DNA from: Brachybacterium massiliense
Lineage (GTDB): Bacteria; Actinomycetota; Actinomycetes; Actinomycetales; Dermabacteraceae
DNA length: 64,000 nt
Assembly: GCF_900184245.1 (NCBI RefSeq)
Contig: NZ_FXXB01000008.1
Coordinates: forward strand, 1,526,146 to 1,590,145
Direction: 5' to 3'
Every line of letters begins with the position of its first letter. The stretch's first letter is position 1. Position numbers and translations under genes: made by a program. Below the pieces are notes generated by a model. It ran no database searches, had not been told where the DNA came from, and was given only the letters and a program-made list of their open reading frames with translations. Below are positions 1-64,000 of the stretch, piece after piece.

Positions 1-1178
1 AGATGCTCGAGCAGGTCCCCGGCATCGGTGACATAGCGGCGCACCGCGGAGTCCGTCCACGGCGACTCGACGTAGCCGTGGAAGCGCAGGTGCAGCTCGA
101 CCAGGCGGGCGACCTTCTTGGTGGTGTCCTTGTCGAAGGTCAGCGCCTTCATGCGCCGGGCGGTCATCTTCGCGCCGACGGTCTCGTGGAAGCGGAAGGT
201 GACCACGCCGCCCTCCTCGAAGCGGCGGGTGGCGGGCTTGCCCACGTCGTGCATCAGCGCGGCCAGGCGCAGCACCAGGTCCGGTCCTTCGCAGGGGCCG
301 CCCGAGCCGGCCGGGCTCTCGAGGTCGATCGCCTGGTCCAGCACGGTGAGGGTGTGCTGGTAGACGTCCTTGTGGTGGTGGTTCTCGTCGATCTCGAGCT
401 GCAGGGCCGGCAGCTCGGGCAGCACGTGCGCGGCCAGCCCCAGCTCGGTCATCAGCTCGAGGCCGCCGCGGGGGTGGGCGCCGAGCATGAGCTTGACCAG
501 CTCCTCGCGCACCCGCTCGGCGGAGACGATGGTGATGCGCTCGGCCAGCTGCTCGATCGCGTCGGCCGTGGCGTCCTCGATGCGGAAGCCCAGCTGGGCG
601 ACGAAGCGGACCGCGCGCATCATCCGCAGCGGGTCGTCGCTGAAGGACTGGGCGGGGGCGACGGGGGTGCGCAACAGGGTGCGGGCGAGGTCCTCGAGCC
701 CACCGAAGGGGTCCACCAGCTCGAGCGAGGGCAGGCGCACCGCCATCGCGTTGACCGTGAAGTCGCGGCGCGAGAGATCGCCCTCGAGGGTGTCCCCGTA
801 CTCGACCTGCGGCTTGCGACTGGCGGGGTCGTAGGACTCGGTGCGATAGGTGGTGATCTCCACCTTCACCCCGTCGCGCACGCCCCCGAGGGTGCCGAAG
901 TCCCGGCCCATGTCCCAGATCGCGCCGTCCCGGGTCCAGCCGCGCAGGATCTGCTCGGTCTCGTCCGGACGGGCGGAGGTGGTGAAGTCGAGGTCCGCGC
1001 TCGAGCGGCCCAGCACCGCATCGCGCACCGGCCCGCCCACCAGTGCGAGCTCATGCCCGGCCGCCTCGAACATCCTGCCCAGCGCATGGATCTCCTCGGG
1101 CAGGGCGCGGAACATCGACGCCGCGCGGAAGCGGGCGGTGTCGAGGCGCGCGGCGGTCTCGTCGCGGGGATCGGTCAC
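1..1178 (-). CDS. pcnA: CCA tRNA nucleotidyltransferase (3' end outside window)
   Basis: Class II nucleotidyltransferase that adds or repairs the 3' CCA of tRNAs in the cytoplasm. Translation on the minus strand from GTG at 1178 gives VTDPRDETAARLDTARF, then the nucleotidyltransferase core (ELALVGGPVRDAVLG, with SSADLDFTTSARPDET holding the metal-binding DxD), the RRDFTVNAMA motif and the WDMG-type sequence. An HD-domain phosphohydrolase part follows (LAALMHDVGKPATR). The frame is still open at the left edge, so about 390 residues are visible of a family usually 470-500 long. pcnA next to DUF6049-murJ is the standard actinobacterial origin-proximal order. Family assignment is secure; the start could be a few codons away. 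Confidence 0.93.
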   Translation of the reverse strand, partial: MTDPRDETAARLDTARFRAASMFRALPEEIHALGRMFEAAGHELALVGGPVRDAVLGRSSADLDFTTSARPDETEQILRGWTRDGAIWDMGRDFGTLGGVRDGVKVEITTYRTESYDPASRKPQVEYGDTLEGDLSRRDFTVNAMAVRLPSLELVDPFGGLEDLARTLLRTPVAPAQSFSDDPLRMMRAVRFVAQLGFRIEDATADAIEQLAERITIVSAERVREELVKLMLGAHPRGGLELMTELGLAAHVLPELPALQLEIDENHHHKDVYQHTLTVLDQAIDLESPAGSGGPCEGPDLVLRLAALMHDVGKPATRRFEEGGVVTFRFHETVGAKMTARRMKALTFDKDTTKKVARLVELHLRFHGYVESPWTDSAVRRYVTDAGDLLEH

Positions 1179-1283
1179 GGGCGGAAGTCCTGTCCTGGGA
1201 GGGGGTCCGGCGCTGCGGGGCGGGATATGGAGGTCTCGTGCCCCTTCAGCCCCTCTACGGTAGCGGCCGCTTACAGTGTCACC

Positions 1284-3650
1284 ATGCCGTCCCTCCCGCC
1301 GTCCGTGCGCCCGGTGCTCGCGGCGCTGCTGACGGCACTGCTCATGGCCTCATCAGTGCTGGTGAGCACATCAGCGACCCATGCCGCCCCCGCCGCACCG
1401 TCGGATCCGGGCGAGGACGCGCCGGTGAGCATGGATCTGGTCTCCCTCACCCCCACCTCCCTCGCGCCCGACGGCACTCTCGAGGCGCAGGTCGACGTGA
1501 CCAACACCTCCTCCGCGCCGCTCGATGCGCTCGCCCTCGAGCTGCGCACCCGCACCTCGCGCGTGACCGATCGCAGCCTGCTCGCCGACTGGCAGTCCGA
1601 GACCTCCCCGGACACCTCCGGGCCGGCGCTCGCGAGCTCTCCCGAGCACGCGCAGCTCGCGCCCGGGGAGTCGACCGTGCTGACCGTGCGCCTGGACGCG
1701 GAGGAGCTGGGCTACTCCGAGGAGCCGTACTTCTGGGGCACCCGGCGGATCTCGCTGACCGTGGTCGCCGAGGAGGAGCCGCTGACCGCGCTGCGCAGCT
1801 TCGTGGTGTGGCGTCCCGACGGAGCCGACGCGGCGATCACCCAGTCCGTGATGCTGCCGCTGGCCTCCGAGGACGCCTCGGCCGTGGTCACCGACCCCGC
1901 CGCCTACGAGCAGTCCGTCACCTCCGGCCGCCTCGCCTCGATCCAGCAGCTCGCGCAGCGCGAGGACGTGGACTGGTGGCTGGACCCCGCGCTGCTGGAC
2001 CCGCCGCAGGTGCCCATCGGCACCGAGATGGACGGACCCGGCAGCAGCGCCGAGGACGAGCAGGAGAACCCGCTGGGACCCGTGCTCGAGTACGAGCCGG
2101 CGCCGCTGGCCGCGGAGCTCGCCGACATCCTCGAGCAGTCCGCGGCGGGCCGCACCGTGCTGGGCATGCCCTACGCCCAGTCCGACACCGTGAGCCTGCG
2201 CGCCGCCGGCGCCGAGAGGCTCGAAGGCGTGGTGCGGGAGCGCGGAGAGCAGGCCTGGGAGGGCAGAGGGCTCGAGCCGCACGGCCAGGCGCTGCGGGTC
2301 GAGGGGTCCGACGTCGACGCCGAGGCGCTCGAGGCCGTGCAGGAGGCGGGCGCGAGCACCGCGATCCTCCCCTCGAGCTCGCTGCGCCCGGACCCCGCCG
2401 CGTCCATCACCCCGAGCTCGATCGGTGTGCTCGAGACCGGCCAGGAGGGCCGCGCCCCGCTCGCCCTGCTGGCCCCCGATCCCGAGCTCTCCGCCGAGTT
2501 CTCGCTGCTGACCGCCGATTCGGACACCGAGCAGACCCGGCAGCGCCTGCTGGCCGAGACGGCGACCATCGCCTCCGAGTACGCCACCGCGCCGCGGCAT
2601 CTGCTGATCTCCCCCTCACCGGAGGCGGTGCTGGACCCCGCCGCGACGCAGGCGGCGCTCGATGCGATGGGCGAGGCGCCCTGGATCGAGCAGAGCAGCA
2701 CCTCGACGCTGCTCGAGGCGGCCGAGGACCAGCGATGGACCACCGATCCGCGCGGCGGCGACGGCGAGCTGTACGCCCTGGGCGCCCTCGATCCGTCGGC
2801 GCTGCGCCCGAGCGCCCCGGCCGAGAACGGGCGCTGGGAGCACCTGGCCGAGGCGGAGGAGATGCCGCTGCTGCCGCCCGAGGCGATCACCGAGCTCGAC
2901 AGCGCCTGGGAGCAGGTGGACACGCTCTCCACCGTGATGGAGGACGACGCGCCCCTCGAGGCCCCGCAGATCGAGATCCTCGCCGGCACCTCGATGCGCT
3001 GGCGCGATGACCCGCAGATCCCGGCCCAGCGCGCCCAGGAGGCGTCGCTGCTGGCCACCGAGCTGCAGGACCGCATCGACGTGGTCCCCGCCTCCGGCTA
3101 CAACGTCATCTCCGACGAGGTCGCCGTGCCCATTACGATCACCAACGATCTCGACACCCCGATCACGGTGCGGATCGAGGTCACCTCGGACAAGCCGCTG
3201 GTGCAGATCGCCGAGCCGATGGTGGTGGAGGTGCCGGCCCGCGGGCAGATCGACGCGGGCGTGGACGTCGAGGCGATCGCCAACGGCACCGTCACCCTCA
3301 CCACCGTGCTCACCACCGAGGACGGCCGGGCGCTCACCGCACCGATCGACGTCCCGCTCACGGTCAATCCGTCCTGGGAGAACTGGACCACGCTGCTGCT
3401 GGTCATCGCGATGGGGCTGCTCGTCGTGGTGGGGGTGGCGCGGGCCCGGAACACCGGCTCCTCGAGCCGCGCACCGGCGATGCGCGGCCCCGAGGACCCC
3501 GTCGAGCTCTCCCGCTCCGGGCGCTCCACACCGGACACCGCCCGCCCCCAGGACCCCTGGGAGGAGCATCCCCGAGCCGCTGCCGACACCACCGAGGCCC
3601 TGGGAGGAGCATCCCCGAGCCGCTGCCGACACCACCGAGGAGGACCGCTG
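1284..3650 (+). CDS. DUF6049 exported membrane-anchored protein, fused in frame to MurJ
   Basis: Large exported protein of the family found just upstream of murJ in actinobacteria (Rv3909-like); its biochemical role is not established, but the position suggests cell-wall work. The N-terminus at ATG 1284 has a Sec signal peptide (VLAALLTALLMASSVLV, then THAAPAAP). A long extracytoplasmic region rich in Ala/Glu/Ser follows, and one C-terminal membrane helix (LLLVIAMGLLVVVGVA, near residues 705-720) ends in a short cytoplasmic tail. There is no stop codon before murJ: the 43-bp duplication at 3555-3640 shifts the tail into the murJ frame. Without the extra copy the protein would end DTTEEDR at TGA 3649-3651, overlapping the murJ ATG. 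The end given here is the base before that ATG. Confidence 0.85.
3555..3640. repeat. 43-bp perfect tandem duplication at the DUF6049/murJ junction
   Basis: Two identical 43-bp copies lie head to tail (3555-3597 and 3598-3640), each starting CCCTGGGAGGAGCATCCCC. Because 43 is not a multiple of three, the second copy changes the reading frame and bypasses the TGA that would otherwise end the DUF6049 gene at 3649-3651. A Shine-Dalgarno-like GAGGAGG (3636-3642) remains in front of the murJ ATG, so separate murJ initiation is still possible. Confidence 0.97.
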
Positions 3651-5390
3651 ATGAGCACCACCCGTCGGGTCCACCACGTCCCCCGCCACCGCCGCCACGG
3701 CGCCCCCTCGAGCCGCTCGAAGCTGCTGCAGGCCAGTGTGGTGATGGCGGCGGGATCGCTGGTCTCGCGCCTGCTCGGCTTCGTGCGGAACTTCCTGTTC
3801 GGCGCGATCCTGGGCGGCTCGATGAGCGCCGCCGCGAACGCCTTCAGCGCCGCGAACACCCTGCCCAACACGATCTGGCTGCTGGTGGGCGGCGGCACCC
3901 TGAACGCGATCCTGGTGCCCGCGATCGTGAGAGCGGTCAAGCGGCCCGACCGCGGCAGCGACTACGTCTCGCGCCTGATGACGCTCGTGGCCGCGGTGTC
4001 CCTCGGCATCACCGCGATCTGCCTGGTGGCGGTGCCGCTGCTGCTGACCCTGACCAGCGGCGTGCTCCCGCCTGCCACCTATGCGCTGGCCATCCAGATG
4101 GGCTACTGGATGATGCCGCAGATCTTCTTCTCCGCGCTGTACGTCATGTGCGGCCAGCTGCTCAACGCCCACGACTCCTTCGGGCCCTATCAGTGGGCAC
4201 CCGTCGTCAACAACCTCGTCGGCATCCTCGGCGCGATGCTGTTCCTGGGGCTGTGGGGCACCGTGGGCGATCCGAGCCATTGGTCGATGACGATGATCGT
4301 CGCGCTCGCGGTGATCAACGTGGGCGGATCCGCCGCGCAGGTGCTGTTCCTGTTCTGGTTCGTCAAGAAGCTCGACCTGCGGCTGCGCCCCAAGTGGGGG
4401 CTGCGCGGCCTGGGCCTGGGCAAGCTCAGCCGGATCGGCCTGTGGTCGCTGGCGATGCTGGGGCTGGGCCAGCTCGGCATCTGGGCCTCGCGCTGGGCGA
4501 CCGGCGGCGCGGTGCGGCAGACGGAGCTGCTCCAGGGCCAGCCGGAGCTCGCCGCGAGGTACCCGGCCCTGCTCACCATGGAGTGGGCCTACCTGGCGTT
4601 CATGATCCCGCAGGGCATCATCGCGGTCACCCTGGTCACCGCGGCGTTCCCCGCGATCTCGCGCAGCGCGGCCGATGACGACCACGCCGGCGCCCTGGCC
4701 CGCTACGCGGAGACCAACCGGATGCTGGCGGTGCCGATGATGCTGTGCACCGCGGTGTTCATCGCGCTGTCCGGCCCGATCATGTGGGTGATCGGCGGCG
4801 GCACCGGCGAGATCGGTGCCCGCGCCAACGGCACCGTGCTGGTCGCGTACATGCTGGGCCTGGTGCCCTTCGCGTCGCTCTACCTGATCAAGCGCGTGTT
4901 CTACGCCTACGAGGATGCCCGCACCCCGTTCATCGCGCAGATCCCGGTCGCGGCGATCACGGTGCTCTCGGTGCCGCTGATCCTCACGCTGGTCGATCCG
5001 ATGTACGCGGCGATGGCCGCGGCGGGCTCCACCAGCCTCGGCAACCTGGTGGCCTGGCTGTTGGGCATGTGGCAGCTGCGCCGCCATGCGGCCCGGCACG
5101 GCACCGCGGCGCCGAGCGCCGCGACCGGGGCGCTGATGTTCGGCAAGCTCGCCCTGGCCGCCGTCGGGGCGTGGGCGGTGGGCACCGGTCTGGTGGCCCT
5201 GGCCGGTGACCTGTTCTGGACGCATCGCCTGATGACCGTGCTGCTGGGCACGGTAGTGGCGCTGGTGATGGTGGCGGTGTTCACCGCGCTCGCGCACGTG
5301 CTGAACGTGCCCGAGGTGCGTCAGCTGCTCGGCGTGGCGCAGCGCCTGATGCGCCGCCTGACCCGCCGTCGTGGGACGGTCAGCTCGTAA
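3651..5390 (+). CDS. murJ: Lipid II flippase MurJ
   Basis: Integral membrane MATE/MOP-type flippase that moves lipid II across the cytoplasmic membrane for peptidoglycan synthesis. The 579-residue protein has a basic cytoplasmic N-terminus and the MurJ opening (VVMAAGSLVSRLLGFVRNFL), then about 14 hydrophobic helices to a basic end (LMRRLTRRRG). ATG 3651 follows GAGGAGG at a spacing of about 8 nt and overlaps the ancestral DUF6049 stop (TGATG), indicating translational coupling. In mycobacteria MurJ carries a C-terminal pseudokinase; here that module is the next separate gene. In the sequence as given, murJ is also the 3' part of one continuous frame beginning at 1284. The fusion would be topologically acceptable because both junction ends are cytoplasmic. 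Confidence 0.95.
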   Translation: MSTTRRVHHVPRHRRHGAPSSRSKLLQASVVMAAGSLVSRLLGFVRNFLFGAILGGSMSAAANAFSAANTLPNTIWLLVGGGTLNAILVPAIVRAVKRPDRGSDYVSRLMTLVAAVSLGITAICLVAVPLLLTLTSGVLPPATYALAIQMGYWMMPQIFFSALYVMCGQLLNAHDSFGPYQWAPVVNNLVGILGAMLFLGLWGTVGDPSHWSMTMIVALAVINVGGSAAQVLFLFWFVKKLDLRLRPKWGLRGLGLGKLSRIGLWSLAMLGLGQLGIWASRWATGGAVRQTELLQGQPELAARYPALLTMEWAYLAFMIPQGIIAVTLVTAAFPAISRSAADDDHAGALARYAETNRMLAVPMMLCTAVFIALSGPIMWVIGGGTGEIGARANGTVLVAYMLGLVPFASLYLIKRVFYAYEDARTPFIAQIPVAAITVLSVPLILTLVDPMYAAMAAAGSTSLGNLVAWLLGMWQLRRHAARHGTAAPSAATGALMFGKLALAAVGAWAVGTGLVALAGDLFWTHRLMTVLLGTVVALVMVAVFTALAHVLNVPEVRQLLGVAQRLMRRLTRRRGTVSS

Positions 5391-5445
5391 CATGGTCGAT
5401 GCACGTGACGGGCGCACCGACGCCGGACGAGGAGAAGGACGGTCC

Positions 5446-7953
5446 GTGGACTCGAACTCACAGCCGGACGCACTGCTGTCCCGGTGGACGCTGGAGGGGA
5501 GGATCCCCCTGTCCGGCGTGGCCGAGGGAGCCTCCTGGCGGCGTGCCCGGTCCGTCGCGACCGGGCAGGACGTGGTCCTGTTCATCGTGCAGGGCGAGAC
5601 CGCTCTGGAGGCCGCCGACGGGGTGCGCCGCGCCTACCTCGTCGAGGATCCGCACCTGCTGCCGGTCCAGGACATCGTGGTGCTCGACGATCCGCGGGAG
5701 AGCGGGGGCGAGCAGTCCGACGCCGCCCCCACCCATGGCCCCACCACGGTGGTCGAATACTACCCGCTGCCGCCCGCCCCGCCGCTCGCGGCGCTGCTGG
5801 CCCGCGGCCCCCTGCATCCGGAGACGGCCCGCGCGATCATCGGCGAGGCCGCGACGGGTCTCGAGGCGGCCCGACGGCGCGGGGTGCGCCACCAGCTGAT
5901 CGACTCCAACCGGCTGTTCGTCGACACCCGCTCGGGCGAGGTGACCGTGCTGGGCGTGGGCGTCGAGGCCGCCGCGCACCCCGGCATGGACCGCTCGCGG
6001 GAGATCGCCTCCTTCCAGGACACGGCGGCGCTGGTCGCGCTGCTGTACCGGGCACTGACCGGCCGCAGCCCGCAGCACGACGCCGACGGTGACGTGCCGC
6101 GCCCCTCCACGATGGTGGACACCGAGATCCCCGAGGATCTGGACCTGCTGTGCGACCTGGTGCTGAACGAATCGGCCGACGACATCCCCGAGACCACGCG
6201 CGGCCTCATCGAGGTGCTCGAGCCCTGGCAGTCGATCCCGGTGACGCTCGAGGCGTATCCGCGAGCCGGGGCGACGGCGGCCGCGACGCCGGTGCCGGTG
6301 CCGGTGTCGTCCGAGCCGGAGACGCAGGAGCAGCCCGCGTCGGAGGAGCCCACGGACGTCCCGTCGGCGGAATCTCCCGCCCCCGCCCCGTCGGCGGAGG
6401 AGCCTGAGGAGCTGCCCGACGAGGACACCGAGGTGCGGTCCCCGGCGCCCGCCGCAGCGGAGACCGCGGAGCTCTCCGCCGCGGGAGCGGCCGTCGGCGC
6501 GGCAGCAGCCGGAGCGGCGGTCACGAGCGTCCAGGCTGAGGACGTGCCCGAGGATGACGGCGCTGAGGCCGCGGCCGCGGAGCAGAGGGCCGCGCAGGAG
6601 AAGGCCCAGCGAGAGTCCGCCGAGGCGAAGACGCTGGTCACCGACCTGAAGCTCGACCAGAGGCGTTCCAGCACCGCATTCCCCGGCCATCTGGAGATCA
6701 CCCTCCCCACTCCGGCAGCCGTGCCGGAGCCCGCCCCCGCACAGGACAGCGACGCGGCAGGTGCTGGCGCGGCCGGTGCAGCTGCGGCGGGCGCTGCCGG
6801 GGCCGTCGCCGCCGGAGCCGCAGCCACCCAGGATCCGGCGCCGCAGGAGGACACGATCCCCTCCCGCACCTCGGGCACGCACTGGCCGCTCGCCCGGGAG
6901 GCGGAGCAGGGAGGAGCCAGCGCGCTCGCCCCCGACCAGTCACCCGAGGGCTCCGACGGCCGTGCGCAGCGGCCTGCGGAGAGTCCGGCCCCGGCATCGC
7001 CCTCGGCCACGCCGTCCCACACGGCCGCGACCCCGGCGCAGCCCGTCGTGCACAGCGCCGGCGCCCAGTCGCCCAGTCCGGTCGCGGTGACCGGACGCAC
7101 CGTCCCGGTCGCCTCCGCGCGCACCGACGGGCCGATCGTGGTGCACGGGCGGGACCGCTCGCTGAGGGAGGAGCAGGAGGACGACAGCCCCGCGTACACT
7201 TCGCGCTCCTCGCTGCTGCGGGACGTGGTGGGCGTCGCGGTGGACGCCGATGCCCCCGAGACGTTCGCCCTCGGCCCGCGGGACCGAGAGAAGCGCTCGC
7301 TCCAGTCGCAGTGGATCATCATCGGCGGCGCCATCGTGGTGATGGTGGCCCTGGTCATCGCACTGACCTCGATCACCCGCGATCTCGGCGGGCTGCTCGA
7401 TGATCCGCTGGAGACCTCCGCACCGCCCACCAGCGCGGCCCCCACCGAGGAGGACACCGGCGAAGCGCCCGTGGAACCCACGGAGGAGGCCGCCGAGGAG
7501 CCCGAGCTGCCCGCGGCGGAGCTCACCGGCGTCGAGCTGTTCGCCCCGAACAGCGATCTCGAGCCGGACAACGCCGATCAGCAGTCCCGCATGCATGACG
7601 GCGACCCCTCGACCTACTGGTCCAGCAAGCACTACGCGAGCCCCCACTACGGCGGCCTCAAGGAGGGCGTGGGGGTGCGCCTCGACTTCGGCGAGCCCTC
7701 CACCTTCACCGGCGTCATGGTCACGACGGCTCTGAACAACGGCGGCACGATCGAGCTGCGCGCCGTGAACGATGACGGCTCCCTCGGAGACGTCCTGGCC
7801 AGCGGTGACCTCGCAGGCGACGGCGAGGTGCGACTGATGGCGCCCGAGCCGCTCGAGACGGAGCGCGTGGCCCTGTGGATCTCAGAGCTGCCTCCGGACA
7901 GCAACGAGCAGGGCCGCTTCCGTGCACGGATCGCGGAGATCCAGGTCGAATGA
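5446..7953 (+). CDS. Pseudokinase with one membrane helix and a discoidin-like C-terminal domain
   Basis: About 835 residues from GTG 5446, preceded by AGGAGAAGG; an ATG at 5392 lacks a ribosome site and is less likely. The first ~260 residues resemble a protein-kinase fold, but I see no HRD or DFG catalytic motif, so a pseudokinase is inferred. A long Ala/Pro/Glu-rich linker follows, then one membrane helix (IIIGGAIVVMVALVIALTSI, around residue 625). The exported C-terminus resembles a discoidin/F5-8 type C domain (NADQQSRMHDGDPSTYWSS, VRLDFGEPSTFTGVMV). This matches the C-terminal half of mycobacterial MviN (Rv3910), where it is fused to MurJ and binds FhaA when phosphorylated. A role in controlling lipid II flipping is inferred from that architecture and position. 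Confidence 0.85.
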   Translation: MDSNSQPDALLSRWTLEGRIPLSGVAEGASWRRARSVATGQDVVLFIVQGETALEAADGVRRAYLVEDPHLLPVQDIVVLDDPRESGGEQSDAAPTHGPTTVVEYYPLPPAPPLAALLARGPLHPETARAIIGEAATGLEAARRRGVRHQLIDSNRLFVDTRSGEVTVLGVGVEAAAHPGMDRSREIASFQDTAALVALLYRALTGRSPQHDADGDVPRPSTMVDTEIPEDLDLLCDLVLNESADDIPETTRGLIEVLEPWQSIPVTLEAYPRAGATAAATPVPVPVSSEPETQEQPASEEPTDVPSAESPAPAPSAEEPEELPDEDTEVRSPAPAAAETAELSAAGAAVGAAAAGAAVTSVQAEDVPEDDGAEAAAAEQRAAQEKAQRESAEAKTLVTDLKLDQRRSSTAFPGHLEITLPTPAAVPEPAPAQDSDAAGAGAAGAAAAGAAGAVAAGAAATQDPAPQEDTIPSRTSGTHWPLAREAEQGGASALAPDQSPEGSDGRAQRPAESPAPASPSATPSHTAATPAQPVVHSAGAQSPSPVAVTGRTVPVASARTDGPIVVHGRDRSLREEQEDDSPAYTSRSSLLRDVVGVAVDADAPETFALGPRDREKRSLQSQWIIIGGAIVVMVALVIALTSITRDLGGLLDDPLETSAPPTSAAPTEEDTGEAPVEPTEEAAEEPELPAAELTGVELFAPNSDLEPDNADQQSRMHDGDPSTYWSSKHYASPHYGGLKEGVGVRLDFGEPSTFTGVMVTTALNNGGTIELRAVNDDGSLGDVLASGDLAGDGEVRLMAPEPLETERVALWISELPPDSNEQGRFRARIAEIQVE

Positions 7954-8513
7954 GCCCGGTGTCCCCACAGCGCCCCTCCGCGCGGGGGGACGAGAAGCGT
8001 GCATCGGGAAGCGGAGCCGTTCTCGGCATCCCGCTCCCGCTGCTGATCATCGCCCTGATCATCGCGGGGCTGCTGGGCATGCAGCTGGCGGGGTCCCTCC
8101 AGCTGGCCACCTCGAGCAGCCCTCGCGGCGGGGCGACCTCCGTGGACTCGCTCTCCGGCGGGAAGAATTCTGCCGGCGACGCCGTTATCACGGAGAGCAC
8201 GCTCGGCACCGAGGTGCAGCGTCTGATCGACACCGGCACCATCCAGCCGATGACGAGCTTCGACGCCACGCAGTGCCTGAAGGAGCAGGGGATCCCGGAT
8301 TCGATCCTGATCATGGAGGAGGTCGCATGGGGAGCCGAGGAGGTGCCCGCCTGGCTGCTCGTGCACGGCGCCATGGACCGCGAGACGCTCCGCGCCAACG
8401 GCGGCGTCATCTCGGCCACCGTGGTGCTCCCGGCCTGCGGAACGGCCGACGAGGACATCGACCCCCAGGAGGTCCGACTCTGGTCCGGGGACGTGATGAT
8501 CGGCTCCCTCTGA
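7950..8513 (+). CDS. Hypothetical single-pass membrane protein
   Basis: 187 residues from ATG 7950, overlapping the upstream stop as ATGA, so probably co-translated with the pseudokinase gene. After a basic N-terminus there is one strong membrane helix (IPLPLLIIALIIAGLLGMQL, about residues 27-46), then an exported domain with two cysteines (TQCLKEQG and LPACGTADED) that could form a disulfide. It occupies the place between murJ and trxB where other actinobacteria have sigM or anti-sigma-like genes, but no zinc-binding anti-sigma motif is present. I do not recognise the family; function unknown. Confidence 0.8.
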   Translation: MSPVSPQRPSARGDEKRASGSGAVLGIPLPLLIIALIIAGLLGMQLAGSLQLATSSSPRGGATSVDSLSGGKNSAGDAVITESTLGTEVQRLIDTGTIQPMTSFDATQCLKEQGIPDSILIMEEVAWGAEEVPAWLLVHGAMDRETLRANGGVISATVVLPACGTADEDIDPQEVRLWSGDVMIGSL

Positions 8514-8613
8514 CCTTCTGCGCAGGAGATCCACGGACCCCCTCCCTGCGCGATACTCGATGACGGTCCTCCCGCCGACCGCCCACGACCACCCCCACGG
8601 AAGGACATCCTCC

Positions 8614-9684
8614 ATGTCGCAGCCCATCCAGGCTCTCAACATCCTCGGCGGCGTCGCCCCGACCGCACAGACCGCCCCGGCCGCGCAGCCCGAGACGGTC
8701 CAGGACGACACGATCCACGAGGTCGTCATCGTCGGCTCCGGTCCCGCGGGTTACACCGCCGCGATCTACACCGCGCGCGCCGAGATGAAGCCGATCGTGA
8801 TCGCCGGCGCCCTCGATGCCGGCGGCGCGCTGATGACCACCACCGACGTGGAGAACTTCCCCGGCTTCCCCCAGGGGATCCAGGGCCCGGAGCTGATGGC
8901 GAACCTGCAGGAGCAGGCGGAGCGGTTCGGCGCCGAGGTCATCTACGACGACGCGGTCGATCTCGAGCTCGAGGGCGACATCAAGACCGTCACCCTCGAG
9001 GACGGCACCGTCTACCGTGCGAAGTCGCTGATCATCACCACCGGCTCGGCATACCGCAAGCTCGGTGTGGACGGCGAGGCGACGCTCTCGGGCAAGGGCG
9101 TCAGCTGGTGCGCGACCTGCGACGGGTTCTTCTTCAAGGATCAGGAGATCGTGGTGGTCGGCGGCGGTGACAGCGCGGTCGAGGAGGCCACCTTCCTCAC
9201 CCGCTTCGGTAAGTCCGTCACACTGGTGCACCGCCGCGACGAGCTGCGCGCCTCGAAGATCATGGCCCGCCGCGCCGAGGCCGATCCGAAGCTCAGCTTC
9301 GCCTGGAACAGCGAGGTCGTCAGCATCAACGGCATCGACAAGGTCGAGTCGGTGACGCTGCGCGACACCGTGACCGGGCAGGAGCGGGTGCTCGAGACCT
9401 CGGCGGTGTTCGAGGCCATCGGCCACATCCCGCGCACCGATCTGGTGCGCGGCAAGCTGGCGCTGGACGACGAGGGATACATCGTGTGCGAGGGCCGCAC
9501 CACCTACACCTCGGTGCCCGGCGTCTTCGCCGCGGGTGACGTGGTGGACCACACCTACCGCCAGGCGATCACCGCCGCCGGCACCGGTTGCCAGGCCGCG
9601 CTGGATGCCGAGCGCTGGCTCGCCGACAAGGCCGCGGGGATCTCGGACGAGGAGTCAGTGGTGGCGGCCGTCGCCGCCCAGTGA
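8614..9684 (+). CDS. trxB: Thioredoxin-disulfide reductase
   Basis: Cytoplasmic FAD flavoenzyme that uses NADPH to reduce thioredoxin. ATG 8614 follows GGAAGGA at good spacing; 356 residues, slightly long because of a ~30-residue low-complexity N-terminus. Motifs in order: FAD-binding VVIVGSGPAGYTAAIYTARA, redox-active CATC (SWCATCDGFFF, near residue 166), NADPH-binding VVGGGDSAVEEATFL, and the C-terminal FAD motif GVFAAGDVVDHTYRQAITAA. The next gene overlaps its stop (GTGA), the usual trxB-trxA pairing at actinobacterial origins, although that partner here lacks the redox cysteines. Confidence 0.97.
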   Translation: MSQPIQALNILGGVAPTAQTAPAAQPETVQDDTIHEVVIVGSGPAGYTAAIYTARAEMKPIVIAGALDAGGALMTTTDVENFPGFPQGIQGPELMANLQEQAERFGAEVIYDDAVDLELEGDIKTVTLEDGTVYRAKSLIITTGSAYRKLGVDGEATLSGKGVSWCATCDGFFFKDQEIVVVGGGDSAVEEATFLTRFGKSVTLVHRRDELRASKIMARRAEADPKLSFAWNSEVVSINGIDKVESVTLRDTVTGQERVLETSAVFEAIGHIPRTDLVRGKLALDDEGYIVCEGRTTYTSVPGVFAAGDVVDHTYRQAITAAGTGCQAALDAERWLADKAAGISDEESVVAAVAAQ

Positions 9685-10076
9685 CCGCACAGCACTCCCA
9701 CGTTGCACCGCCGCCGGCCGACGACGTTCCGGCGGTGGTGCTGATCAGTGCACCGTGGGCCGGGCCGTCGCGCCCGGCTCCCACTGTGCTCGCCGAGCTG
9801 TCCCGGCGATGGGGCAGCTCGGTGCACACACTCCTGGTGGAGGATCCTGACGACGACCTGCTGGACCAGTGGGACGTGCAGATGCTGCCCACGTGGATGC
9901 GTTTCACGCCTCGTGCACTCTTCGACGACGAGAGCACGCTCTGCGTGGCACAGCTGACCGGGACGGGGCCGAGAGGGGAGCCGCTCGTGCTCGAGGGCCC
10001 CTGGACCCTTTCTCATCGGCGCAGCGGCGCCCTTCCCAAGCACGTGGTGGACGCGGACTTCGGTCCGAACACCTGA
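9681..10076 (+). CDS. Thioredoxin-like protein lacking the CXXC active site
   Basis: 131 residues from GTG 9681, overlapping the trxB stop. The fold pattern of thioredoxin is kept (AVVLISAPWAGPSRPAPTVL, VHTLLVEDPDDDLLDQWDVQ and the cis-proline segment LPTWMRF), but the usual WCGPC is WAGPS, so both catalytic cysteines are gone. It cannot act as a dithiol reductase. In related genomes this slot holds trxA/trxC. Either the protein has a non-redox role, such as a scaffold or a partner of TrxB, or it is a decaying paralogue replaced by another thioredoxin elsewhere. The frame is intact, which favours continued use. Confidence 0.8.
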   Translation: MTAQHSHVAPPPADDVPAVVLISAPWAGPSRPAPTVLAELSRRWGSSVHTLLVEDPDDDLLDQWDVQMLPTWMRFTPRALFDDESTLCVAQLTGTGPRGEPLVLEGPWTLSHRRSGALPKHVVDADFGPNT

Positions 10077-10157
10077 GCCCGAAGCTCGGAGCGCATGTGC
10101 ACTGCAGAGATCTCATCGCGTTCGTCGGACAGGACCGTCTGACGTGCCGGAATGGTG

Positions 10158-10413
10158 CTGTCCACAGTGTTATCCACAATAGTGTCCACACCCGACGACG
10201 GCTGTATCCACAGTTCTGTCCACAGAGGAATGTGGATAACTTTCTGGCACCTCGCGCATGGGTTGATTGAGAAAAACCCACTTTGACCTGGGCTTTTGCT
10301 ACTGAGTGCCCGCCGCTCCCTGGTTCTGCAGCCCGCCAAGGGATCGAGATGTTCCACGTCGATCCCGAATTCAGACACGTGTCGACGTTTCGTTGTCCAC
10401 AGAGTTGCGCACA
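10158..10413. promoter_or_regulatory. DnaA-box cluster A
   Basis: Eight 9-mers match or nearly match the DnaA box TTATCCACA/TTGTCCACA: CTGTCCACA 10158, TTATCCACA 10170, GTGTCCACA 10182, GTATCCACA 10204, CTGTCCACA 10216, TGTGGATAA (minus strand) 10231, TTGTCCACA 10393 and TTGCGCACA 10405. The first three, the fourth and fifth, and the last two are exactly 12 bp apart in the same orientation. This regular array could load a DnaA filament or titrate DnaA. Confidence 0.8.
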
Positions 10414-10777
10414 GTGTGCATAAGGCAGCGCGACGCGCTGTGGTGCCACGTGACCATGGGCGCTGCCGACGGCTGGGAGTGTCGCGGGGGACGCTCCGAC
10501 GATTCACGTGGGGCTGTCTCTCGCTGCTGTCCCGAGTGGGTGGGAGCGAGAGCGTGGGAGCCGAGGGCTCCACGGGAAACGACATCTTGTCACTCCGCCG
10601 CTTTCTGTCCCTGCCCCGTAGTTCGCAACGAAGTAGTTTTGCGTGAAACGTCGTCGGGAAAATCAAGACTTGCCTCTGGTGTCACTGTCGCTCAAGAGCC
10701 CTCCTCAGAGGCTTCACGCTGAACATGCCGCCGCTCACCATCGGGGGGAGGGCTATCTGCCTGGGTCAAGTTGTGGT

Positions 10778-10793
10778 GGTTTCGCGTGAAACA
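10778..10793. promoter_or_regulatory. parS site
   Basis: GGTTTCGCGTGAAACA, two differences from TGTTTCACGTGAAACA (positions 1 and 7). One of the three best matches in the array. Confidence 0.85.
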
Positions 10794-10850
10794 CATCGGC
10801 ACGCTCCTTCGGCAGCGGCGATATGACGGGAGCCGTGGTCTTGTTGAGCT

Positions 10851-10866
10851 GGTTTCACGCGAAACG
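10851..10866. promoter_or_regulatory. parS site
   Basis: GGTTTCACGCGAAACG, three differences from the consensus. The central change T to C leaves both TTTC/GAAA arms intact. Confidence 0.8.
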
Positions 10867-11117
10867 CTCGACTGGGTCGCTGGCATCGCGCCAAGATGCT
10901 GCGTCGACCGACATGCTTCATGAGGAGTTCCACGCGGAACATCACAACGCCCCCTTGGCGCCTGCCCAGCCAGCGGGCTGCTGACAGCGTCCGTTAGCTT
11001 CCGGAGACACTCAAGACGCGACCTAAGACCCTAGGTCACTGAAGGAGGATCTAGGCTGCTTTCCTCTCGAAATGCCGGAGCTGGAGCCGGCACCAGCCGG
11101 AAGAGTGGCGGTGTGTG

Positions 11118-11133
11118 CGTTGCACGTGAAACC
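11118..11133. promoter_or_regulatory. parS-like site
   Basis: CGTTGCACGTGAAACC, three differences; the CACGTG centre and the right arm GTGAAAC are intact, the left arm has one change. Confidence 0.7.
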
Positions 11134-11522
11134 ACTCCTCTCCGAGCACCGAATCGAAAGCGGCAGCGGCCTCACGTCGAAGCTCACGTACTCGCACGAG
11201 ACATACGTCAAGACCATCCCCTTCGCGGCTTAGGCTGCTTCTCCTTCACTGCATGCTCTGCTGAGCTGATCCAAGAAGTCTCTCAGCAATCCCGCCGCGC
11301 GCCCGCTCCACTCTTGCATCGCGACGTCCCGGCGCCGGCAATTACCTCGGAGCCACCCTGAGCTCCGCACGCGATCCCTTGTGCTCACTCACCAGCCATG
11401 AACAGCCTCCCTTCGTTACCGCGTTCGGTTTCACAGGGAACGGCTAAGAACTGGCCGCATGCTGTGGCGAGCGGGGTCGTAAAGACCCGTGGGCGCACTC
11501 ATATGTTGGCGCAAGCCTCAGA

Positions 11523-11538
11523 TGTTTCACGCGAAACG
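11523..11538. promoter_or_regulatory. parS site
   Basis: TGTTTCACGCGAAACG, two differences from the consensus (positions 10 and 16). Among the best matches in the window. Confidence 0.87.
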
Positions 11539-11592
11539 TCTACCGTTCGTCTGCCGAGAGACGCTCCTCGTCACCCCGAAGGTCCGATGCCG

Positions 11593-11608
11593 CGTTTCAC
11601 GTGCAACT
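11593..11608. promoter_or_regulatory. parS site
   Basis: CGTTTCACGTGCAACT, three differences; the left half GTTTCACGTG is perfect. Confidence 0.78.
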
Positions 11609-11746
11609 CCGTCTCTTGCGGACGGGCCTCCCACAGAGTCCGCGGACAGAGGGCGTGCCGCTACCGAACGGGCTGTCCGTACTGCTTGTAAGCAATGAAC
11701 GACGGGATCGTGCCGCGCATCGGGTATCTGTAGCACGCGGTAGCTG

Positions 11747-11762
11747 TGTTTCCCGTGAAACG
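11747..11762. promoter_or_regulatory. parS site
   Basis: TGTTTCCCGTGAAACG, two differences from the consensus; both arms intact. Confidence 0.85.
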
Positions 11763-11827
11763 CTGTCGGCACACGGCCGCAAGGAAACTGGTGCGCGCCG
11801 CGGAGACATGCTGCGTGGACCCAGTGA

Positions 11828-11843
11828 AGCTTCCCGTGAAACA
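11828..11843. promoter_or_regulatory. parS-like site
   Basis: AGCTTCCCGTGAAACA, three differences; the right arm GTGAAACA is perfect. Confidence 0.75.
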
Positions 11844-11897
11844 CGGCTGACTGGGATTGCGTGACGGCGGGTCGTACGCAACAGATTCGGATACGAG

Positions 11898-11913
11898 AGT
11901 TTCGCGTGAAACG
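11898..11913. promoter_or_regulatory. parS site
   Basis: AGTTTCGCGTGAAACG, three differences; core TTTCGCGTGAAAC is the same as at 10778. Confidence 0.8.
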
Positions 11914-12219
11914 CCGCACGGCGTGAGGACGCTAGGTGAGTATTCGTCGGGCAATGGCGAGGGCACGAGCAGAAGGCACCGGCCTACTTGCGCTGCCACG
12001 ACAAGCTTCACGGGCAACTCATGCCATCAACTACGCGCTGTGTGACAGTGAACCGCTACCGGGGCAGCAAGTAGAGAGTTCATGCGACGACTCACGCCAC
12101 CTACTGCGGTCACTCGCCGAGCGGTGACGGAGCGGACGATTCACGTGGAACCGCACCACGTGCACATGGAGCTGGTGGCGAGGGTGCGCAGCCGCATGAG
12201 AGACCCAGCAATGCGATCT

Positions 12220-12235
12220 AGTTTCGCGTGGAACT
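12220..12235. promoter_or_regulatory. parS-like site, right end of array
   Basis: AGTTTCGCGTGGAACT, four differences; last clear palindrome before DnaA-box cluster B. Confidence 0.68.
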
Positions 12236-12377
12236 CTCGAAGAACACGCTCAACGGCCCACTGGGCGAGGAGAGGAGCGGGGTAGTGATCGTCGTGAAGC
12301 GGGTCAAGCAAGATCGTTGGCGCGAACGCACTCCCCGCACGCTGCTCGTGGAGGACTACACCGGCTCCACGGCTCTC

Positions 12378-12448
12378 GTATCCACAGAGTTGTGCACATC
12401 GGTGGAAAAGCTTTCCACGCCGCCTGACCTGCACGAACTATGTCCACA
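12378..12448. promoter_or_regulatory. DnaA-box cluster B
   Basis: GTATCCACA at 12378, TTGTGCACA at 12390 (again 12 bp spacing) and ATGTCCACA at 12440. Between them is an inverted repeat with 7-bp arms, GTGGAAA/TTTCCAC, around 12402-12418. With cluster A this brackets the parS array. The matches are weaker than in cluster A. Confidence 0.55.
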
Positions 12449-12617
12449 GCACCTTACACAAGTGTGTACAACTGGACTGGAAACCTTTCGTGACATCTTT
12501 GGCCCTATAGTCATTATCTGGGCGACGTCGTGCCAGAAGGCAGGGAACACTCCCGAACCTCGCGGCACTCCCCGATGAGGCATGCTCACGTGCCGTGAAA
12601 CCCCCGGGCACGAAGAA

Positions 12618-12641
12618 GGGCCCGCACCGAAGTGCGGGCCC
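12618..12641 (-). terminator. Terminator of the rpmH-parB operon
   Basis: GGGCCCGCAC/GTGCGGGCCC, a perfect 10-bp stem with a CGAA tetraloop, 24 bp beyond the parB stop in the direction of transcription. It is followed on the minus strand by CCTTCTTCG. Confidence 0.85.
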
Positions 12642-12664
12642 CCTGATCAGGTGAGTGCTGCTGC

Positions 12665-14404
12665 TCAGTCGTCAGCGGACGGGAGTGGGATGTCCAGACC
12701 CATGTTCTCCACCAGGCGCTCGAGATCCTCGAGGTTCGTGAACTCCAGCGTGATCCGACCCTTGCGCTTGCCCACGTCGATGCGGACTGGCGCCTCGAGC
12801 CGGTTGGAGAGGCGACTGGTCAGATCCACGACGTGGGGGTCATAGGTGCTGCGGCGGGGTGTGCGCGTGGTCTGCTGCTCCCCTCCGCGGGCCACCAGGC
12901 GCTCGACAGCGCGCACGGAGAGACCCTCCTGCACGATGCGCTGAGCCAGCTCCTCCATGAGGCGAGGGTCGTCCAGCGAGAGGAGCGCACGGGCGTGGCC
13001 GGCGCTGATCGCGCCACTGGCCAGCCGTCGCTGCACGAGAGCGGGCAGGCGCAGCAGGCGCAGCGTGTTGGTGATCTGGGGGCGGGAACGGCCGATGCGC
13101 TCACCGAGCTCGTCCTGGGTGCACCCGAAGTCATCCAGCAGCTGCTGGTAGGCGTTGGCCTCTTCGAGGGGGTTCAGCTGGGTGCGGTGCAGGTTCTCCA
13201 GCAGGGCGTCCCGCAGGAGGTCGTCGTCGCTGGTCTCCCGGATGATCGCCGGGATCGCGGGGAGGCCGGCGCGGCGTGCGGCGCGCCAACGACGCTCGCC
13301 CATGACCAGCTCGAAGGACTCGCCGTCCTCCGTGACCGGGATCGGTCGCACCACGACGGGCTGCAACACGCCCACCTCGCGCAGCGAGTAGGCGAGCTCG
13401 TCGAGCTCGTCCTCGTCGAACATGGTGCGCGGGTTGCGCGGGTTCTCGCGCACCTCATGGATCGGGATCTCCGCGAACACCGCTCCGGGGACGCTCACGA
13501 GGTCCTGCGCGGTCATGGACAGGCCCGACGCGTCGTCCTGGTCAGAGGGGAGGTCGGTGCTCTCCTCGACCGTCTCTGCGGTCGCAGGAGCCTCCGGGGC
13601 CTCGGCCTGTTCGGGCTGCTCCGTCTGGGCGGGGGTCGGGGTCACAGCCTCGACGTCGACGACGGGGCTCTCCTCGACCGCGGCGGGGGCGGTGCTCTCC
13701 GGAGCCTCCGTGAGCGGCGCGGGATCCGCCGCCGTGGACGTCGGCGCCTCGGTGGTCGCGGGAGTCGTCGGGGCGTCCTCCACGGGGGCGGGCACCTCCG
13801 CACGCGCCGTCGAGGCGGTGCGCTGGGCGGCAGTGCTGCTCTTCGCGGTGGAAGACCCCGTGGTGGCGGACTTCGCGGCGGCGGTTCCGGCCTTCGTGGT
13901 GGCGCGCTTGGTGCCTGCGCTCTTCGTGCCTGCGCTCTTGGTGGCAGTGCTCTTGGATGCCGCTGCCTTCGAGGGCTCTGCCTTCGGCGCGGCCGGCTTC
14001 GAGGCGGTGCTCCGACTCGCGGTGCTGCGGGTCGAGGTGCTCTTCGCCGGAGCCTTCTTCGCAGACGCCTCCGCCGGTGCCTCCTGTGCGGCCTCCGACT
14101 CTGCGGGCTTCACGCTCCCCGATGCTGCGGAACGGGTGGTGGTGCGGCCTCGGCGCTCGGCCGCCGCCCTGGCCATCCCGGTCGCGAGATCCAGCGCATC
14201 CCCACGGCCCCGCTGCGGGCGCCCCTCGGAATCCAGGCGCTCCCCGGAGAAGAACATGTCGACGGGACGAGGCGCGCCGGAGCCGCCCGCGGTCTCGTCG
14301 GCCGGACGCGTGCGCGTACGAAGCTCCTGCTCAGGAGCAGAGGTCGAGCCGGCACCCGGGATCAGGGCGCCGAGGCCTCGACCGAGTCCTCGCTTCTGCG
14401 TCAT
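12665..14404 (-). CDS. parB: ParB partition protein with a long basic/acidic insert
   Basis: CTP-dependent DNA clamp that loads at parS and organises the origin for segregation with ParA. At 579 residues it is much longer than the usual 300-380. The N-terminus MTQKRGLGRGLGALIP is the conserved ParA-stimulating segment. Residues ~110-205 are a Lys/Ala/Ser/Thr-rich stretch (AAASKSTATKSAGTKSAGTK) like histone H1 tails; residues ~205-295 are acidic and proline-rich. The ParB core follows: CTP-binding GERRWRAAR near 369, the helix-turn-helix near 428-460, and the C-terminal dimer domain from ~520. It lies downstream of parA and next to the dense parS array. The insert probably adds nonspecific DNA affinity (inference). 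Confidence 0.97.
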   Translation of the reverse strand: MTQKRGLGRGLGALIPGAGSTSAPEQELRTRTRPADETAGGSGAPRPVDMFFSGERLDSEGRPQRGRGDALDLATGMARAAAERRGRTTTRSAASGSVKPAESEAAQEAPAEASAKKAPAKSTSTRSTASRSTASKPAAPKAEPSKAAASKSTATKSAGTKSAGTKRATTKAGTAAAKSATTGSSTAKSSTAAQRTASTARAEVPAPVEDAPTTPATTEAPTSTAADPAPLTEAPESTAPAAVEESPVVDVEAVTPTPAQTEQPEQAEAPEAPATAETVEESTDLPSDQDDASGLSMTAQDLVSVPGAVFAEIPIHEVRENPRNPRTMFDEDELDELAYSLREVGVLQPVVVRPIPVTEDGESFELVMGERRWRAARRAGLPAIPAIIRETSDDDLLRDALLENLHRTQLNPLEEANAYQQLLDDFGCTQDELGERIGRSRPQITNTLRLLRLPALVQRRLASGAISAGHARALLSLDDPRLMEELAQRIVQEGLSVRAVERLVARGGEQQTTRTPRRSTYDPHVVDLTSRLSNRLEAPVRIDVGKRKGRITLEFTNLEDLERLVENMGLDIPLPSADD

Positions 14405-14484
14405 GCCGTTGTCCTTCCGAGAAAAATCGTCGCCATCAGAGTGTTCCGGGATGCGTCGGCGCCATCGCCGCGGCCCGGAGGAGA

Positions 14485-15408
14485 TCAGGGTGCCGGTCGG
14501 GTGTTGAGCTCGTGGGCCGCGGCCCGGTAGGCCAGTGCACCGCTCGAGCTCGGATCATAGGTCAGCACCGTCTGGCCGTAGCTGGGTGCCTCCGAGATCC
14601 TCACCGAGCGGGGGATGCTGGTCTCGAGGGTCTGCTCCGGGAAGTGATCACGCACGTCCTGGGCGACCTGCGCGGCCAGCCGGGTGCGCGCGTCATACAT
14701 GGTGAGCATGATCGTGGAGACCACCAGCTCCGGGTTCAGGTGCTGGCGGATCAGCTCGATGTTGTTCAGCAGCAGCGAGAGGCCCTCGAGCGCGTAGTAC
14801 TCGGCCTGGATCGGGATCAGCACCTCGCGCGCGGCGACCAGTGCGTTGACGGTCAGCAGGCCGAGCGAGGGCGGGCAGTCGATGAGCACGTAGTCCAGCG
14901 GCTCGAGACCGCGCTGCTCGCGGTCCTCCAGCAGGTCCCGAATGGCGTTGCGCAGGCGGTTCTCGCGCGCGACGAGGGAGACCAGCTCGATCTCCGCTCC
15001 GGAGAGGTTGATGGTGGCCGGCGCGCAGTACAGGCGGTCCATCTCGGGGACGGCCTGGATCACCTCGGCCAGCGGCGTGGACTCCACGAGCACCTCGTAC
15101 ATGCTCGGCACCTCGGCGTGATGGTCGATGCTCAGCGCCGTGGAGGTGTTGCCCTGCGGGTCGGCGTCGATGACCAGGACGTTCAGCCCGCCCATGGACA
15201 GCGCCGCGCCGAGGTTCACGGTGGTGGAGGTCTTGCCGACCCCGCCCTTCTGGTTCGCGACCGTGATGATGCGAGTCGTCTCGGGACGCTGCAGGGTGAG
15301 CCCCTCGAGCTTCTTGCGACGGGCGTGGTCCCGGGTCAGCTCGCGCATCAGCGGGGTGTCTTCCATCGCGCCGTGTCCCGGGGAGGTGTCATCGCGCGCT
15401 TCAGCCAC
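14485..15408 (-). CDS. parA: ParA chromosome partition ATPase
   Basis: Deviant-Walker ATPase that binds DNA nonspecifically and draws ParB-parS complexes apart. Residues TTRIITVANQKGGVGKTST contain the Walker A motif with both lysines; LIDADPQGN and YVLIDCPPSLG are the A' and Walker B motifs. GTG 15408 is chosen because it overlaps the rsmG stop by a few bases and gives 307 residues with a short N-terminal extension. An ATG 15 codons inward (MEDTPLMREL) is the alternative. It sits between rsmG and parB in the conserved minus-strand operon. Confidence 0.95.
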   Translation of the reverse strand: MAEARDDTSPGHGAMEDTPLMRELTRDHARRKKLEGLTLQRPETTRIITVANQKGGVGKTSTTVNLGAALSMGGLNVLVIDADPQGNTSTALSIDHHAEVPSMYEVLVESTPLAEVIQAVPEMDRLYCAPATINLSGAEIELVSLVARENRLRNAIRDLLEDREQRGLEPLDYVLIDCPPSLGLLTVNALVAAREVLIPIQAEYYALEGLSLLLNNIELIRQHLNPELVVSTIMLTMYDARTRLAAQVAQDVRDHFPEQTLETSIPRSVRISEAPSYGQTVLTYDPSSSGALAYRAAAHELNTRPAP

Positions 15409-16075
15409 GTGGGTCTCCCTTCCTGGTCGCCTTCGCACGGCGACGCACTTGGACCACTGTAGTGGGAACCTCGACCTCGCCCACCCCGTACCGGGAGATG
15501 GTGGGCGGGGCGCCCCCGAGCTTCGTGAGGACCTTCTGGGCCTTGTCGACCTCATCGGCGGCCGACGAACCCTTCATGGCCAGCAGATGACCGTCCTCCG
15601 CCACCAGGGGCAGAGTCCAGCGGGCGAGCTTGTCGAGCGCGGCGACCGCCCGGGCGGTCACCACCTCGAAGGAGCGGGTCCCGTGCAGCTCCTCGGCACG
15701 GGCCCGGACCACCTCGAGGCCGAGGCCCAGTTCGGCGTCGACCTCCTCGAGCCAGGTGGTGCGACGCTGCATCGTCTCGATCAGCGTGACCTCCAGCTCC
15801 GGGCGGGCGATCGCGATCACCACACCGGGCAGCCCGGCACCGGAGCCGACGTCGGCCAGGGTTCTCGCCCCGGGAGCGGCGTCGTCGATCGCGTCGGCCA
15901 TGAACGCGCAGTTGAGCAGGTGGCGCTCCCACAGGCGCTCCACCTCGCGGGGACCGATCAGACCCCGCTCCGGCCCCTGCTCGGCGAGCAGGGAGACGAA
16001 GCGCTCCGCGAGGTCGAGGCGCTCTCCGAAGAGGCGCTCGGCCGTCGGGCGCAGGGGCGCGGGCAGGGTCTGCAC
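15401..16075 (-). CDS. rsmG: 16S rRNA (guanine-527-N7)-methyltransferase RsmG
   Basis: SAM-dependent enzyme that methylates G527 of 16S rRNA; loss gives low-level streptomycin resistance in several bacteria. 224 residues from GTG 16075. The SAM-binding motif is LADVGSGAGLPGVVIAIARP, followed by VTLIETMQRRTTWLEEV and the later motif VTARAVAALDKLARW. It starts 8 bp after the jag stop and overlaps parA, so it is an internal member of the rpmH-parB operon. Confidence 0.95.
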   Translation of the reverse strand: MQTLPAPLRPTAERLFGERLDLAERFVSLLAEQGPERGLIGPREVERLWERHLLNCAFMADAIDDAAPGARTLADVGSGAGLPGVVIAIARPELEVTLIETMQRRTTWLEEVDAELGLGLEVVRARAEELHGTRSFEVVTARAVAALDKLARWTLPLVAEDGHLLAMKGSSAADEVDKAQKVLTKLGGAPPTISRYGVGEVEVPTTVVQVRRRAKATRKGDPRG

Positions 16076-16083
16076 GGGATGCC

Positions 16084-16677
16084 TCAGGACGCCGGGTAGA
16101 TGACGACGTGGCGGTTCTTGCCGTCGCCGTCGGACTCGGAGCGCAGGCCCTCGCGCTTGGCGACGTCGTGGACGACCTTGCGCTCGAAGGGGTTCATCGG
16201 GCGCATCGGGACCGGCGCACCGGACTCCTTCGCCTCGGAGATCGCCGTCGCGGCGAGGCCCTCGAGGCTGTCCTTGTGCTCGGCGCGGAAGCCGCCGATG
16301 TCCAGCATCAGACGCGAGCGGTTGCCGGTGCGGGTCTGCACCGCGAGCCGGGTGAGCTCCTGCAGAGCATCGAGCAGCTCGCCCTTGGGACGGTTCAGCC
16401 GGGCGAGCTTGTCGGCGCCGGCGATCTCGACCGAGGCGCGGTCGCCGTCCACATCGATGTCGATGTCGCCGTCGAGGTCCGCGATGTCCAGCAGCTCCTC
16501 GAGGTAGTCGGCGGCGATGTCGCCCTCCTCCTCGAGTCGTCGCATACGCTCCTCGCGGCTCTCGGTGGGCTCGTCGTGCTCCTGCGCGGGCGCGGTGGCG
16601 GTGTCGTCCTCGACGGGATCGGTGGCGCCGCTCTGCGAAGCCGCGGAGGGGTCCGCCGTGGGCTCGTTCAGGTTCAT
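16084..16677 (-). CDS. jag: Jag/SpoIIIJ-associated R3H-domain RNA-binding protein
   Basis: 197 residues. An acidic, Ala/Pro-rich N-terminus is followed by a KH-like segment (LEELLDIADLDGDIDIDVDG) and a C-terminal R3H domain (EGLAATAISEAKESGAPVPM, then PMNPFERKVVHDVAKREG). These domains bind RNA. In Gram-positive bacteria Jag/KhpB works in cell-envelope control and is usually encoded directly after yidC, as here. The exact target in this organism is unknown. Confidence 0.92.
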   Translation of the reverse strand: MNLNEPTADPSAASQSGATDPVEDDTATAPAQEHDEPTESREERMRRLEEEGDIAADYLEELLDIADLDGDIDIDVDGDRASVEIAGADKLARLNRPKGELLDALQELTRLAVQTRTGNRSRLMLDIGGFRAEHKDSLEGLAATAISEAKESGAPVPMRPMNPFERKVVHDVAKREGLRSESDGDGKNRHVVIYPAS

Positions 16678-16744
16678 CAGGATCCTCCGGGAATGCGGGA
16701 TGTGGGGGTGCTCCCCGGGAGCGACCGTGCTCCCGGGGGTGAGG

Positions 16745-17854
16745 TCACTTCTTGCGCTTCTTCTTGCCGCCCTTGTTCTTGTTCAGGGCGTTGGAGCCCT
16801 GACCGGGGGCATTCGGCGTCTCGCCCGCGGCCTCCTGGGCCTTGCGACGCTCCTCCGCGGCCTTGGCGCGGAGCTCGCGCGCGCGCTCGAGCCTCTCCTG
16901 GTCGGTGAGCTTCTTGCCGCCCTTGCCCTTGGTGGGCTGGACGCGGATCGGCGCGTCGGGCTCCGGCTCGGCGGAGACCTTCTTGGGCGGGGTGAAGTCG
17001 AGCGGCTCGAGGCCCTTCTTCGCGCGCTTGGCGTTGATGCGCTCGTGCTTGGCCTTCTCGGCGTCGGTGCCGGGGGTGGGGGTCGCGCGGATGACGATGT
17101 ACTGCTGGCCGAAGGTCCACACGTTGGTGGTCAGCCAGTACACGAGCACACCGATCGGCATGCTCGGTCCCGTGATCACGTAGATGAACGGGAGCATGTA
17201 CAGCATCATCTTCTGGGTGCTGGCCATGGGGCCCTCGAGGGCCGCCTTGGGCATGTTCTTCATGGTCAGGGACTTCTGGGTGAAGAAGGTGACCAGGGAC
17301 ATGCAGGCGATGATCAGACCGGCGACGAGCTTGGTGGTGATGCCGCCGTCACCCGACTGCAGGAAGCTGTCGGCGATGGTGACGTTGCCGAAGAAGCTCG
17401 CGGAGCTGGCGCTCTGGGCGAGCTCCTGGGTCAGCGGGCCGAAGTCCTCGCCCGCGGCGGCGTTCGGCAGCTTCGTGAACAGCACGCGGAAGAGGCCGAA
17501 GAAGATCGGCATCTGCAGCAGGATCGGCAGGCACGAGGAGAACGGGCTGGCGCCGGCCTCCTTGTAGATGGCCATCGTCTCCTCGGCCATCTTCTGCTTC
17601 GAGTCCGAGTCCGTCTTGCCCTTGTACTTCTTCTGGACGGCCTGCAGCTCGGGCGAGACCATCTGCATCGCGCGGGAGGCCCGGATCTGCCGCACGAACA
17701 GCGGGATGATCAGGGTTCGCACCACGACGGTGAGCCCCACGATGGACAGCACCCAGGTCAGTCCCGCGTTGGGATCCATGAACGTGGACAGCAGCGCATG
17801 GAACTGCACCATGAGCCATGCGACGGCCCACTCGATGGGATACAGGGGATTCAT
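16745..17854 (-). CDS. yidC: Membrane protein insertase YidC
   Basis: Membrane insertase/chaperone that works with SecYEG or alone. 369 residues with about five membrane helices and no large periplasmic P1 domain, as usual for actinobacteria. It begins MNPLYPIEWAVAWLMVQFHA. The hydrophilic-groove helix contains the conserved arginine (VVVRTLIIPLFVRQIRASRA). A long Lys/Arg-rich C-terminal tail (ALNKNKGGKKKRKK) fits ribosome contact. Upstream of jag and downstream of yidD in the standard order. Confidence 0.96.
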   Translation of the reverse strand: MNPLYPIEWAVAWLMVQFHALLSTFMDPNAGLTWVLSIVGLTVVVRTLIIPLFVRQIRASRAMQMVSPELQAVQKKYKGKTDSDSKQKMAEETMAIYKEAGASPFSSCLPILLQMPIFFGLFRVLFTKLPNAAAGEDFGPLTQELAQSASSASFFGNVTIADSFLQSGDGGITTKLVAGLIIACMSLVTFFTQKSLTMKNMPKAALEGPMASTQKMMLYMLPFIYVITGPSMPIGVLVYWLTTNVWTFGQQYIVIRATPTPGTDAEKAKHERINAKRAKKGLEPLDFTPPKKVSAEPEPDAPIRVQPTKGKGGKKLTDQERLERARELRAKAAEERRKAQEAAGETPNAPGQGSNALNKNKGGKKKRKK

Positions 17855-17939
17855 CGGCCTGGTCTTCCTGCCGCACGGATGCGCATGTCGTTCATACGAG
17901 GTGTCGGCTGTGATCGGGAATCTGGGTCAAGGGTAGGCC

Positions 17940-18236
17940 CTACCGGGCCGGGTGCCGCAGTCGGCGTGGATTCGTCCACATGCCGGGGGCGGGCACCGGG
18001 TCGAGACCGCCTCGGGTGAGGGGGTTGCAGCGCAGGATCCGCCAGGTCGTCAGCAGCGTTCCCTTCACGGCCCCGTGCACCCGGAGAGCGTCCATGCCGT
18101 ACTGGGAGCAGACGGGGTCGTAGCGACAGGCGGGCGGGGTGTAGGGCGAGATGCCCACCTGATAGGCGCGCACCGGCAGCATCAGCAGCCTCCGCGGCAG
18201 ACGGAGCACCGTGCCCAGCACCCCGCGCCCGCTCAC
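17940..18236 (-). CDS. yidD: Membrane protein insertion efficiency factor YidD
   Basis: Small membrane-associated protein encoded between rnpA and yidC in most bacteria; it aids insertion of membrane proteins. The 98-residue sequence carries the family signature YQVGISPYTPPACRYDPVCS, QYGMDALRVHG and the CNPLTRGGLDPVP motif. It overlaps the rnpA stop by 4 bp, indicating coupled translation. Confidence 0.95.
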   Translation of the reverse strand: MSGRGVLGTVLRLPRRLLMLPVRAYQVGISPYTPPACRYDPVCSQYGMDALRVHGAVKGTLLTTWRILRCNPLTRGGLDPVPAPGMWTNPRRLRHPAR

Positions 18237-18601
18237 CTGGCGGCCTCCCGGCGCCGGGCGAGCTTGCCGGAGGCGGAGCCCAGGGCGGAGTCGACGTCGT
18301 CCTTCAGCGCGCTGAAGGGCTGTTCGTCGATGCCCGGCAGCGCCCGCACCACGATCGCGGAGCCTGCGGGCAGGGTCGCAAGGTGGGGGCGGATGATCTC
18401 GCGCAGCCGACGGGTCACCCGGTTGCGCACCACGGCGTTGCCGATCCGCTTGGACACGACGAATCCCACGCGGGGTGCGTCCTCGCCCTGCGTGAGCTGG
18501 GAGAGGTGCACGACCACGTGGGATCGGGCGCTGCGCGCGCCACCGCGGGTGACGGCGCGGAACTCGTCGGCCGAGCTGAGCCGGTGCTTCGACCAGCTCA
18601 C
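18233..18601 (-). CDS. rnpA: Ribonuclease P protein component
   Basis: Protein subunit that binds the RNase P RNA and helps process tRNA 5' ends. 122 residues from GTG 18601, with the RNR signature GFVVSKRIGNAVVRNRVTRR. Lies 43 bp after rpmH and overlaps yidD. The order rpmH-rnpA-yidD-yidC is diagnostic of the origin region. Confidence 0.96.
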   Translation of the reverse strand: MSWSKHRLSSADEFRAVTRGGARSARSHVVVHLSQLTQGEDAPRVGFVVSKRIGNAVVRNRVTRRLREIIRPHLATLPAGSAIVVRALPGIDEQPFSALKDDVDSALGSASGKLARRREAAR

Positions 18602-18644
18602 GGCGTCACGAGAAGCGCGCCGCGGTTCGCCTCGACGGCTCGCC

Positions 18645-18782
18645 TCAGGCGGAGAGCTCGGCGCGGCCCTTGGCGCGACGTGCGTTCAGGATGGCGCGGC
18701 CGGCGCGGGTGCGCATGCGGGCGCGGAAGCCGTGCTTCTTGGCGCGGCGGCGGTTGTTCGGCTGGAACGTGCGCTTGCTCAT
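18645..18782 (-). CDS. rpmH: 50S ribosomal protein L34
   Basis: 45-residue basic ribosomal protein: [19 protein letters not shown], then [17 protein letters not shown] and [10 protein letters not shown]. Full family length. It is the first gene of the minus-strand operon running to parB and is divergent from dnaA. Confidence 0.97.
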
Positions 18783-19224
18783 GGTTCTCCTCGATCGTGG
18801 GCACGGTCATGCCCCTCGCGGTGGTCTGTGGTCTTGCTGCACGAACGGGAAGTCCGGGCGCACCCGCCGGGGCGGGGCGGCTGCCGAGGTCCGATCCGAT
18901 GCCGGAATGGGTCCGCAGTGGATCCGGGAACCGTATCGGGACGGCGCGCAGCGCTGACTGGACGATGTTAGGCGCGGGGGTGCGCGGGGTCAACGGTACG
19001 AGCCGTCTGAGGCGCGGTTGTGGCCGGATTCTCACTTCACGAGGGGTCGAGGCGGGCACCCCGCACTCCGCGCGCTGTGGCGGTCGAGCGAGCTGTGGCT
19101 GCGGAGCGTGCTCTGCGGTGGGAGTCCCACCTCACGCCCGTTGTCCACATCGTTGGTCCACAATACAGAAGCTATTGTGGAAAACTGTCCCGACCGACCG
19201 CGCGAGCCCTGGGGGAGAGACCTG
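18783..19224. other. rpmH-dnaA divergent intergenic region
   Basis: 442 bp without a gene, expected to hold the divergent promoters for rpmH and dnaA. The dnaA-proximal 90 bp are less GC-rich and carry DnaA boxes. I see no further gene or riboswitch in it. Confidence 0.7.
19141..19183. promoter_or_regulatory. DnaA boxes and inverted repeat upstream of dnaA
   Basis: TTGTCCACA at 19141 is a perfect alternative DnaA box. TCCACAATA (19157-19165) and TATTGTGGA (19173-19181) form a perfect 9-bp inverted repeat separated by 7 bp, giving two head-to-head DnaA-box-like halves about 45 bp before the dnaA ATG. Position suggests autoregulation of dnaA; not proven. Confidence 0.65.
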
Positions 19225-20934
19225 ATGAACGAGGCGAACGTCGACGCGATCTGGGAGCGCACGCTCCAGACCCTGCGCCGCGACAACGCCGTGTCGCCGC
19301 GGGTCGTCGCCCTCCTCACGCTGTCCCGCCTGATGGCCATCGTGGCGGACACCGCCCTGGTCGCAGCGCCTTCCACCTCGGCGAAGGAGCTCTTCGAGCA
19401 CCGCATCGCCGACTCCCTCAAGGCGGCCCTGAACGAGGCCGTGGGCCGCACCGTCGGCTTCGCGGTGACGGTGGACGAGTCGCTGCTCCTGGAGGACGAC
19501 GACGATGATCCGGCCCCCGCACCGCCTGTGACCTCCTCCTCCACCGCCGGACGTGCACATTCTGTGGACAACGATGTGGACAACTCCGCCCAGGATGTCC
19601 ACATGCCGCGGTTCCGTCGTGGAGAGGGCTCGATCCTGCCCACCAACGGCGACGATCCGGGCCGGCCCGCCCTGCCCTCGGACAGCTCGGCGAGCTCGGC
19701 AGGCTCCGCCCTGACCCGCTCCGCCGCCGATCGCTTCGCCACCCACACCGGGTACCGGGGCCGGGCGGCGGATGATCCCAGCGCCTTCTCCAGCCTGTCC
19801 CCGCTCAGCGGCTCCTCCGCGCCCTCGCCGGGCCCCGCGCCCCGTCGGCCCGAGCGCAGCGCCGCCGGAGCGAGCGAGGATTCGCGCCTGAACAGCAAGT
19901 ACACCTTCGACACCTTCGTGATCGGCTCCTCGAACCGTTTCGCGCAGGCAGCGGCGTCGGCCGTCGCGGAGACCCCCGCGAAGGCGTACAACCCGCTGTT
20001 CATCTACGGCGGCTCGGGCCTGGGCAAGACCCACCTGCTGCACGCGGTGGGCCACTACGCCCAGAGCCTCTACCCCGACGTGGTGGTGCGGTACGTGAAC
20101 TCCGAGGAGTTCACCAACGAGTTCATCAACTCCGTGCAGTCCGGCCAGTTCGGCAAGGCCCAGGAGTTCCAGCGCCGCTACCGCGACATCGACATCCTGC
20201 TGATCGACGACATCCAGTTCCTGCAGCGTGCGCCCGAGACGATGGAGGCGTTCTTCCACACCTTCAACACGCTCTACAACTCGGACAAGCAGATCGTGAT
20301 CACCTCGGACCTGCCTCCCAAGGAGCTGGGCGGCTTCGAGAATCGGATGCGCTCGCGCTTCGAGATGGGGCTGATGACCGATGTGCAGCCGCCGGACCTC
20401 GAGACCCGCATCGCGATCCTGCGCAAGAAGGTCGCGCAGGAGAACACCGGCGAGGTCCCGCACGAGGTGCTCGAGTACATCGCCTCGCACATCGCCACCA
20501 ACATCCGCGAGCTCGAGGGCGCGCTGATCCGGGTGCAGGCACTGCATTCGCTGTCCCGCCAGCCGATGGACGTGACCCTCGCCGAGAGCGTGCTGAAGGA
20601 TCTGCTCTCCCATGACGACGGCGCCCAGATCACGGCCTCGACGATCATCGCGCAGACCGCCACCTACTTCGGGCTCTCGGTCGAGGAGATCGTGGGCACA
20701 GGGCGCTCGCGCCGGCTGGTCTCGGCCCGGCAGATCGGGATGTACCTGTGCCGTGAGCTCACGGACATGCCGCTGATCAGGATCGGCGAGGAGTTCGGTG
20801 GCCGCGACCACACCACCGTGATGCACGCCAACAAGAAGATCGGCGAGCTGATGAAGGAGCGCCGCGCGATCTTCAACCAGGTCACCGAGCTCACCGCGAG
20901 GATCAAGAGCTCGAGCTCCGCCGCCCGTCAGTGA
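19225..20934 (+). CDS. dnaA: Chromosomal replication initiator DnaA
   Basis: AAA+ initiator that binds DnaA boxes and opens the origin. 569 residues from ATG 19225 with GGGGGAGAG upstream. Domain I is residues 1-~95. Domain II is a long, low-complexity, acidic linker (~96-220). The AAA+ domain starts near 225 ([19 protein letters not shown]) with Walker [18 protein letters not shown] and Walker [11 protein letters not shown]. The C-terminal domain has the DnaA signature [18 protein letters not shown]. Three DnaA boxes lie inside the linker-coding DNA (19563-19603). Confidence 0.98.
19563..19603. promoter_or_regulatory. DnaA boxes inside the dnaA coding sequence
   Basis: TGTGGACAA at 19563 and again at 19575 (12 bp apart; perfect TTGTCCACA on the minus strand), then ATGTCCACA at 19595 on the plus strand. 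They fall in the DNA coding for the variable domain II linker, where amino-acid constraint is weak. Confidence 0.65.
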
Positions 20935-21524
20935 GCGCTCACGGCGCGGAGACAGCCGCCTGAACAACACTCCAGGTCAGGATGCAGTTCTCCCCAATTG
21001 TGGATAACTCTGTGGATACTGTGGAATGACAGGAATCCACGCAGGAGCCGATGTGCACGGCCGAATGACAGGAATCCGTGAGGACAGCTGGATCGTGCAC
21101 AGCCCGCGAACATCGGCCGCTGAGTCCTCAACGATCCATCCACTCACATGTCATTCGAGCTGACCTGCGCAGATGACGGTTATCCACGAGATCCACAGCC
21201 GTGATGATGAGGACTGTCAGTAGTTGCTCGACGGGGATGTGGACGGGGCGGGCTGCGTGGGAGCGATCGCCGATCGTGTCATTCGGGGTGCCGGGGAGCG
21301 TTCTCGGGCCATGACGACGAAGGGGGATCGGGTCCCCGGAACCGGTGTGCGCTGGAAGCCCCTCAGTGCGCGCGAGCCGCGCCGGGAGCGGGAAGAAGTC
21401 AAGGATCGTCCCCGGTGTGTCGGCGGGAGACCTCCGGAACCGATACGCTGTGCTCCGTTCGGCCGCGACATGCCATAGCACGCGGCGCAATCCGTCATTC
21501 GACCACTGCGAAGGAGTGGCAACG
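20935..21524. other. Probable oriC between dnaA and dnaN
   Basis: 590 bp without a gene in the usual actinobacterial oriC position. DnaA boxes: TGTGGATAA 20999-21007 (perfect, minus strand), TGTGGATAC 21011-21019, TTATCCACG 21180-21188 and AGATCCACA 21189-21197. GAATGACAGGAATCC is repeated at 21024 and 21063, and CGAATGACA recurs inverted at 21149 and 21277 (TGTCATTC), with a variant at 21493. The right end holds the dnaN promoter and AAGGAG at 21511. Confidence 0.75.
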
Positions 21525-22649
21525 GTGAAGTTCCACCTCGATCGCGGCGTCCTCGGCGACGCCGTCTCCTGGGCCACCCGTACCCTCCCCGTCCGACCGG
21601 CGATGCCGATTCTGCAGGGTGTGCGGATCGTCGCCGACGCGGGCGGTGAGCTGCAGCTCTCGACATTCGACTACGAGGTCAGCGCCCAGATCCGCCTGGA
21701 GGCGGAGATCGAGCAGCCTGGCGAGGTGCTGGTCCAGGGCCGGATGCTCTCGGACATCGTGCGCGCCCTGCCGAACAAGGACGTCTCGATCGCCCTCGAG
21801 GGCACGAAGCTCCAGGTCCGCTGCGGCAGCGCCCGCTTCGCCCTGGCCACCCTCCCGGTCGACGAGTACCCGCAGCTGCCGGCGATGCCTCCGGTGGCCG
21901 GCTCCGTCGCCGCGGACGTCTTCGCCGAGGCGATCTCCCAGGTCACCGTCGCCGCCTCGAAGGACGACACCCTCCCGCTGCTGACCGGCGTGAAGGTCGA
22001 GATCTCCGGCGAGACGATGACGCTGATGTCCACCGACCGCTACCGCCTGGCGCTGCGCGAGCTCACCTGGAACCCCTCCACCCCCGGCACCGAGCTCACC
22101 GCCCTGGTGCGCGGCCGCACCCTCCACGAGGTCGCCCGCTCGCTCTCCTCGGGAGGCGGGGTCGAGATCGCGCTGTCCGACGACTCCTCCGCGACCCTGA
22201 TCGGCTTCGAGGCCGGCGGGCGCCGCACCACCTCCACGCTGGTGGACGGCGATTACCCGCCGGTGCGACGCCTCTTCCCGGACACCTCCGCGATCACCGC
22301 CGTGGTCTCCACCGGCGCCCTGATCGACGCCGTCAAGCGCGTCTCCCTGGTCGCCGAGCGGAACACCCCCGTGCGCCTGTCCTTCACCGAGGGCCAGGTC
22401 GCCCTCGAGGCCGGCGCGGGCGACGACGCGCAGGCCAGCGAGGTGCTCGAGGCGCAGCTCGAAGGTGAGGACCTGGTGGTCGGCTTCAACTCCGGTTTCC
22501 TGCTCGACGGTCTCGGCGCCCTGGGCACCGAGTTCGCGCGGCTGACCTTCACCGACTCGATCAAGCCGTCGGTGATGACCGGTCAGGACTCCCTCGAGGG
22601 CGAGCCCGACACCTCGTACAAGTACCTGATCATGCCGATGCGGATCTGA
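21525..22649 (+). CDS. dnaN: DNA polymerase III sliding clamp (beta)
   Basis: Ring-shaped clamp that holds the replicase on DNA. 374 residues from GTG 21525, 8 bp after AAGGAG. It begins VKFHLDRGVLGDAVSWATRT, with three clamp domains (PAMPILQGVRIVADAGGELQ; SKDDTLPLLTGVKVEISGE) and the C-terminal LIMPMRI ending typical of beta clamps. A longer upstream start is possible but lacks a ribosome site. Confidence 0.97.
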   Translation: MKFHLDRGVLGDAVSWATRTLPVRPAMPILQGVRIVADAGGELQLSTFDYEVSAQIRLEAEIEQPGEVLVQGRMLSDIVRALPNKDVSIALEGTKLQVRCGSARFALATLPVDEYPQLPAMPPVAGSVAADVFAEAISQVTVAASKDDTLPLLTGVKVEISGETMTLMSTDRYRLALRELTWNPSTPGTELTALVRGRTLHEVARSLSSGGGVEIALSDDSSATLIGFEAGGRRTTSTLVDGDYPPVRRLFPDTSAITAVVSTGALIDAVKRVSLVAERNTPVRLSFTEGQVALEAGAGDDAQASEVLEAQLEGEDLVVGFNSGFLLDGLGALGTEFARLTFTDSIKPSVMTGQDSLEGEPDTSYKYLIMPMRI

Positions 22650-22668
22650 GGGAGGGAGTGCTCCCTCC

Positions 22669-23925
22669 GTGCAGCTGACCGCGCTCGATCTCACCGACTA
22701 CCGGTCCTACCAGCGCCTCACCCTCCCGATCCAGCCCGGCATCACCGTCATGGTGGGCCAGAACGGGCAGGGCAAGACCAACATCGTCGAGGCCGTCTGG
22801 TACCTGGCGACCCTCTCCAGCCACCGGGTCCCGCACGATGCCGCTCTCGTCCATCGCGGCGAGAGCACCGCGATCGTGCGCGCGAGCTTCCTGCGCGCCG
22901 GCCGGCCCCTGCAGGTGGACCTCGAGATCACCCCCGGCAAGTCCAACCGCGCCCGGCTCCAGGGCCAGAACGTCTCCCGGCTGCGCGACCTGCTGGGAGA
23001 GGTGCGCGCGGTGCTCTTCGCCCCCGAGGACCTGGGCCTGGTCAAGGCCGATCCCGACGGCCGACGCCGCTTCCTCGACGAGCTGCTGTTCGTCATCGCC
23101 CCCCGCTACGCCTCCGTCAAGGCCGACTACGACCGGGTGCTCAAGCAGCGCGGCAACCTGCTCAAGCAGATGCGCTCGATGCGGCGCGGCAGCAGCGGAC
23201 GCAGCGTGGGCGGCCTGGATCCGGCGGAGTCCGCCGCCTCGACCCTCGAGGTCTGGGACCAGCAGCTCGCCCTCCACGGCGCCGAGCTGCTGCGCGCGAG
23301 GCTCCACCTGGTCAACCGCCTGCGCCCGCATCTGGGCTACTCCTACCTCCGCGTCGCGACCGACGAAGGCGCTGATCAGGCCCTGGATCTCCCCCCGGAC
23401 CAGCGCGGCGAGGGCGACTCCCCGGCGGACATCCTCTACCGCTCCGACGTGCTCGATGCGCTCGGCGCGCTGCCCGGCACCCTGCCCCCCACCCGCGAGA
23501 TCCACGACCGGATGCTCGAGATGCTCGCCGCACGGCACGACGACGAGATCGACCGCGGCGTGACCCTGACCGGTCCGCATCGCGACGACATGGAGATCCG
23601 CCTGCACGACTTCCCCGCCAAGGGGTACGCGAGCCATGGCGAGTCCTGGTCCCTCGCGCTCGCGCTGCGCCTGGCCTCCTATGACCTGCTGCGTCTCGAG
23701 GAGGGCGATCTCGGCGACGGCGAGCCGATCCTGATCCTCGACGACGTGTTCAGCGAGCTCGACGTGCACCGCCGCGAACGGCTGGGACGGATCGTCACCG
23801 GCGCCTCGCAGGTGCTGATCACCACCGCCAACGACACCGACATCCCCGACTCCCTCGACGGCGAGATCCACGTGGTCGAGGTGAGCCTGGGCGAGGCGGT
23901 GCCGCGCGAGGGACGCGGGCTGTGA
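22669..23925 (+). CDS. recF: DNA replication and repair protein RecF
   Basis: SMC-like ABC ATPase that helps load RecA at gaps. 418 residues from GTG 22669, only 19 bp after dnaN. Walker A is VGQNGQGKTNIVEAVWYLAT; the signature region and Walker B follow (GESWSLALALRLASYDLLR, then PILILDDVFSELD). Typical start MQLTALDLTDYRSYQRLTL. The gnd gene often found between dnaN and recF in actinobacteria is absent. Confidence 0.96.
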   Translation: MQLTALDLTDYRSYQRLTLPIQPGITVMVGQNGQGKTNIVEAVWYLATLSSHRVPHDAALVHRGESTAIVRASFLRAGRPLQVDLEITPGKSNRARLQGQNVSRLRDLLGEVRAVLFAPEDLGLVKADPDGRRRFLDELLFVIAPRYASVKADYDRVLKQRGNLLKQMRSMRRGSSGRSVGGLDPAESAASTLEVWDQQLALHGAELLRARLHLVNRLRPHLGYSYLRVATDEGADQALDLPPDQRGEGDSPADILYRSDVLDALGALPGTLPPTREIHDRMLEMLAARHDDEIDRGVTLTGPHRDDMEIRLHDFPAKGYASHGESWSLALALRLASYDLLRLEEGDLGDGEPILILDDVFSELDVHRRERLGRIVTGASQVLITTANDTDIPDSLDGEIHVVEVSLGEAVPREGRGL

Positions 23926-24716
23926 ACGGCCGCGCGGGAGGTTCCGGTGAGAACGGGCGAGCACCCCGCCCCCGCCTCGCGAACCCCTATGACCTCGGCA
24001 CATGGTCCGCGACGTCTGCCTCGACGGCGCCGCCTGGGTCGGAGGAGCCGGCGGAACGGGCCCGGCCCGTCGGCCCTGCGCCGGAGCGGGATGCCGCGTC
24101 GCCGGCCCATCGGGCGCCGCGCACCGCGCCGCCGGCCTCGCCCGCGCCCGCCCGGGAGGAGCCCGAGGAGTTCTTCGATCCGCCGGAGCTGCCTGCGCCC
24201 CCGGATCCCTTCGAGCTCGCCCGCCGCACCGTCAACCGCTCCCGCGCCGCCGCACGGGACCGCGGACTGTTCCCGATCTCCGCGAAGACTCAGGCCAGAG
24301 ACGTTCGGGACCGCTCCGGCCGCTCACCCGGCTACTCGGGATCACGCCCCGACCCGCGAGACCCGCAGGGGATCGACGGCGTGCTGAAGAAGGTGCTCGG
24401 GAACCTCGGTTGGAATGCCGGGATGAACGCCGGGCGGGTGCTCGAGGAATGGGACGACATCGTGGGTGAGCGCCTGGCCACCCACTGCCGGCCCGTCTCC
24501 CTCGAGGACGGGGTGCTCGTGGTCAGCGCCTCCTCCTCGGCCTGGGCCGCGCAGCTGCGGATGCTCAGCCCGCAGCTGATCACCACGATCGAGGAGCACG
24601 TGGGCTCCCACGTGATCTCCGAGCTCAAGGTGACCGGGCCCGCGGCCGCCGAGCGCACCTGGAAGAAGGGGCGGCGCACGGTGACCTGGCGCGGCCCGCG
24701 GGATACCTACGGGTGA
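23922..24716 (+). CDS. dciA: DciA-family (DUF721) replicative helicase loader
   Basis: 264 residues from GTG 23922, overlapping the recF stop by 4 bp. The N-terminal ~130 residues are Pro/Ala/Arg-rich and likely disordered. The DUF721 domain is C-terminal (GVLKKVLGNLGWNAGMNAGR, VLEEWDDIVGERLATHCRPV and VLVVSASSSAWAAQLRMLS). DciA proteins assist loading or activity of the replicative helicase DnaB in bacteria lacking DnaC/DnaI. Position after recF is the conserved actinobacterial arrangement. Confidence 0.9.
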   Translation: MNGRAGGSGENGRAPRPRLANPYDLGTWSATSASTAPPGSEEPAERARPVGPAPERDAASPAHRAPRTAPPASPAPAREEPEEFFDPPELPAPPDPFELARRTVNRSRAAARDRGLFPISAKTQARDVRDRSGRSPGYSGSRPDPRDPQGIDGVLKKVLGNLGWNAGMNAGRVLEEWDDIVGERLATHCRPVSLEDGVLVVSASSSAWAAQLRMLSPQLITTIEEHVGSHVISELKVTGPAAAERTWKKGRRTVTWRGPRDTYG

Positions 24717-24858
24717 TCGACGTACTGCGAGGGACGAGCGGTAGGAGATCAGCGGAACAGCTACGGGTAGCGCCTCGACTCCGAGGAGATGCCGTTCACA
24801 GACCGTCATCGCCGCGCCGTCGACTGCTACGGTGAGCCCAGACGAGCTGATGCAGCTC

Positions 24859-24984
24859 GCGTGCACTGGGGTCGGTGAAATTCCGAGCCGGCGGTGACAG
24901 TCCGCGACCCGATGGCCTCTGGCCCTCGGCTGACCAGGTGGAACTCCTGGACCGACGGTGAGAGTCCGGATGGGAAGCGCACGC
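24859..24984 (+). ncRNA. FMN riboswitch (RFN element)
   Basis: Conserved RFN pieces occur in order: GGGGTCGGTGAAATTCCGAG, CCGGCGGTGACAGTCCGCGA and GACCGACGGTGAGAGTCCGG. The P1 stem pairs GCGTGC (24859-24864) with GCACGC (24979-24984). It lies ~120 bp before ribD. A GC-rich hairpin (GCGCAC/GTGCGC, around 25015-25029) between aptamer and gene may be part of the expression platform. FMN binding should turn the riboflavin operon off. Confidence 0.95.
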
Positions 24985-25107
24985 GAACGACGTCGTCGGG
25001 CGAGCCGACCTCGCGCACCCCGTGCGCGGCCGTGACCCCCAGCGACGCCGTTCCCGCACACCCTTCCTGTCTCTCCGGAACCGCGAGCAGCGGACCGGAG
25101 GAGAGAC

Positions 25108-26154
25108 ATGCTGGAGCCGACCGAGCACCGCGCGCTGCGCCGCGCCCTCGAGATCGCCGCCCACCCCGCAGTGCCGCTGGGCCCGAACCCCCGCGTGGGC
25201 TGTGTGATCCTCGGCCCCGACGGGCAGACCCTCGCCGAGGGGCACCATCGCGGCGCCGGCACCCCGCACGCCGAGGCCGACGCCCTCGCCCGCGCCACCG
25301 CACCGCTGCCCGGCGCCACCGCCGTGGTCACCCTCGAACCCTGCACCCACCACGGCCGCACCGGCCCCTGCGACGATGCCCTGCTCAGCGCAGGGATCTC
25401 CCGCGTGGTGATCGCGCGTCAGGACCCGAACCCCCTCGCCGCCGGCGGGGCCCAGCGCCTGCGTGAGGCCGGGATCGAGGTGATCACCGACGTCCCGGAC
25501 GAGCTCGCCGAAGCCGCCGCAGCATTGAATCGCGGCTGGGAGCACGGCCTGCGCCACCACCGCCCCCTGGTCACCGCCAAGCTCGCCCTCACCCTCGACG
25601 GCCGGGCCGCCGCCGCGGACGGCACCAGCCAGTGGCTCACCGGCCCCGCCGCCCGCGAGGAGGTCCATCAGCTGCGCACCACCTGCGATGTGGTGCTGGT
25701 GGGCACCGGCACCGCCCGCACCGACCATCCCAGCCTCACCGCCCGCCGACCGGACGGGAGCCTCCACCGCCGCCAGCCGCTGCGGGCCGTGATGGGCACG
25801 TCCGAGACCCCCACGCTGTCCGAGATCGAGGGCGCGGGCGAGGAGATCCGCCTGGCGACCCGCGATCCGTCGGCAACCCTGGCGGAGCTGTTCGCCCTCG
25901 GAGCGCGGCACGTGCTGGTCGAGGGCGGGCCCACCCTCGCCGCCGCCTTCCTGCGCGCAGGGCTGGTCGACGAGCTGATCGTGCACCTCGCCCCCACCCT
26001 GCTCGGCGCGGGCCGCGCCGCCGTCGGCGACCTCGCGATCACCACCCTCGCCGAGCGGCTCGACCTCGAGCTGGTCGAGGCCGCACCGCTGCCCTCCCCG
26101 GGTGGAGCCACCGACCTCCGCCTCATCCTCCGCCCCCGCACCACCACTGCCTGA
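25108..26154 (+). CDS. ribD: Bifunctional riboflavin deaminase/reductase RibD
   Basis: Second and third steps of riboflavin synthesis: deamination of the pyrimidine ring, then NADPH reduction of the ribosyl side chain. 348 residues from ATG 25108 with GGAGGAGAG upstream. The zinc deaminase motifs are PHAEADAL and EPCTHHGRTGPCDDAL, with GPNPRVGCVI before them. The reductase domain starts near 155 (PLVTAKLALTLDGRAAAADG) and contains HVLVEGGPTLAAAFL. First gene of the operon, under the FMN riboswitch. Confidence 0.96.
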   Translation: MLEPTEHRALRRALEIAAHPAVPLGPNPRVGCVILGPDGQTLAEGHHRGAGTPHAEADALARATAPLPGATAVVTLEPCTHHGRTGPCDDALLSAGISRVVIARQDPNPLAAGGAQRLREAGIEVITDVPDELAEAAAALNRGWEHGLRHHRPLVTAKLALTLDGRAAAADGTSQWLTGPAAREEVHQLRTTCDVVLVGTGTARTDHPSLTARRPDGSLHRRQPLRAVMGTSETPTLSEIEGAGEEIRLATRDPSATLAELFALGARHVLVEGGPTLAAAFLRAGLVDELIVHLAPTLLGAGRAAVGDLAITTLAERLDLELVEAAPLPSPGGATDLRLILRPRTTTA

Positions 26155-26169
26155 CCAGGAAGGACACTC

Positions 26170-26780
26170 ATGTTCACCGGAATCATCGAAGAGCTCGGCA
26201 CCGTCGAGTCGCTCAGCCACGGCACCGACCCCACCCGGGTGCGGATCCGCTCCCCGCGCGTGCTCGAGGGCATCTCCCTCGGCGACTCGATCGCCGTCAA
26301 CGGCTGCTGCCTCACCGTCACCGCGCACGAGGGCGAGCTGTGGAGCGCCGACGTCATCGCCACCACCCTCGAGGCCACCGCGCTCGGCGAGCTCACCGCC
26401 GGCGACCGCGTCAACCTCGAACGCTGCGTGCGGGCCGACGGCCGGCTCGACGGGCACATCGTGCAGGGCCACGTCGACGGGGTCGGCGAGGTGGTCGGCC
26501 GTGAGGAGCAGGACGGCACCACTCTGCTGCGCCTCGCCCTGCCCGAGGGGCTCGCGAGGTACGTGGTCGCCAAGGGCTCCCTCGCGGTGGACGGTGTGAG
26601 CCTCACCGTCGCCGCGATCGACGGCGACGAGGTCACCATCGGCCTGATCCCCGAGACCCTCGCCCGCACCACCCTGGGCCGCCGCGGCCTGGGCGAGCGG
26701 GTGAACCTCGAGGTGGACGTGCTCGCGAAGTACGTCGAGAAGCTCACCGCGAGCCTGCTCCCCGGGGCGGAGCAGAGCCG

Positions 26781-26784
<4 letters not shown>
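26170..26784 (+). CDS. ribE: Riboflavin synthase alpha subunit
   Basis: Makes riboflavin from two 6,7-dimethyl-8-ribityllumazine molecules. 204 residues with the duplicated lumazine-binding fold: MFTGIIEELGTVESLSH and the internal repeat GHIVQGHVDGVGEVVG; conserved INGCCLTV-type segments appear as IAVNGCCLTVTA and LAVDGVSLTVAA. It starts 15 bp after ribD and overlaps ribBA (ATGA). Confidence 0.96.
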
Positions 26785-30980
<4,196 letters not shown>

Positions 30981-31067
30981 CGTCGGCCCCCGGGGCGGCG
31001 CCGGCCCGCCCGCGCGCCCCCGGGGACCCCAGACACCAACGGCCCCACCGGAAAGGCCTCCCACACC

Positions 31068-33854
<2,787 letters not shown>

Positions 33855-33857
33855 TCC

Positions 33858-34412
33858 GTGAGCACCAGTGACGCCAAGACTGCGCCCGGGTCCGCCGACC
33901 CGGCGGAGTCCACCACACAGCTCCCGGCCTTCGACAGCGGCTCCTCCCCGGCGGAGCCGATGGGCAGCGGCCGAGGCTCCGCCGCCAAGGGCGCCAGCCG
34001 CAGCCCGCGCCGCACCTCCGGTGCCGCGAGTCCGGCCGAGGCCGCGCCCCGCGGCCCCCGCCGCGTGCGGCTGACCCTCGCGCGGCTGGACCCGTTCTCG
34101 GTGATGAAGCTGTCCTTCCTGGCCGCGATCGCCATCGGCATCGCGACCGTGATCGCGGTGATCCTGCTGTGGAACCTGGTCGAGGCGATCGGCCTGTGGG
34201 GCCAGATCGACCAGCTGGGCCGGGACATCAACGGCGGCGATCCGCTGCCCTTCATGGAGTTCTTCAGCTTCTCGAAGATGACCAGCTACGGCACCATCGT
34301 GGCGGTGGTGAACGTCGTGATCATCACCGCGCTCGGCACGCTCATGGCCTTCCTGTACAACCTGGTGGCGGCGCTGCTGGGCGGGCTGAAGATGACCTTC
34401 ACCGACGAGTGA
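33858..34412 (+). CDS. DUF3566 membrane protein
   Basis: 184 residues from GTG 33858, three bases after gyrA. A disordered Ser/Pro/Arg-rich N-terminus (~65 residues) precedes the DUF3566 domain: RRVRLTLARLDPFSVMKLSF, a membrane helix (AIAIGIATVIAVILLWNLV), SFSKMTSYGTIVAVVNVVII and a second helix. The family sits immediately after gyrA in nearly all actinobacteria (Rv0007-like) and is linked to the cell-division/envelope machinery in mycobacteria; its biochemical role is not settled. Confidence 0.92.
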   Translation: MSTSDAKTAPGSADPAESTTQLPAFDSGSSPAEPMGSGRGSAAKGASRSPRRTSGAASPAEAAPRGPRRVRLTLARLDPFSVMKLSFLAAIAIGIATVIAVILLWNLVEAIGLWGQIDQLGRDINGGDPLPFMEFFSFSKMTSYGTIVAVVNVVIITALGTLMAFLYNLVAALLGGLKMTFTDE

Positions 34413-34424
34413 CCCCCTCAGACC

Positions 34425-34453
34425 GCCGCCGGACATCGCTGATGTCCGGCGGC
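34425..34453 (+). terminator. Terminator after the gyrB-gyrA-DUF3566 operon
   Basis: GCCGCCGGACATC (34425-34437) pairs perfectly with GATGTCCGGCGGC (34441-34453) around a GCT loop, 12 bp after the DUF3566 stop; followed by GTCGTCGTG. Confidence 0.85.
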
Positions 34454-34495
34454 GTCGTCGTGTCCGGGTCGCGGCGTGCGCGGTGGTGAACTTTC

Positions 34496-34541
34496 GCGGC
34501 CTGAGGACTGATACGGACTCGATGATCGGTCCTCAGGCCGC
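34496..34541. repeat. Second inverted repeat between DUF3566 and ybaK
   Basis: GCGGCCTGAGGAC (34496-34508) and GTCCTCAGGCCGC (34529-34541) are perfect 13-bp arms with a 20-bp loop. It lies between convergent genes and could terminate ybaK, but the loop is long for a simple terminator. Confidence 0.6.
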
Positions 34542-34584
34542 AGAAGTCGGCCGCTGTGTCGTGCAGCCGAGCCGCGGCGCGAGC

Positions 34585-35064
34585 TCAGTTGCCCTGGACC
34601 TCGGTGACATCCGCGACCTGCGCCGCGAGATGGGCGAGCGCCGCCTCGGCGGGCACCGTCGCCGCGACGCCGTGCGCCCCGGCGCCCAGCGAGATCCGGC
34701 GCCGCGCATCTCCCGTGAGCGAGGCGTCGGCAACGACGGGCCACGCGGTGCTCGCGCCGAAGGGGGTGATGGTGCCGCGCTCGTAGCCGGTGACCTGCAT
34801 GGCCACGTCCTTGTCCGGCATGGACAGGCGGTTCACGTTCAGCAGCGCCCGCAGCTTCGGCCAGGAGATCTCCCGGTCGCCGGGCACCAGCACGAAGAGG
34901 AAGTCGTCGTCGGCCCGCCGCACCACCAGGGTCTTGATCAGGTCGCGGGGCTCGACCCCGCGTGCGGCCGCGGCCTCGGCGAGAGAGCCCACCCGGCCGT
35001 GCCGGGTGATCTCGTAGGGAAGGCCCGAGGCCTCGAGGGCGTCGATCGCGCGCTGTTCGCTCAT
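34585..35064 (-). CDS. ybaK: YbaK/EbsC-type aminoacyl-tRNA deacylase
   Basis: 159 residues from ATG 35064. It has the YbaK/ProX editing fold: LPYEITRHGRVGSLAEAAAA, IKTLVVRRADDDFLFVLVPG (with the conserved lysine), and the later GYERGTITPFGASTAWPVVA motif. The family hydrolyses mischarged tRNA such as Cys-tRNA(Pro). Substrate specificity cannot be read from sequence alone. It is inserted, with the next gene, between DUF3566 and the tRNA-Ile/tRNA-Ala pair that normally follows gyrA. Confidence 0.88.
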   Translation of the reverse strand: MSEQRAIDALEASGLPYEITRHGRVGSLAEAAAARGVEPRDLIKTLVVRRADDDFLFVLVPGDREISWPKLRALLNVNRLSMPDKDVAMQVTGYERGTITPFGASTAWPVVADASLTGDARRRISLGAGAHGVAATVPAEAALAHLAAQVADVTEVQGN

Positions 35065-35160
35065 GCTCCCAGCGTAGAGCCGCCTCCGGCGGGCCGCTGC
35101 TCGATAGGGTCGAGGGATGCCCTCTGCGAGCCCCGACGCCCCCGCACGCCCCGACCCTCG

Positions 35161-35874
35161 GTGAGCTCGGCGCTGCTGCTCGGCAGCGGCGTGGTGGACC
35201 TCGAGTCGCCGCGCGAGGTCGAGGCGCCCAGCGAGGAGCTCGCGCAGGCGCTCGTGGACACCGCCGCGATCGAACAGGCCCTCGAGCAGGAGGGCGCACT
35301 GCCCTTGTCCGAGCGCACCCTCGTGGTCGCGGTCGGCTCCAACCAGACCCCGCGCACGATCGCCCGCAAGTACCGCCGCTCGGGCCAGGACCTCCCGGTG
35401 ACCACGCCGTTCGTGCGCTGCACCGTGCACGACCTGGCCGTCGGCCATGTCGCCCACATCGCCGCGCCCGGCTACGTGCCCGCAGCCCCCTATCGCGCGA
35501 AGGGGCAGCGGATGGAGCTGGTGGCGACCTGGTTCGATGAGGAGCAGCTCGCGGTGGTCGACGAGACCGAGCCGAACTACCACCGCCTCCGCCTGCGCGC
35601 CGAGGACTTCCCCCTTACCCTCGCCACCGGTGACCGGCCCGCCCACTTCGACGTCTACGCCTCCCGCTGGGGCGTGCTCACCGACGGCGAGCAGCCGATC
35701 CCGCTGCGCCACCGTCAGCAGGAGCTGTTCGACGAGCTGGTCGCCCTCACCGACTCCCCGCTGACCCGCGGGGACGCGGCACAGGTGTGCGAGGCCCTCG
35801 CCGCCGACCACGAGGCGCTGCACCGCCTGGTCACCGAGCACGGCCTTGTGGCCCGGGACGGTCTGCCGCGCTGA
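35161..35874 (+). CDS. Conserved hypothetical protein
   Basis: 237 residues from GTG 35161, the only plausible in-frame start before the conserved part; a 15-codon reading frame (ATG 35117) ends on it. Segments include TLVVAVGSNQTPRTIARKYR, HDLAVGHVAHIAAPGYVPAA, MELVATWFDEEQLAVVDETE and YHRLRLRAED. The GSNQTP motif faintly recalls the YGSN motif of gamma-glutamylcyclotransferase-like folds, but I would not assign that. No membrane helix or signal peptide. Cytoplasmic; function unknown. It sits upstream of tRNA-Ile with 140 bp between. Confidence 0.75.
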   Translation: MSSALLLGSGVVDLESPREVEAPSEELAQALVDTAAIEQALEQEGALPLSERTLVVAVGSNQTPRTIARKYRRSGQDLPVTTPFVRCTVHDLAVGHVAHIAAPGYVPAAPYRAKGQRMELVATWFDEEQLAVVDETEPNYHRLRLRAEDFPLTLATGDRPAHFDVYASRWGVLTDGEQPIPLRHRQQELFDELVALTDSPLTRGDAAQVCEALAADHEALHRLVTEHGLVARDGLPR

Positions 35875-36017
35875 GCGGACGAGATCCCGGTGGATTCTGC
35901 GAGGCGCCGCTGTGACCTCGGAAACAACCGCGGGTGCGGGTTGGACGGCACGCCCCGCGGCGCGGTAACGTAGTCCGTCGGTGGCTGACACCGGTATTGT
36001 TCCCAGATCAGCCCCAC

Positions 36018-36091
36018 GGGCCTATAGCTCAGTCGGTTAGAGCGCTGTCCTGATAAGACAGAGGTCACTGGTTCAAGTCCAGTTAGGCCCA
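36018..36091 (+). tRNA. tRNA-Ile (GAT)
   Basis: Full cloverleaf: acceptor GGGCCTA/TAGGCCC, D-loop AGCTCAGTCGGTTAGAGC, anticodon loop CTGATAA with GAT at 36052-36054, and T-arm CTGGTTCAAGTCCAG. Discriminator A at 36091; the CCA end is not encoded. Confidence 0.97.
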
Positions 36092-36112
36092 CTTCGAGGA
36101 TCGGAGGGACTC

Positions 36113-36298
36113 ATGAAGAAGTTCATCACCACCGTGGCCGTCCTGATCGGGACGTCCGTCGCGGGGATCCTCACCTGGCGGAAGATCGAGTCGGATCGCC
36201 TCCGCAACGATCTGTGGAGCGAGGCCGAGCGGGTCTCCGCCGAGCAGGACGCCGCCGCTGCGAAGCAGGCGCAGGCCGCTCCCGCAGCTCGCGGTTGA
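36113..36298 (+). CDS. DLW-39 family small protein
   Basis: 61 residues: MKKFITTVAVLIGTSVAGIL, then TWRKIESDRLRNDLWSEAER and an Ala/Gln-rich tail. One N-terminal membrane helix. The NDLW motif is the hallmark of the DLW-39 family, tiny proteins encoded next to tRNA-Ile/Ala after gyrA in actinobacteria. Good ribosome site (GGAGGGA). Function unknown. Confidence 0.88.
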   Translation: MKKFITTVAVLIGTSVAGILTWRKIESDRLRNDLWSEAERVSAEQDAAAAKQAQAAPAARG

Positions 36299-36322
36299 CG
36301 TAGTATCGGGACAACCGAATAT

Positions 36323-36398
36323 GGGGACTTAGCTCAGTTGGTAGAGCGGTAGCTTTGCAAGCTTCAGGTCAGGGGTTCGACCCCCCTAGTCTCCACCA
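36323..36398 (+). tRNA. tRNA-Ala (TGC)
   Basis: Acceptor GGGGACT/AGTCTCC, D-loop AGCTCAGTTGGTAGAGC, anticodon loop TTTGCAA with TGC at 36356-36358, T-arm AGGGGTTCGACCCCCCT. Discriminator A 36395 and an encoded CCA at 36396-36398 that also begins the terminator stem. Confidence 0.97.
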
Positions 36399-36447
36399 CA
36401 GCGATGAGGCCCTCTCCCGGGAACGGGGGAGGGCCTCATCGCTGTGG
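36396..36447 (+). terminator. Long terminator hairpin after tRNA-Ala
   Basis: Left arm 36396-36418 (CCACAGCGATGAGGCCCTCT, then CCC) pairs with 36425-36447 over 23 bp with one mismatch. The stem begins with the CCA of the tRNA. The remaining ~210 bp up to the ABC genes show no believable gene. Confidence 0.85.
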
Positions 36448-36656
36448 TGACTCCTGCTCAGCGCGGCCGGAGCCCCTCCTCATCAGGCCAATGCGACGGC
36501 GACCCCACCGTCGAGCCGAACCCGAACCTGCGCCCACTCAAGGGGCCGCTGTACGCCGTGTGCATCGTGCGCTCGGACCTCGGCACGGCCTCGTGTTCGG
36601 GCACATCGCCGCACAGGACAAGGCCTGACGGCGGGCGGCCGTGGCGGCCTGAGCGC

Positions 36657-37427
36657 TCATGCGCCGACGGGAGATTCCTGGGGATCCATGATCCGCCCGT
36701 CGCGCAGGCGGATCACCTGATCGGCGTCGGCGGCGAACTCGTCGTCGTGGGTGACCATCACGGTCGCGACCGACAGCTCCCTCGTCACACCGACCAGCAG
36801 CTGCACGATCGAGCGGGCCCGGTCATGATCGAGGGCGCTGGTGGGCTCATCGACCAGCAGCACCGCCGGGCGGGTGAACAGGGCACGGGCGATGTTCACC
36901 CGCTGGCGCTGCCCGCCGGAGAGCTCGTGGGGCAGACGGCGCGCGTATTCGGCCATCCCCACCCGCTCGAGCAGCTCGGCGGCCCGCTCCTGCTGGGCAC
37001 GCAGACGCCTCCCGCGCAGGCCGCCCAGATGGCCGGTGACCAGCAGCTGGTCGGCCACAGACAGGGCGGGCAGCAGGTTCGGCTGCTGGAAGACGACGCC
37101 GATCCGTTCCCGGCGCAGCTCGGTGCGGCGGCGCTCGCCTAGCGCGGTGAGGTCGGTGCCGTCGACCAGCACTCGACCCTGCTCGGGCACCACCAGGCCG
37201 GCGGCGACGCTCAGCAGCGTGGACTTGCCCGAGCCGGAGGGGCCCAGCACTACCGCGAACTCGCCGCGGTCCACGGCGACGTCGGCGCTGTCCAGGGCGG
37301 TGGCGATGCGCGGGCTGCCGTCGGCCTCTCGCCCGTCGGGATAGGTCACGCGCACGGCCTCGAGCTGGAGCGCTGAGGGAGCGGAGCGGGTGGTGCGGTC
37401 GGTGCGTGCGGTGGCGGTCGTGGTCAT
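36657..37427 (-). CDS. ABC transporter ATP-binding protein (MacB/LolD type)
   Basis: 256 residues with Walker A LGPSGSGKSTLLSVAAG, Q-loop VVFQQPNLLP, signature LSGGQRQRVNIARALF, Walker B VLLVDEPTSALD and the switch histidine in VMVTHDDEFA. It pairs with the FtsX-like permease encoded just upstream. The MacB/LolD-like class usually exports peptides, antibiotics or lipoproteins. The divergent histidine kinase/response regulator suggests stress- or antibiotic-induced expression. Substrate unknown. Confidence 0.92.
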   Translation of the reverse strand: MTTTATARTDRTTRSAPSALQLEAVRVTYPDGREADGSPRIATALDSADVAVDRGEFAVVLGPSGSGKSTLLSVAAGLVVPEQGRVLVDGTDLTALGERRRTELRRERIGVVFQQPNLLPALSVADQLLVTGHLGGLRGRRLRAQQERAAELLERVGMAEYARRLPHELSGGQRQRVNIARALFTRPAVLLVDEPTSALDHDRARSIVQLLVGVTRELSVATVMVTHDDEFAADADQVIRLRDGRIMDPQESPVGA

Positions 37428-37430
37428 GGG

Positions 37431-38510
37431 TCAGTTCCCTCCCAGGGCGAGCAGCGGATCGATACGGGTGACGCGACGGGTGGCGAGCACGGAGCCGAGC
37501 AGACCGATCATCAGCACTCCCGCCACGGGCAGGAGCACGGTCACGGCGGAGGCCTCGAAGGGGGCGACGGTCGAGAGCGCAGCGCCACCCGCCCCGCCGA
37601 CGATCCCGCCCACGGCCGCGCCGACGGCCAGCAGGATCGCCGCCTGACCGACGGTGTCGCGCAGCACGTACCGGGCGGTCGCGCCCAGGGCGCGCAGCAC
37701 CGCGATGTCACGGGTGCGCTGGATGGTCCACACGGACAGGAAAGCGACCGTGACCAGAGCGGAGATCCCGTAGAGGAACGCCTGGATGAGGGTCAGGGAG
37801 CCGTTCTCCGAGGAGTAGGAGGGCAGGGCCTGCAGCGACTCGGCGACGGTGACGGCGCGGGTGCCGGTGGCCTCGGCGACGGCGTCCGCAGCCGCGTCGG
37901 AGGCATCGCCGTCGGCCCGCACCAGCAGGGCGGAGCCGGCGGTGTCCTCGGCCTGGTGGGCGAGGGTGCGGAAGGAGTCGACGTGCACGTAGCCGACGGG
38001 GGAGTGGGAGTACCAGTCGGTGGGGACGGCGCCGATGACGGTGAGCTCGCGACCGTTGACGCTCACCGCGTCCCCCGAGGTGACGCCGAGATCGGCGGCG
38101 ATCTGCTCGGGCAGCAGCACCTCGCCCTCCTGCGGCGCGGAGGGCAGGGACGCGGCGACCTGACCATCCGGGGCGGTGCCGAACAGGGCCAGGGAGGTCA
38201 CCGCGGAGTCGGTCTCGATCCGCATCTGTCCCACGGAGAGCGGCTCGGTCTCCAGACCGGTCGTCCCGTCCCAGGCCGCGGCCTGGTCGGAGTCCACCTG
38301 GGAGTCCGACCAGGAGATCTCCTCCCCCAGGGTGGGGGTGAGCACGATCCGGTCCGCAGGCAGCGCCTCGATCGCGGAGATGTTCTGGTGGGCGAGGCCT
38401 CGGGTGAGGCCGGTCAGCAGCACCAGCAGCAGGGTGAGCAGGGCGATCACGCCGATCATGAGCGCGAATCTGCCTTTGGCATGGACGATGTCCTTGAGTG
38501 CGACGAACAT
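37431..38510 (-). CDS. ABC transporter permease (FtsX/MacB family)
   Basis: 359 residues from ATG 38510 with GGATGGAGG upstream. Topology is one N-terminal helix (FALMIGVIALLTLLLVLLTG), a large exported domain of ~190 residues, then three C-terminal helices (FLYGISALVTVAFLSVWTIQ; AAILLAVGAAVGGIVGGAGG; VTVLLPVAGVLMIGLLGSVL). Between them is the cytoplasmic loop RTRDIAVLRALGATARYVLR characteristic of the family. Four bases separate it from the ATPase gene, so they form one operon and one mechanotransmission-type transporter. Confidence 0.92.
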   Translation of the reverse strand: MFVALKDIVHAKGRFALMIGVIALLTLLLVLLTGLTRGLAHQNISAIEALPADRIVLTPTLGEEISWSDSQVDSDQAAAWDGTTGLETEPLSVGQMRIETDSAVTSLALFGTAPDGQVAASLPSAPQEGEVLLPEQIAADLGVTSGDAVSVNGRELTVIGAVPTDWYSHSPVGYVHVDSFRTLAHQAEDTAGSALLVRADGDASDAAADAVAEATGTRAVTVAESLQALPSYSSENGSLTLIQAFLYGISALVTVAFLSVWTIQRTRDIAVLRALGATARYVLRDTVGQAAILLAVGAAVGGIVGGAGGAALSTVAPFEASAVTVLLPVAGVLMIGLLGSVLATRRVTRIDPLLALGGN

Positions 38511-38569
38511 GCCTCCATCCCACCTGGATCCTCGGCCGGCCACATCGCCCGGCCCGGCCGGTCCGCGCT

Positions 38570-38583
38570 CGTCCTTTTGGACG
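38570..38583. promoter_or_regulatory. Candidate response-regulator operator
   Basis: CGTCCTTTTGGACG is an inverted repeat (CGTCC-TTTT-GGACG) in the 108-bp divergent region between the ABC permease and the histidine kinase. Its position suits autoregulation by the NarL-type regulator encoded here; no experimental site is known to me. Confidence 0.45.
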
Positions 38584-38618
38584 ATGCTCGAGGTGGGCGG
38601 CGCCCGTAGGGTGTCGGC

Positions 38619-39887
38619 GTGAGAGATGACCAGCTGCTCGAGGAGCCCGCCGAGGCGGCGCACCGCGCCTCCTCGACGATGGCCGCGATGCTGCGCGGGG
38701 CGATGCACGTGGCCTTCTCGGTGCTTCCCGCGCTCGGCGCGGTGCGGGCGATCGACGGGGAGGGCGTGCCCGCGCTCGCCGCGCTCCTCGCCGCCGCCGC
38801 GGTGATCGTGAGCTATGCGATCGGCTCGCGTCTGGCGCTGCGCCGCCGCTGGGCCCCGTACAGCGCGGGCAGCGATCCGCTGCTGCCCTCGCGAGGCGGG
38901 GTGCTCGTCCTGACCCTGGCGTGGATGGCCGCGACGCTCGTCTCCTCCGCCTTCGTGTGGATCGCCTTCCCGCTGTTCTTCCTGGTGCTGTTCGCCCTCG
39001 GCCCGGTGAGCGGTCTGCTCGCGCTGGCCGGGGTGACGCTCTGGGCGATCCTCGCGCCCCTGCTCGCCCATGAGCAGAGCGGGCTGGGGGCCGGGGAGAT
39101 CCTCGGACCGCTGGTGGGAGCGGTGTTCTCGGTCATCGCCCATGCGGTGTACCGTCGGCTGCTGCTCGAGACCGAGCGCAGCCGGGCGCTCGTGGTGCGC
39201 CTGCGCGCCGCCCAGGCGGAGCTGGCAGATTCCGAGCGCCGCAAGGGGATCGCCGAGGAGCGTCAGCGCCTGGGCCAGGACATCCATGACACCCTCGCCC
39301 AGGGCCTGAACTCGATCGTCCTGATGAGCCGCGGCGCAGGAGCCGCGCATCCTGCGGCGGCCGAGGAGTTCGCCCGCATCGAACGGACCGCGCGCGAGAA
39401 CCTCGCCGACGCCCGCCACCTGGTGCGCGACCTCGCCGACCGGGCCGGGCGCAGCGGCCTCGAACAGGCCCTGCGCGAGGTGCTCATCCGGGTGCAGCAG
39501 CAGGGGGAGGGCACCGTGTGGGAGCTGCGTGTGGACGGCACCTCGCGCGAGCTGGACCCCGAGCAGGTCGAGACGCTGCACCGGGCCGCCCAGTCCCTCG
39601 TCGCGAACGTCCAGCAGCACGCCGAGGCGGCCCACTGCGTGCTCACCCTGGCCTGGTGGCCGGACCGGGTGAGCCTCGACGTGGTGGACGACGGGCGCGG
39701 ATTCGACCCCGCCGCCGCTCGTCCAGGACACGACGGCGGTGACGGCCTGCGCCTGCTGCGCCGCCGCCTCGCCCGCGCCGGCGGCGAGGTGAGCATCGAC
39801 TCCGCCCCCGGTGAGGGGACGACGGTCGGTCTGACCCTGCCCACCGCTCCGCTCACCGCCGCCCAGGAGCAGGAGGGGTCTCGGTGA
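38619..39887 (+). CDS. Sensor histidine kinase (HisKA_3 type)
   Basis: 422 residues from GTG 38619. About five N-terminal membrane helices (ALLAAAAVIVSYAIGSRLAL and FPLFFLVLFALGPVSGLLAL are the clearest), a coiled-coil region, then the phospho-acceptor motif RLGQDIHDTLAQGLNSIVLM and a compact ATPase (LVANVQQHAEAAHC, DVVDDGRGFDPAA, GGDGLRLLRRRLARAGG). It overlaps the response regulator gene by 4 bp. With almost no extracytoplasmic loop it resembles intramembrane-sensing DesK/LiaS-like kinases that control adjacent ABC exporters. Confidence 0.93.
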   Translation: MRDDQLLEEPAEAAHRASSTMAAMLRGAMHVAFSVLPALGAVRAIDGEGVPALAALLAAAAVIVSYAIGSRLALRRRWAPYSAGSDPLLPSRGGVLVLTLAWMAATLVSSAFVWIAFPLFFLVLFALGPVSGLLALAGVTLWAILAPLLAHEQSGLGAGEILGPLVGAVFSVIAHAVYRRLLLETERSRALVVRLRAAQAELADSERRKGIAEERQRLGQDIHDTLAQGLNSIVLMSRGAGAAHPAAAEEFARIERTARENLADARHLVRDLADRAGRSGLEQALREVLIRVQQQGEGTVWELRVDGTSRELDPEQVETLHRAAQSLVANVQQHAEAAHCVLTLAWWPDRVSLDVVDDGRGFDPAAARPGHDGGDGLRLLRRRLARAGGEVSIDSAPGEGTTVGLTLPTAPLTAAQEQEGSR

Positions 39888-40525
39888 GCATCGGCGTGAT
39901 GATGGTCGATGACCACCCCGTGGTCCGGGCCGGGCTGCGAGCACTGTTCGAGGCCGACGAGGGCATCGAGGTGGTCGCGGAGGTCTCCTCCGGTGCCGAG
40001 GCGCTGCGGGTGCTCGGCGAGCTCGCCGCCGGCGAGGCCGGGCTGCCGGACCTGGTGCTGATGGACCTGAACCTCGGGGAGGGCAGCGGCGGGATCGAGA
40101 CCACCCGCGCCGTGCGCGCGAGGCACCCGGGGGTGCAGGTGCTCGCGGTGACCACCTTCGACGCGGAGGCGGACATCGTCGGGGCGCTCGAGGCCGGGGC
40201 GACCGGCTACGTGCTCAAGGACTCGCCCACCGAGGCGCTGCTCGACGCCGCCCGGGAGGCCGCCGCCGGGCGCAGCGTGCTCTCCCCCGAGGTGCAGCAG
40301 CGTCTGGTGCAGCGCATGACCAGCCCGCACACCGCCCTGTCACCGCGCGAGAGCGAGATCCTCGAGGCCCTCGCCACCGGTGCGACGAACCGCGAGGTGG
40401 CCAAGCGCCTGTTCATCTCCGAGTCCACGGTCAAGACCCATCTGGTCCACCTCTACGACAAGCTCGGCGTGGACAGCCGCACCGCCGCGCTGCGCGTGGC
40501 CCGGGAACGCCGGCTGATCCGCTGA
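39884..40525 (+). CDS. NarL/LuxR-family response regulator
   Basis: 213 residues. Receiver domain with acidic pocket MMVDDHPVVRAGL, phospho-acceptor Asp in LVLMDLNLGEG and conserved Lys in GYVLKDSPTE. The LuxR-type DNA-binding domain is LSPRESEILEALATGATNRE, then VAKRLFISESTVKTHLVHLY. Coupled to the upstream kinase; likely controls the divergent ABC operon (inference). Confidence 0.95.
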   Translation: MSIGVMMVDDHPVVRAGLRALFEADEGIEVVAEVSSGAEALRVLGELAAGEAGLPDLVLMDLNLGEGSGGIETTRAVRARHPGVQVLAVTTFDAEADIVGALEAGATGYVLKDSPTEALLDAAREAAAGRSVLSPEVQQRLVQRMTSPHTALSPRESEILEALATGATNREVAKRLFISESTVKTHLVHLYDKLGVDSRTAALRVARERRLIR

Positions 40526-40583
40526 CCTGCTGCTCCGCTCAGTGCCTGCCCGCTCAGCTCGTGCCCGCTCAGCTCCTGACCGC

Positions 40584-41012
40584 TCAGTCGGTGCGCAGCG
40601 AGCTGAACAGCAGGCTGGTCTGGGTGGAGTTCACGCCCGGGATCGCGCGGATCCGCTCGAGCACCAGATCGAACTCGGAGAGGTTGCGGCAGCGGATGTG
40701 GATCACCAGGTCCCAGGTGCCGGTAGTCGAGTGGAGCTGCTCGATCTCCGGATAGCCGCGCAGCTCGTGGACGATGTCGTGATTGCGGCGGGTGTCCGTG
40801 GCCACCAGCATCACCCCGCGCACCGAGTCCTGCTCCACGTCGCCGCTGACCCGGATCGTGAATCCCTCGATCACGCCGTTGCCCACCAGGCGATCAATCC
40901 GGGAGGTCACGGTCGAGCGATTGACGCCGAGCTCGCGGGCGAGCACCGCCACCGGGGTGCGGCTGTCGGAGCGCAGAAGGGCGATGAGGCGGTAGTCGAG
41001 ATCGTCGAGCAC
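40584..41012 (-). CDS. Lrp/AsnC-family transcription regulator
   Basis: 142 residues from GTG 41012. N-terminal helix-turn-helix (LDDLDYRLIALLRSDSRTPV, VNRSTVTSRIDRLVGNGVIE) and a RAM ligand-binding domain (HSTTGTWDLVIHIRCRNLSE). It is divergent from a LysE-type exporter gene, the common arrangement in which an Lrp-type protein senses an amino acid and switches on its exporter. Starts upstream of GTG 41012 lack conservation with the family. Confidence 0.92.
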   Translation of the reverse strand: MLDDLDYRLIALLRSDSRTPVAVLARELGVNRSTVTSRIDRLVGNGVIEGFTIRVSGDVEQDSVRGVMLVATDTRRNHDIVHELRGYPEIEQLHSTTGTWDLVIHIRCRNLSEFDLVLERIRAIPGVNSTQTSLLFSSLRTD

Positions 41013-41172
41013 GCAGTCAGCGTAACGCCACCGAGCAGAATGCTGGAACAGTGGGCGTTCTGCCCGCATCCAGGCGATTGCGGCGCCGCATCGACGACCT
41101 CTACCTTCTGTCTTGGCCCAGGTGAGGGTGTGGTTCCGGGAGCTCTTCCCGCTGAGTGTCCAAGGTGGCGAA

Positions 41173-41793
41173 GTGCTCGATGTGTCTGTCCTGCCCGCGT
41201 TCCTGATCGCGGTCGTGGTCATCCTCGCGACCCCCGGGCCGGACATGGCCTTCCTCATCGCCACCGGCGTCAGCCAGGGTCGGCGCGCCGCGGTGCGCGG
41301 CGCCTTCGGGGTCACCAGCGCCATGACCATCTGGGTGCTCGTGGCCGCCACCGGGCTCGGCGTGGCGCTCACCCAGGTGCCCGCCGCGCTCGATGCGATC
41401 CGCCTGGCCGGTGCCGGCTACCTGCTCTTCCTGGCCATCACCACCTGGCGCCACGCGGGCGCGGCCGTCGCCGAGGTGAGCGCGGCGCCGAACGTGTTCC
41501 GCCGCGGCTTCGTCGTGAACCTCACCAACCCCAAGGTGGCGCTGTTCTTCGTGGCCTTCCTGCCGCAGTTCCTCGGTTCGGCGGGGGAGAACCCCTTCGG
41601 CCAGATGCTCATGCTGGGCCTGCTGCTGCAGCTCACGGGCCTGGTCGCGGACATCGCGATCGGCAGCGCGGCCGGACTGTTCCGCGACGCGGTGCTCGGG
41701 AGGCGCAAGGTGCGCCTCGTGCTCGACGGCGCGGCCGGCACCGTCTACGGCGCGCTCGCCACGCTGCTGCTCCTCGAGGTCGCTCGCCACTGA
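41173..41793 (+). CDS. LysE-family amino-acid exporter
   Basis: 206 residues from GTG 41173, the family's usual length; a TTG at 41113 is possible but less likely. Six hydrophobic segments and the signature ATPGPDMAFLIATGVSQGRRA near residue 20, then FVVNLTNPKVALFFVAFLPQ. Inner-membrane exporter of amino acids or related small molecules. Divergent from the Lrp regulator. Substrate unknown. Confidence 0.9.
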   Translation: MLDVSVLPAFLIAVVVILATPGPDMAFLIATGVSQGRRAAVRGAFGVTSAMTIWVLVAATGLGVALTQVPAALDAIRLAGAGYLLFLAITTWRHAGAAVAEVSAAPNVFRRGFVVNLTNPKVALFFVAFLPQFLGSAGENPFGQMLMLGLLLQLTGLVADIAIGSAAGLFRDAVLGRRKVRLVLDGAAGTVYGALATLLLLEVARH

Positions 41794-41818
41794 ACGGCCG
41801 TGCGGGGAGACTGGTGGC

Positions 41819-42520
41819 ATGGACACCACCGATGCTCTCCACACCACGACCAGCAGCCCCCTCACCGCCCTCGTCACGGGCGCCACCAGCGGGATCGGCC
41901 GCGAGGTGACCCTCCAGCTCGCCGACGCCGGATGGCGGGTGATCGCCGTCGGCCGCGACCAGCAGGCGCTCGAACAGCTGGGCGCGGCCTCCGAGCGGAT
42001 CAGCCCGCGCGCCGCGGATCTGCTCGAGGACGATCTCGCAGGCCTCGTGCCCGAGCAGCTGGACGCGCTTGTGCACGCCGCCGGCATCTCCGGAGGCGAC
42101 GGGGTCGAGCACACCGGCTCCGAGGAATGGTCGCGGATGCTCACCCTCAACGTGACCGCCGGGGCGCAGCTGGCCCGCCACGCCCTGCCCGCCCTGCGCC
42201 GCACTCGCGGCACGATCGTGTTCCTCAACTCCGGCGCCGGCACCGCGGCCCGGCCCCGCAACGCCGTCTACGCCGCGAGCAAGCACGCACTGCGGGCGCT
42301 CGCCAACGGGCTGCGCGTCGAGGAGGAGAGCAACGGGGTGCGCGTCTCGAGCGTCTACCCCGGCCCCACCGACACCCCGATGTTCACCGGGGACGTGGAT
42401 CGCTCCGAGCTGATCCGGCCCGCCTCCGTCGCCGCGGCGGTGCTCACTGCGATCACGGCGAGCCCGGACGTGCAGCTCACCGACATCCATGTGAGGCCGC
42501 GCCGCGAGCTGAGCTGGTGA
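41819..42520 (+). CDS. Short-chain dehydrogenase/reductase
   Basis: 233 residues with the cofactor motif ALVTGATSGIGREVTL, the NAG-like motif as HAAGISGGD, catalytic serine in VFLNSGAGTA and the YxxxK motif VYAASKHALRA. NAD(P)-dependent oxidoreductase in the cytoplasm; substrate unknown. Its last 44 bp overlap the 3' end of the convergent RamB-like gene. Confidence 0.9.
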   Translation: MDTTDALHTTTSSPLTALVTGATSGIGREVTLQLADAGWRVIAVGRDQQALEQLGAASERISPRAADLLEDDLAGLVPEQLDALVHAAGISGGDGVEHTGSEEWSRMLTLNVTAGAQLARHALPALRRTRGTIVFLNSGAGTAARPRNAVYAASKHALRALANGLRVEEESNGVRVSSVYPGPTDTPMFTGDVDRSELIRPASVAAAVLTAITASPDVQLTDIHVRPRRELSW

Positions 42521-44036
42521 GATGAGACCGGCTGGTCACAGCGGGGGGAGCGTCACCGCCCCCGTCGGCCGCCGACGGCGAGTGCCGCTCGAGGAACTCG
42601 AGCATCGCCACCCGGTCCACCCCGGTGAAGGTGCCCGACGGCATCGCCGCGAGCAGCGAGGCGTGCAGGCGCGCGACCGGCCACACCGACCCCTCCCAGC
42701 GATCCACGAGCGCCGGATCCGGCTCCCGGCAGCACGCCGGATCCGGGCACGAGGAGCTGTGGCGCACGGGCGTCTCCCGGCCCCGGAACCAGCGGGTGTG
42801 CTCGTAGCGGGTGCCCACCGAGATCGAGAACTCCCCACCCTGACCGGTCTCGATGTGGGAGGTGCACCAGTAGGTGCCGCCCGGCTTGTCCGTGTACTGG
42901 CAGTACTGGCTCATCCGATCCTCGCTGCGGAACACCCGCCGCGCGCTCCACCAGCGGCACACCCGCTGCCCCTCGACCGCGCCGAGCGCATCGGTGGGGA
43001 AGCGCACCTCGTCGTTCTGGTACGCCTTGAGGATCGTGCCGGAGGAGTGGACCTTCAGGAAGTGCACCGGGATGTCCAGGTGCTCGGTGGCCAGGTTCGT
43101 GAAGCGGTGCGCGGCCATCTCGTAGCTCACCGCGAACTCGTCCCGCAGGTCCTCCACGCTCAGCTCCCGCTGCGCCTTCGCCTCCCGCAGGAAGTCGAGC
43201 GCACTGCCCTCGGGCAGCAGCAGCGCGCAGGCCAGATAGTTCGTCTCCACCCGCTGGCGCAGCAGCTCTCCGAAGTCCGCCGGCTCCTCCTTGCCCAGCA
43301 CATGCGCGGCGATCGCCTGCAGCACCGTGGTGCGCGGATCCGAGGTGGCCCGCCCCAGCGGCAGGTAGATCCGCCTGTGCTCCGCATCGGTGATCGAGCG
43401 GGTGGAATGGGGCAGGTCGGGCACCGAATGGAGGGTGAAGCCGAGCTCCGCGGCCAGCAGCGACACCTTCCGGTGGGACAGCGGCCCGCCCCGGTGCCCG
43501 ATCCTCGCGAGCAGGTCCCGGGCCGTCTCCTCGAGCGCGGGATCGTAGTTGCCCGCCCGGGACTGCTCCTCGCGCAGCTGTCCGTTCACCCGCCGCGCCT
43601 CCTCCGGGGTCGCGGCCCGCTCCTCATGCAGTCGACGCAGCTCTCCGTGCAGGGCGAGGATCGTCTCGATCGCGGCGTCGGGCAGGGACTTGCGCACCGG
43701 CAGCTCGGGCAGCGCGAGGGACCGGTACAGCGTCCCCGCCTGCGCGGTGGCCAGCGCGATCTCGAGCGCTGCCCGATGATTCGGCGGCTCGGGATCCAGC
43801 AGGTCGTCCACCGACACCTCGAGCGCCCGGGCGATGCGGCGCAGCTCCCCGAGCTTCAGCTCGCGCTTGCCGTTCTCGATCACCGACAGCTGCGAGGGCG
43901 CGCGCTGGACCGCGGTCGCGAGCTCGGCCAGGGACATGCCCCGCTCCTGCCGACGGGCGCGGATGCGCCGTCCGATCAGCAGCGGGTCGAAGTCGTCGTC
44001 GGTTCTCTGGCGGGCCGCCACCTCATCGTGAGCCAT
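42477..44036 (-). CDS. ramB: RamB/ScfR-like XRE regulator with metallopeptidase-like domain
   Basis: 519 residues from ATG 44036. N-terminal Cro/CI helix-turn-helix ([40 protein letters not shown]). The middle resembles the short-chain-fatty-acid regulator/IrrE-type domain ([40 protein letters not shown]). The C-terminus has a cysteine-rich part ([20 protein letters not shown] and [13 protein letters not shown]). Divergent from aceA, exactly as RamB of Corynebacterium and mycobacteria, which represses glyoxylate-cycle genes according to acetate or propionate supply. Symbol given by context and architecture. Confidence 0.85.
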
Positions 44037-44054
44037 GCGCACACGGTGCCACAG

Positions 44055-44089
44055 AGAAGTTCCGCAGCGCAGAAATATCGCAGAAGTTC
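44055..44089. promoter_or_regulatory. Candidate RamB-type operator
   Basis: Direct repeats AGAAGTTC at 44055 and 44082 (27 bp apart) and CGCAGAA at 44068 and 44079 (11 bp apart) lie in the 166-bp region between the divergent regulator and aceA, close to the regulator start. Repeats spaced by whole or half turns suit a dimeric XRE regulator. Confidence 0.5.
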
Positions 44090-44202
44090 TTCGAATCTGT
44101 GGGTTCCGGGGGGCTTGCGGGCCCCGCACAGTGGGACCACTCGAGGAGATTCGTCGAGAGCAGCACCCACCGACAGCACCACCACCACCCGAGGAGCCGA
44201 TC

Positions 44203-45513
44203 ATGACCACCACCCCCCGCACCGGTGACCAGACCATGACCGCCCAGGAGCTCGCCCGCGACTGGGAGATCGACCCCCGCTGGCGCAACGTGCGCCGCGA
44301 CCACACCGCAGGCGACGTCGTCTCCCTCGCCGGGCCCGTCCGCGAGGAGCGCACCTTGGCCCGCCGCGGCGCCGAGACACTGTGGGAGCTGATCGAGCAG
44401 AACACCGCCGATCCCGAGCACTGGGTGCGCGCCCTCGGCGCCCTCACCGGCAACCAGGCCGTCCAGCAGGTCCGTGCCGGGCTGCAGGCCATCTACCTCT
44501 CCGGCTGGCAGGTCGCGGCGGATGCCAACCTCTCCGGCAAGACCTACCCCGATCAGTCCCTCTACCCCGTCAACTCCGTCCCCGCCGTGGTGCGTCGGAT
44601 CAACAACGCCCTCCAGCGCGCCGCCCAGATCGAGTTCGCCGAGACCGGCACCACCAGCCGCGAATGGATGGCCCCGATCGTCGCCGATGCGGAGGCCGGC
44701 TTCGGCGGCCCGCTGAACGCCTACGAGCTGATGCTCTCGATGATCGAGGCCGGGGCCGCGGGCGTGCACTGGGAGGACCAGCTGGCCAGCGAGAAGAAGT
44801 GCGGACATATGGGCGGCAAGGTCCTGATCCCCACCTCCCAGCACGTGCGCACCCTGAGCGCCGCCCGCCTTGCCGCGGACGTCGCCGGGGCACCCACCGT
44901 GATCATCGCCCGCACCGACGCGCTCGCCGCGACCCTGCTCACCTCGGACATCGACGAGCGGGACCAGCCCTTCCTCACCGGGGAACGCACCGCCGAGGGC
45001 TTCTACGAGGTGAGGCCCGGCATCGAACCGGTGATCGCGCGAGGCCTGGCCTATGCGGAGTATGCGGACCTGCTGTGGGTGGAGTCCTCAGAGCCGGATC
45101 TGGAGCTGGCCCGAACCTTCGCCGAGCGGATCCATCGCGACTTCCCCGAGCAGAAGCTCGCCTACAACTGCTCGCCCAGCTTCAACTGGAAGCGCCACCT
45201 GGACGATGACCAGATCGCCCGCTTCCAGCGCGAGCTCTCCGCGATGGGCTACGCCTTCCAGTTCATCACCCTGGCCGGCTTCCACTCGCTGAACCACGGC
45301 ATGTTCGAGCTCGCCTCCGGCTACCAGGAGCGGCAGATGAGCGCCTACGTCGAGCTGCAGGAGGCCGAGTTCGCCGCCGCGGAGCGCGGGTTCACCGCCC
45401 ACAAGCATCAGGCGGAGGTGGGCACCGGCTACTTCGACCGGGTCGCCACCGCCCTGAACCCCACCTCGAGCACCCTCGCGCTCGTCGGTTCCACCGAGAC
45501 GGCGCAGTTCTGA
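44203..45513 (+). CDS. aceA: Isocitrate lyase
   Basis: First enzyme of the glyoxylate shunt: isocitrate to glyoxylate and succinate. 436 residues from ATG 44203 with GAGGAG upstream. The catalytic loop is [18 protein letters not shown] with the active-site cysteine near residue 200. Other conserved parts are [20 protein letters not shown] and [17 protein letters not shown]. Full family length for the prokaryotic class. aceB follows, so the two shunt enzymes are together under the RamB-like regulator. Confidence 0.97.
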
Positions 45514-45648
45514 GCGGCGCCGCAGACCCCCACGTACCGGCCCGCGCCCACGACCCGTCGGCCCGCGCCGACCACCCCCTCACCGAGCTGGATCGAGCAG
45601 CTCGGCCCCACCGAGCACCGCTTCGACGAGATCCTCACACCCGAGGCG

Positions 45649-47175
45649 ATGTCCTTCCTCGCCCAGCTTCACGACCGCTTCGCCTCCCGCCGCTCCGAGC
45701 TGCTGACCGCTCGGGCCATGCGGCGCGAGGCGATCTCGGGCGGGGCGATGTTCGACTTCCGTCCCGAGACCTCCGCGATCCGTGACGACCCCACCTGGCA
45801 GGTGGCCGGCGCCGGCCCGGGCCTGGAGGACCGACGGGTCGAGATCACCGGCCCCACGGACCGCAGGATGACCGTCAACGCCATGAACTCCGGGGCGAAG
45901 GTGTGGCTCGCCGACGGCGAGGACGCCCTCAGCCCCACCTGGCACAACGTCATCACCGGGCAGATCAACCTGTTCGACGCGATCCGCCGGCGGATCGACT
46001 TCGTCACCGACGAGGGCAAGGAGTACCGGCTCGGCGAACAGACCCCCACCATCGTGTTCCGCCCCCGCGGCTGGCACCTGCCCGAGCAGCAGCTGCGCTA
46101 CCAGCGGGCCGACGGCCGGTTCTGCCGCACCTCCGCCTCGCTCGTGGATGCCGGGCTGTACCTGTTCCACAACGCCCATGAGCTGATCGCCCGCGGCGCC
46201 GGCCCCTACCTGTACCTGCCCAAGCTCGAGTCCCGGCACGAGGCGAGGCTGTGGGACGAGATCTTCACCTTCACCGAGCAGCACCTGGGCCTCGAGCACG
46301 GCACCATCCGTGCCACCGTGCTCATCGAGACCCTGCCCGCCGCCTTCGAGATGGAGGAGATCCTCTACGAGCTGCGCGATCACTGCGCGGGCCTGAACGC
46401 CGGCCGCTGGGACTACCTGTTCTCCGTGATCAAGCAGTTCCGCGACCGCGGCAAGCAGCGGGTGCTGCCGGACCGCGCCCAGCTGACGATGACCGTCCCG
46501 TTCATGAGGGCCTACACCGAGCTGCTGGTGCGCACCTGCCACAAGCGCGGCGCCCATGCGATCGGCGGGATGAGCGCCTTCATCCCCAACCGCCGGGATC
46601 CCGAGGTCACCGCGAACGCCTTCGCGAAGGTCAGCGAGGACAAGGCGCGAGAGGCGGCCGACGGGTACGACGGCACCTGGGTGGCCCATCCCGATCTGAT
46701 CCCGGCCGCGCAGGCCGAGTTCGACGCGGTGCTGGGCGAGCGACCCCACCAGATCGAGAACACGCGCGAGGACGTGCGCGTGACCGCCGCGGACCTGCTG
46801 GACACCCGCGTCGAGGGCGGGCGGATCACCACCGCCGGGATCCGGCAGAACATCCGGGTGGCGTTGCGCTACCTCGACTCCTGGCTGCGGGGCCAGGGCG
46901 CCGCGGCGATCGACAACCTGATGGAGGACGCCGCGACCGCCGAGATCTCCCGCTCCCAGCTGTGGCAGTGGATCAACCAGGGGATGCTCACCGAGGAGGG
47001 CATGCCGATCGTCAAGGAGCGGATCGAGTACTTCATCGACCGCGCCGCCGGAGAGCTCGGCGGTGAGGAGGGCAGCCGCATCGCGGAGGCGTCCGAGCTG
47101 CTGAAGGAGGCGGTGCTGGGGGAGGAGTTCCCGGCCTTCCTCACCACCGCCGCGTACGAGCGTCACCTGCGCTGA
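45649..47175 (+). CDS. aceB: Malate synthase A, apparent N-terminus without a start codon
   Basis: Condenses glyoxylate and acetyl-CoA to malate. From ATG 45649 the protein is 508 residues, about 20-30 shorter than usual. Conserved parts: MNSGAKVWLADGEDALSPTW, VFRPRGWHLPEQQ, LNAGRWDYLFSVIKQFRD and the C-terminal ISRSQLWQWIN. In-frame sequence upstream (PSWIEQLGPTEHRFDEILTP, 45583-45642) looks like real malate synthase N-terminus. However, no ATG, GTG or TTG occurs in this frame between the aceA stop (45511-45513) and 45649. Start is therefore uncertain: a shortened protein, a rare start codon, or a sequence error. Confidence 0.9.
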   Translation: MSFLAQLHDRFASRRSELLTARAMRREAISGGAMFDFRPETSAIRDDPTWQVAGAGPGLEDRRVEITGPTDRRMTVNAMNSGAKVWLADGEDALSPTWHNVITGQINLFDAIRRRIDFVTDEGKEYRLGEQTPTIVFRPRGWHLPEQQLRYQRADGRFCRTSASLVDAGLYLFHNAHELIARGAGPYLYLPKLESRHEARLWDEIFTFTEQHLGLEHGTIRATVLIETLPAAFEMEEILYELRDHCAGLNAGRWDYLFSVIKQFRDRGKQRVLPDRAQLTMTVPFMRAYTELLVRTCHKRGAHAIGGMSAFIPNRRDPEVTANAFAKVSEDKAREAADGYDGTWVAHPDLIPAAQAEFDAVLGERPHQIENTREDVRVTAADLLDTRVEGGRITTAGIRQNIRVALRYLDSWLRGQGAAAIDNLMEDAATAEISRSQLWQWINQGMLTEEGMPIVKERIEYFIDRAAGELGGEEGSRIAEASELLKEAVLGEEFPAFLTTAAYERHLR

Positions 47176-47200
47176 CGACGTTCGCTCGCACGGCGCTCGT

Positions 47201-47227
47201 ACGGAGCTCCTGAGGAGCTCGCTCCGT
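47201..47227 (+). terminator. Probable terminator after aceB
   Basis: GAGCTCC/GGAGCTC (47204-47220) with a TGA loop, overlapping an alternative stem ACGGAGC/GCTCCGT, 26 bp after the aceB stop. Confidence 0.55.
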
Positions 47228-47309
47228 CCACGCCCCCCGGCGGTCCCGGCCCTGTCCGGACCGTCGGGGGTGCGGTGCGTCCGCGCCGCACAGCGAGTAC
47301 CTTCAGAGC

Positions 47310-48791
47310 ATGCGGATCGGCATCGACGTGGGCACCACCAGGACCATCGCGGCGGCAGCGGACCGGGGCAACTACCCGGTGCTGAGCTTCCTGGACCCCG
47401 ACGGCGACCCCCACGACCACTTCCCCTCCCTGATCGCTCTGCGCGACCAGCAGCTGGTGCACGGCTTCGAGGCCGAGCGTGCCGCCCGCGAGGGCGCGCC
47501 CCACCTGCGCTCCTTCAAGCGCCTGCTCGGTGATCCCGCGACCCACCCCGGCACCGTGGTGGAGCTCGGCGGTCGCGAGTTCACGCTGCTGGACCTGCTC
47601 ACCTCCTATCTCACGGCGGTGCGGGAGGCCCTGCCGGTGCCGGCCGGACAGGTGGCCGTGTCCGTGCCCGCCCACGCCCACAGCGCCCAGCGGATCATGA
47701 CCCTCGAGGCCTTCCGCCGCGCCGGCATCGACGTGATCGCCATGCTCAACGAGCCCTCCGCGGCCGGGTTCGAGTACACCCACCACCAGAGCCGCTCCCT
47801 CACCTCCCGCCGCACCCGCATCGCCGTCTACGACCTGGGCGGCGGCACCTTCGACAGCTCGCTGGTGGACGCCGACGGCCCGGCCCACGTGGTGCTCGGC
47901 AGCCGCGGCGAGAACCGCCTGGGCGGGGATGACTTCGACCGGGCGCTCGCCGAGCTCGCGCTCTCCCGCGCCGGGCTGCAGCCCGGCGACCTCACCGACG
48001 CCCAGCGGGCCGCGCTGCACGAGGAGTGCCGCAGCGCGAAGGAGCGCCTCACCCCGCAGACCCGCCGCGTGATGATCGAGATCTCCGAGGACCACGACCC
48101 GGTGATCCTCCCCGTCGACGACTTCTACCAGGCCGCCGCACCGCTGGTGGCCCGCACCCTCGAGGTGATGGCCCCGCTGGTGGGCGAGCTCGACCAGGAC
48201 TCCGGCATCGCCGGGATCTACCTCGTGGGCGGCGGCTCCGGGCTGCCGCTGGTGGCACGGATGCTGCGCGAGCGCTTCGGCCGGCGCGTGCACCGCTCGC
48301 CCTATCCCGCGGCGTCCACCGCGATCGGGCTCGCCATCGCCGTGGACCCTGACGCCGATGTCAGCCTCACCGACCGCCTCTCCCGTGGGATCGGCGTGTT
48401 CCGCGAGGCCCATGCCGGAGAGGGCGTCACCTTCGACCAGGTGCTCACCCCCGACGCGCCCCTGCCGCAGTCCGGCAGCACCAGCGTGACCAGGCGGTAC
48501 GCCGCCGCACACAACCTCGGCTGGTTCCGCTACGTGGAGCATCCCGCGCTCGACGACACCGGGGAGCCGCGCGGCGACCTGGTCCCGTACGCGGACGTGC
48601 TCTTCCCCTTCGATCCCGCCCTGCGCGCGCTGGACCCCTCGGAGCTCGCCGCGGTGAGCGTGCAGCGGCGCGAGGACGGGCCGGAGATCGAGGAGACCTA
48701 CACGGTGGATCCCTCCGGCATCGTCACCGTGCGGATCACGGACCTGGGCAGCGGGTTCAGCCGAGAGTACGGACTGGCCCGCCGGGGCTGA
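47310..48791 (+). CDS. Hsp70-family (DnaK-like) protein, short form
   Basis: 493 residues. The Hsp70 ATPase domain is complete: phosphate 1 MRIGIDVGTTRTIAAAA, connect region MLNEPSAAGFEYTHHQ, phosphate 2 AVYDLGGGTFDSSLVDADGP, adenosine motif IYLVGGGSGLPLVARMLRE. After ~370 residues a short beta-rich C-terminus follows and the helical lid of DnaK is missing. It may be a specialised chaperone or a sensor rather than the main DnaK. It follows aceB but is separated by a likely terminator and has its own start, so functional linkage is unclear. Confidence 0.88.
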   Translation: MRIGIDVGTTRTIAAAADRGNYPVLSFLDPDGDPHDHFPSLIALRDQQLVHGFEAERAAREGAPHLRSFKRLLGDPATHPGTVVELGGREFTLLDLLTSYLTAVREALPVPAGQVAVSVPAHAHSAQRIMTLEAFRRAGIDVIAMLNEPSAAGFEYTHHQSRSLTSRRTRIAVYDLGGGTFDSSLVDADGPAHVVLGSRGENRLGGDDFDRALAELALSRAGLQPGDLTDAQRAALHEECRSAKERLTPQTRRVMIEISEDHDPVILPVDDFYQAAAPLVARTLEVMAPLVGELDQDSGIAGIYLVGGGSGLPLVARMLRERFGRRVHRSPYPAASTAIGLAIAVDPDADVSLTDRLSRGIGVFREAHAGEGVTFDQVLTPDAPLPQSGSTSVTRRYAAAHNLGWFRYVEHPALDDTGEPRGDLVPYADVLFPFDPALRALDPSELAAVSVQRREDGPEIEETYTVDPSGIVTVRITDLGSGFSREYGLARRG

Positions 48792-48878
48792 GCAGGGCCT
48801 CCGGACTCCTGGCGGCGTGCCGGGCCGGGATCGCTGAGCCGGGCTCGCCCGGGCGTGGCTCATCCGGGCCGGTATCGC

Positions 48879-49265
48879 TCAGTCGAGCACGGGACGCAGC
48901 TCGAGCCATTCGTGGATCGGCTTGCCGTCCTTGCCGGGCTCGGCCGAGAGCTCCGCGGCGAGCTCCACCGCACGCTCGTGGTCGGCGACGTCGATGATCA
49001 TCCAACCGGCCACAAGGTCCTTCGCCTCCAGCGCGGCGGAGTCGGTGAGCGGCGGATTGCCGTCGCCGTCGTAGCGCACGAAGGTCCCCTCGGGGGAGAG
49101 CGCGAGCGCGTCGACGAACTCGCCGCTCTCACGCAATCGCTGCGCGAAGTCCTCCATGTACTGCAGGTGCTCCTCGACCTCCTGCGGAGTCCACTGATCC
49201 ATCGGCACGTCGTTCACCCCGGCGGGAGCGCCGCGGTAGTGCTTGAGCAGAACGTACTTGGGCAT
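48879..49265 (-). CDS. YCII-related (DGPF) domain protein
   Basis: 128 residues from ATG 49265. Ferredoxin-like dimeric alpha/beta-barrel fold: MPKYVLLKHYRGAPAGVND at the start, LQYMEDFAQRLRESGEFVDA in the middle, KDLVAGWMIIDVADHERAVE near the end. The family often lies beside ECF sigma factors and has no firmly known reaction. Here it is next to a MerR-type regulator gene on the same strand. Confidence 0.85.
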   Translation of the reverse strand: MPKYVLLKHYRGAPAGVNDVPMDQWTPQEVEEHLQYMEDFAQRLRESGEFVDALALSPEGTFVRYDGDGNPPLTDSAALEAKDLVAGWMIIDVADHERAVELAAELSAEPGKDGKPIHEWLELRPVLD

Positions 49266-49404
49266 GAGCGGCTCCTTCAGCGGGGAGGCCCATCCTCCTC
49301 CTGCCGCGGCCCCGAGGAAAGAGGTGCGGCGGGGCGGGATCACCCGGGCCGACGGGGATCGCGGGGCCGACGGGGCTCGCCTGAGCCGGCCCGGCCTGCG
49401 GGGC

Positions 49405-49824
49405 TCAGCGCTGCCCGTGGTACTCGATGACCTCGTCGAGGATGTCGATCGTGTCCAGCTGCTGGTCGATCTGCTCCTGGAGCCGGCGACGGTGCTCGCG
49501 CAGCACCTCGACCAGGGCGTCGGTGCGGTCCTCGGCACCCACGAGGCCGGGGAGCACGGGCTGGATCTCAGCGCTCGTGAGGCCGGCGGCGAAGAGGCGT
49601 TGGATCAGCAGCACCTGGTCCACGGCGCCCGCGGCGTAGCGGCGGTGGCCCGCGGCGGTGCGCTGCGCCGGGAGCAGGCCCTGCTCCTCGTAGTAGCGCA
49701 GGGAGCGATGGCTGACGCCAGTGCGCGCGGAGAGCTCACCGATGCTCAGCGACCTCTCGGTCGCATCGCTCGCGGTGCTCACACGGGTGCCATCGGTGCT
49801 CACACTGGTGTCAACTGCACTCAT
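49405..49824 (-). CDS. MerR-family transcription regulator
   Basis: 139 residues. Winged helix-turn-helix LSIGELSARTGVSHRSLRYY, wing AGHRRYAAGAVDQVLLIQRL, then a coiled-coil dimerisation helix (LREHRRRLQEQIDQQLDTID). No metal-binding cysteines, so a drug- or stress-type MerR rather than a metal sensor. The first ~25 residues (Ser/Thr-rich) lie upstream of the conserved domain; an internal GTG may be the true start. Targets unknown. Confidence 0.85.
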   Translation of the reverse strand: MSAVDTSVSTDGTRVSTASDATERSLSIGELSARTGVSHRSLRYYEEQGLLPAQRTAAGHRRYAAGAVDQVLLIQRLFAAGLTSAEIQPVLPGLVGAEDRTDALVEVLREHRRRLQEQIDQQLDTIDILDEVIEYHGQR

Positions 49825-49943
49825 GCCCGCACCGTACGCCCCGCTGCAGCGTGATCCATGCAGGTCAGCGGCGTGTCGCCGAGAATGACATGGATGTCAT
49901 CCCCGGCGACGGTGCGTGCGGGCGGTGTCCCAGGAGACAGTGC

Positions 49944-50273
49944 TCAGCCCAGCGGGTTCGGCTGCGGGGGCAGGGCCTCGATGATCGGGTGGTCCTTGTC
50001 GATCACGCCCATCTTCGCGGCGCCGCCGGGCGCTCCCAGATCGTCGAAGAAGTCGACGTTGGCCGTGTAGTACTCGGCCCAGATGTCCGGGGTGTCGTCC
50101 TCGTAGAAGATCGCCTCGACCGGGCACACCGGCTCGCACGCACCGCAGTCCACGCACTCGTCGGGTTGGATGTAGAGCATCCGGTTGCCCTCGTAGATGC
50201 AGTCCACGGGGCACTCGTCGACGCAGGCGCGATCCTTGACGTCCACGCAGGGCAACGCGATCACATAGGTCAC
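49944..50273 (-). CDS. fdxA: 7Fe ferredoxin FdxA
   Basis: 109 residues. Low-potential electron carrier with a [3Fe-4S] and a [4Fe-4S] cluster: cysteines in [20 protein letters not shown] and [19 protein letters not shown], followed by the long acidic C-terminus ([20 protein letters not shown]) seen in actinobacterial FdxA. Divergent from soxR, with a SoxR box in the spacer of its promoter, so it is predicted to respond to redox-cycling stress. Confidence 0.95.
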
Positions 50274-50313
50274 TGGCAGATCCTTCCGGTCGATGCTGCT
50301 GTGAGCTTAGGAT

Positions 50314-50329
50314 CTCAAGTGCACTTGAG
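50314..50329. promoter_or_regulatory. SoxR box between fdxA and soxR
   Basis: CTCAAGTGCACTTGAG is a perfect palindrome with the same arms as the E. coli SoxR site (CTCAAG/CTTGAG). On the minus strand it lies between TTGACC (-35) and TAAGCT (-10) with a 19-bp spacer, the elongated spacing typical of MerR-family promoters, driving fdxA. Confidence 0.88.
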
Positions 50330-50355
50330 GTCAACCGTGAGATGGGGGTGACGGC

Positions 50356-50865
50356 GTGAACCCGGCCCACGAACCCGGCGAGCTGCTGACGATCGGGGAG
50401 ATGAGCCGCCGCACGGGCGTGGCCGCCTCGGCGCTGCGGTACTACGAGGACCTCGGCCTGGTGGGCTCGGTGCGCACGGCCGGCAACCAGCGCCGCTACC
50501 CCCGGCACATGCTGCGCCGCGTCTCGCTCGTGACCGTCGCCAAGCGACTGGGCATGCCGCTCTCGGACGTGGGCGAGGCGTTCGGCGACGTCCCCATGGA
50601 TTCCACCCCCTCCCATGCCGACTGGCAGCGGGCCTCACGTCGATGGAAGAAGAAGCTCGAGGAGCGGCGCCGGGCGATCGAGCGGCTCGAGCACGAGCTC
50701 ACCGGATGCATCGGCTGCGGCTGCCTCTCCCTGAAAGCCTGCGCGCTGCTGAACCCGGATGACGCTCTCGCCGAGATCGGCCCGGGGCCGCGCCGGCTCG
50801 AGGACATGGTCGAGGATCCCGAGGAGGAGATCGACGAGCGGCTCGATGGCCGGAACCCCGCTTGA
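50356..50865 (+). CDS. soxR: Redox-sensitive regulator SoxR
   Basis: 169 residues, MerR family. N-terminal DNA-binding domain (LTIGEMSRRTGVAASALRYY, GNQRRYPRHMLRRVSLVTVA), dimerisation helix, and the diagnostic C-X2-C-X-C-X5-C cluster site (CIGCGCLSLKAC, from about residue 117) for a [2Fe-2S] centre. The cluster is oxidised by redox-active compounds. Two SoxR boxes flank the gene, in front of fdxA and sodA, so these are its likely direct targets. Confidence 0.96.
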   Translation: MNPAHEPGELLTIGEMSRRTGVAASALRYYEDLGLVGSVRTAGNQRRYPRHMLRRVSLVTVAKRLGMPLSDVGEAFGDVPMDSTPSHADWQRASRRWKKKLEERRRAIERLEHELTGCIGCGCLSLKACALLNPDDALAEIGPGPRRLEDMVEDPEEEIDERLDGRNPA

Positions 50866-50884
50866 CCTCAAGCATGCTTGAGGT
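50865..50884. promoter_or_regulatory. SoxR box upstream of sodA
   Basis: ACCTCAAGCATGCTTGAGGT is a perfect 20-bp palindrome beginning at the last base of the soxR stop and ending 38 bp before the sodA ATG. TTGACCTCAAG-N4-CTTGAG is shared with the fdxA promoter; its -10 is less clear than that of fdxA. Confidence 0.87.
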
Positions 50885-50922
50885 TCAAGGGTCGTGTCAT
50901 CACTTCGACGAAAGGACTGACC

Positions 50923-51552
50923 ATGGCGGAGTACACGCTTCCTGATCTCGATTACGACTACGGCGCGCTGGATCCCTCGATCTCGGGGAAGATCATGGAG
51001 CTGCACCACTCGAAGCACCACGCGACCTATGTCAAGGGCGCGAACACGGCGCTGGAGAAGCTCGCTGCGGCGCGTGAGGCGAATGATTTCGGCACGGTGA
51101 ACCAGTTCTCGAAGGATCTGGCGTTCAACCTCGGTGGTCACACGAACCACTCGATCTTCTGGAAGAACCTCTCGCCGGAGGGTGGGGACAAGCCCACCGG
51201 TGAGCTCGCGCAGGCGATCGAGGAGTTCTTCGGTGGCTTCGATGCGTTCCGTGCGCACTTCACGGCGGCGGCGCTGGGGATCCAGGGGTCGGGCTGGGCT
51301 GTGCTGGCGTATGAGCCGCTGGGCGGCAAGCTGGTGATCGAGCAGTTCTACGATCAGCAGAACGGTGTGCCGGTGGTGACGATCCCGCTGTTCCAGCTGG
51401 ATATGTGGGAGCACGCCTTCTATCTCGATTACCAGAACGTGAAGGCGGATTACGTCAAGGCGATCTGGAACATCGTGAACTGGGCTGATGTCCAGGCGCG
51501 GTTCGAGAACGCGCGCTCGAACGCGTCGGGTCTGGTCATCCCCGGCGCCTGA
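50923..51552 (+). CDS. sodA: Superoxide dismutase (Fe/Mn family)
   Basis: 209 residues from ATG 50923 with AAAGGA upstream. Converts superoxide to hydrogen peroxide and oxygen. Metal ligands appear in [30 protein letters not shown] and [12 protein letters not shown]. Metal choice (Fe or Mn) cannot be fixed by eye. Codon use differs from its neighbours (more NCG and NNT codons such as GCG, TCG, GAT, GGT). A SoxR box in front predicts induction with fdxA. Confidence 0.96.
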
Positions 51553-51601
51553 TCTGTTCGGCTCTCCGCCCGGGTGTGAATGCTGGGTGAGGGTGTTCGT
51601 C

Positions 51602-51633
51602 GCGGCCGGTCCCTCGGGTGAGGGGCCGGCCGC
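51602..51633 (+). terminator. Terminator after sodA
   Basis: GCGGCCGGTCCCTC (51602-51615) pairs with GAGGGGCCGGCCGC (51620-51633) with one mismatch, 50 bp beyond the sodA stop. Confidence 0.8.
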
Positions 51634-51647
51634 TTCGCTGCGCCCGG

Positions 51648-51877
51648 GGGTGATGGCCGGGCGGGTGATGGTCCGGTCGATGGTGGTCCGCCGGGTGATG
51701 GCCAGGCGGGTGATGGTCAAGTGAGTCGTGGTCAGGTACTGGCGCCTGGGCGATGCGTACGGTCATATCGCCGTACTCATCGCTCCTGCGCCCGTAGCTG
51801 ACCATGGGGTGCGATCACGCAGCTTGACCACGGGCGGTGATCACGCTGCCTGACCACATGGTGTGATCACGCAGCCC
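51648..51877. repeat. Short direct repeats between sodA and the AMIN-like gene
   Basis: Two repeat types occur. GGGTGATGGCCRGGCGGGTG is found at 51648 and 51693 (45 bp apart) within a GGTGATGG-rich stretch. Farther right are three imperfect 26-27 bp tandem units starting near 51798, 51824 and 51850, each with TGACCA at the left and a GATCACGC core (GTGATCACG in two). The GTGATCAC centre is palindromic. No gene is visible here. Confidence 0.7.
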
Positions 51878-51879
51878 GT

Positions 51880-52428
51880 TCACCAGCGGTGGGCGACGTC
51901 GATGACCAGGCGGGACCCGTCTCCGGGGCCGTCGAGCACGAAGACCCGCATCGGGAGCCGGGCGCGCACGCCCAGCCCGATCAGGGTCTGACCCTCGAAG
52001 CTGCCGGTGAAGGCGACCTGCCGGAAGGTGCTGTACCCGCTCACATTCACGGCGCGGGACGGGGTGCGCGGGCGATAGGTCGCCCGGCCGGCGTCGTCGT
52101 AGGCGGCGGCCTCGACGAGGATCTCCAGGTCAGCCGCGCCCGCGAGCGGGACCACGGCGCCCGAGCCGAGCTGCTCGACCCGGCTGACGTAGGAGACCGT
52201 GTACCCCGAGACATCACCCTCGAGGTCCACGACGAGCCGGTCGAAGCAGGCATGGCGACCGGCGCGGAGGTTCTCGACCTGGGCTGAGGTGGTGGCGGAG
52301 GCCGCTTCGGGCAGCGACCCCCAGCGGATCCCGCAGTACGGAGCGTCGGCGGACGCGGCCGGAACCAGGCCGCCCAGGCCCAGCATCAGCGCGCACGCGG
52401 CGAGGACGGACAGGACTCTCTTCTTCAC
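51880..52428 (-). CDS. Secreted AMIN-like domain protein
   Basis: 182 residues from ATG 52428. A clear signal peptide (MKKRVLSVLAACALMLGLGG, then LVPAASADAPYC) with no lipobox cysteine. The mature part resembles the AMIN-like domain of actinobacterial secreted proteins (CGIRWGSLPEAASATTSAQV, VENLRAGRHACFDRLVVDLE, then VSYVSRVEQLGSG). Two cysteines probably form a disulfide. AMIN-type domains often bind envelope polymers; the role here is unknown. Confidence 0.85.
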   Translation of the reverse strand: MKKRVLSVLAACALMLGLGGLVPAASADAPYCGIRWGSLPEAASATTSAQVENLRAGRHACFDRLVVDLEGDVSGYTVSYVSRVEQLGSGAVVPLAGAADLEILVEAAAYDDAGRATYRPRTPSRAVNVSGYSTFRQVAFTGSFEGQTLIGLGVRARLPMRVFVLDGPGDGSRLVIDVAHRW

Positions 52429-52615
52429 GGCTGCCTCCTCCAGGAGACGGCGAAGGCCACGGCGGCCAGGGCCGTATACGAGGAGTGTCCGCCTCCGCCC
52501 GCCGCCGATCCAGTGACCGACCGGTCATGACAGTCGAATCGTGACCGGCGGCGCCGCCCGTGCCGACGTATCCTGGGGCGTCGGCCGGTCGAAGCGTGGA
52601 TCGAGGGGTGCAGTC

Positions 52616-52861
52616 GTGGAGAGCGTCGTGCTGGGCATCATCTTCCTGGTGGCCATCGTGATGGCGGTGCTCATCGCCCTGGTGGCCGTGGCCGCCGTGG
52701 TGATCGGAGTCGTGGCGCTCGCACGCCGCTCGCGGGATGCGCGTCCCCGCTCGAGCCCCCTCGCCCCGGACCGCCCCGGCCCCAGCCCTGAGCCGGCCCT
52801 ACGCCGTCACGCGGGGCCGGTGCGACGGACCTCGGTCCCTGCGCAGCCCTCCATCGCCTGA
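52616..52861 (+). CDS. Small hypothetical membrane protein
   Basis: 81 residues from GTG 52616 (VESVVLGIIFLVAIVMAVLI). One long hydrophobic N-terminal segment, then a basic, proline-rich tail. An earlier start at 52541 would place Arg-rich sequence in front of the helix. No family recognised; the reading frame and spacing to the flavodoxin gene are reasonable but the gene call is moderate. Confidence 0.5.
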   Translation: MESVVLGIIFLVAIVMAVLIALVAVAAVVIGVVALARRSRDARPRSSPLAPDRPGPSPEPALRRHAGPVRRTSVPAQPSIA

Positions 52862-52874
52862 CAGGATGGCGGGC

Positions 52875-53369
52875 ATGACCGTGCTCGTCGCCTACGCGAC
52901 CCATTCCGGAGCCACCCGCACCCTCGCCGAGACCCTCGCCACCGCGCTGCAGGCGTACGGACTCGACACGGACCTCGTGGACATCGCCGAGAGCCCCGAC
53001 CCCACCGGCTACGACGCCGTGGTGCTCGGCTCGGGCGTGCGCATCGAGGCCATCGAGAAGCCCGCCGCCGTCTGGGCCGCGCAGCATGCTGAGGTGCTCG
53101 GGCAGAGGGCCTTCGCCTTCTTCTCCTGCTCCGGCTCCGCCTCGGACCCGTCCAAGGAGGGCAAGCAGAAGGCCACCGACACCTTCCTGGCCAGCTTCCC
53201 CGTCACCCCCGTCGCGGTGAAGAACTTCCCCGGCTGGGTGCTGATGGACCGGATCCCGCTGCACGAGCGCGTGCTGCTGAAGTCCATGCGCACCCCCACC
53301 GGTGACTTCCGCGACCTCAAGGCTGTCGAGGCCTGGGGTCTGGAGATCGCCCCGCTGCTGGCCGGCTGA
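52875..53369 (+). CDS. Flavodoxin-domain protein (HemG/protoporphyrinogen-oxidase-like)
   Basis: 164 residues from ATG 52875. FMN-binding flavodoxin fold: phosphate loop MTVLVAYATHSGATRTLAET, GYDAVVLGSGVRIEAIEKPA, AFAFFSCSGSASDPSKEGKQ. It resembles menaquinone-dependent protoporphyrinogen-oxidase-like flavodoxins rather than electron-carrier flavodoxins, but the substrate is not certain. Its last 53 bp overlap the convergent pdxT gene. Confidence 0.85.
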   Translation: MTVLVAYATHSGATRTLAETLATALQAYGLDTDLVDIAESPDPTGYDAVVLGSGVRIEAIEKPAAVWAAQHAEVLGQRAFAFFSCSGSASDPSKEGKQKATDTFLASFPVTPVAVKNFPGWVLMDRIPLHERVLLKSMRTPTGDFRDLKAVEAWGLEIAPLLAG

Positions 53370-54039
53370 GCCTGCGTCGGGCCGCGCGCGCGAGCCGGTG
53401 CTCGTGCACGCTGCGCAGGAACAGGGCGTGGAAGCGGTTCTCCCCGGTGGACTCGGGATGGAAGGCCAGACCGATCGCGCTGCGCTGCCGCGCCGCGACG
53501 ACGCGCCCGTCGGGCAGGGTGGCCAGCACCTCCGCCGCCGGTCCGACCTCCTCGATGAGCGGGGCGCGGAGGAACACGGCGCGCACCGTCGGCCCGCCGG
53601 ATCCGAGCTCCTCGAGCGCCGGCACCACCAGGTCGGTCTCGAAGGACTCCGCCTGCCGGCCGAAGGCGTTGCGGCGCACGGTCACATCCAGCCCGCCGAT
53701 GGTCTCCTGCCCGGGGCCGGCATCGCGCAGACGCTCGGCCAGCAGGATCAGGCCGGCGCAGGTCCCCAGCACCGGCAGCCCGCCCGCGATCGCGTCCCGC
53801 AGCGGCTCCCGCAGCCCAGTGAGCCGGGCGAGACGGTCGATCACCGTCGACTCCCCGCCCGGGATGACCAGGCCGTCCACCGCGGCGAGCTCGCCCGGTC
53901 GCCGCACCGTCACGGTCTCGGCGCCGAGGTGCTCGAGCACCGCCGCATGCTCGCGCACATCCCCCTGGAGCGAGAGCACCCCGATCCGCACCGCAGTGCC
54001 GGGCACCGCCGAGTCGGGCACTGCCGGGGCGAGGGTCAC
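53317..54039 (-). CDS. pdxT: Pyridoxal 5'-phosphate synthase glutaminase subunit
   Basis: Class I glutaminase that feeds ammonia to PdxS. 240 residues; the triad is visible as [14 protein letters not shown] (Cys) and [16 protein letters not shown] (His and Glu). [20 protein letters not shown] is the glutaminase front part. The C-terminal ~35 residues (Arg/Pro-rich) extend past the usual end and overlap the flavodoxin gene. Starts inside the pdxS stop (4-bp overlap). Confidence 0.95.
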
Positions 54040-54956
54040 CAGCCGCGCTCGGACAGGCGGTGCGGGGCCGGCAGATCGGCGACGTTCAGGCCCACCATCG
54101 CCTCACCCAGCCCGCGCGAGACCTCCGTGATCACCGCGGGATCGTCATGGAAGGTGGTCGCCCGAACGATCGCGGCGGCGCGCTCGGCGGGATCACCGGA
54201 CTTGAAGATCCCGGAGCCGACGAACACCCCGTCGGCCCCCAGCTGCATCATCATCGCCGCATCCGCCGGGGTGGCCACACCCCCTGCGACAAACAGCGGC
54301 ACGGGCAGCGCGCCCGCCTCGGCGACCTCCTTGACCAGGGCGTACGGGGCCTGGAGCTCCTTCGCGGCGACGTAGAGCTCGTCCTCGCCGGTCGCGGCCA
54401 ATGCCCGGATCTCCGCGGTGATGGTGCGGATGTGCCGGGTGGCCTCGGAGACGTCACCGGTGCCGGCCTCGCCCTTGGAGCGGATCATCGCCGCGCCCTC
54501 GGTGATGCGGCGCAGCGCCTCGCCGAGGTTCGTCGCCCCGCACACGAAGGGGACGGTGAAGCGATGCTTCTCGATGTGGTGGATGTAGTCGGCGGGGGAG
54601 AGCACCTCGGACTCGTCGATGAAGTCCACACCCAGCTGCTGCAGCACCTGCGCCTCGACGAAGTGGCCGATGCGCGCCTTGGCCATCACCGGGATGGAGA
54701 CGGTCTCGATGATGCCGTCGATCATCTCCGGATCGCTCATGCGGGAGACCCCTCCCTGGGCGCGGATGTCCGCCGGGACCCGCTCGAGAGCCATCACGGC
54801 GACCGCGCCGGCGTCCTCGGCGATCTTCGCCTGCTCAGGGGTGACGACGTCCATGATGACGCCGCCCTTGAGCATCTCGGCGAGCCCGCGCTTGAGGGTC
54901 GGCGTGCCGGTGGAGGGGGCGTCGTGGGAGGTGGCAGGGGTGGAGGTGCTGTTCAC
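54036..54956 (-). CDS. pdxS: Pyridoxal 5'-phosphate synthase subunit PdxS
   Basis: Synthase that builds PLP from ribose 5-phosphate, glyceraldehyde 3-phosphate and ammonia. 306 residues, highly conserved: [60 protein letters not shown] and [20 protein letters not shown]. The two active-site lysines are in [10 protein letters not shown] and [13 protein letters not shown]. Divergent from pdxR. Confidence 0.97.
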
Positions 54957-55113
54957 AGCGGTGTTCCTTCATCGCTCGCGCGGCGCGGGCCGACGCCTTC
55001 TGACGCGTCGCCCCTCCCTGCACCACTTTGATCTAGGCCAAAAGGTAGCACGGGCGCGGGAACGCTGCGCGGGAGGACCGCGAGGGAGCAGCGCCCGCCC
55101 TACACTCGAGCAG
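54957..55113. promoter_or_regulatory. pdxS-pdxR divergent promoter with candidate PdxR site
   Basis: On the minus strand CTAGATCAAAGTGGTGCAGG lies near 55016-55035. AAAGTGG matches the start of the motif reported for corynebacterial PdxR as I recall it (AAAGTGG, short gap, CTA). The position, between pdxS and its divergent activator, is right; the match is partial. Confidence 0.5.
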
Positions 55114-56523
55114 GTGGAGACCCCCTCGAGCGCGCAGATCACCGGCACCACCGCCGCGGAGATCGCCGCGAGCGTGCGCTCCCTCGTCGAGCGGGGTGAG
55201 CTCACCCCCGGTGCGCTGCTGCCACCCGTGCGCAGCCTCGCCGAGCAGCTAGGCGTCAATCGCAACACCGCGGTGGCCGCCTACCGGCGCCTCGCGCGCG
55301 ACGGCGCGGTCAGCGCCCAGGGCCGCGCGGGCACCCGCATCACCGCTCCTCGCCCGGTCGCGCAGGAGGGCTTCGCCGACGAGGCCCAGCTCGCCGACCT
55401 CGGCCCGGACGTTCCCGCGGGAACGCTCCGCGACCTCGGCACCGGCAACCCCGCCCCCGCCCTCATCCCCGATCTCGCGCCCGCGCTGGCCGGCGCCGTC
55501 GGCCGCCCCGCGCCTGCCTCTTATACACCTCTGACGCTGCCCCCCGGCGCCGTCGGCCGCCCCGTGCTCTACGGCGAACCGGTCATCGACCCCGACTTCG
55601 AGGCCTGGGCCCGGGACTGGATCGCCCCCGACGTGCCGAGCGGAGAGACGGCGGATCTGACGCTGACCAGCGGCGCCGTCGACGCCATCGAGCGTCTGCT
55701 CGCCCAGGCCCTGGTCCGCGATGATGCCGTCGCCCTCGAGGACCCGTGCTTCCTGGCCAGCATCCAGACCGTCCGCCACGCCGGCTACCGGGCGCTGCCC
55801 GTCCCCGTGGACGAGGAGGGGATGACCCCGCAGGGGCTGCGGGCCGCGCTCGAGGCAGGGGCCCGCGCCGTCGTGCTCACCCCGCGCGCCCAGAACCCCA
55901 CCGGTGCCTCGCTCAGCGAGACCCGCGCGCACGCGCTGCGCGAGGTGCTCGCCGAGCACCCGTACGTGCTGGTCATCATCGACGACTACTTCTCGTTCCT
56001 CTCCCGCCGCCCCTTCCGCTCCCCGCTGCCGCCCGGGCACCGACGCTGGGCGCTCGTGCGCTCGGTCTCCAAGTTCCTCGGCCCGGATCTGTGCCTCGCC
56101 GTCACCGCGACCGATGCCGTGACCGCGCAGCGCCTCGCCCTGCGGCTCAGCCCCGGCACCACCTGGGTCAGCCATCTCCTCCAGCGCCTCGCCCACGGCG
56201 TGCTCACCGACCCCGCCGCCCAGCAGCTCATCGAGCAGGCCGGCGCGCACTACGCCGCCAGGAACCAGGAGGTCGCCGCGCTGCTGCGGGAGCGCGGCGC
56301 CGAGGTCCGTGCGGCCGACGGGATGAGCCTGTGGGTCCACCTGCCGCGCCCCGCGCACCAGGTCGCCGCCCAGCTCGCCCGCTGCGGCTGGCGGGTGCGC
56401 ACCGGCGAGGAGTTCCGCCTCGCACCGGATGCGGAGCCCTCCCGGCACCTGCGGGTGACGGTGCACGACCTCGGCGAGGACGAGGTGGAGCGGTTCGCGG
56501 GGGATCTGGCGGGGGAGCTGTGA
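55114..56523 (+). CDS. pdxR: MocR-type regulator PdxR
   Basis: GntR helix-turn-helix fused to a class I aminotransferase-like PLP-binding domain; activates pdxST when PLP is scarce. 469 residues from GTG 55114. DNA-binding part SLVERGELTPGALLPPVRSL and VNRNTAVAAYRRLARDGAVS; PLP part with VLTPRAQNPTGASLSETRAH, the Asp in VLVIIDDYFSFLSR and the Schiff-base lysine in WALVRSVSKFLGPDLCLAVT. Residues ~133-150 (APASYTPLTLPPGAVGRP) are foreign to the family and come from the 54-bp insertion described separately. Confidence 0.93.
   Translation: METPSSAQITGTTAAEIAASVRSLVERGELTPGALLPPVRSLAEQLGVNRNTAVAAYRRLARDGAVSAQGRAGTRITAPRPVAQEGFADEAQLADLGPDVPAGTLRDLGTGNPAPALIPDLAPALAGAVGRPAPASYTPLTLPPGAVGRPVLYGEPVIDPDFEAWARDWIAPDVPSGETADLTLTSGAVDAIERLLAQALVRDDAVALEDPCFLASIQTVRHAGYRALPVPVDEEGMTPQGLRAALEAGARAVVLTPRAQNPTGASLSETRAHALREVLAEHPYVLVIIDDYFSFLSRRPFRSPLPPGHRRWALVRSVSKFLGPDLCLAVTATDAVTAQRLALRLSPGTTWVSHLLQRLAHGVLTDPAAQQLIEQAGAHYAARNQEVAALLRERGAEVRAADGMSLWVHLPRPAHQVAAQLARCGWRVRTGEEFRLAPDAEPSRHLRVTVHDLGEDEVERFAGDLAGEL
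55511..55564. other. 54-bp insertion in pdxR resembling an Illumina Nextera adapter
   Basis: 55514-55541 matches 26 of 28 bases of the Nextera transposase adapter read-through sequence as I recall it; the core is CTCTTATACACCTCTGACGC. A 21-bp direct repeat, CCGGCGCCGTCGGCCGCCCC plus G, lies at 55490-55510 and 55544-55564, exactly 54 bp apart. Removing one interval restores a normal PdxR reading (ALAGAVGRPVLYGEPV). Likely a library or assembly artefact. Confidence 0.8.
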
Positions 56524-56542
56524 GGCTGGCCCGATACGAGAC

Positions 56543-56584
56543 GACCGTCCCCGGCACCCTGCGAGAGGGGTTCCGGGGACGGTC
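56543..56584. terminator. Bidirectional terminator between pdxR and dctM
   Basis: GACCGTCCCCGG (56543-56554) and CCGGGGACGGTC (56573-56584) are perfect 12-bp arms between the ends of two convergent genes. Confidence 0.8.
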
Positions 56585-56599
56585 GGTCCATGCGGAGCG

Positions 56600-57871
56600 T
56601 CAGACGATGAACAGCAGCCCCGGTGCGAAGGCCACCGCGAACACCACCAGCAGCCCCAGCCCGTAGAAGGGCAGCAGCGCCCGTGCCGTCTCCAGGATCG
56701 GGACCTTGCCGATCGACGCGGAGATGAACAGCGTGGTCCCCACCGGCGGGGTGTACAGACCCATCGCCAGGGTCACGATCATGATGATGCCGAAGTGGAT
56801 CATGTCCATCCCGATCGCGTTCGCGACCGGCAGCATCACCGGGGTGAGCAGCAGGATCGCGGGCGAGATGTCCAGGAACATGCCCACCACCAGCAGGATC
56901 AGCAGCATCGCGAGGATGACCATCCAGTCCGCCTGGAGCGCCGAGGTGAGCGCCTCCGCCAGCGCCTGCGGCGCCTCCTGGATCGTCAGCAGCCAGGCCA
57001 GCGCCGAGGAGAACATGATCAGCAGCAGCACCACGGCGCTCGCGGAGGCGGACTCCACCAGAGCCTTCTTGAACTGCTTCATCGTGATGTCGCGGTAGAG
57101 CAGCACCCGCACGCCCAGGGCGTACAGCACCGCGAGCACGGACACCTCGGTCACCGTGGCGATGCCGGTGAACAGCACCACGCGGATCAGGATGATCGGG
57201 ATCAGGATCGCGGGGGTCGCGAACAGCAGGTCGATCAGCAGGCGCTTCAGGGTGAACTTCGCCTTGACCCGCGGGAACCCGGCCTTCCAGGCCACCAGCC
57301 AGCAGCCGATCAGCAGCAGGATCGCGGTGAGGACGCCCGGGCCGATGCCGGCGGTGAACACCGCAGCGACCGAGGCGCCGGAGGCAGAGGCGAACAGGAT
57401 CATCGGGATCGACGGCGGCAGGATCACACCGAGCGAGGAGGCCGAGGCATTGACCGCGGTGGCGTAGCCGCCGCTGTAGCCCAGGCGCTTGGTCCAGGGG
57501 ATGACCACCTTGCCGATGCCGGTGGCGTCGGCGACCGCGGAGCCGGAGATGCCGGCGAACACCGCGTTGGTGAGCACGCTCGTCATGCCCACGCCGCCGC
57601 GCAGGCGGCCCACCACACGGGTGGCCAGACCGATCACCTGAGCGCCGAGCTTTCCGCTGAACAGCAGATCAGCAGTGAGGATGAAGAACGGGATCGCCAG
57701 GATCGAGTAGTCCCCGACCGGGCTGAACGACTGCTGCGCGAGGCCCTCCATGGGCAGCGAGCCCACGGCGAACAGGCCCACGATGGCGCCGCCGATGATC
57801 GACAGCGCGACCGGCACGCCGAGCAGCAGCAGGATGATGAAGACGGCGACTGCGATGAGAGCTTCAAGCAC
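56600..57871 (-). CDS. dctM: TRAP transporter large permease (DctM)
   Basis: 423 residues from GTG 57871, overlapping dctQ by 8 bp. About 12-13 hydrophobic helices with family motifs IPFFILTADLLFSG, VFAGISGSAVADATGIGKVV, ASASSLGVILPPSIPMILFA, and LGMYTPPVGT-like ALAMGLYTPPVGTTLFISAS. Sodium- or proton-driven uptake with DctQ and the binding protein DctP encoded in the same operon. The substrate is unknown; the downstream enzymes point to a sugar acid or sugar alcohol. Confidence 0.95.
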   Translation of the reverse strand: MLEALIAVAVFIILLLLGVPVALSIIGGAIVGLFAVGSLPMEGLAQQSFSPVGDYSILAIPFFILTADLLFSGKLGAQVIGLATRVVGRLRGGVGMTSVLTNAVFAGISGSAVADATGIGKVVIPWTKRLGYSGGYATAVNASASSLGVILPPSIPMILFASASGASVAAVFTAGIGPGVLTAILLLIGCWLVAWKAGFPRVKAKFTLKRLLIDLLFATPAILIPIILIRVVLFTGIATVTEVSVLAVLYALGVRVLLYRDITMKQFKKALVESASASAVVLLLIMFSSALAWLLTIQEAPQALAEALTSALQADWMVILAMLLILLVVGMFLDISPAILLLTPVMLPVANAIGMDMIHFGIIMIVTLAMGLYTPPVGTTLFISASIGKVPILETARALLPFYGLGLLVVFAVAFAPGLLFIV

Positions 57872-58526
57872 CGGGGGTCTCCTTCGGCGAGTCCTGCGTC
57901 GGGGCGTCGGGGCTGCCCGGCGGAACGGTCGCGATGCCGTCGGCCGGGACCCCGTGGCGGAGGTAGTGGACGGTGCGGGCACCGGCCTGGATCGCCATCA
58001 CGGCGACCAGGACGATGAAGGCGCTGAAGCTGCCCAGCTGCGGCCAGCCCATGATCGGCGTGGACTGCGCGGCCATCGGCGGGATCAGGTACACCGCGAG
58101 GTAGGTGAGATAGGCCAGCAGCACGGTCGAGAACGCCCAGATGGCGATCTGCGCCCGCTCGTAGGCCTTGCCCGTCAGCCTGCTGACCAGGACGTCCACG
58201 GCGATATGGCCGCGGCTGCCCTGCGCCACGATCGCACCGCCGGCGATCAGCCAGGGGAACAGGTAGGTGGGCCCTTCGGCCGCGATCGGCAGCGAGGAGT
58301 TCAGGAAGTAGCGCATGAACACCGCGACGGTCACCAGGATGACGATCACGATCGTCGCGGCGATCGCGATCCAGCCGCCGATCTGCGCGGCGATCCGGTT
58401 GATCGGCTCTTCGGGCCGGGCGTCGTCGCTGTGCCCCTCGGAGGTGTCGAGGGAGGCGAGGTCCTCCTCGGTGATGACCGGGTCGCGCTCGAGAGCGTCG
58501 CCCGCGGCGGGGGAGGTCCGGCTCAT
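57864..58526 (-). CDS. dctQ: TRAP transporter small permease (DctQ)
   Basis: 220 residues from ATG 58526. A hydrophilic N-terminus (~45 residues, longer than usual) precedes four membrane helices (IAIAATIVIVILVTVAVFMR; YLFPWLIAGGAIVAQGSRGH and others), with the family motif AQGSRGHIAVDVLVSRL. Overlaps dctP (ATGA) and dctM, so the three parts are translationally coupled. Confidence 0.92.
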   Translation of the reverse strand: MSRTSPAAGDALERDPVITEEDLASLDTSEGHSDDARPEEPINRIAAQIGGWIAIAATIVIVILVTVAVFMRYFLNSSLPIAAEGPTYLFPWLIAGGAIVAQGSRGHIAVDVLVSRLTGKAYERAQIAIWAFSTVLLAYLTYLAVYLIPPMAAQSTPIMGWPQLGSFSAFIVLVAVMAIQAGARTVHYLRHGVPADGIATVPPGSPDAPTQDSPKETPGA

Positions 58527-59572
58527 GCTGCACTCTCCTGGTGGTCGGCGCGCACGGCCTCCGCCGCGGCGGTGATCTGCTCGAAGAACTCCGGGTGCTC
58601 CCGCTCCCACCGCTCATAGACGGGCGCGGTGGCTTCGCGGAACAGGGCTCGGTCAGGGTGGGTGACCTCGAGGAGCTCCTCGAACTCGGCGTAGATCTCC
58701 TCGCTCTGCTCGCTCATCAGGCGCCGCTGCTCCTCGAGCGCCTCCACGGAGGCCTCCTCGATGATCGTGCGGATGTCGGCGTCGAGGTTCTCCCAGCGGC
58801 TGGTGGACATCACGAAGGGGTTCATCTCGTACTTGTGCCCGGTCACCGCCAGGTGGCTCTGCACCTCGTGCAGCGAGGAGCTGTAGATGTTGACCACCGG
58901 GTTCTCCTGGCCGTCGACCGCGCCCTGGCGCAGGCCCAGGTAGAGCTCGCCGAAGGCCATCGGGGTGGGGTTGGCGCCCAGCTGGTTGAAGATGTCGATC
59001 GTCATCGTGTCGTCGGGGGTGCGGATCTTCAGCCCGGCGAGGTCCTCGGGCGCCTCGATGGGGCGCACCGAGTTGGAGATGTCGCGCATCCCGTTGTCCC
59101 AGAAGCCGAGCACGTGGAAGCCCTTCTCCTCCGCCGTCTCGGCGATGGACTGCTGGAGCTCGCCGTCCAGCACCTGGTAGGCGTGCTCGGAGTTCTCGAA
59201 CAGGAAGGGCAGGCCCACCAGCGCGGCCTCGGGGACGTAGGAGGCGAAGGGGCCCTGGGAGTTGATGGACATGTCCAGGGTGCCGGCGGCCACCGAGACC
59301 ATCATCTCGGTGTCGCTGCCCACGGACTCCTGGCCGAGGATCTGGATCTCGACCTCGCCGTCGGACTTCTCCGCGACCAGGCGCTGGAAGGCCAGGGCGC
59401 CGTCGGAGCGGGGGTTCCCGGGGGCGGCGCCGTGGCCGAGGATGATCCGCACCGAGTCGGTGCGGCGGGGGCCGTCACCACCGGCGCAGGCGCTGAGGCC
59501 GAGTCCGGTGAGTCCCGCGAGGGCCGCGCCGCGTAGGAGGTCGCGGCGGCCCGGAGTGCGGGGAGGTGTCAT
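58523..59572 (-). CDS. dctP: TRAP transporter substrate-binding lipoprotein (DctP)
   Basis: 349 residues from ATG 59572. The N-terminus has a twin-arginine motif (RRDLLRGAALAG) and a lipobox (LSAC), so it is predicted to be a Tat-exported lipoprotein anchored outside the membrane. DctP-family features include ISNSVRPIEAPEDLAGLKIR with the substrate-carboxylate arginine (LKIRTP) and ELYLGLRQGAVDGQENPVVN. The conserved arginine suggests an organic-acid or sugar-acid ligand. First gene of the transporter part of the operon. Confidence 0.94.
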   Translation of the reverse strand: MTPPRTPGRRDLLRGAALAGLTGLGLSACAGGDGPRRTDSVRIILGHGAAPGNPRSDGALAFQRLVAEKSDGEVEIQILGQESVGSDTEMMVSVAAGTLDMSINSQGPFASYVPEAALVGLPFLFENSEHAYQVLDGELQQSIAETAEEKGFHVLGFWDNGMRDISNSVRPIEAPEDLAGLKIRTPDDTMTIDIFNQLGANPTPMAFGELYLGLRQGAVDGQENPVVNIYSSSLHEVQSHLAVTGHKYEMNPFVMSTSRWENLDADIRTIIEEASVEALEEQRRLMSEQSEEIYAEFEELLEVTHPDRALFREATAPVYERWEREHPEFFEQITAAAEAVRADHQESAA

Positions 59573-59696
59573 GGTGTCCTCCTGGGGTCCAGGGAGCGTC
59601 GTCGCATCCCTGGGTCGGTATGGGCCGGGCCGACGGGCGTCGGCACGGTGAGGGAGGTCGGGCCCGCCCGGCGAGCGTCGCCGGGGGGAGCGGTTC

Positions 59697-60527
59697 TCAG
59701 CGGGTCGGTGGCAGGAGCGCGGAGATCTCGGCGTGGCTGCGGGCCGCATCCTGTGCGCGGTCCTCCTCGGCCACGTCGTGGGTCTCGAGCTCGAGGATGT
59801 AGGTGCCGTCGAAGCCCTGCTCTTCGAGGGTGCGGACCAGGGCGGCGAAGTCGACATCGCCTGCGCCGAGGGAGAGGTTCAGGTTCCCTGGCACGGCATC
59901 GCGCAGATGGACCCGTTCGATCCGCTCGCCCAGGCTGCGGGCCCAGGCCAGAGGGTCCTCGGCGGAGGCCACCACGTGGGAGACGTCGAAGAGCACGCCG
60001 AGCTGCTCGGGGGTGCAGCGTGCGAGCAGCGCGTCGGCCGCCTCGACGGTGTGGACGTACCGGCGGTGGTGCAGCACCTCCACCAGCAGGCGCACCCCGC
60101 GTGCGGTGCACAGCCTCGAGATCAGCGCGAGGTTCTCCGCGATCCGCTCGAGATCGGAGTCGTGGTCGACGATCGGGGCGTGGTCGGCGCGGCCGGCGGG
60201 CACGATCAGCGCCGCGCCGAGCGCCGAGGCCAGATCCACCAGAGGCGTGATCACGGCGGTGAGCTCCGCCGCGGTGAGGGCGGGGTCGTTGAGGTCGCCG
60301 GGATCCGCGTTGACCGCTCCGGTGCGCAGTCCCGCGCCGTCGATCGCGGAGACGTACTGCGCCGGGTCACCCGCGAAGGGCACCGGGACGTGATCGGTCA
60401 CCGCGGGGATCGCCCCGAGATCGATCTCCTCGGCGCCGATCTCGGCGATCAGGCGCAGCGCCTCGTCCAGCGGGCGGTGGCGGAAGGAGATCGTCGAGAG
60501 GCCGACGCGAGCGGACGGGCTGGTCAT
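59697..60527 (-). CDS. Sugar phosphate isomerase/epimerase (AP endonuclease 2 fold)
   Basis: 276 residues from ATG 60527. Xylose-isomerase-like TIM barrel with metal and catalytic residues placed as in the family: Glu in VRLLVEVLHHRRYVHTV, Asp/His in LGVLFDVSHVVASAED, His-Arg in IERVHLRDAVPG and Glu in YILELETHD. Probably isomerises or epimerises the imported sugar derivative. Overlaps the upstream SDR gene (ATGA). Exact substrate unknown. Confidence 0.88.
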   Translation of the reverse strand: MTSPSARVGLSTISFRHRPLDEALRLIAEIGAEEIDLGAIPAVTDHVPVPFAGDPAQYVSAIDGAGLRTGAVNADPGDLNDPALTAAELTAVITPLVDLASALGAALIVPAGRADHAPIVDHDSDLERIAENLALISRLCTARGVRLLVEVLHHRRYVHTVEAADALLARCTPEQLGVLFDVSHVVASAEDPLAWARSLGERIERVHLRDAVPGNLNLSLGAGDVDFAALVRTLEEQGFDGTYILELETHDVAEEDRAQDAARSHAEISALLPPTR

Positions 60528-61300
60528 GAGATGTATGCACCGCCGTTGATGGCCTGGGTGGTGCCGGTGATGTATCCGGCGTCCTCGCTCGAGAGCCACA
60601 CCACCAGTGCGGCGATCTCCTCGGCGGTGGCCTGGCGGCCCATCGGGATCGATGCGGACAGCGCCGCCTCGGCCTCGGCGGTGGTGTTGCCGCGGATGTT
60701 GGTGTCCGCCGCGCCGGGGGAGACGGCGTTGACGGTGATGCCCTCGGGCGCCATCTCACGGGCCAGCGAGCGGGTCAGGCCCAGCACCCCTGCCTTCGCC
60801 GCGGAGTACGGGGTCTTGGAGAACACGCCGCCGCCCTGCTGCGCGGAGACCGAGGACATGTTCACGATGCGTCCGTAGCCGCCCTCGAGCATGGCCGGCA
60901 GGAACGCACGGCAGGTGTAGAAGCTGCCGGTCAGGTTCACGGCGATGATCTTGTCCCACAGCTCGTCGCTGACCTCGAGGAACGAGACGGGTGAGGGGAT
61001 GCCGGCGATGTTCGCGAGGGCGCCGACGGGCGGGAGCTCGGAGGCGGCGATCTGAGCGGCCACCTCGTTCACGGCGGCGGAGTCGGTGACGTCGAGCGCG
61101 TAACCCGCGGCAGGGACGCCGTGCTCGGCGGTCAGCTCGCCGGCGAGGGTCTTCGCGCCCTCGCCGTCGAGGTCCACGATCGCCACGGCCCAGCCCTCGC
61201 GGGCGAAGCGGGTGGCGGTGGCACGACCGATGCTGCGGGGCCCGGCGCCGCCGGTGACGACTGCGGTCCTGCGCTGACTGCCGGTGGTCTGTGTGTGCAT
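60524..61300 (-). CDS. SDR-family oxidoreductase
   Basis: 258 residues from ATG 61300. Cofactor site AVVTGGAGPRSIGRATATRF (an uncommon GGAGPRSIG loop), Asp in AVAIVDLDGEGAKTL favouring NAD, NAG-like motif ALANIAGIPSPV, serine in RIVNMSSVSAQQGGG, YxxxK in PYSAAKAGVLGL. It resembles 3-oxoacyl-ACP-reductase-like sugar or polyol dehydrogenases. First gene of the minus-strand catabolic operon, divergent from the GntR regulator. Confidence 0.92.
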   Translation of the reverse strand: MHTQTTGSQRRTAVVTGGAGPRSIGRATATRFAREGWAVAIVDLDGEGAKTLAGELTAEHGVPAAGYALDVTDSAAVNEVAAQIAASELPPVGALANIAGIPSPVSFLEVSDELWDKIIAVNLTGSFYTCRAFLPAMLEGGYGRIVNMSSVSAQQGGGVFSKTPYSAAKAGVLGLTRSLAREMAPEGITVNAVSPGAADTNIRGNTTAEAEAALSASIPMGRQATAEEIAALVVWLSSEDAGYITGTTQAINGGAYIS

Positions 61301-61377
61301 CTGTGCACTCCCGTCACGTCGATGTGGAGGGCTCGGGGCCCGTGGTTCGGATCGAGCTGACGCTATGAGCGAAAGAG

Positions 61378-61519
61378 TGGTCGGACAACTGCTGGTGCGG
61401 AACGTGACGCCGATCTCGGGGCATCGCCGCAGTTCAGAGGCCTGCAGCAGGGACGCTATTGGTCTGACCACTGTATGGGGGTGGGCCTGCGGGGCTCGTT
61501 CGCCTCAAATGGTCGACCA
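61378..61519. promoter_or_regulatory. Three FadR/FCD-type operator candidates
   Basis: TGGTCGGACAA at 61378, the perfect TGGTCTGACCA at 61460 and TGGTCGACCA at 61510 lie in the divergent region between the SDR gene and the GntR/FCD regulator. TGGTCNGACCA is the classical operator form of FadR-subfamily GntR proteins. The arrangement predicts repression of both divergent operons. Confidence 0.78.
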
Positions 61520-61714
61520 ATTATGGTGGGGGTGCGGGTCCGTCTGACCTGCAGGGATCGGTGCCGGAGCGCGCTCGGAGAGCGCAGCGACGCCGTCGGC
61601 CCGATTGCCGGTGACGGGAGCGCGTGCTTGCATCATCCCCACATCGACGGCGGCGCTCGACGCACTGGGACGCACCGAGGCGCGCCGCCCGAAGATCCGA
61701 CCGAAGGAGGTCAG

Positions 61715-62470
61715 GTGGACGCCGAGACGCTCGAGTTCCTCGACAGCCTCGTGCGCGAGGGCACCGAGGTGGAGGGCGGAACGCTCATCCCCACCGAGCG
61801 CCGGCTCGCCGAAGTCAGCGGCATGTCCCGGGCGAGGGTGCGCGAGCGCCTCTCGGGCCTGCAGATGCTGGGCATGCTGAAGAAGGTCCAGGGCAGTGGG
61901 AACATCCTGGTCACACCGTCCTTCGACGGAGGCAGCGGGAACGTCTTCGAGCTGATGCTGCGCGCCGGGATGGTGAGCGTCGCCCAGCTCGCCGAGGCCC
62001 GCGAGATGCTCGAGGTCGCGATCGCCCCGCGCATCGTCGACCGGGTCACCGACCAGCAGATCCACCACCTCGAGGACCTCGTCTACGCGATGGTCGATGC
62101 CTCCGCCAACCGCGACTTCGTGGGCGGCCTCCAGGCCGATCACGCCTTCCACATCGCCCTGTTCGAGATCCTCGGCAACCCGATCATGAGCTACGTCGCC
62201 GGCGGCATGAACCACGCCCTCCACGACCTTCTGCTCGAGCGCCGCAGGGTCGTGATCAGCAAGGAGATCGCCGCCAACGGCGGCGAGGTCCCCGAGATGT
62301 TCGCGAGCGACTCGGTGCACTTCGAGATCACGCGCGCCCTGCGTTCCCGGCGCCGGGACGCGATGGCCTCCGCGATGGCCGAGCACTTCGACCGCTGGCG
62401 CCGCATCTCCCGCACACCCCGGCCTGCCTCGCAGGCCGCAGCAACCACCCCGATCCAAGGAGAAGAATGA
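61715..62470 (+). CDS. GntR/FadR-family (FCD) transcription regulator
   Basis: 251 residues from GTG 61715 with AAGGAGG upstream. N-terminal winged helix (GTLIPTERRLAEVSGMSRAR, VRERLSGLQMLGMLKKVQGS) and an all-helical FCD effector domain (LAEAREMLEVAIAPRIVDRV, FVGGLQADHAFHIALFEILG, MASAMAEHFDRWRR) with the metal-binding Asp/His positions. Probably a repressor released by a pathway intermediate. Overlaps the transketolase subunit gene by 4 bp. Confidence 0.93.
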   Translation: MDAETLEFLDSLVREGTEVEGGTLIPTERRLAEVSGMSRARVRERLSGLQMLGMLKKVQGSGNILVTPSFDGGSGNVFELMLRAGMVSVAQLAEAREMLEVAIAPRIVDRVTDQQIHHLEDLVYAMVDASANRDFVGGLQADHAFHIALFEILGNPIMSYVAGGMNHALHDLLLERRRVVISKEIAANGGEVPEMFASDSVHFEITRALRSRRRDAMASAMAEHFDRWRRISRTPRPASQAAATTPIQGEE

Positions 62471-63351
62471 CCGAGACGTCCGCACCGACCGCACTGGATC
62501 CGGAGCGGATCCAGCGCATCCGGGAAGCCGCCTATCGCATCCGCCAGTACTCCCTGATCCAGGCCGAGGTGCAGGGTCAGGGCTACATCGGCCAGGCCCT
62601 CGACATCGCCGACGTGCTGGCCGTGCTCTACGCCGACCAGCTGCACCTGGACCCGCTGGACCCCGAGAGCGAGGACCGCGACCGCTTCCAGCTCTCCATC
62701 GGCCACTACGCCCTCGCGCTCTACGCGGCGCTGACTGAGGCGAAGTTCTTCCCCGAGGAGGAGCTGCAGACCTACGCCGGCGACGACTCCCGCTTCCCGA
62801 TGTCCGCGATGCGCACCTACACGCCCGGCGTCGAGATCTCCGGCGGCTCCCTCGGCCACGGCCTCGGGATCGCGAACGGCGTGGCGATGGGCCTGAAGCG
62901 CAAGGGGTCCGACCGCTTCGTCTACAACCTGCTCTCCGACGGCGAGCTCGGCGAAGGGTCGACCTGGGAGGCAGCGGCCGTCGCCGCCCACCACCAGCTC
63001 GACAACCTCATCGCGATCGTCGACTTCAACGACCAGCAGGCGGACGGGAAGTCCACCCAGATGCTGTCGATGGAGCCGGTCACCGACAAGTTCGAGGCCT
63101 TCGGCTGGATGGCCCGGCGCTGCGACGGCCACGACGTCGAGGCGCTGCTGACGAACCTCATCGAGCTGCGCGAGAGCGAGGACCCCCGGCCCCGCGTGCT
63201 CATCGTCGACACCACCCTCGGCAAGGGCGTCGACTTCCTCGAGGCCCGCGAGAAGCTCCACTTCATGAAGGTCACCGAGGAGGAGTGGGCACTGGCCCAC
63301 GAGAAGCTGACGGAGAGCCACCAGGCTCTGAGCGAGGAGAGCGGACGATGA
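62467..63351 (+). CDS. Transketolase N-terminal (ThDP-binding) subunit
   Basis: 294 residues from ATG 62467. Thiamine-diphosphate motif in LLSDGELGEGSTWEAAAVAA ending IAIVDFNDQQADG, plus SIGHYALALYAAL and GVEISGGSLGHGLGIANGVA. It covers only the first half of a transketolase; the pyrimidine-binding half is the next gene. Split transketolases of this type often serve special sugar pathways rather than the pentose phosphate cycle. Likely acts on the product of the divergent isomerase/SDR enzymes (inference). Confidence 0.94.
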   Translation: MTETSAPTALDPERIQRIREAAYRIRQYSLIQAEVQGQGYIGQALDIADVLAVLYADQLHLDPLDPESEDRDRFQLSIGHYALALYAALTEAKFFPEEELQTYAGDDSRFPMSAMRTYTPGVEISGGSLGHGLGIANGVAMGLKRKGSDRFVYNLLSDGELGEGSTWEAAAVAAHHQLDNLIAIVDFNDQQADGKSTQMLSMEPVTDKFEAFGWMARRCDGHDVEALLTNLIELRESEDPRPRVLIVDTTLGKGVDFLEAREKLHFMKVTEEEWALAHEKLTESHQALSEESGR

Positions 63352-64000
63352 ACCAGAGCACCAGCATCCAGAACCTCCGCTCGGGCGCGATGAGCGCCGA
63401 CCTCGCGAAGGCCGGCCAGCGCGCCGTCTCCGCCCCCCTCGGCCACGCCCTGGTCGAGGCCGCGCAGCAGGACGAGCGGGTCGTCGGCCTCTCTGCGGAC
63501 CTCGCCAAGTACACCGACCTGCACATCTTCCGCGACGCTATGCCCGAGCGGTTCTACCAGGTGGGCATGGCCGAGCAGGCGCTGCTGGGCGCGGCCACGG
63601 GCCTCGCGATGGAGGGGTACGTCCCCTTCGCCTCGACCTACTCGGTGTTCGCGACCCGCCGCGCCTACGACTTCCTGCTGCTGGACATCGCCGAGGCGAA
63701 CCTCAACGTGAACCTGGTGTGCGCGCTGCCCGGCCTGACCACCGGCTACGGGCCCTCGCACGCCGCGACCGACGACGTCGCCATCCTGCGCGCCGCCCCG
63801 AACCTCACCATCGTCGACCCCGCCGATGCGATCGACATCCAGCAGGCCGTCCCGCAGCTCGCGGCGTCCGACGGACCCACCTATATGCGCCTGCTGCGCG
63901 GCAAGGTGCCCGCGGTGCTCGACGAGTACGACTACACCTTCGAGCTCGGCAAGGCGAAGCTGCTGCGCGACGGCGCCGACGTCCTGTTCATCTCCTCCGG
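63348..64000 (+). CDS. Transketolase C-terminal subunit (cut by window end)
   Basis: ATG 63348 overlaps the previous stop (ATGA). 217 residues are visible: MNQSTSIQNLRSGAMSADLA, then the pyrimidine-binding domain (VVGLSADLAKYTDL, FYQVGMAEQALLGAATGLAM with the catalytic Glu, VPFASTYSVFATRRAYDFL, LTTGYGPSHAATDDVAILRA). The C-terminal domain continues beyond the window. Forms the active enzyme with the preceding subunit. Confidence 0.93.
   Translation, partial: MNQSTSIQNLRSGAMSADLAKAGQRAVSAPLGHALVEAAQQDERVVGLSADLAKYTDLHIFRDAMPERFYQVGMAEQALLGAATGLAMEGYVPFASTYSVFATRRAYDFLLLDIAEANLNVNLVCALPGLTTGYGPSHAATDDVAILRAAPNLTIVDPADAIDIQQAVPQLAASDGPTYMRLLRGKVPAVLDEYDYTFELGKAKLLRDGADVLFISS

Follow-up and report, generated by a model that had tools for sequence, protein, structure and literature searches.

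A compact array of varied, sub-consensus parS-type sites beside parB, the probable centromere of Brachybacterium massiliense

The parS motif is often treated as near-invariant, and how strong a ParB-loading site must be is a question that the locus examined here raises in a simple form, namely whether a chromosomal centromere can consist of ParB sites none of which is a perfect palindrome. Our window, i.e., the whole stretch of 64,000 nucleotides of the Brachybacterium massiliense genome that was analysed, had been read in a preliminary description as carrying about 20 parS-like palindromes in gene-free DNA next to parB. An array of about 15 ParB-type sites beside parB is real and looks gene-free (Table 1), and, judging from its sequence and that of its relatives, it is probably the centromere of this genome.

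Table 1. Sites, boxes and genes of the array region, numbered from the first letter of the window
Feature	Position	Strand	Basis
parS-like array	10567..12234	.	15 sites with at most 3 mismatches from GTTTCACGTGAAAC; same place in relatives
parS-like site, 3 mismatches	10567..10580	+	GTTTCACGTGAAAC scan
parS-like site, 2 mismatches	10636..10649	+	GTTTCACGTGAAAC scan
parS-like site, 1 mismatch (A6G, one half)	10779..10792	+	GTTTCACGTGAAAC scan
parS-like site, 1 mismatch (A6G)	10852..10865	+	GTTTCACGTGAAAC scan
parS-like site, 3 mismatches	10927..10940	+	GTTTCACGTGAAAC scan
parS-like site, 1 mismatch (T4G)	11119..11132	+	GTTTCACGTGAAAC scan
parS-like site, 3 mismatches	11428..11441	+	GTTTCACGTGAAAC scan
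parS-like site, 1 mismatch (A6G)	11524..11537	+	GTTTCACGTGAAAC scan
parS-like site, 1 mismatch (T4G)	11594..11607	+	GTTTCACGTGAAAC scan
parS-like site, 1 mismatch (A6C)	11748..11761	+	GTTTCACGTGAAAC scan
parS-like site, 2 mismatches	11829..11842	+	GTTTCACGTGAAAC scan
parS-like site, 1 mismatch (A6G)	11899..11912	+	GTTTCACGTGAAAC scan
parS-like site, 3 mismatches	12005..12018	+	GTTTCACGTGAAAC scan
parS-like site, 2 mismatches	12138..12151	+	GTTTCACGTGAAAC scan
parS-like site, 2 mismatches	12221..12234	+	GTTTCACGTGAAAC scan
8 DnaA-box-like nonamers, trxB-side cluster	10158..10423	.	box scan
4 DnaA-box-like nonamers, parB-side cluster	12378..12471	.	box scan
parB, 579 codons	12665..14404	-	Pfam ParB_N, HTH_ParB, ParB_C
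parA (longest ORF; true start maybe downstream)	14485..15555	-	named from translation; homologue adjoins parB in relatives
trxB (putative start), near the gap's other end	8560..9684	+	named from translation

Within three mismatches of GTTTCACGTGAAAC, the scan of the whole 64 kb found 15 14-mers (seven with one mismatch, four with two and four with three) and none outside the array, which confirms the position and density first described; a 16-mer scan at the same threshold gave eight matches in the window, the chance mean being 0.01. Fifteen of the claimed 20 or so sites therefore stand, but the other five or so (e.g., 10350, 10501 and 10710) have at least four core mismatches and lie near the chance level: over 35 genus stretches, 33 four-mismatch matches were seen against 21.4 in shuffles, so that singly such sites are indistinguishable from chance. 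The places singled out as near-perfect (10778, 11523 and 11747) do belong to the best class, but each has one core mismatch and none is perfect. Among the seven one-mismatch sites of the window's own array, the change is A6G in four and A6C in one. A genome-wide comparison of density, proposed as a check in the preliminary description, bore the array out: the seven places within one mismatch of GTTTCACGTGAAAC in the genome equal the array's own seven, and the looser motif GTTTCNCGNGAAAC has 11 places within one mismatch, 10 of them in the array. No perfect GTTTCACGTGAAAC was found in the genome scan, and thus the usual form of centromere, with at least one perfect 14-bp parS, is not what this genome has.

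The window is the origin region, with the order trxB, a small ORF, the gap, parB, parA, rsmG, others, and then dnaA and dnaN, several of these names (including parA, trxB and dnaA) being readings of translations. It has marks of a chromosomal ParABS system, with parA and parB adjacent and near dnaA, and parS palindromes enriched near the origin at 10567-12234. ParB carries its three domains, all over cut-off: N-terminal (CTP), HTH and dimerisation (PF02195, PF17762 and PF23552). Eleven ORFs of at least 90 aa overlap the gap between trxB and parB; the eight that were scanned have no Pfam match, Rfam has no match in the gap, and the spacers are poorly conserved between species, all of which agrees with the gap being gene-free. 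The small ORF that follows trxB (9681-10076) is also without a Pfam match; we take it to resemble a thioredoxin lacking the active-site cysteines.

The arrangement extends far beyond this species. A ParB search yielded 51 loci, and all 13 titled Brachybacterium have 11–17 sites within three mismatches just downstream of parB, none of them perfect, whereas 14 of 21 other actinobacterial loci scanned have perfect sites. Our comparison set contained 35 genus and nine sister-genus stretches, with both parB and trxB found in 34 and nine, and the array lies between the two genes in all of these; the 35th genus array (G030) is visible beside trxB only and was read inwards from there, and three of the 38 genus genomes (G026, G029 and G032) were dropped because their array was not readable. 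Sites with zero, one, two and three mismatches number 5, 234, 204 and 35 in the genus, against means of 0, 0, 0.2 and 1.9 in ten shuffles, and 55, 55, 13 and 3 in the sisters. Array size hardly differs (means of 12.7 genus and 13.7 sister sites within two mismatches, p 0.34), and since sister genera equal the genus in site number, the array is older than the genus. Quality, on the other hand, does differ: a perfect site is lacking in 36 of 38 genus genomes (incomplete assemblies among them) but in none of the nine sisters, each of which has 3–9. The exceptions, G007 with four perfect sites and G019 with one, are both nested inside the genus on our one tree, built from the 42 loci that have all three genes; the simplest reading is therefore that the sub-consensus state goes back to the base of the genus. 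In G007 (L115), the four perfect sites stand among 13 within two mismatches, possibly a regain of strong sites.

Across 248 genomes sampled from the order, perfect sites occur in 193, and sites with at most one mismatch in 232. Compact perfect clusters occur elsewhere in it, among those listed in G187 (12 sites listed within about 2 kb), G235 and G109, and eight of the nine sister genomes (G038-G046) crowd many sites into about 1 to 3.5 kb; these resemble the array in site number, but theirs are perfect palindromes. G144 and G232 come closer, since their arrays are likewise compact and lack any perfect site; over about 2.6 kb they have 8 and 10 one-mismatch sites, in which one half is intact and the other altered. 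In 17 of these 18 sites, the sequence is GTTCCACGTGAAAC in either orientation, a single T4C, whereas the sites studied here are varied and mostly changed at position 6. T4C is a variation allowed by the B. subtilis-type parS consensus. Given these compact clusters and non-perfect arrays elsewhere in the order, a compact array is known ground; on the sequences compared, the array is ordinary in kind, family-wide in place and size, and an old feature of the family. What is new is the varied, sub-consensus and asymmetric character of the sites across a whole genus. The premise that parS sites are low in number or scattered across tens to hundreds of kilobases holds only in part: wide scatter exists but is restricted to a few lineages, and sites often lie close together, a few kb apart, according to the portion of PMC8357415 available. 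As a separate observation, genomes of the order family f8 (G053, G071, G087, G102, G128 and others) have ScpA but no site within one mismatch of parS anywhere in the genome, which may reflect another motif or loss of parS.

The array had also been thought to have grown by adding sites and to be partly decaying now; the first idea gained no backing, and the second is contradicted. No tandem repeat and no repeated spacer units were found in the array, whose four repeat families are site or box motifs plus one 23-nt pair, and sisters have as many sites; growth by tandem duplication was thus rejected. As for decay, the sub-consensus state is genus-wide, 662 of the 747 substitutions in sites within three mismatches fall at half-site positions 2, 4 and 6, and the closest pair of genomes (G013/G034) is mostly unchanged in its sites. 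In that pair, the one close pair in which conservation is well measured, 3 of 182 site bases differ (1.6%) against 603 of 3084 spacer bases (19.6%; Fisher p 5e-13), and of 13 sites 10 are identical, two differ by one base and one falls to three mismatches. The gap aligns poorly in four more distant pairs, with 5 to 12 sites in shared columns. Spacing, for which the 8.5 kb gap of G016 (L121) was excluded, is even (CV 0.50 against 0.93 for random placement), spacings below 60 bp number 23 of 395 where 120 were expected, and no helical phasing was seen at periods of 10, 10.5 or 11.

The commonest form in the genus, 89 of 443 sites within two mismatches, joins an intact half to an A6C half. No evident bias was found in the direction of the intact half (108 versus 126 sites with a single change in one half). 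Some general causes for the scarcity of perfect sites were tried and set aside. Avoidance of the restriction-type word CACGTG does not fit, as many genus sites contain it; high GC as the sole cause is disfavoured by loci of 69–73% GC that carry perfect sites; and a half-site-count test of avoidance (121.5 expected, 5 seen) was abandoned, because the independence that it assumes fails once a strength threshold applies.

The explanation that we favour, and hold to be somewhat probable, is a compact ParB-loading centromere of sub-consensus sites, the only dense parS cluster of the window's genome. At the level of sequence, this agrees with the compact centromere or loading platform first proposed, given the conserved place beside parB, the intact ParB domains, the greater conservation of sites than of spacers in the one close pair, and DNA-reading residues in ParB like those of relatives with perfect sites. 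What the weakness of the sites means is a further matter, for which one answer is a flat landscape: an ordinary centromere whose sites need only be good enough, with mutation in GC-rich DNA making perfect ones rare and no preference for weak ones. We give it an appreciable chance, though short of even. Its null weights single variants at positions 2, 4 and 6 by gap base composition, strong forms are perfect or single T4C sites, and the p values assume independent sites, although counts from related species are not independent. Perfect sites are expected to be few anyway: 7.9 in the whole genus against 5 seen (p 0.20), or 5.6 against 5 without A6C; 4.0 against 1 in the 28 crown and middle genomes without A6C (p 0.09); and 1.3 against 0 in the basal genomes minus G007, where 6.3 strong forms are expected and 4 are seen. 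The single A6C form tells the other way, being present in 26 of the 28 crown and middle genomes and seen 82 times against 23.2 expected (3.5-fold, genome bootstrap 2.9–4.1), and so does position 6 in the crown, where exactly one C is preferred (A/A 1, A/C 68 and C/C 1), a hump that fits neither a simple preference for A nor a simple preference for C. Strong forms in these 28 genomes (8 seen, 29.5 expected, p 3e-6) give a contrast that is overstated because the A6C excess inflates all other expectations, but a shortfall is left with A6C excluded (8 against 18.6, p 0.005, bootstrap ratio 0.10–0.82) and with both A6C and A6G excluded (8 against 15.1, p 0.036). In the whole genus without A6C, the depletion is gone (21 against 26.4, p 0.17). 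Scarcity need not follow strength alone, since T2G and T4C are equally scarce (7 each against 14.6 expected) although T2G does not count among the strong forms. The seven basal genomes show no depletion of strong forms (13 against 7.9, all four perfect sites being in G007), but they too depart from flatness in T2C (15 against 6.3) and T2G (0 against 6.3). A flat landscape must still account for the nine sisters, with 82 strong forms against 15.0 expected and 55 perfect sites against 4.2. It is secure that the genus no longer shows the demand for strong sites seen in the sisters and that one-sided A6C is favoured in the crown, and it is tentative that strong sites are selected against in the genus; selection for intermediate strength would be a step further, drawn from moderate statistics. 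A tuned low-affinity centromere, in which selection after condensin loss would act against perfect parS and for one-sided A6C, so that many quick-release loading points, set at even intervals beside DnaA-box clusters, take the place of a few strong ones, seems to us rather unlikely as a whole. If it were true, the gap between trxB and parB might be a combined origin-centromere unit.

It could also be that the protein changed rather than the demand on its sites, the genus ParB preferring other bases and the sites being strong for their own ParB; we regard this as improbable. In favour of it, genus sites have their own stable substitution pattern, and a K or R at position 179 or 184, such as the basic residue at 184 here, is described as permissive in the accessible text of PMC7383237. 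Mapped by eye against Caulobacter, the genus ParB has R173, T179, a basic residue at 184 and G201; the same source reports R173 and G201 as conserved in all extant ParBs. The reading residues are, however, like those of sisters with perfect sites, and because sisters also have R or K at 184, a basic residue there is insufficient by itself for the change in genus sites. Over the last 310 residues of 34 genus and 10 sister sequences (one genome contributing two), the only near-fixed genus-specific columns are 316 and 377, both outside the HTH (409-506), and a preference for C6 in both halves should yield C/C sites, of which the crown has 1 against 68 A/C. A decaying remnant of former parS sites is hardly credible and already contradicted: sites do range from one to at least three mismatches, and one of 13 falls to three between G013 and G034, but they diverge far less than spacers in that pair, their mismatches are concentrated at few positions, their number and spacing are steady across the genus, and no better sites exist elsewhere in the window genome. 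Equally implausible is that the palindromes belong to another DNA-binding protein, e.g., a Noc-like paralogue. C at position 6 is the Noc-type base, preferred by the Noc-type R201 (PMC7383237, in part), and besides parB the window's genome contains another, distantly ParB-like frame (30% identity); distant frames of this kind also occur in G036 and G030. Against this, a search with full ParB in eight other genus genomes matched the parB locus only, and all eight have the array; the Noc-type residues Q173 and R201 are absent from the neighbouring ParB, which has R173 and G201 instead in the alignment by eye. The distant frames (27–33% identity) lie at G000:C3:699655-700185 and at G036:C21 and C23, both besides the main parB, while the frame at G030:C450 is the only match in the fragmented G030.

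SMC-ScpAB condensin is usually loaded at ParB-parS, and the genus genomes tested do not show the combination of SMC and ScpA that such a loading site would serve. ScpA (PF02616) was found in none of 19 family genomes (the window's own included), against 214 of the 229 genomes sampled from the rest of the order, and in 9 of 14 control genomes; SMC (TIGR02168) passed the cut-off in none of 33 genus genomes and in one of nine sisters (G044, with sites spread over 6.7 kb). Matches to SMC below the cut-off occur in every genome, and among those listed for the other family members the strongest reaches 44 bits. Outside the family, ScpA is missing from 15 genomes, some of these misses having been identified by subtraction; fragmentary assemblies are among them, as are four members of genus g25. 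That condensin appears to be lost from a family retaining ParABS, with SMC over the cut-off in 1 of 42 family genomes (G044), is an observation in its own right. This loss preceded the change in sites, as perfect ones persist in sisters that lack SMC; the same sisters, together with G144 and G232, which have ScpA and no perfect site, weaken SMC loss as a sole cause. In genus g25 of family f4, G081, G136, G149 and G162 have no ScpA, no SMC over the cut-off and no perfect parS, but 8–15 one-mismatch places (scattered in G081 and G162), and the members with ScpA (G065, G188, G201, G246 and G256) have 3–11 perfect sites. In C. glutamicum, smc can be deleted without apparent growth phenotype, as far as the available text of PMC11898615 goes.

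Returning to the ParB-loading centromere of sub-consensus sites, we infer how it might work from the computed features, i.e., place, count, close-pair conservation, spacing, substitution pattern, ParB residues, and the lack of SMC and ScpA matches above the cut-off. ParB dimers would bind the 15 or so parS sites between trxB and parB, be loaded there as CTP clamps, move into the spacers by sliding and form one partition complex, which ParA would move. Selection in the genus would no longer demand a perfect palindrome but would maintain a steady number of evenly spaced sites, the typical one having an intact half GTTTCAC and another half weakened at position 6, 4 or 2. Weak sites may be kept because the array acts by number and spacing and not through a few very strong nucleation points, and also because condensin SMC-ScpAB, which was not detected in genus genomes, would not have to be served. 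The four three-mismatch sites of the window may be silent, since degenerate C. glutamicum sites with at least three mismatches failed to recruit ParB (PMC7083940, in the part available). Half-sites are bound by some ParBs, and such binding was not seen for S. coelicolor, C. glutamicum and others in the portion of PMC7022226 at hand.

Among known systems, the C. glutamicum ParABS centromere is similar in being a many-site cluster in an actinobacterium. There, ten identical parS sites, nine of them intergenic, are spread over 35 kb, lie 73 kb from oriC and load SMC (PMC7083940, in part); here, the sites are varied, none is perfect, they span 1.7 kb, and SMC and ScpA were not detected. The Noc-binding site (NBS) shares with our sites a C at half-site position 6, but it also has A at position 1, and the ParB here aligns with R173 and G201 and not with the Noc residues (PMC7383237, in part). 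In line with the preliminary description, which knew of no such array in this lineage, we found no paper on Brachybacterium parS in a search that lay outside most subscription journals, and the text of PMC4255298, as far as available, does not discuss it. The genus may serve as a natural experiment, in which the ParB residues are alike and the array has the same size and place, but the sites are sub-consensus and SMC was not detected; it would show whether ParB loading and ParA segregation require the perfect palindrome or whether condensin loading is its main use. In practical terms, a search confined to perfect parS would overlook the centromere of 36 among the 38 genus genomes examined. NBS, for comparison, has C6 in both halves.

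Finally, DnaA boxes flank the array. GC skew in the window has no clear minimum and is uninformative for origin placement. Counting nonamers within one mismatch of TTRTCCACA in 34 genus arrays (G016 again excluded), we found 189 boxes on the trxB side (4.65 per kb, in 34 of 34), 54 on the parB side (3.03 per kb, in 25 of 34) and 14 inside the array (0.23 per kb, one shuffle giving 0.18–0.28 per kb). Two box spacings recur, 12 bp on the same strand (51 cases) and 15 bp on opposite strands (23 cases). Twelve loci with readable dnaA-dnaN gaps have 73 boxes on the trxB side, 35 between dnaA and dnaN, 23 on the parB side, 2 in the array and 74 in the remainder. The trxB side of these 12 genus loci thus holds about twice as many boxes as the dnaA-dnaN gap, and it is possibly a second or even the main origin.
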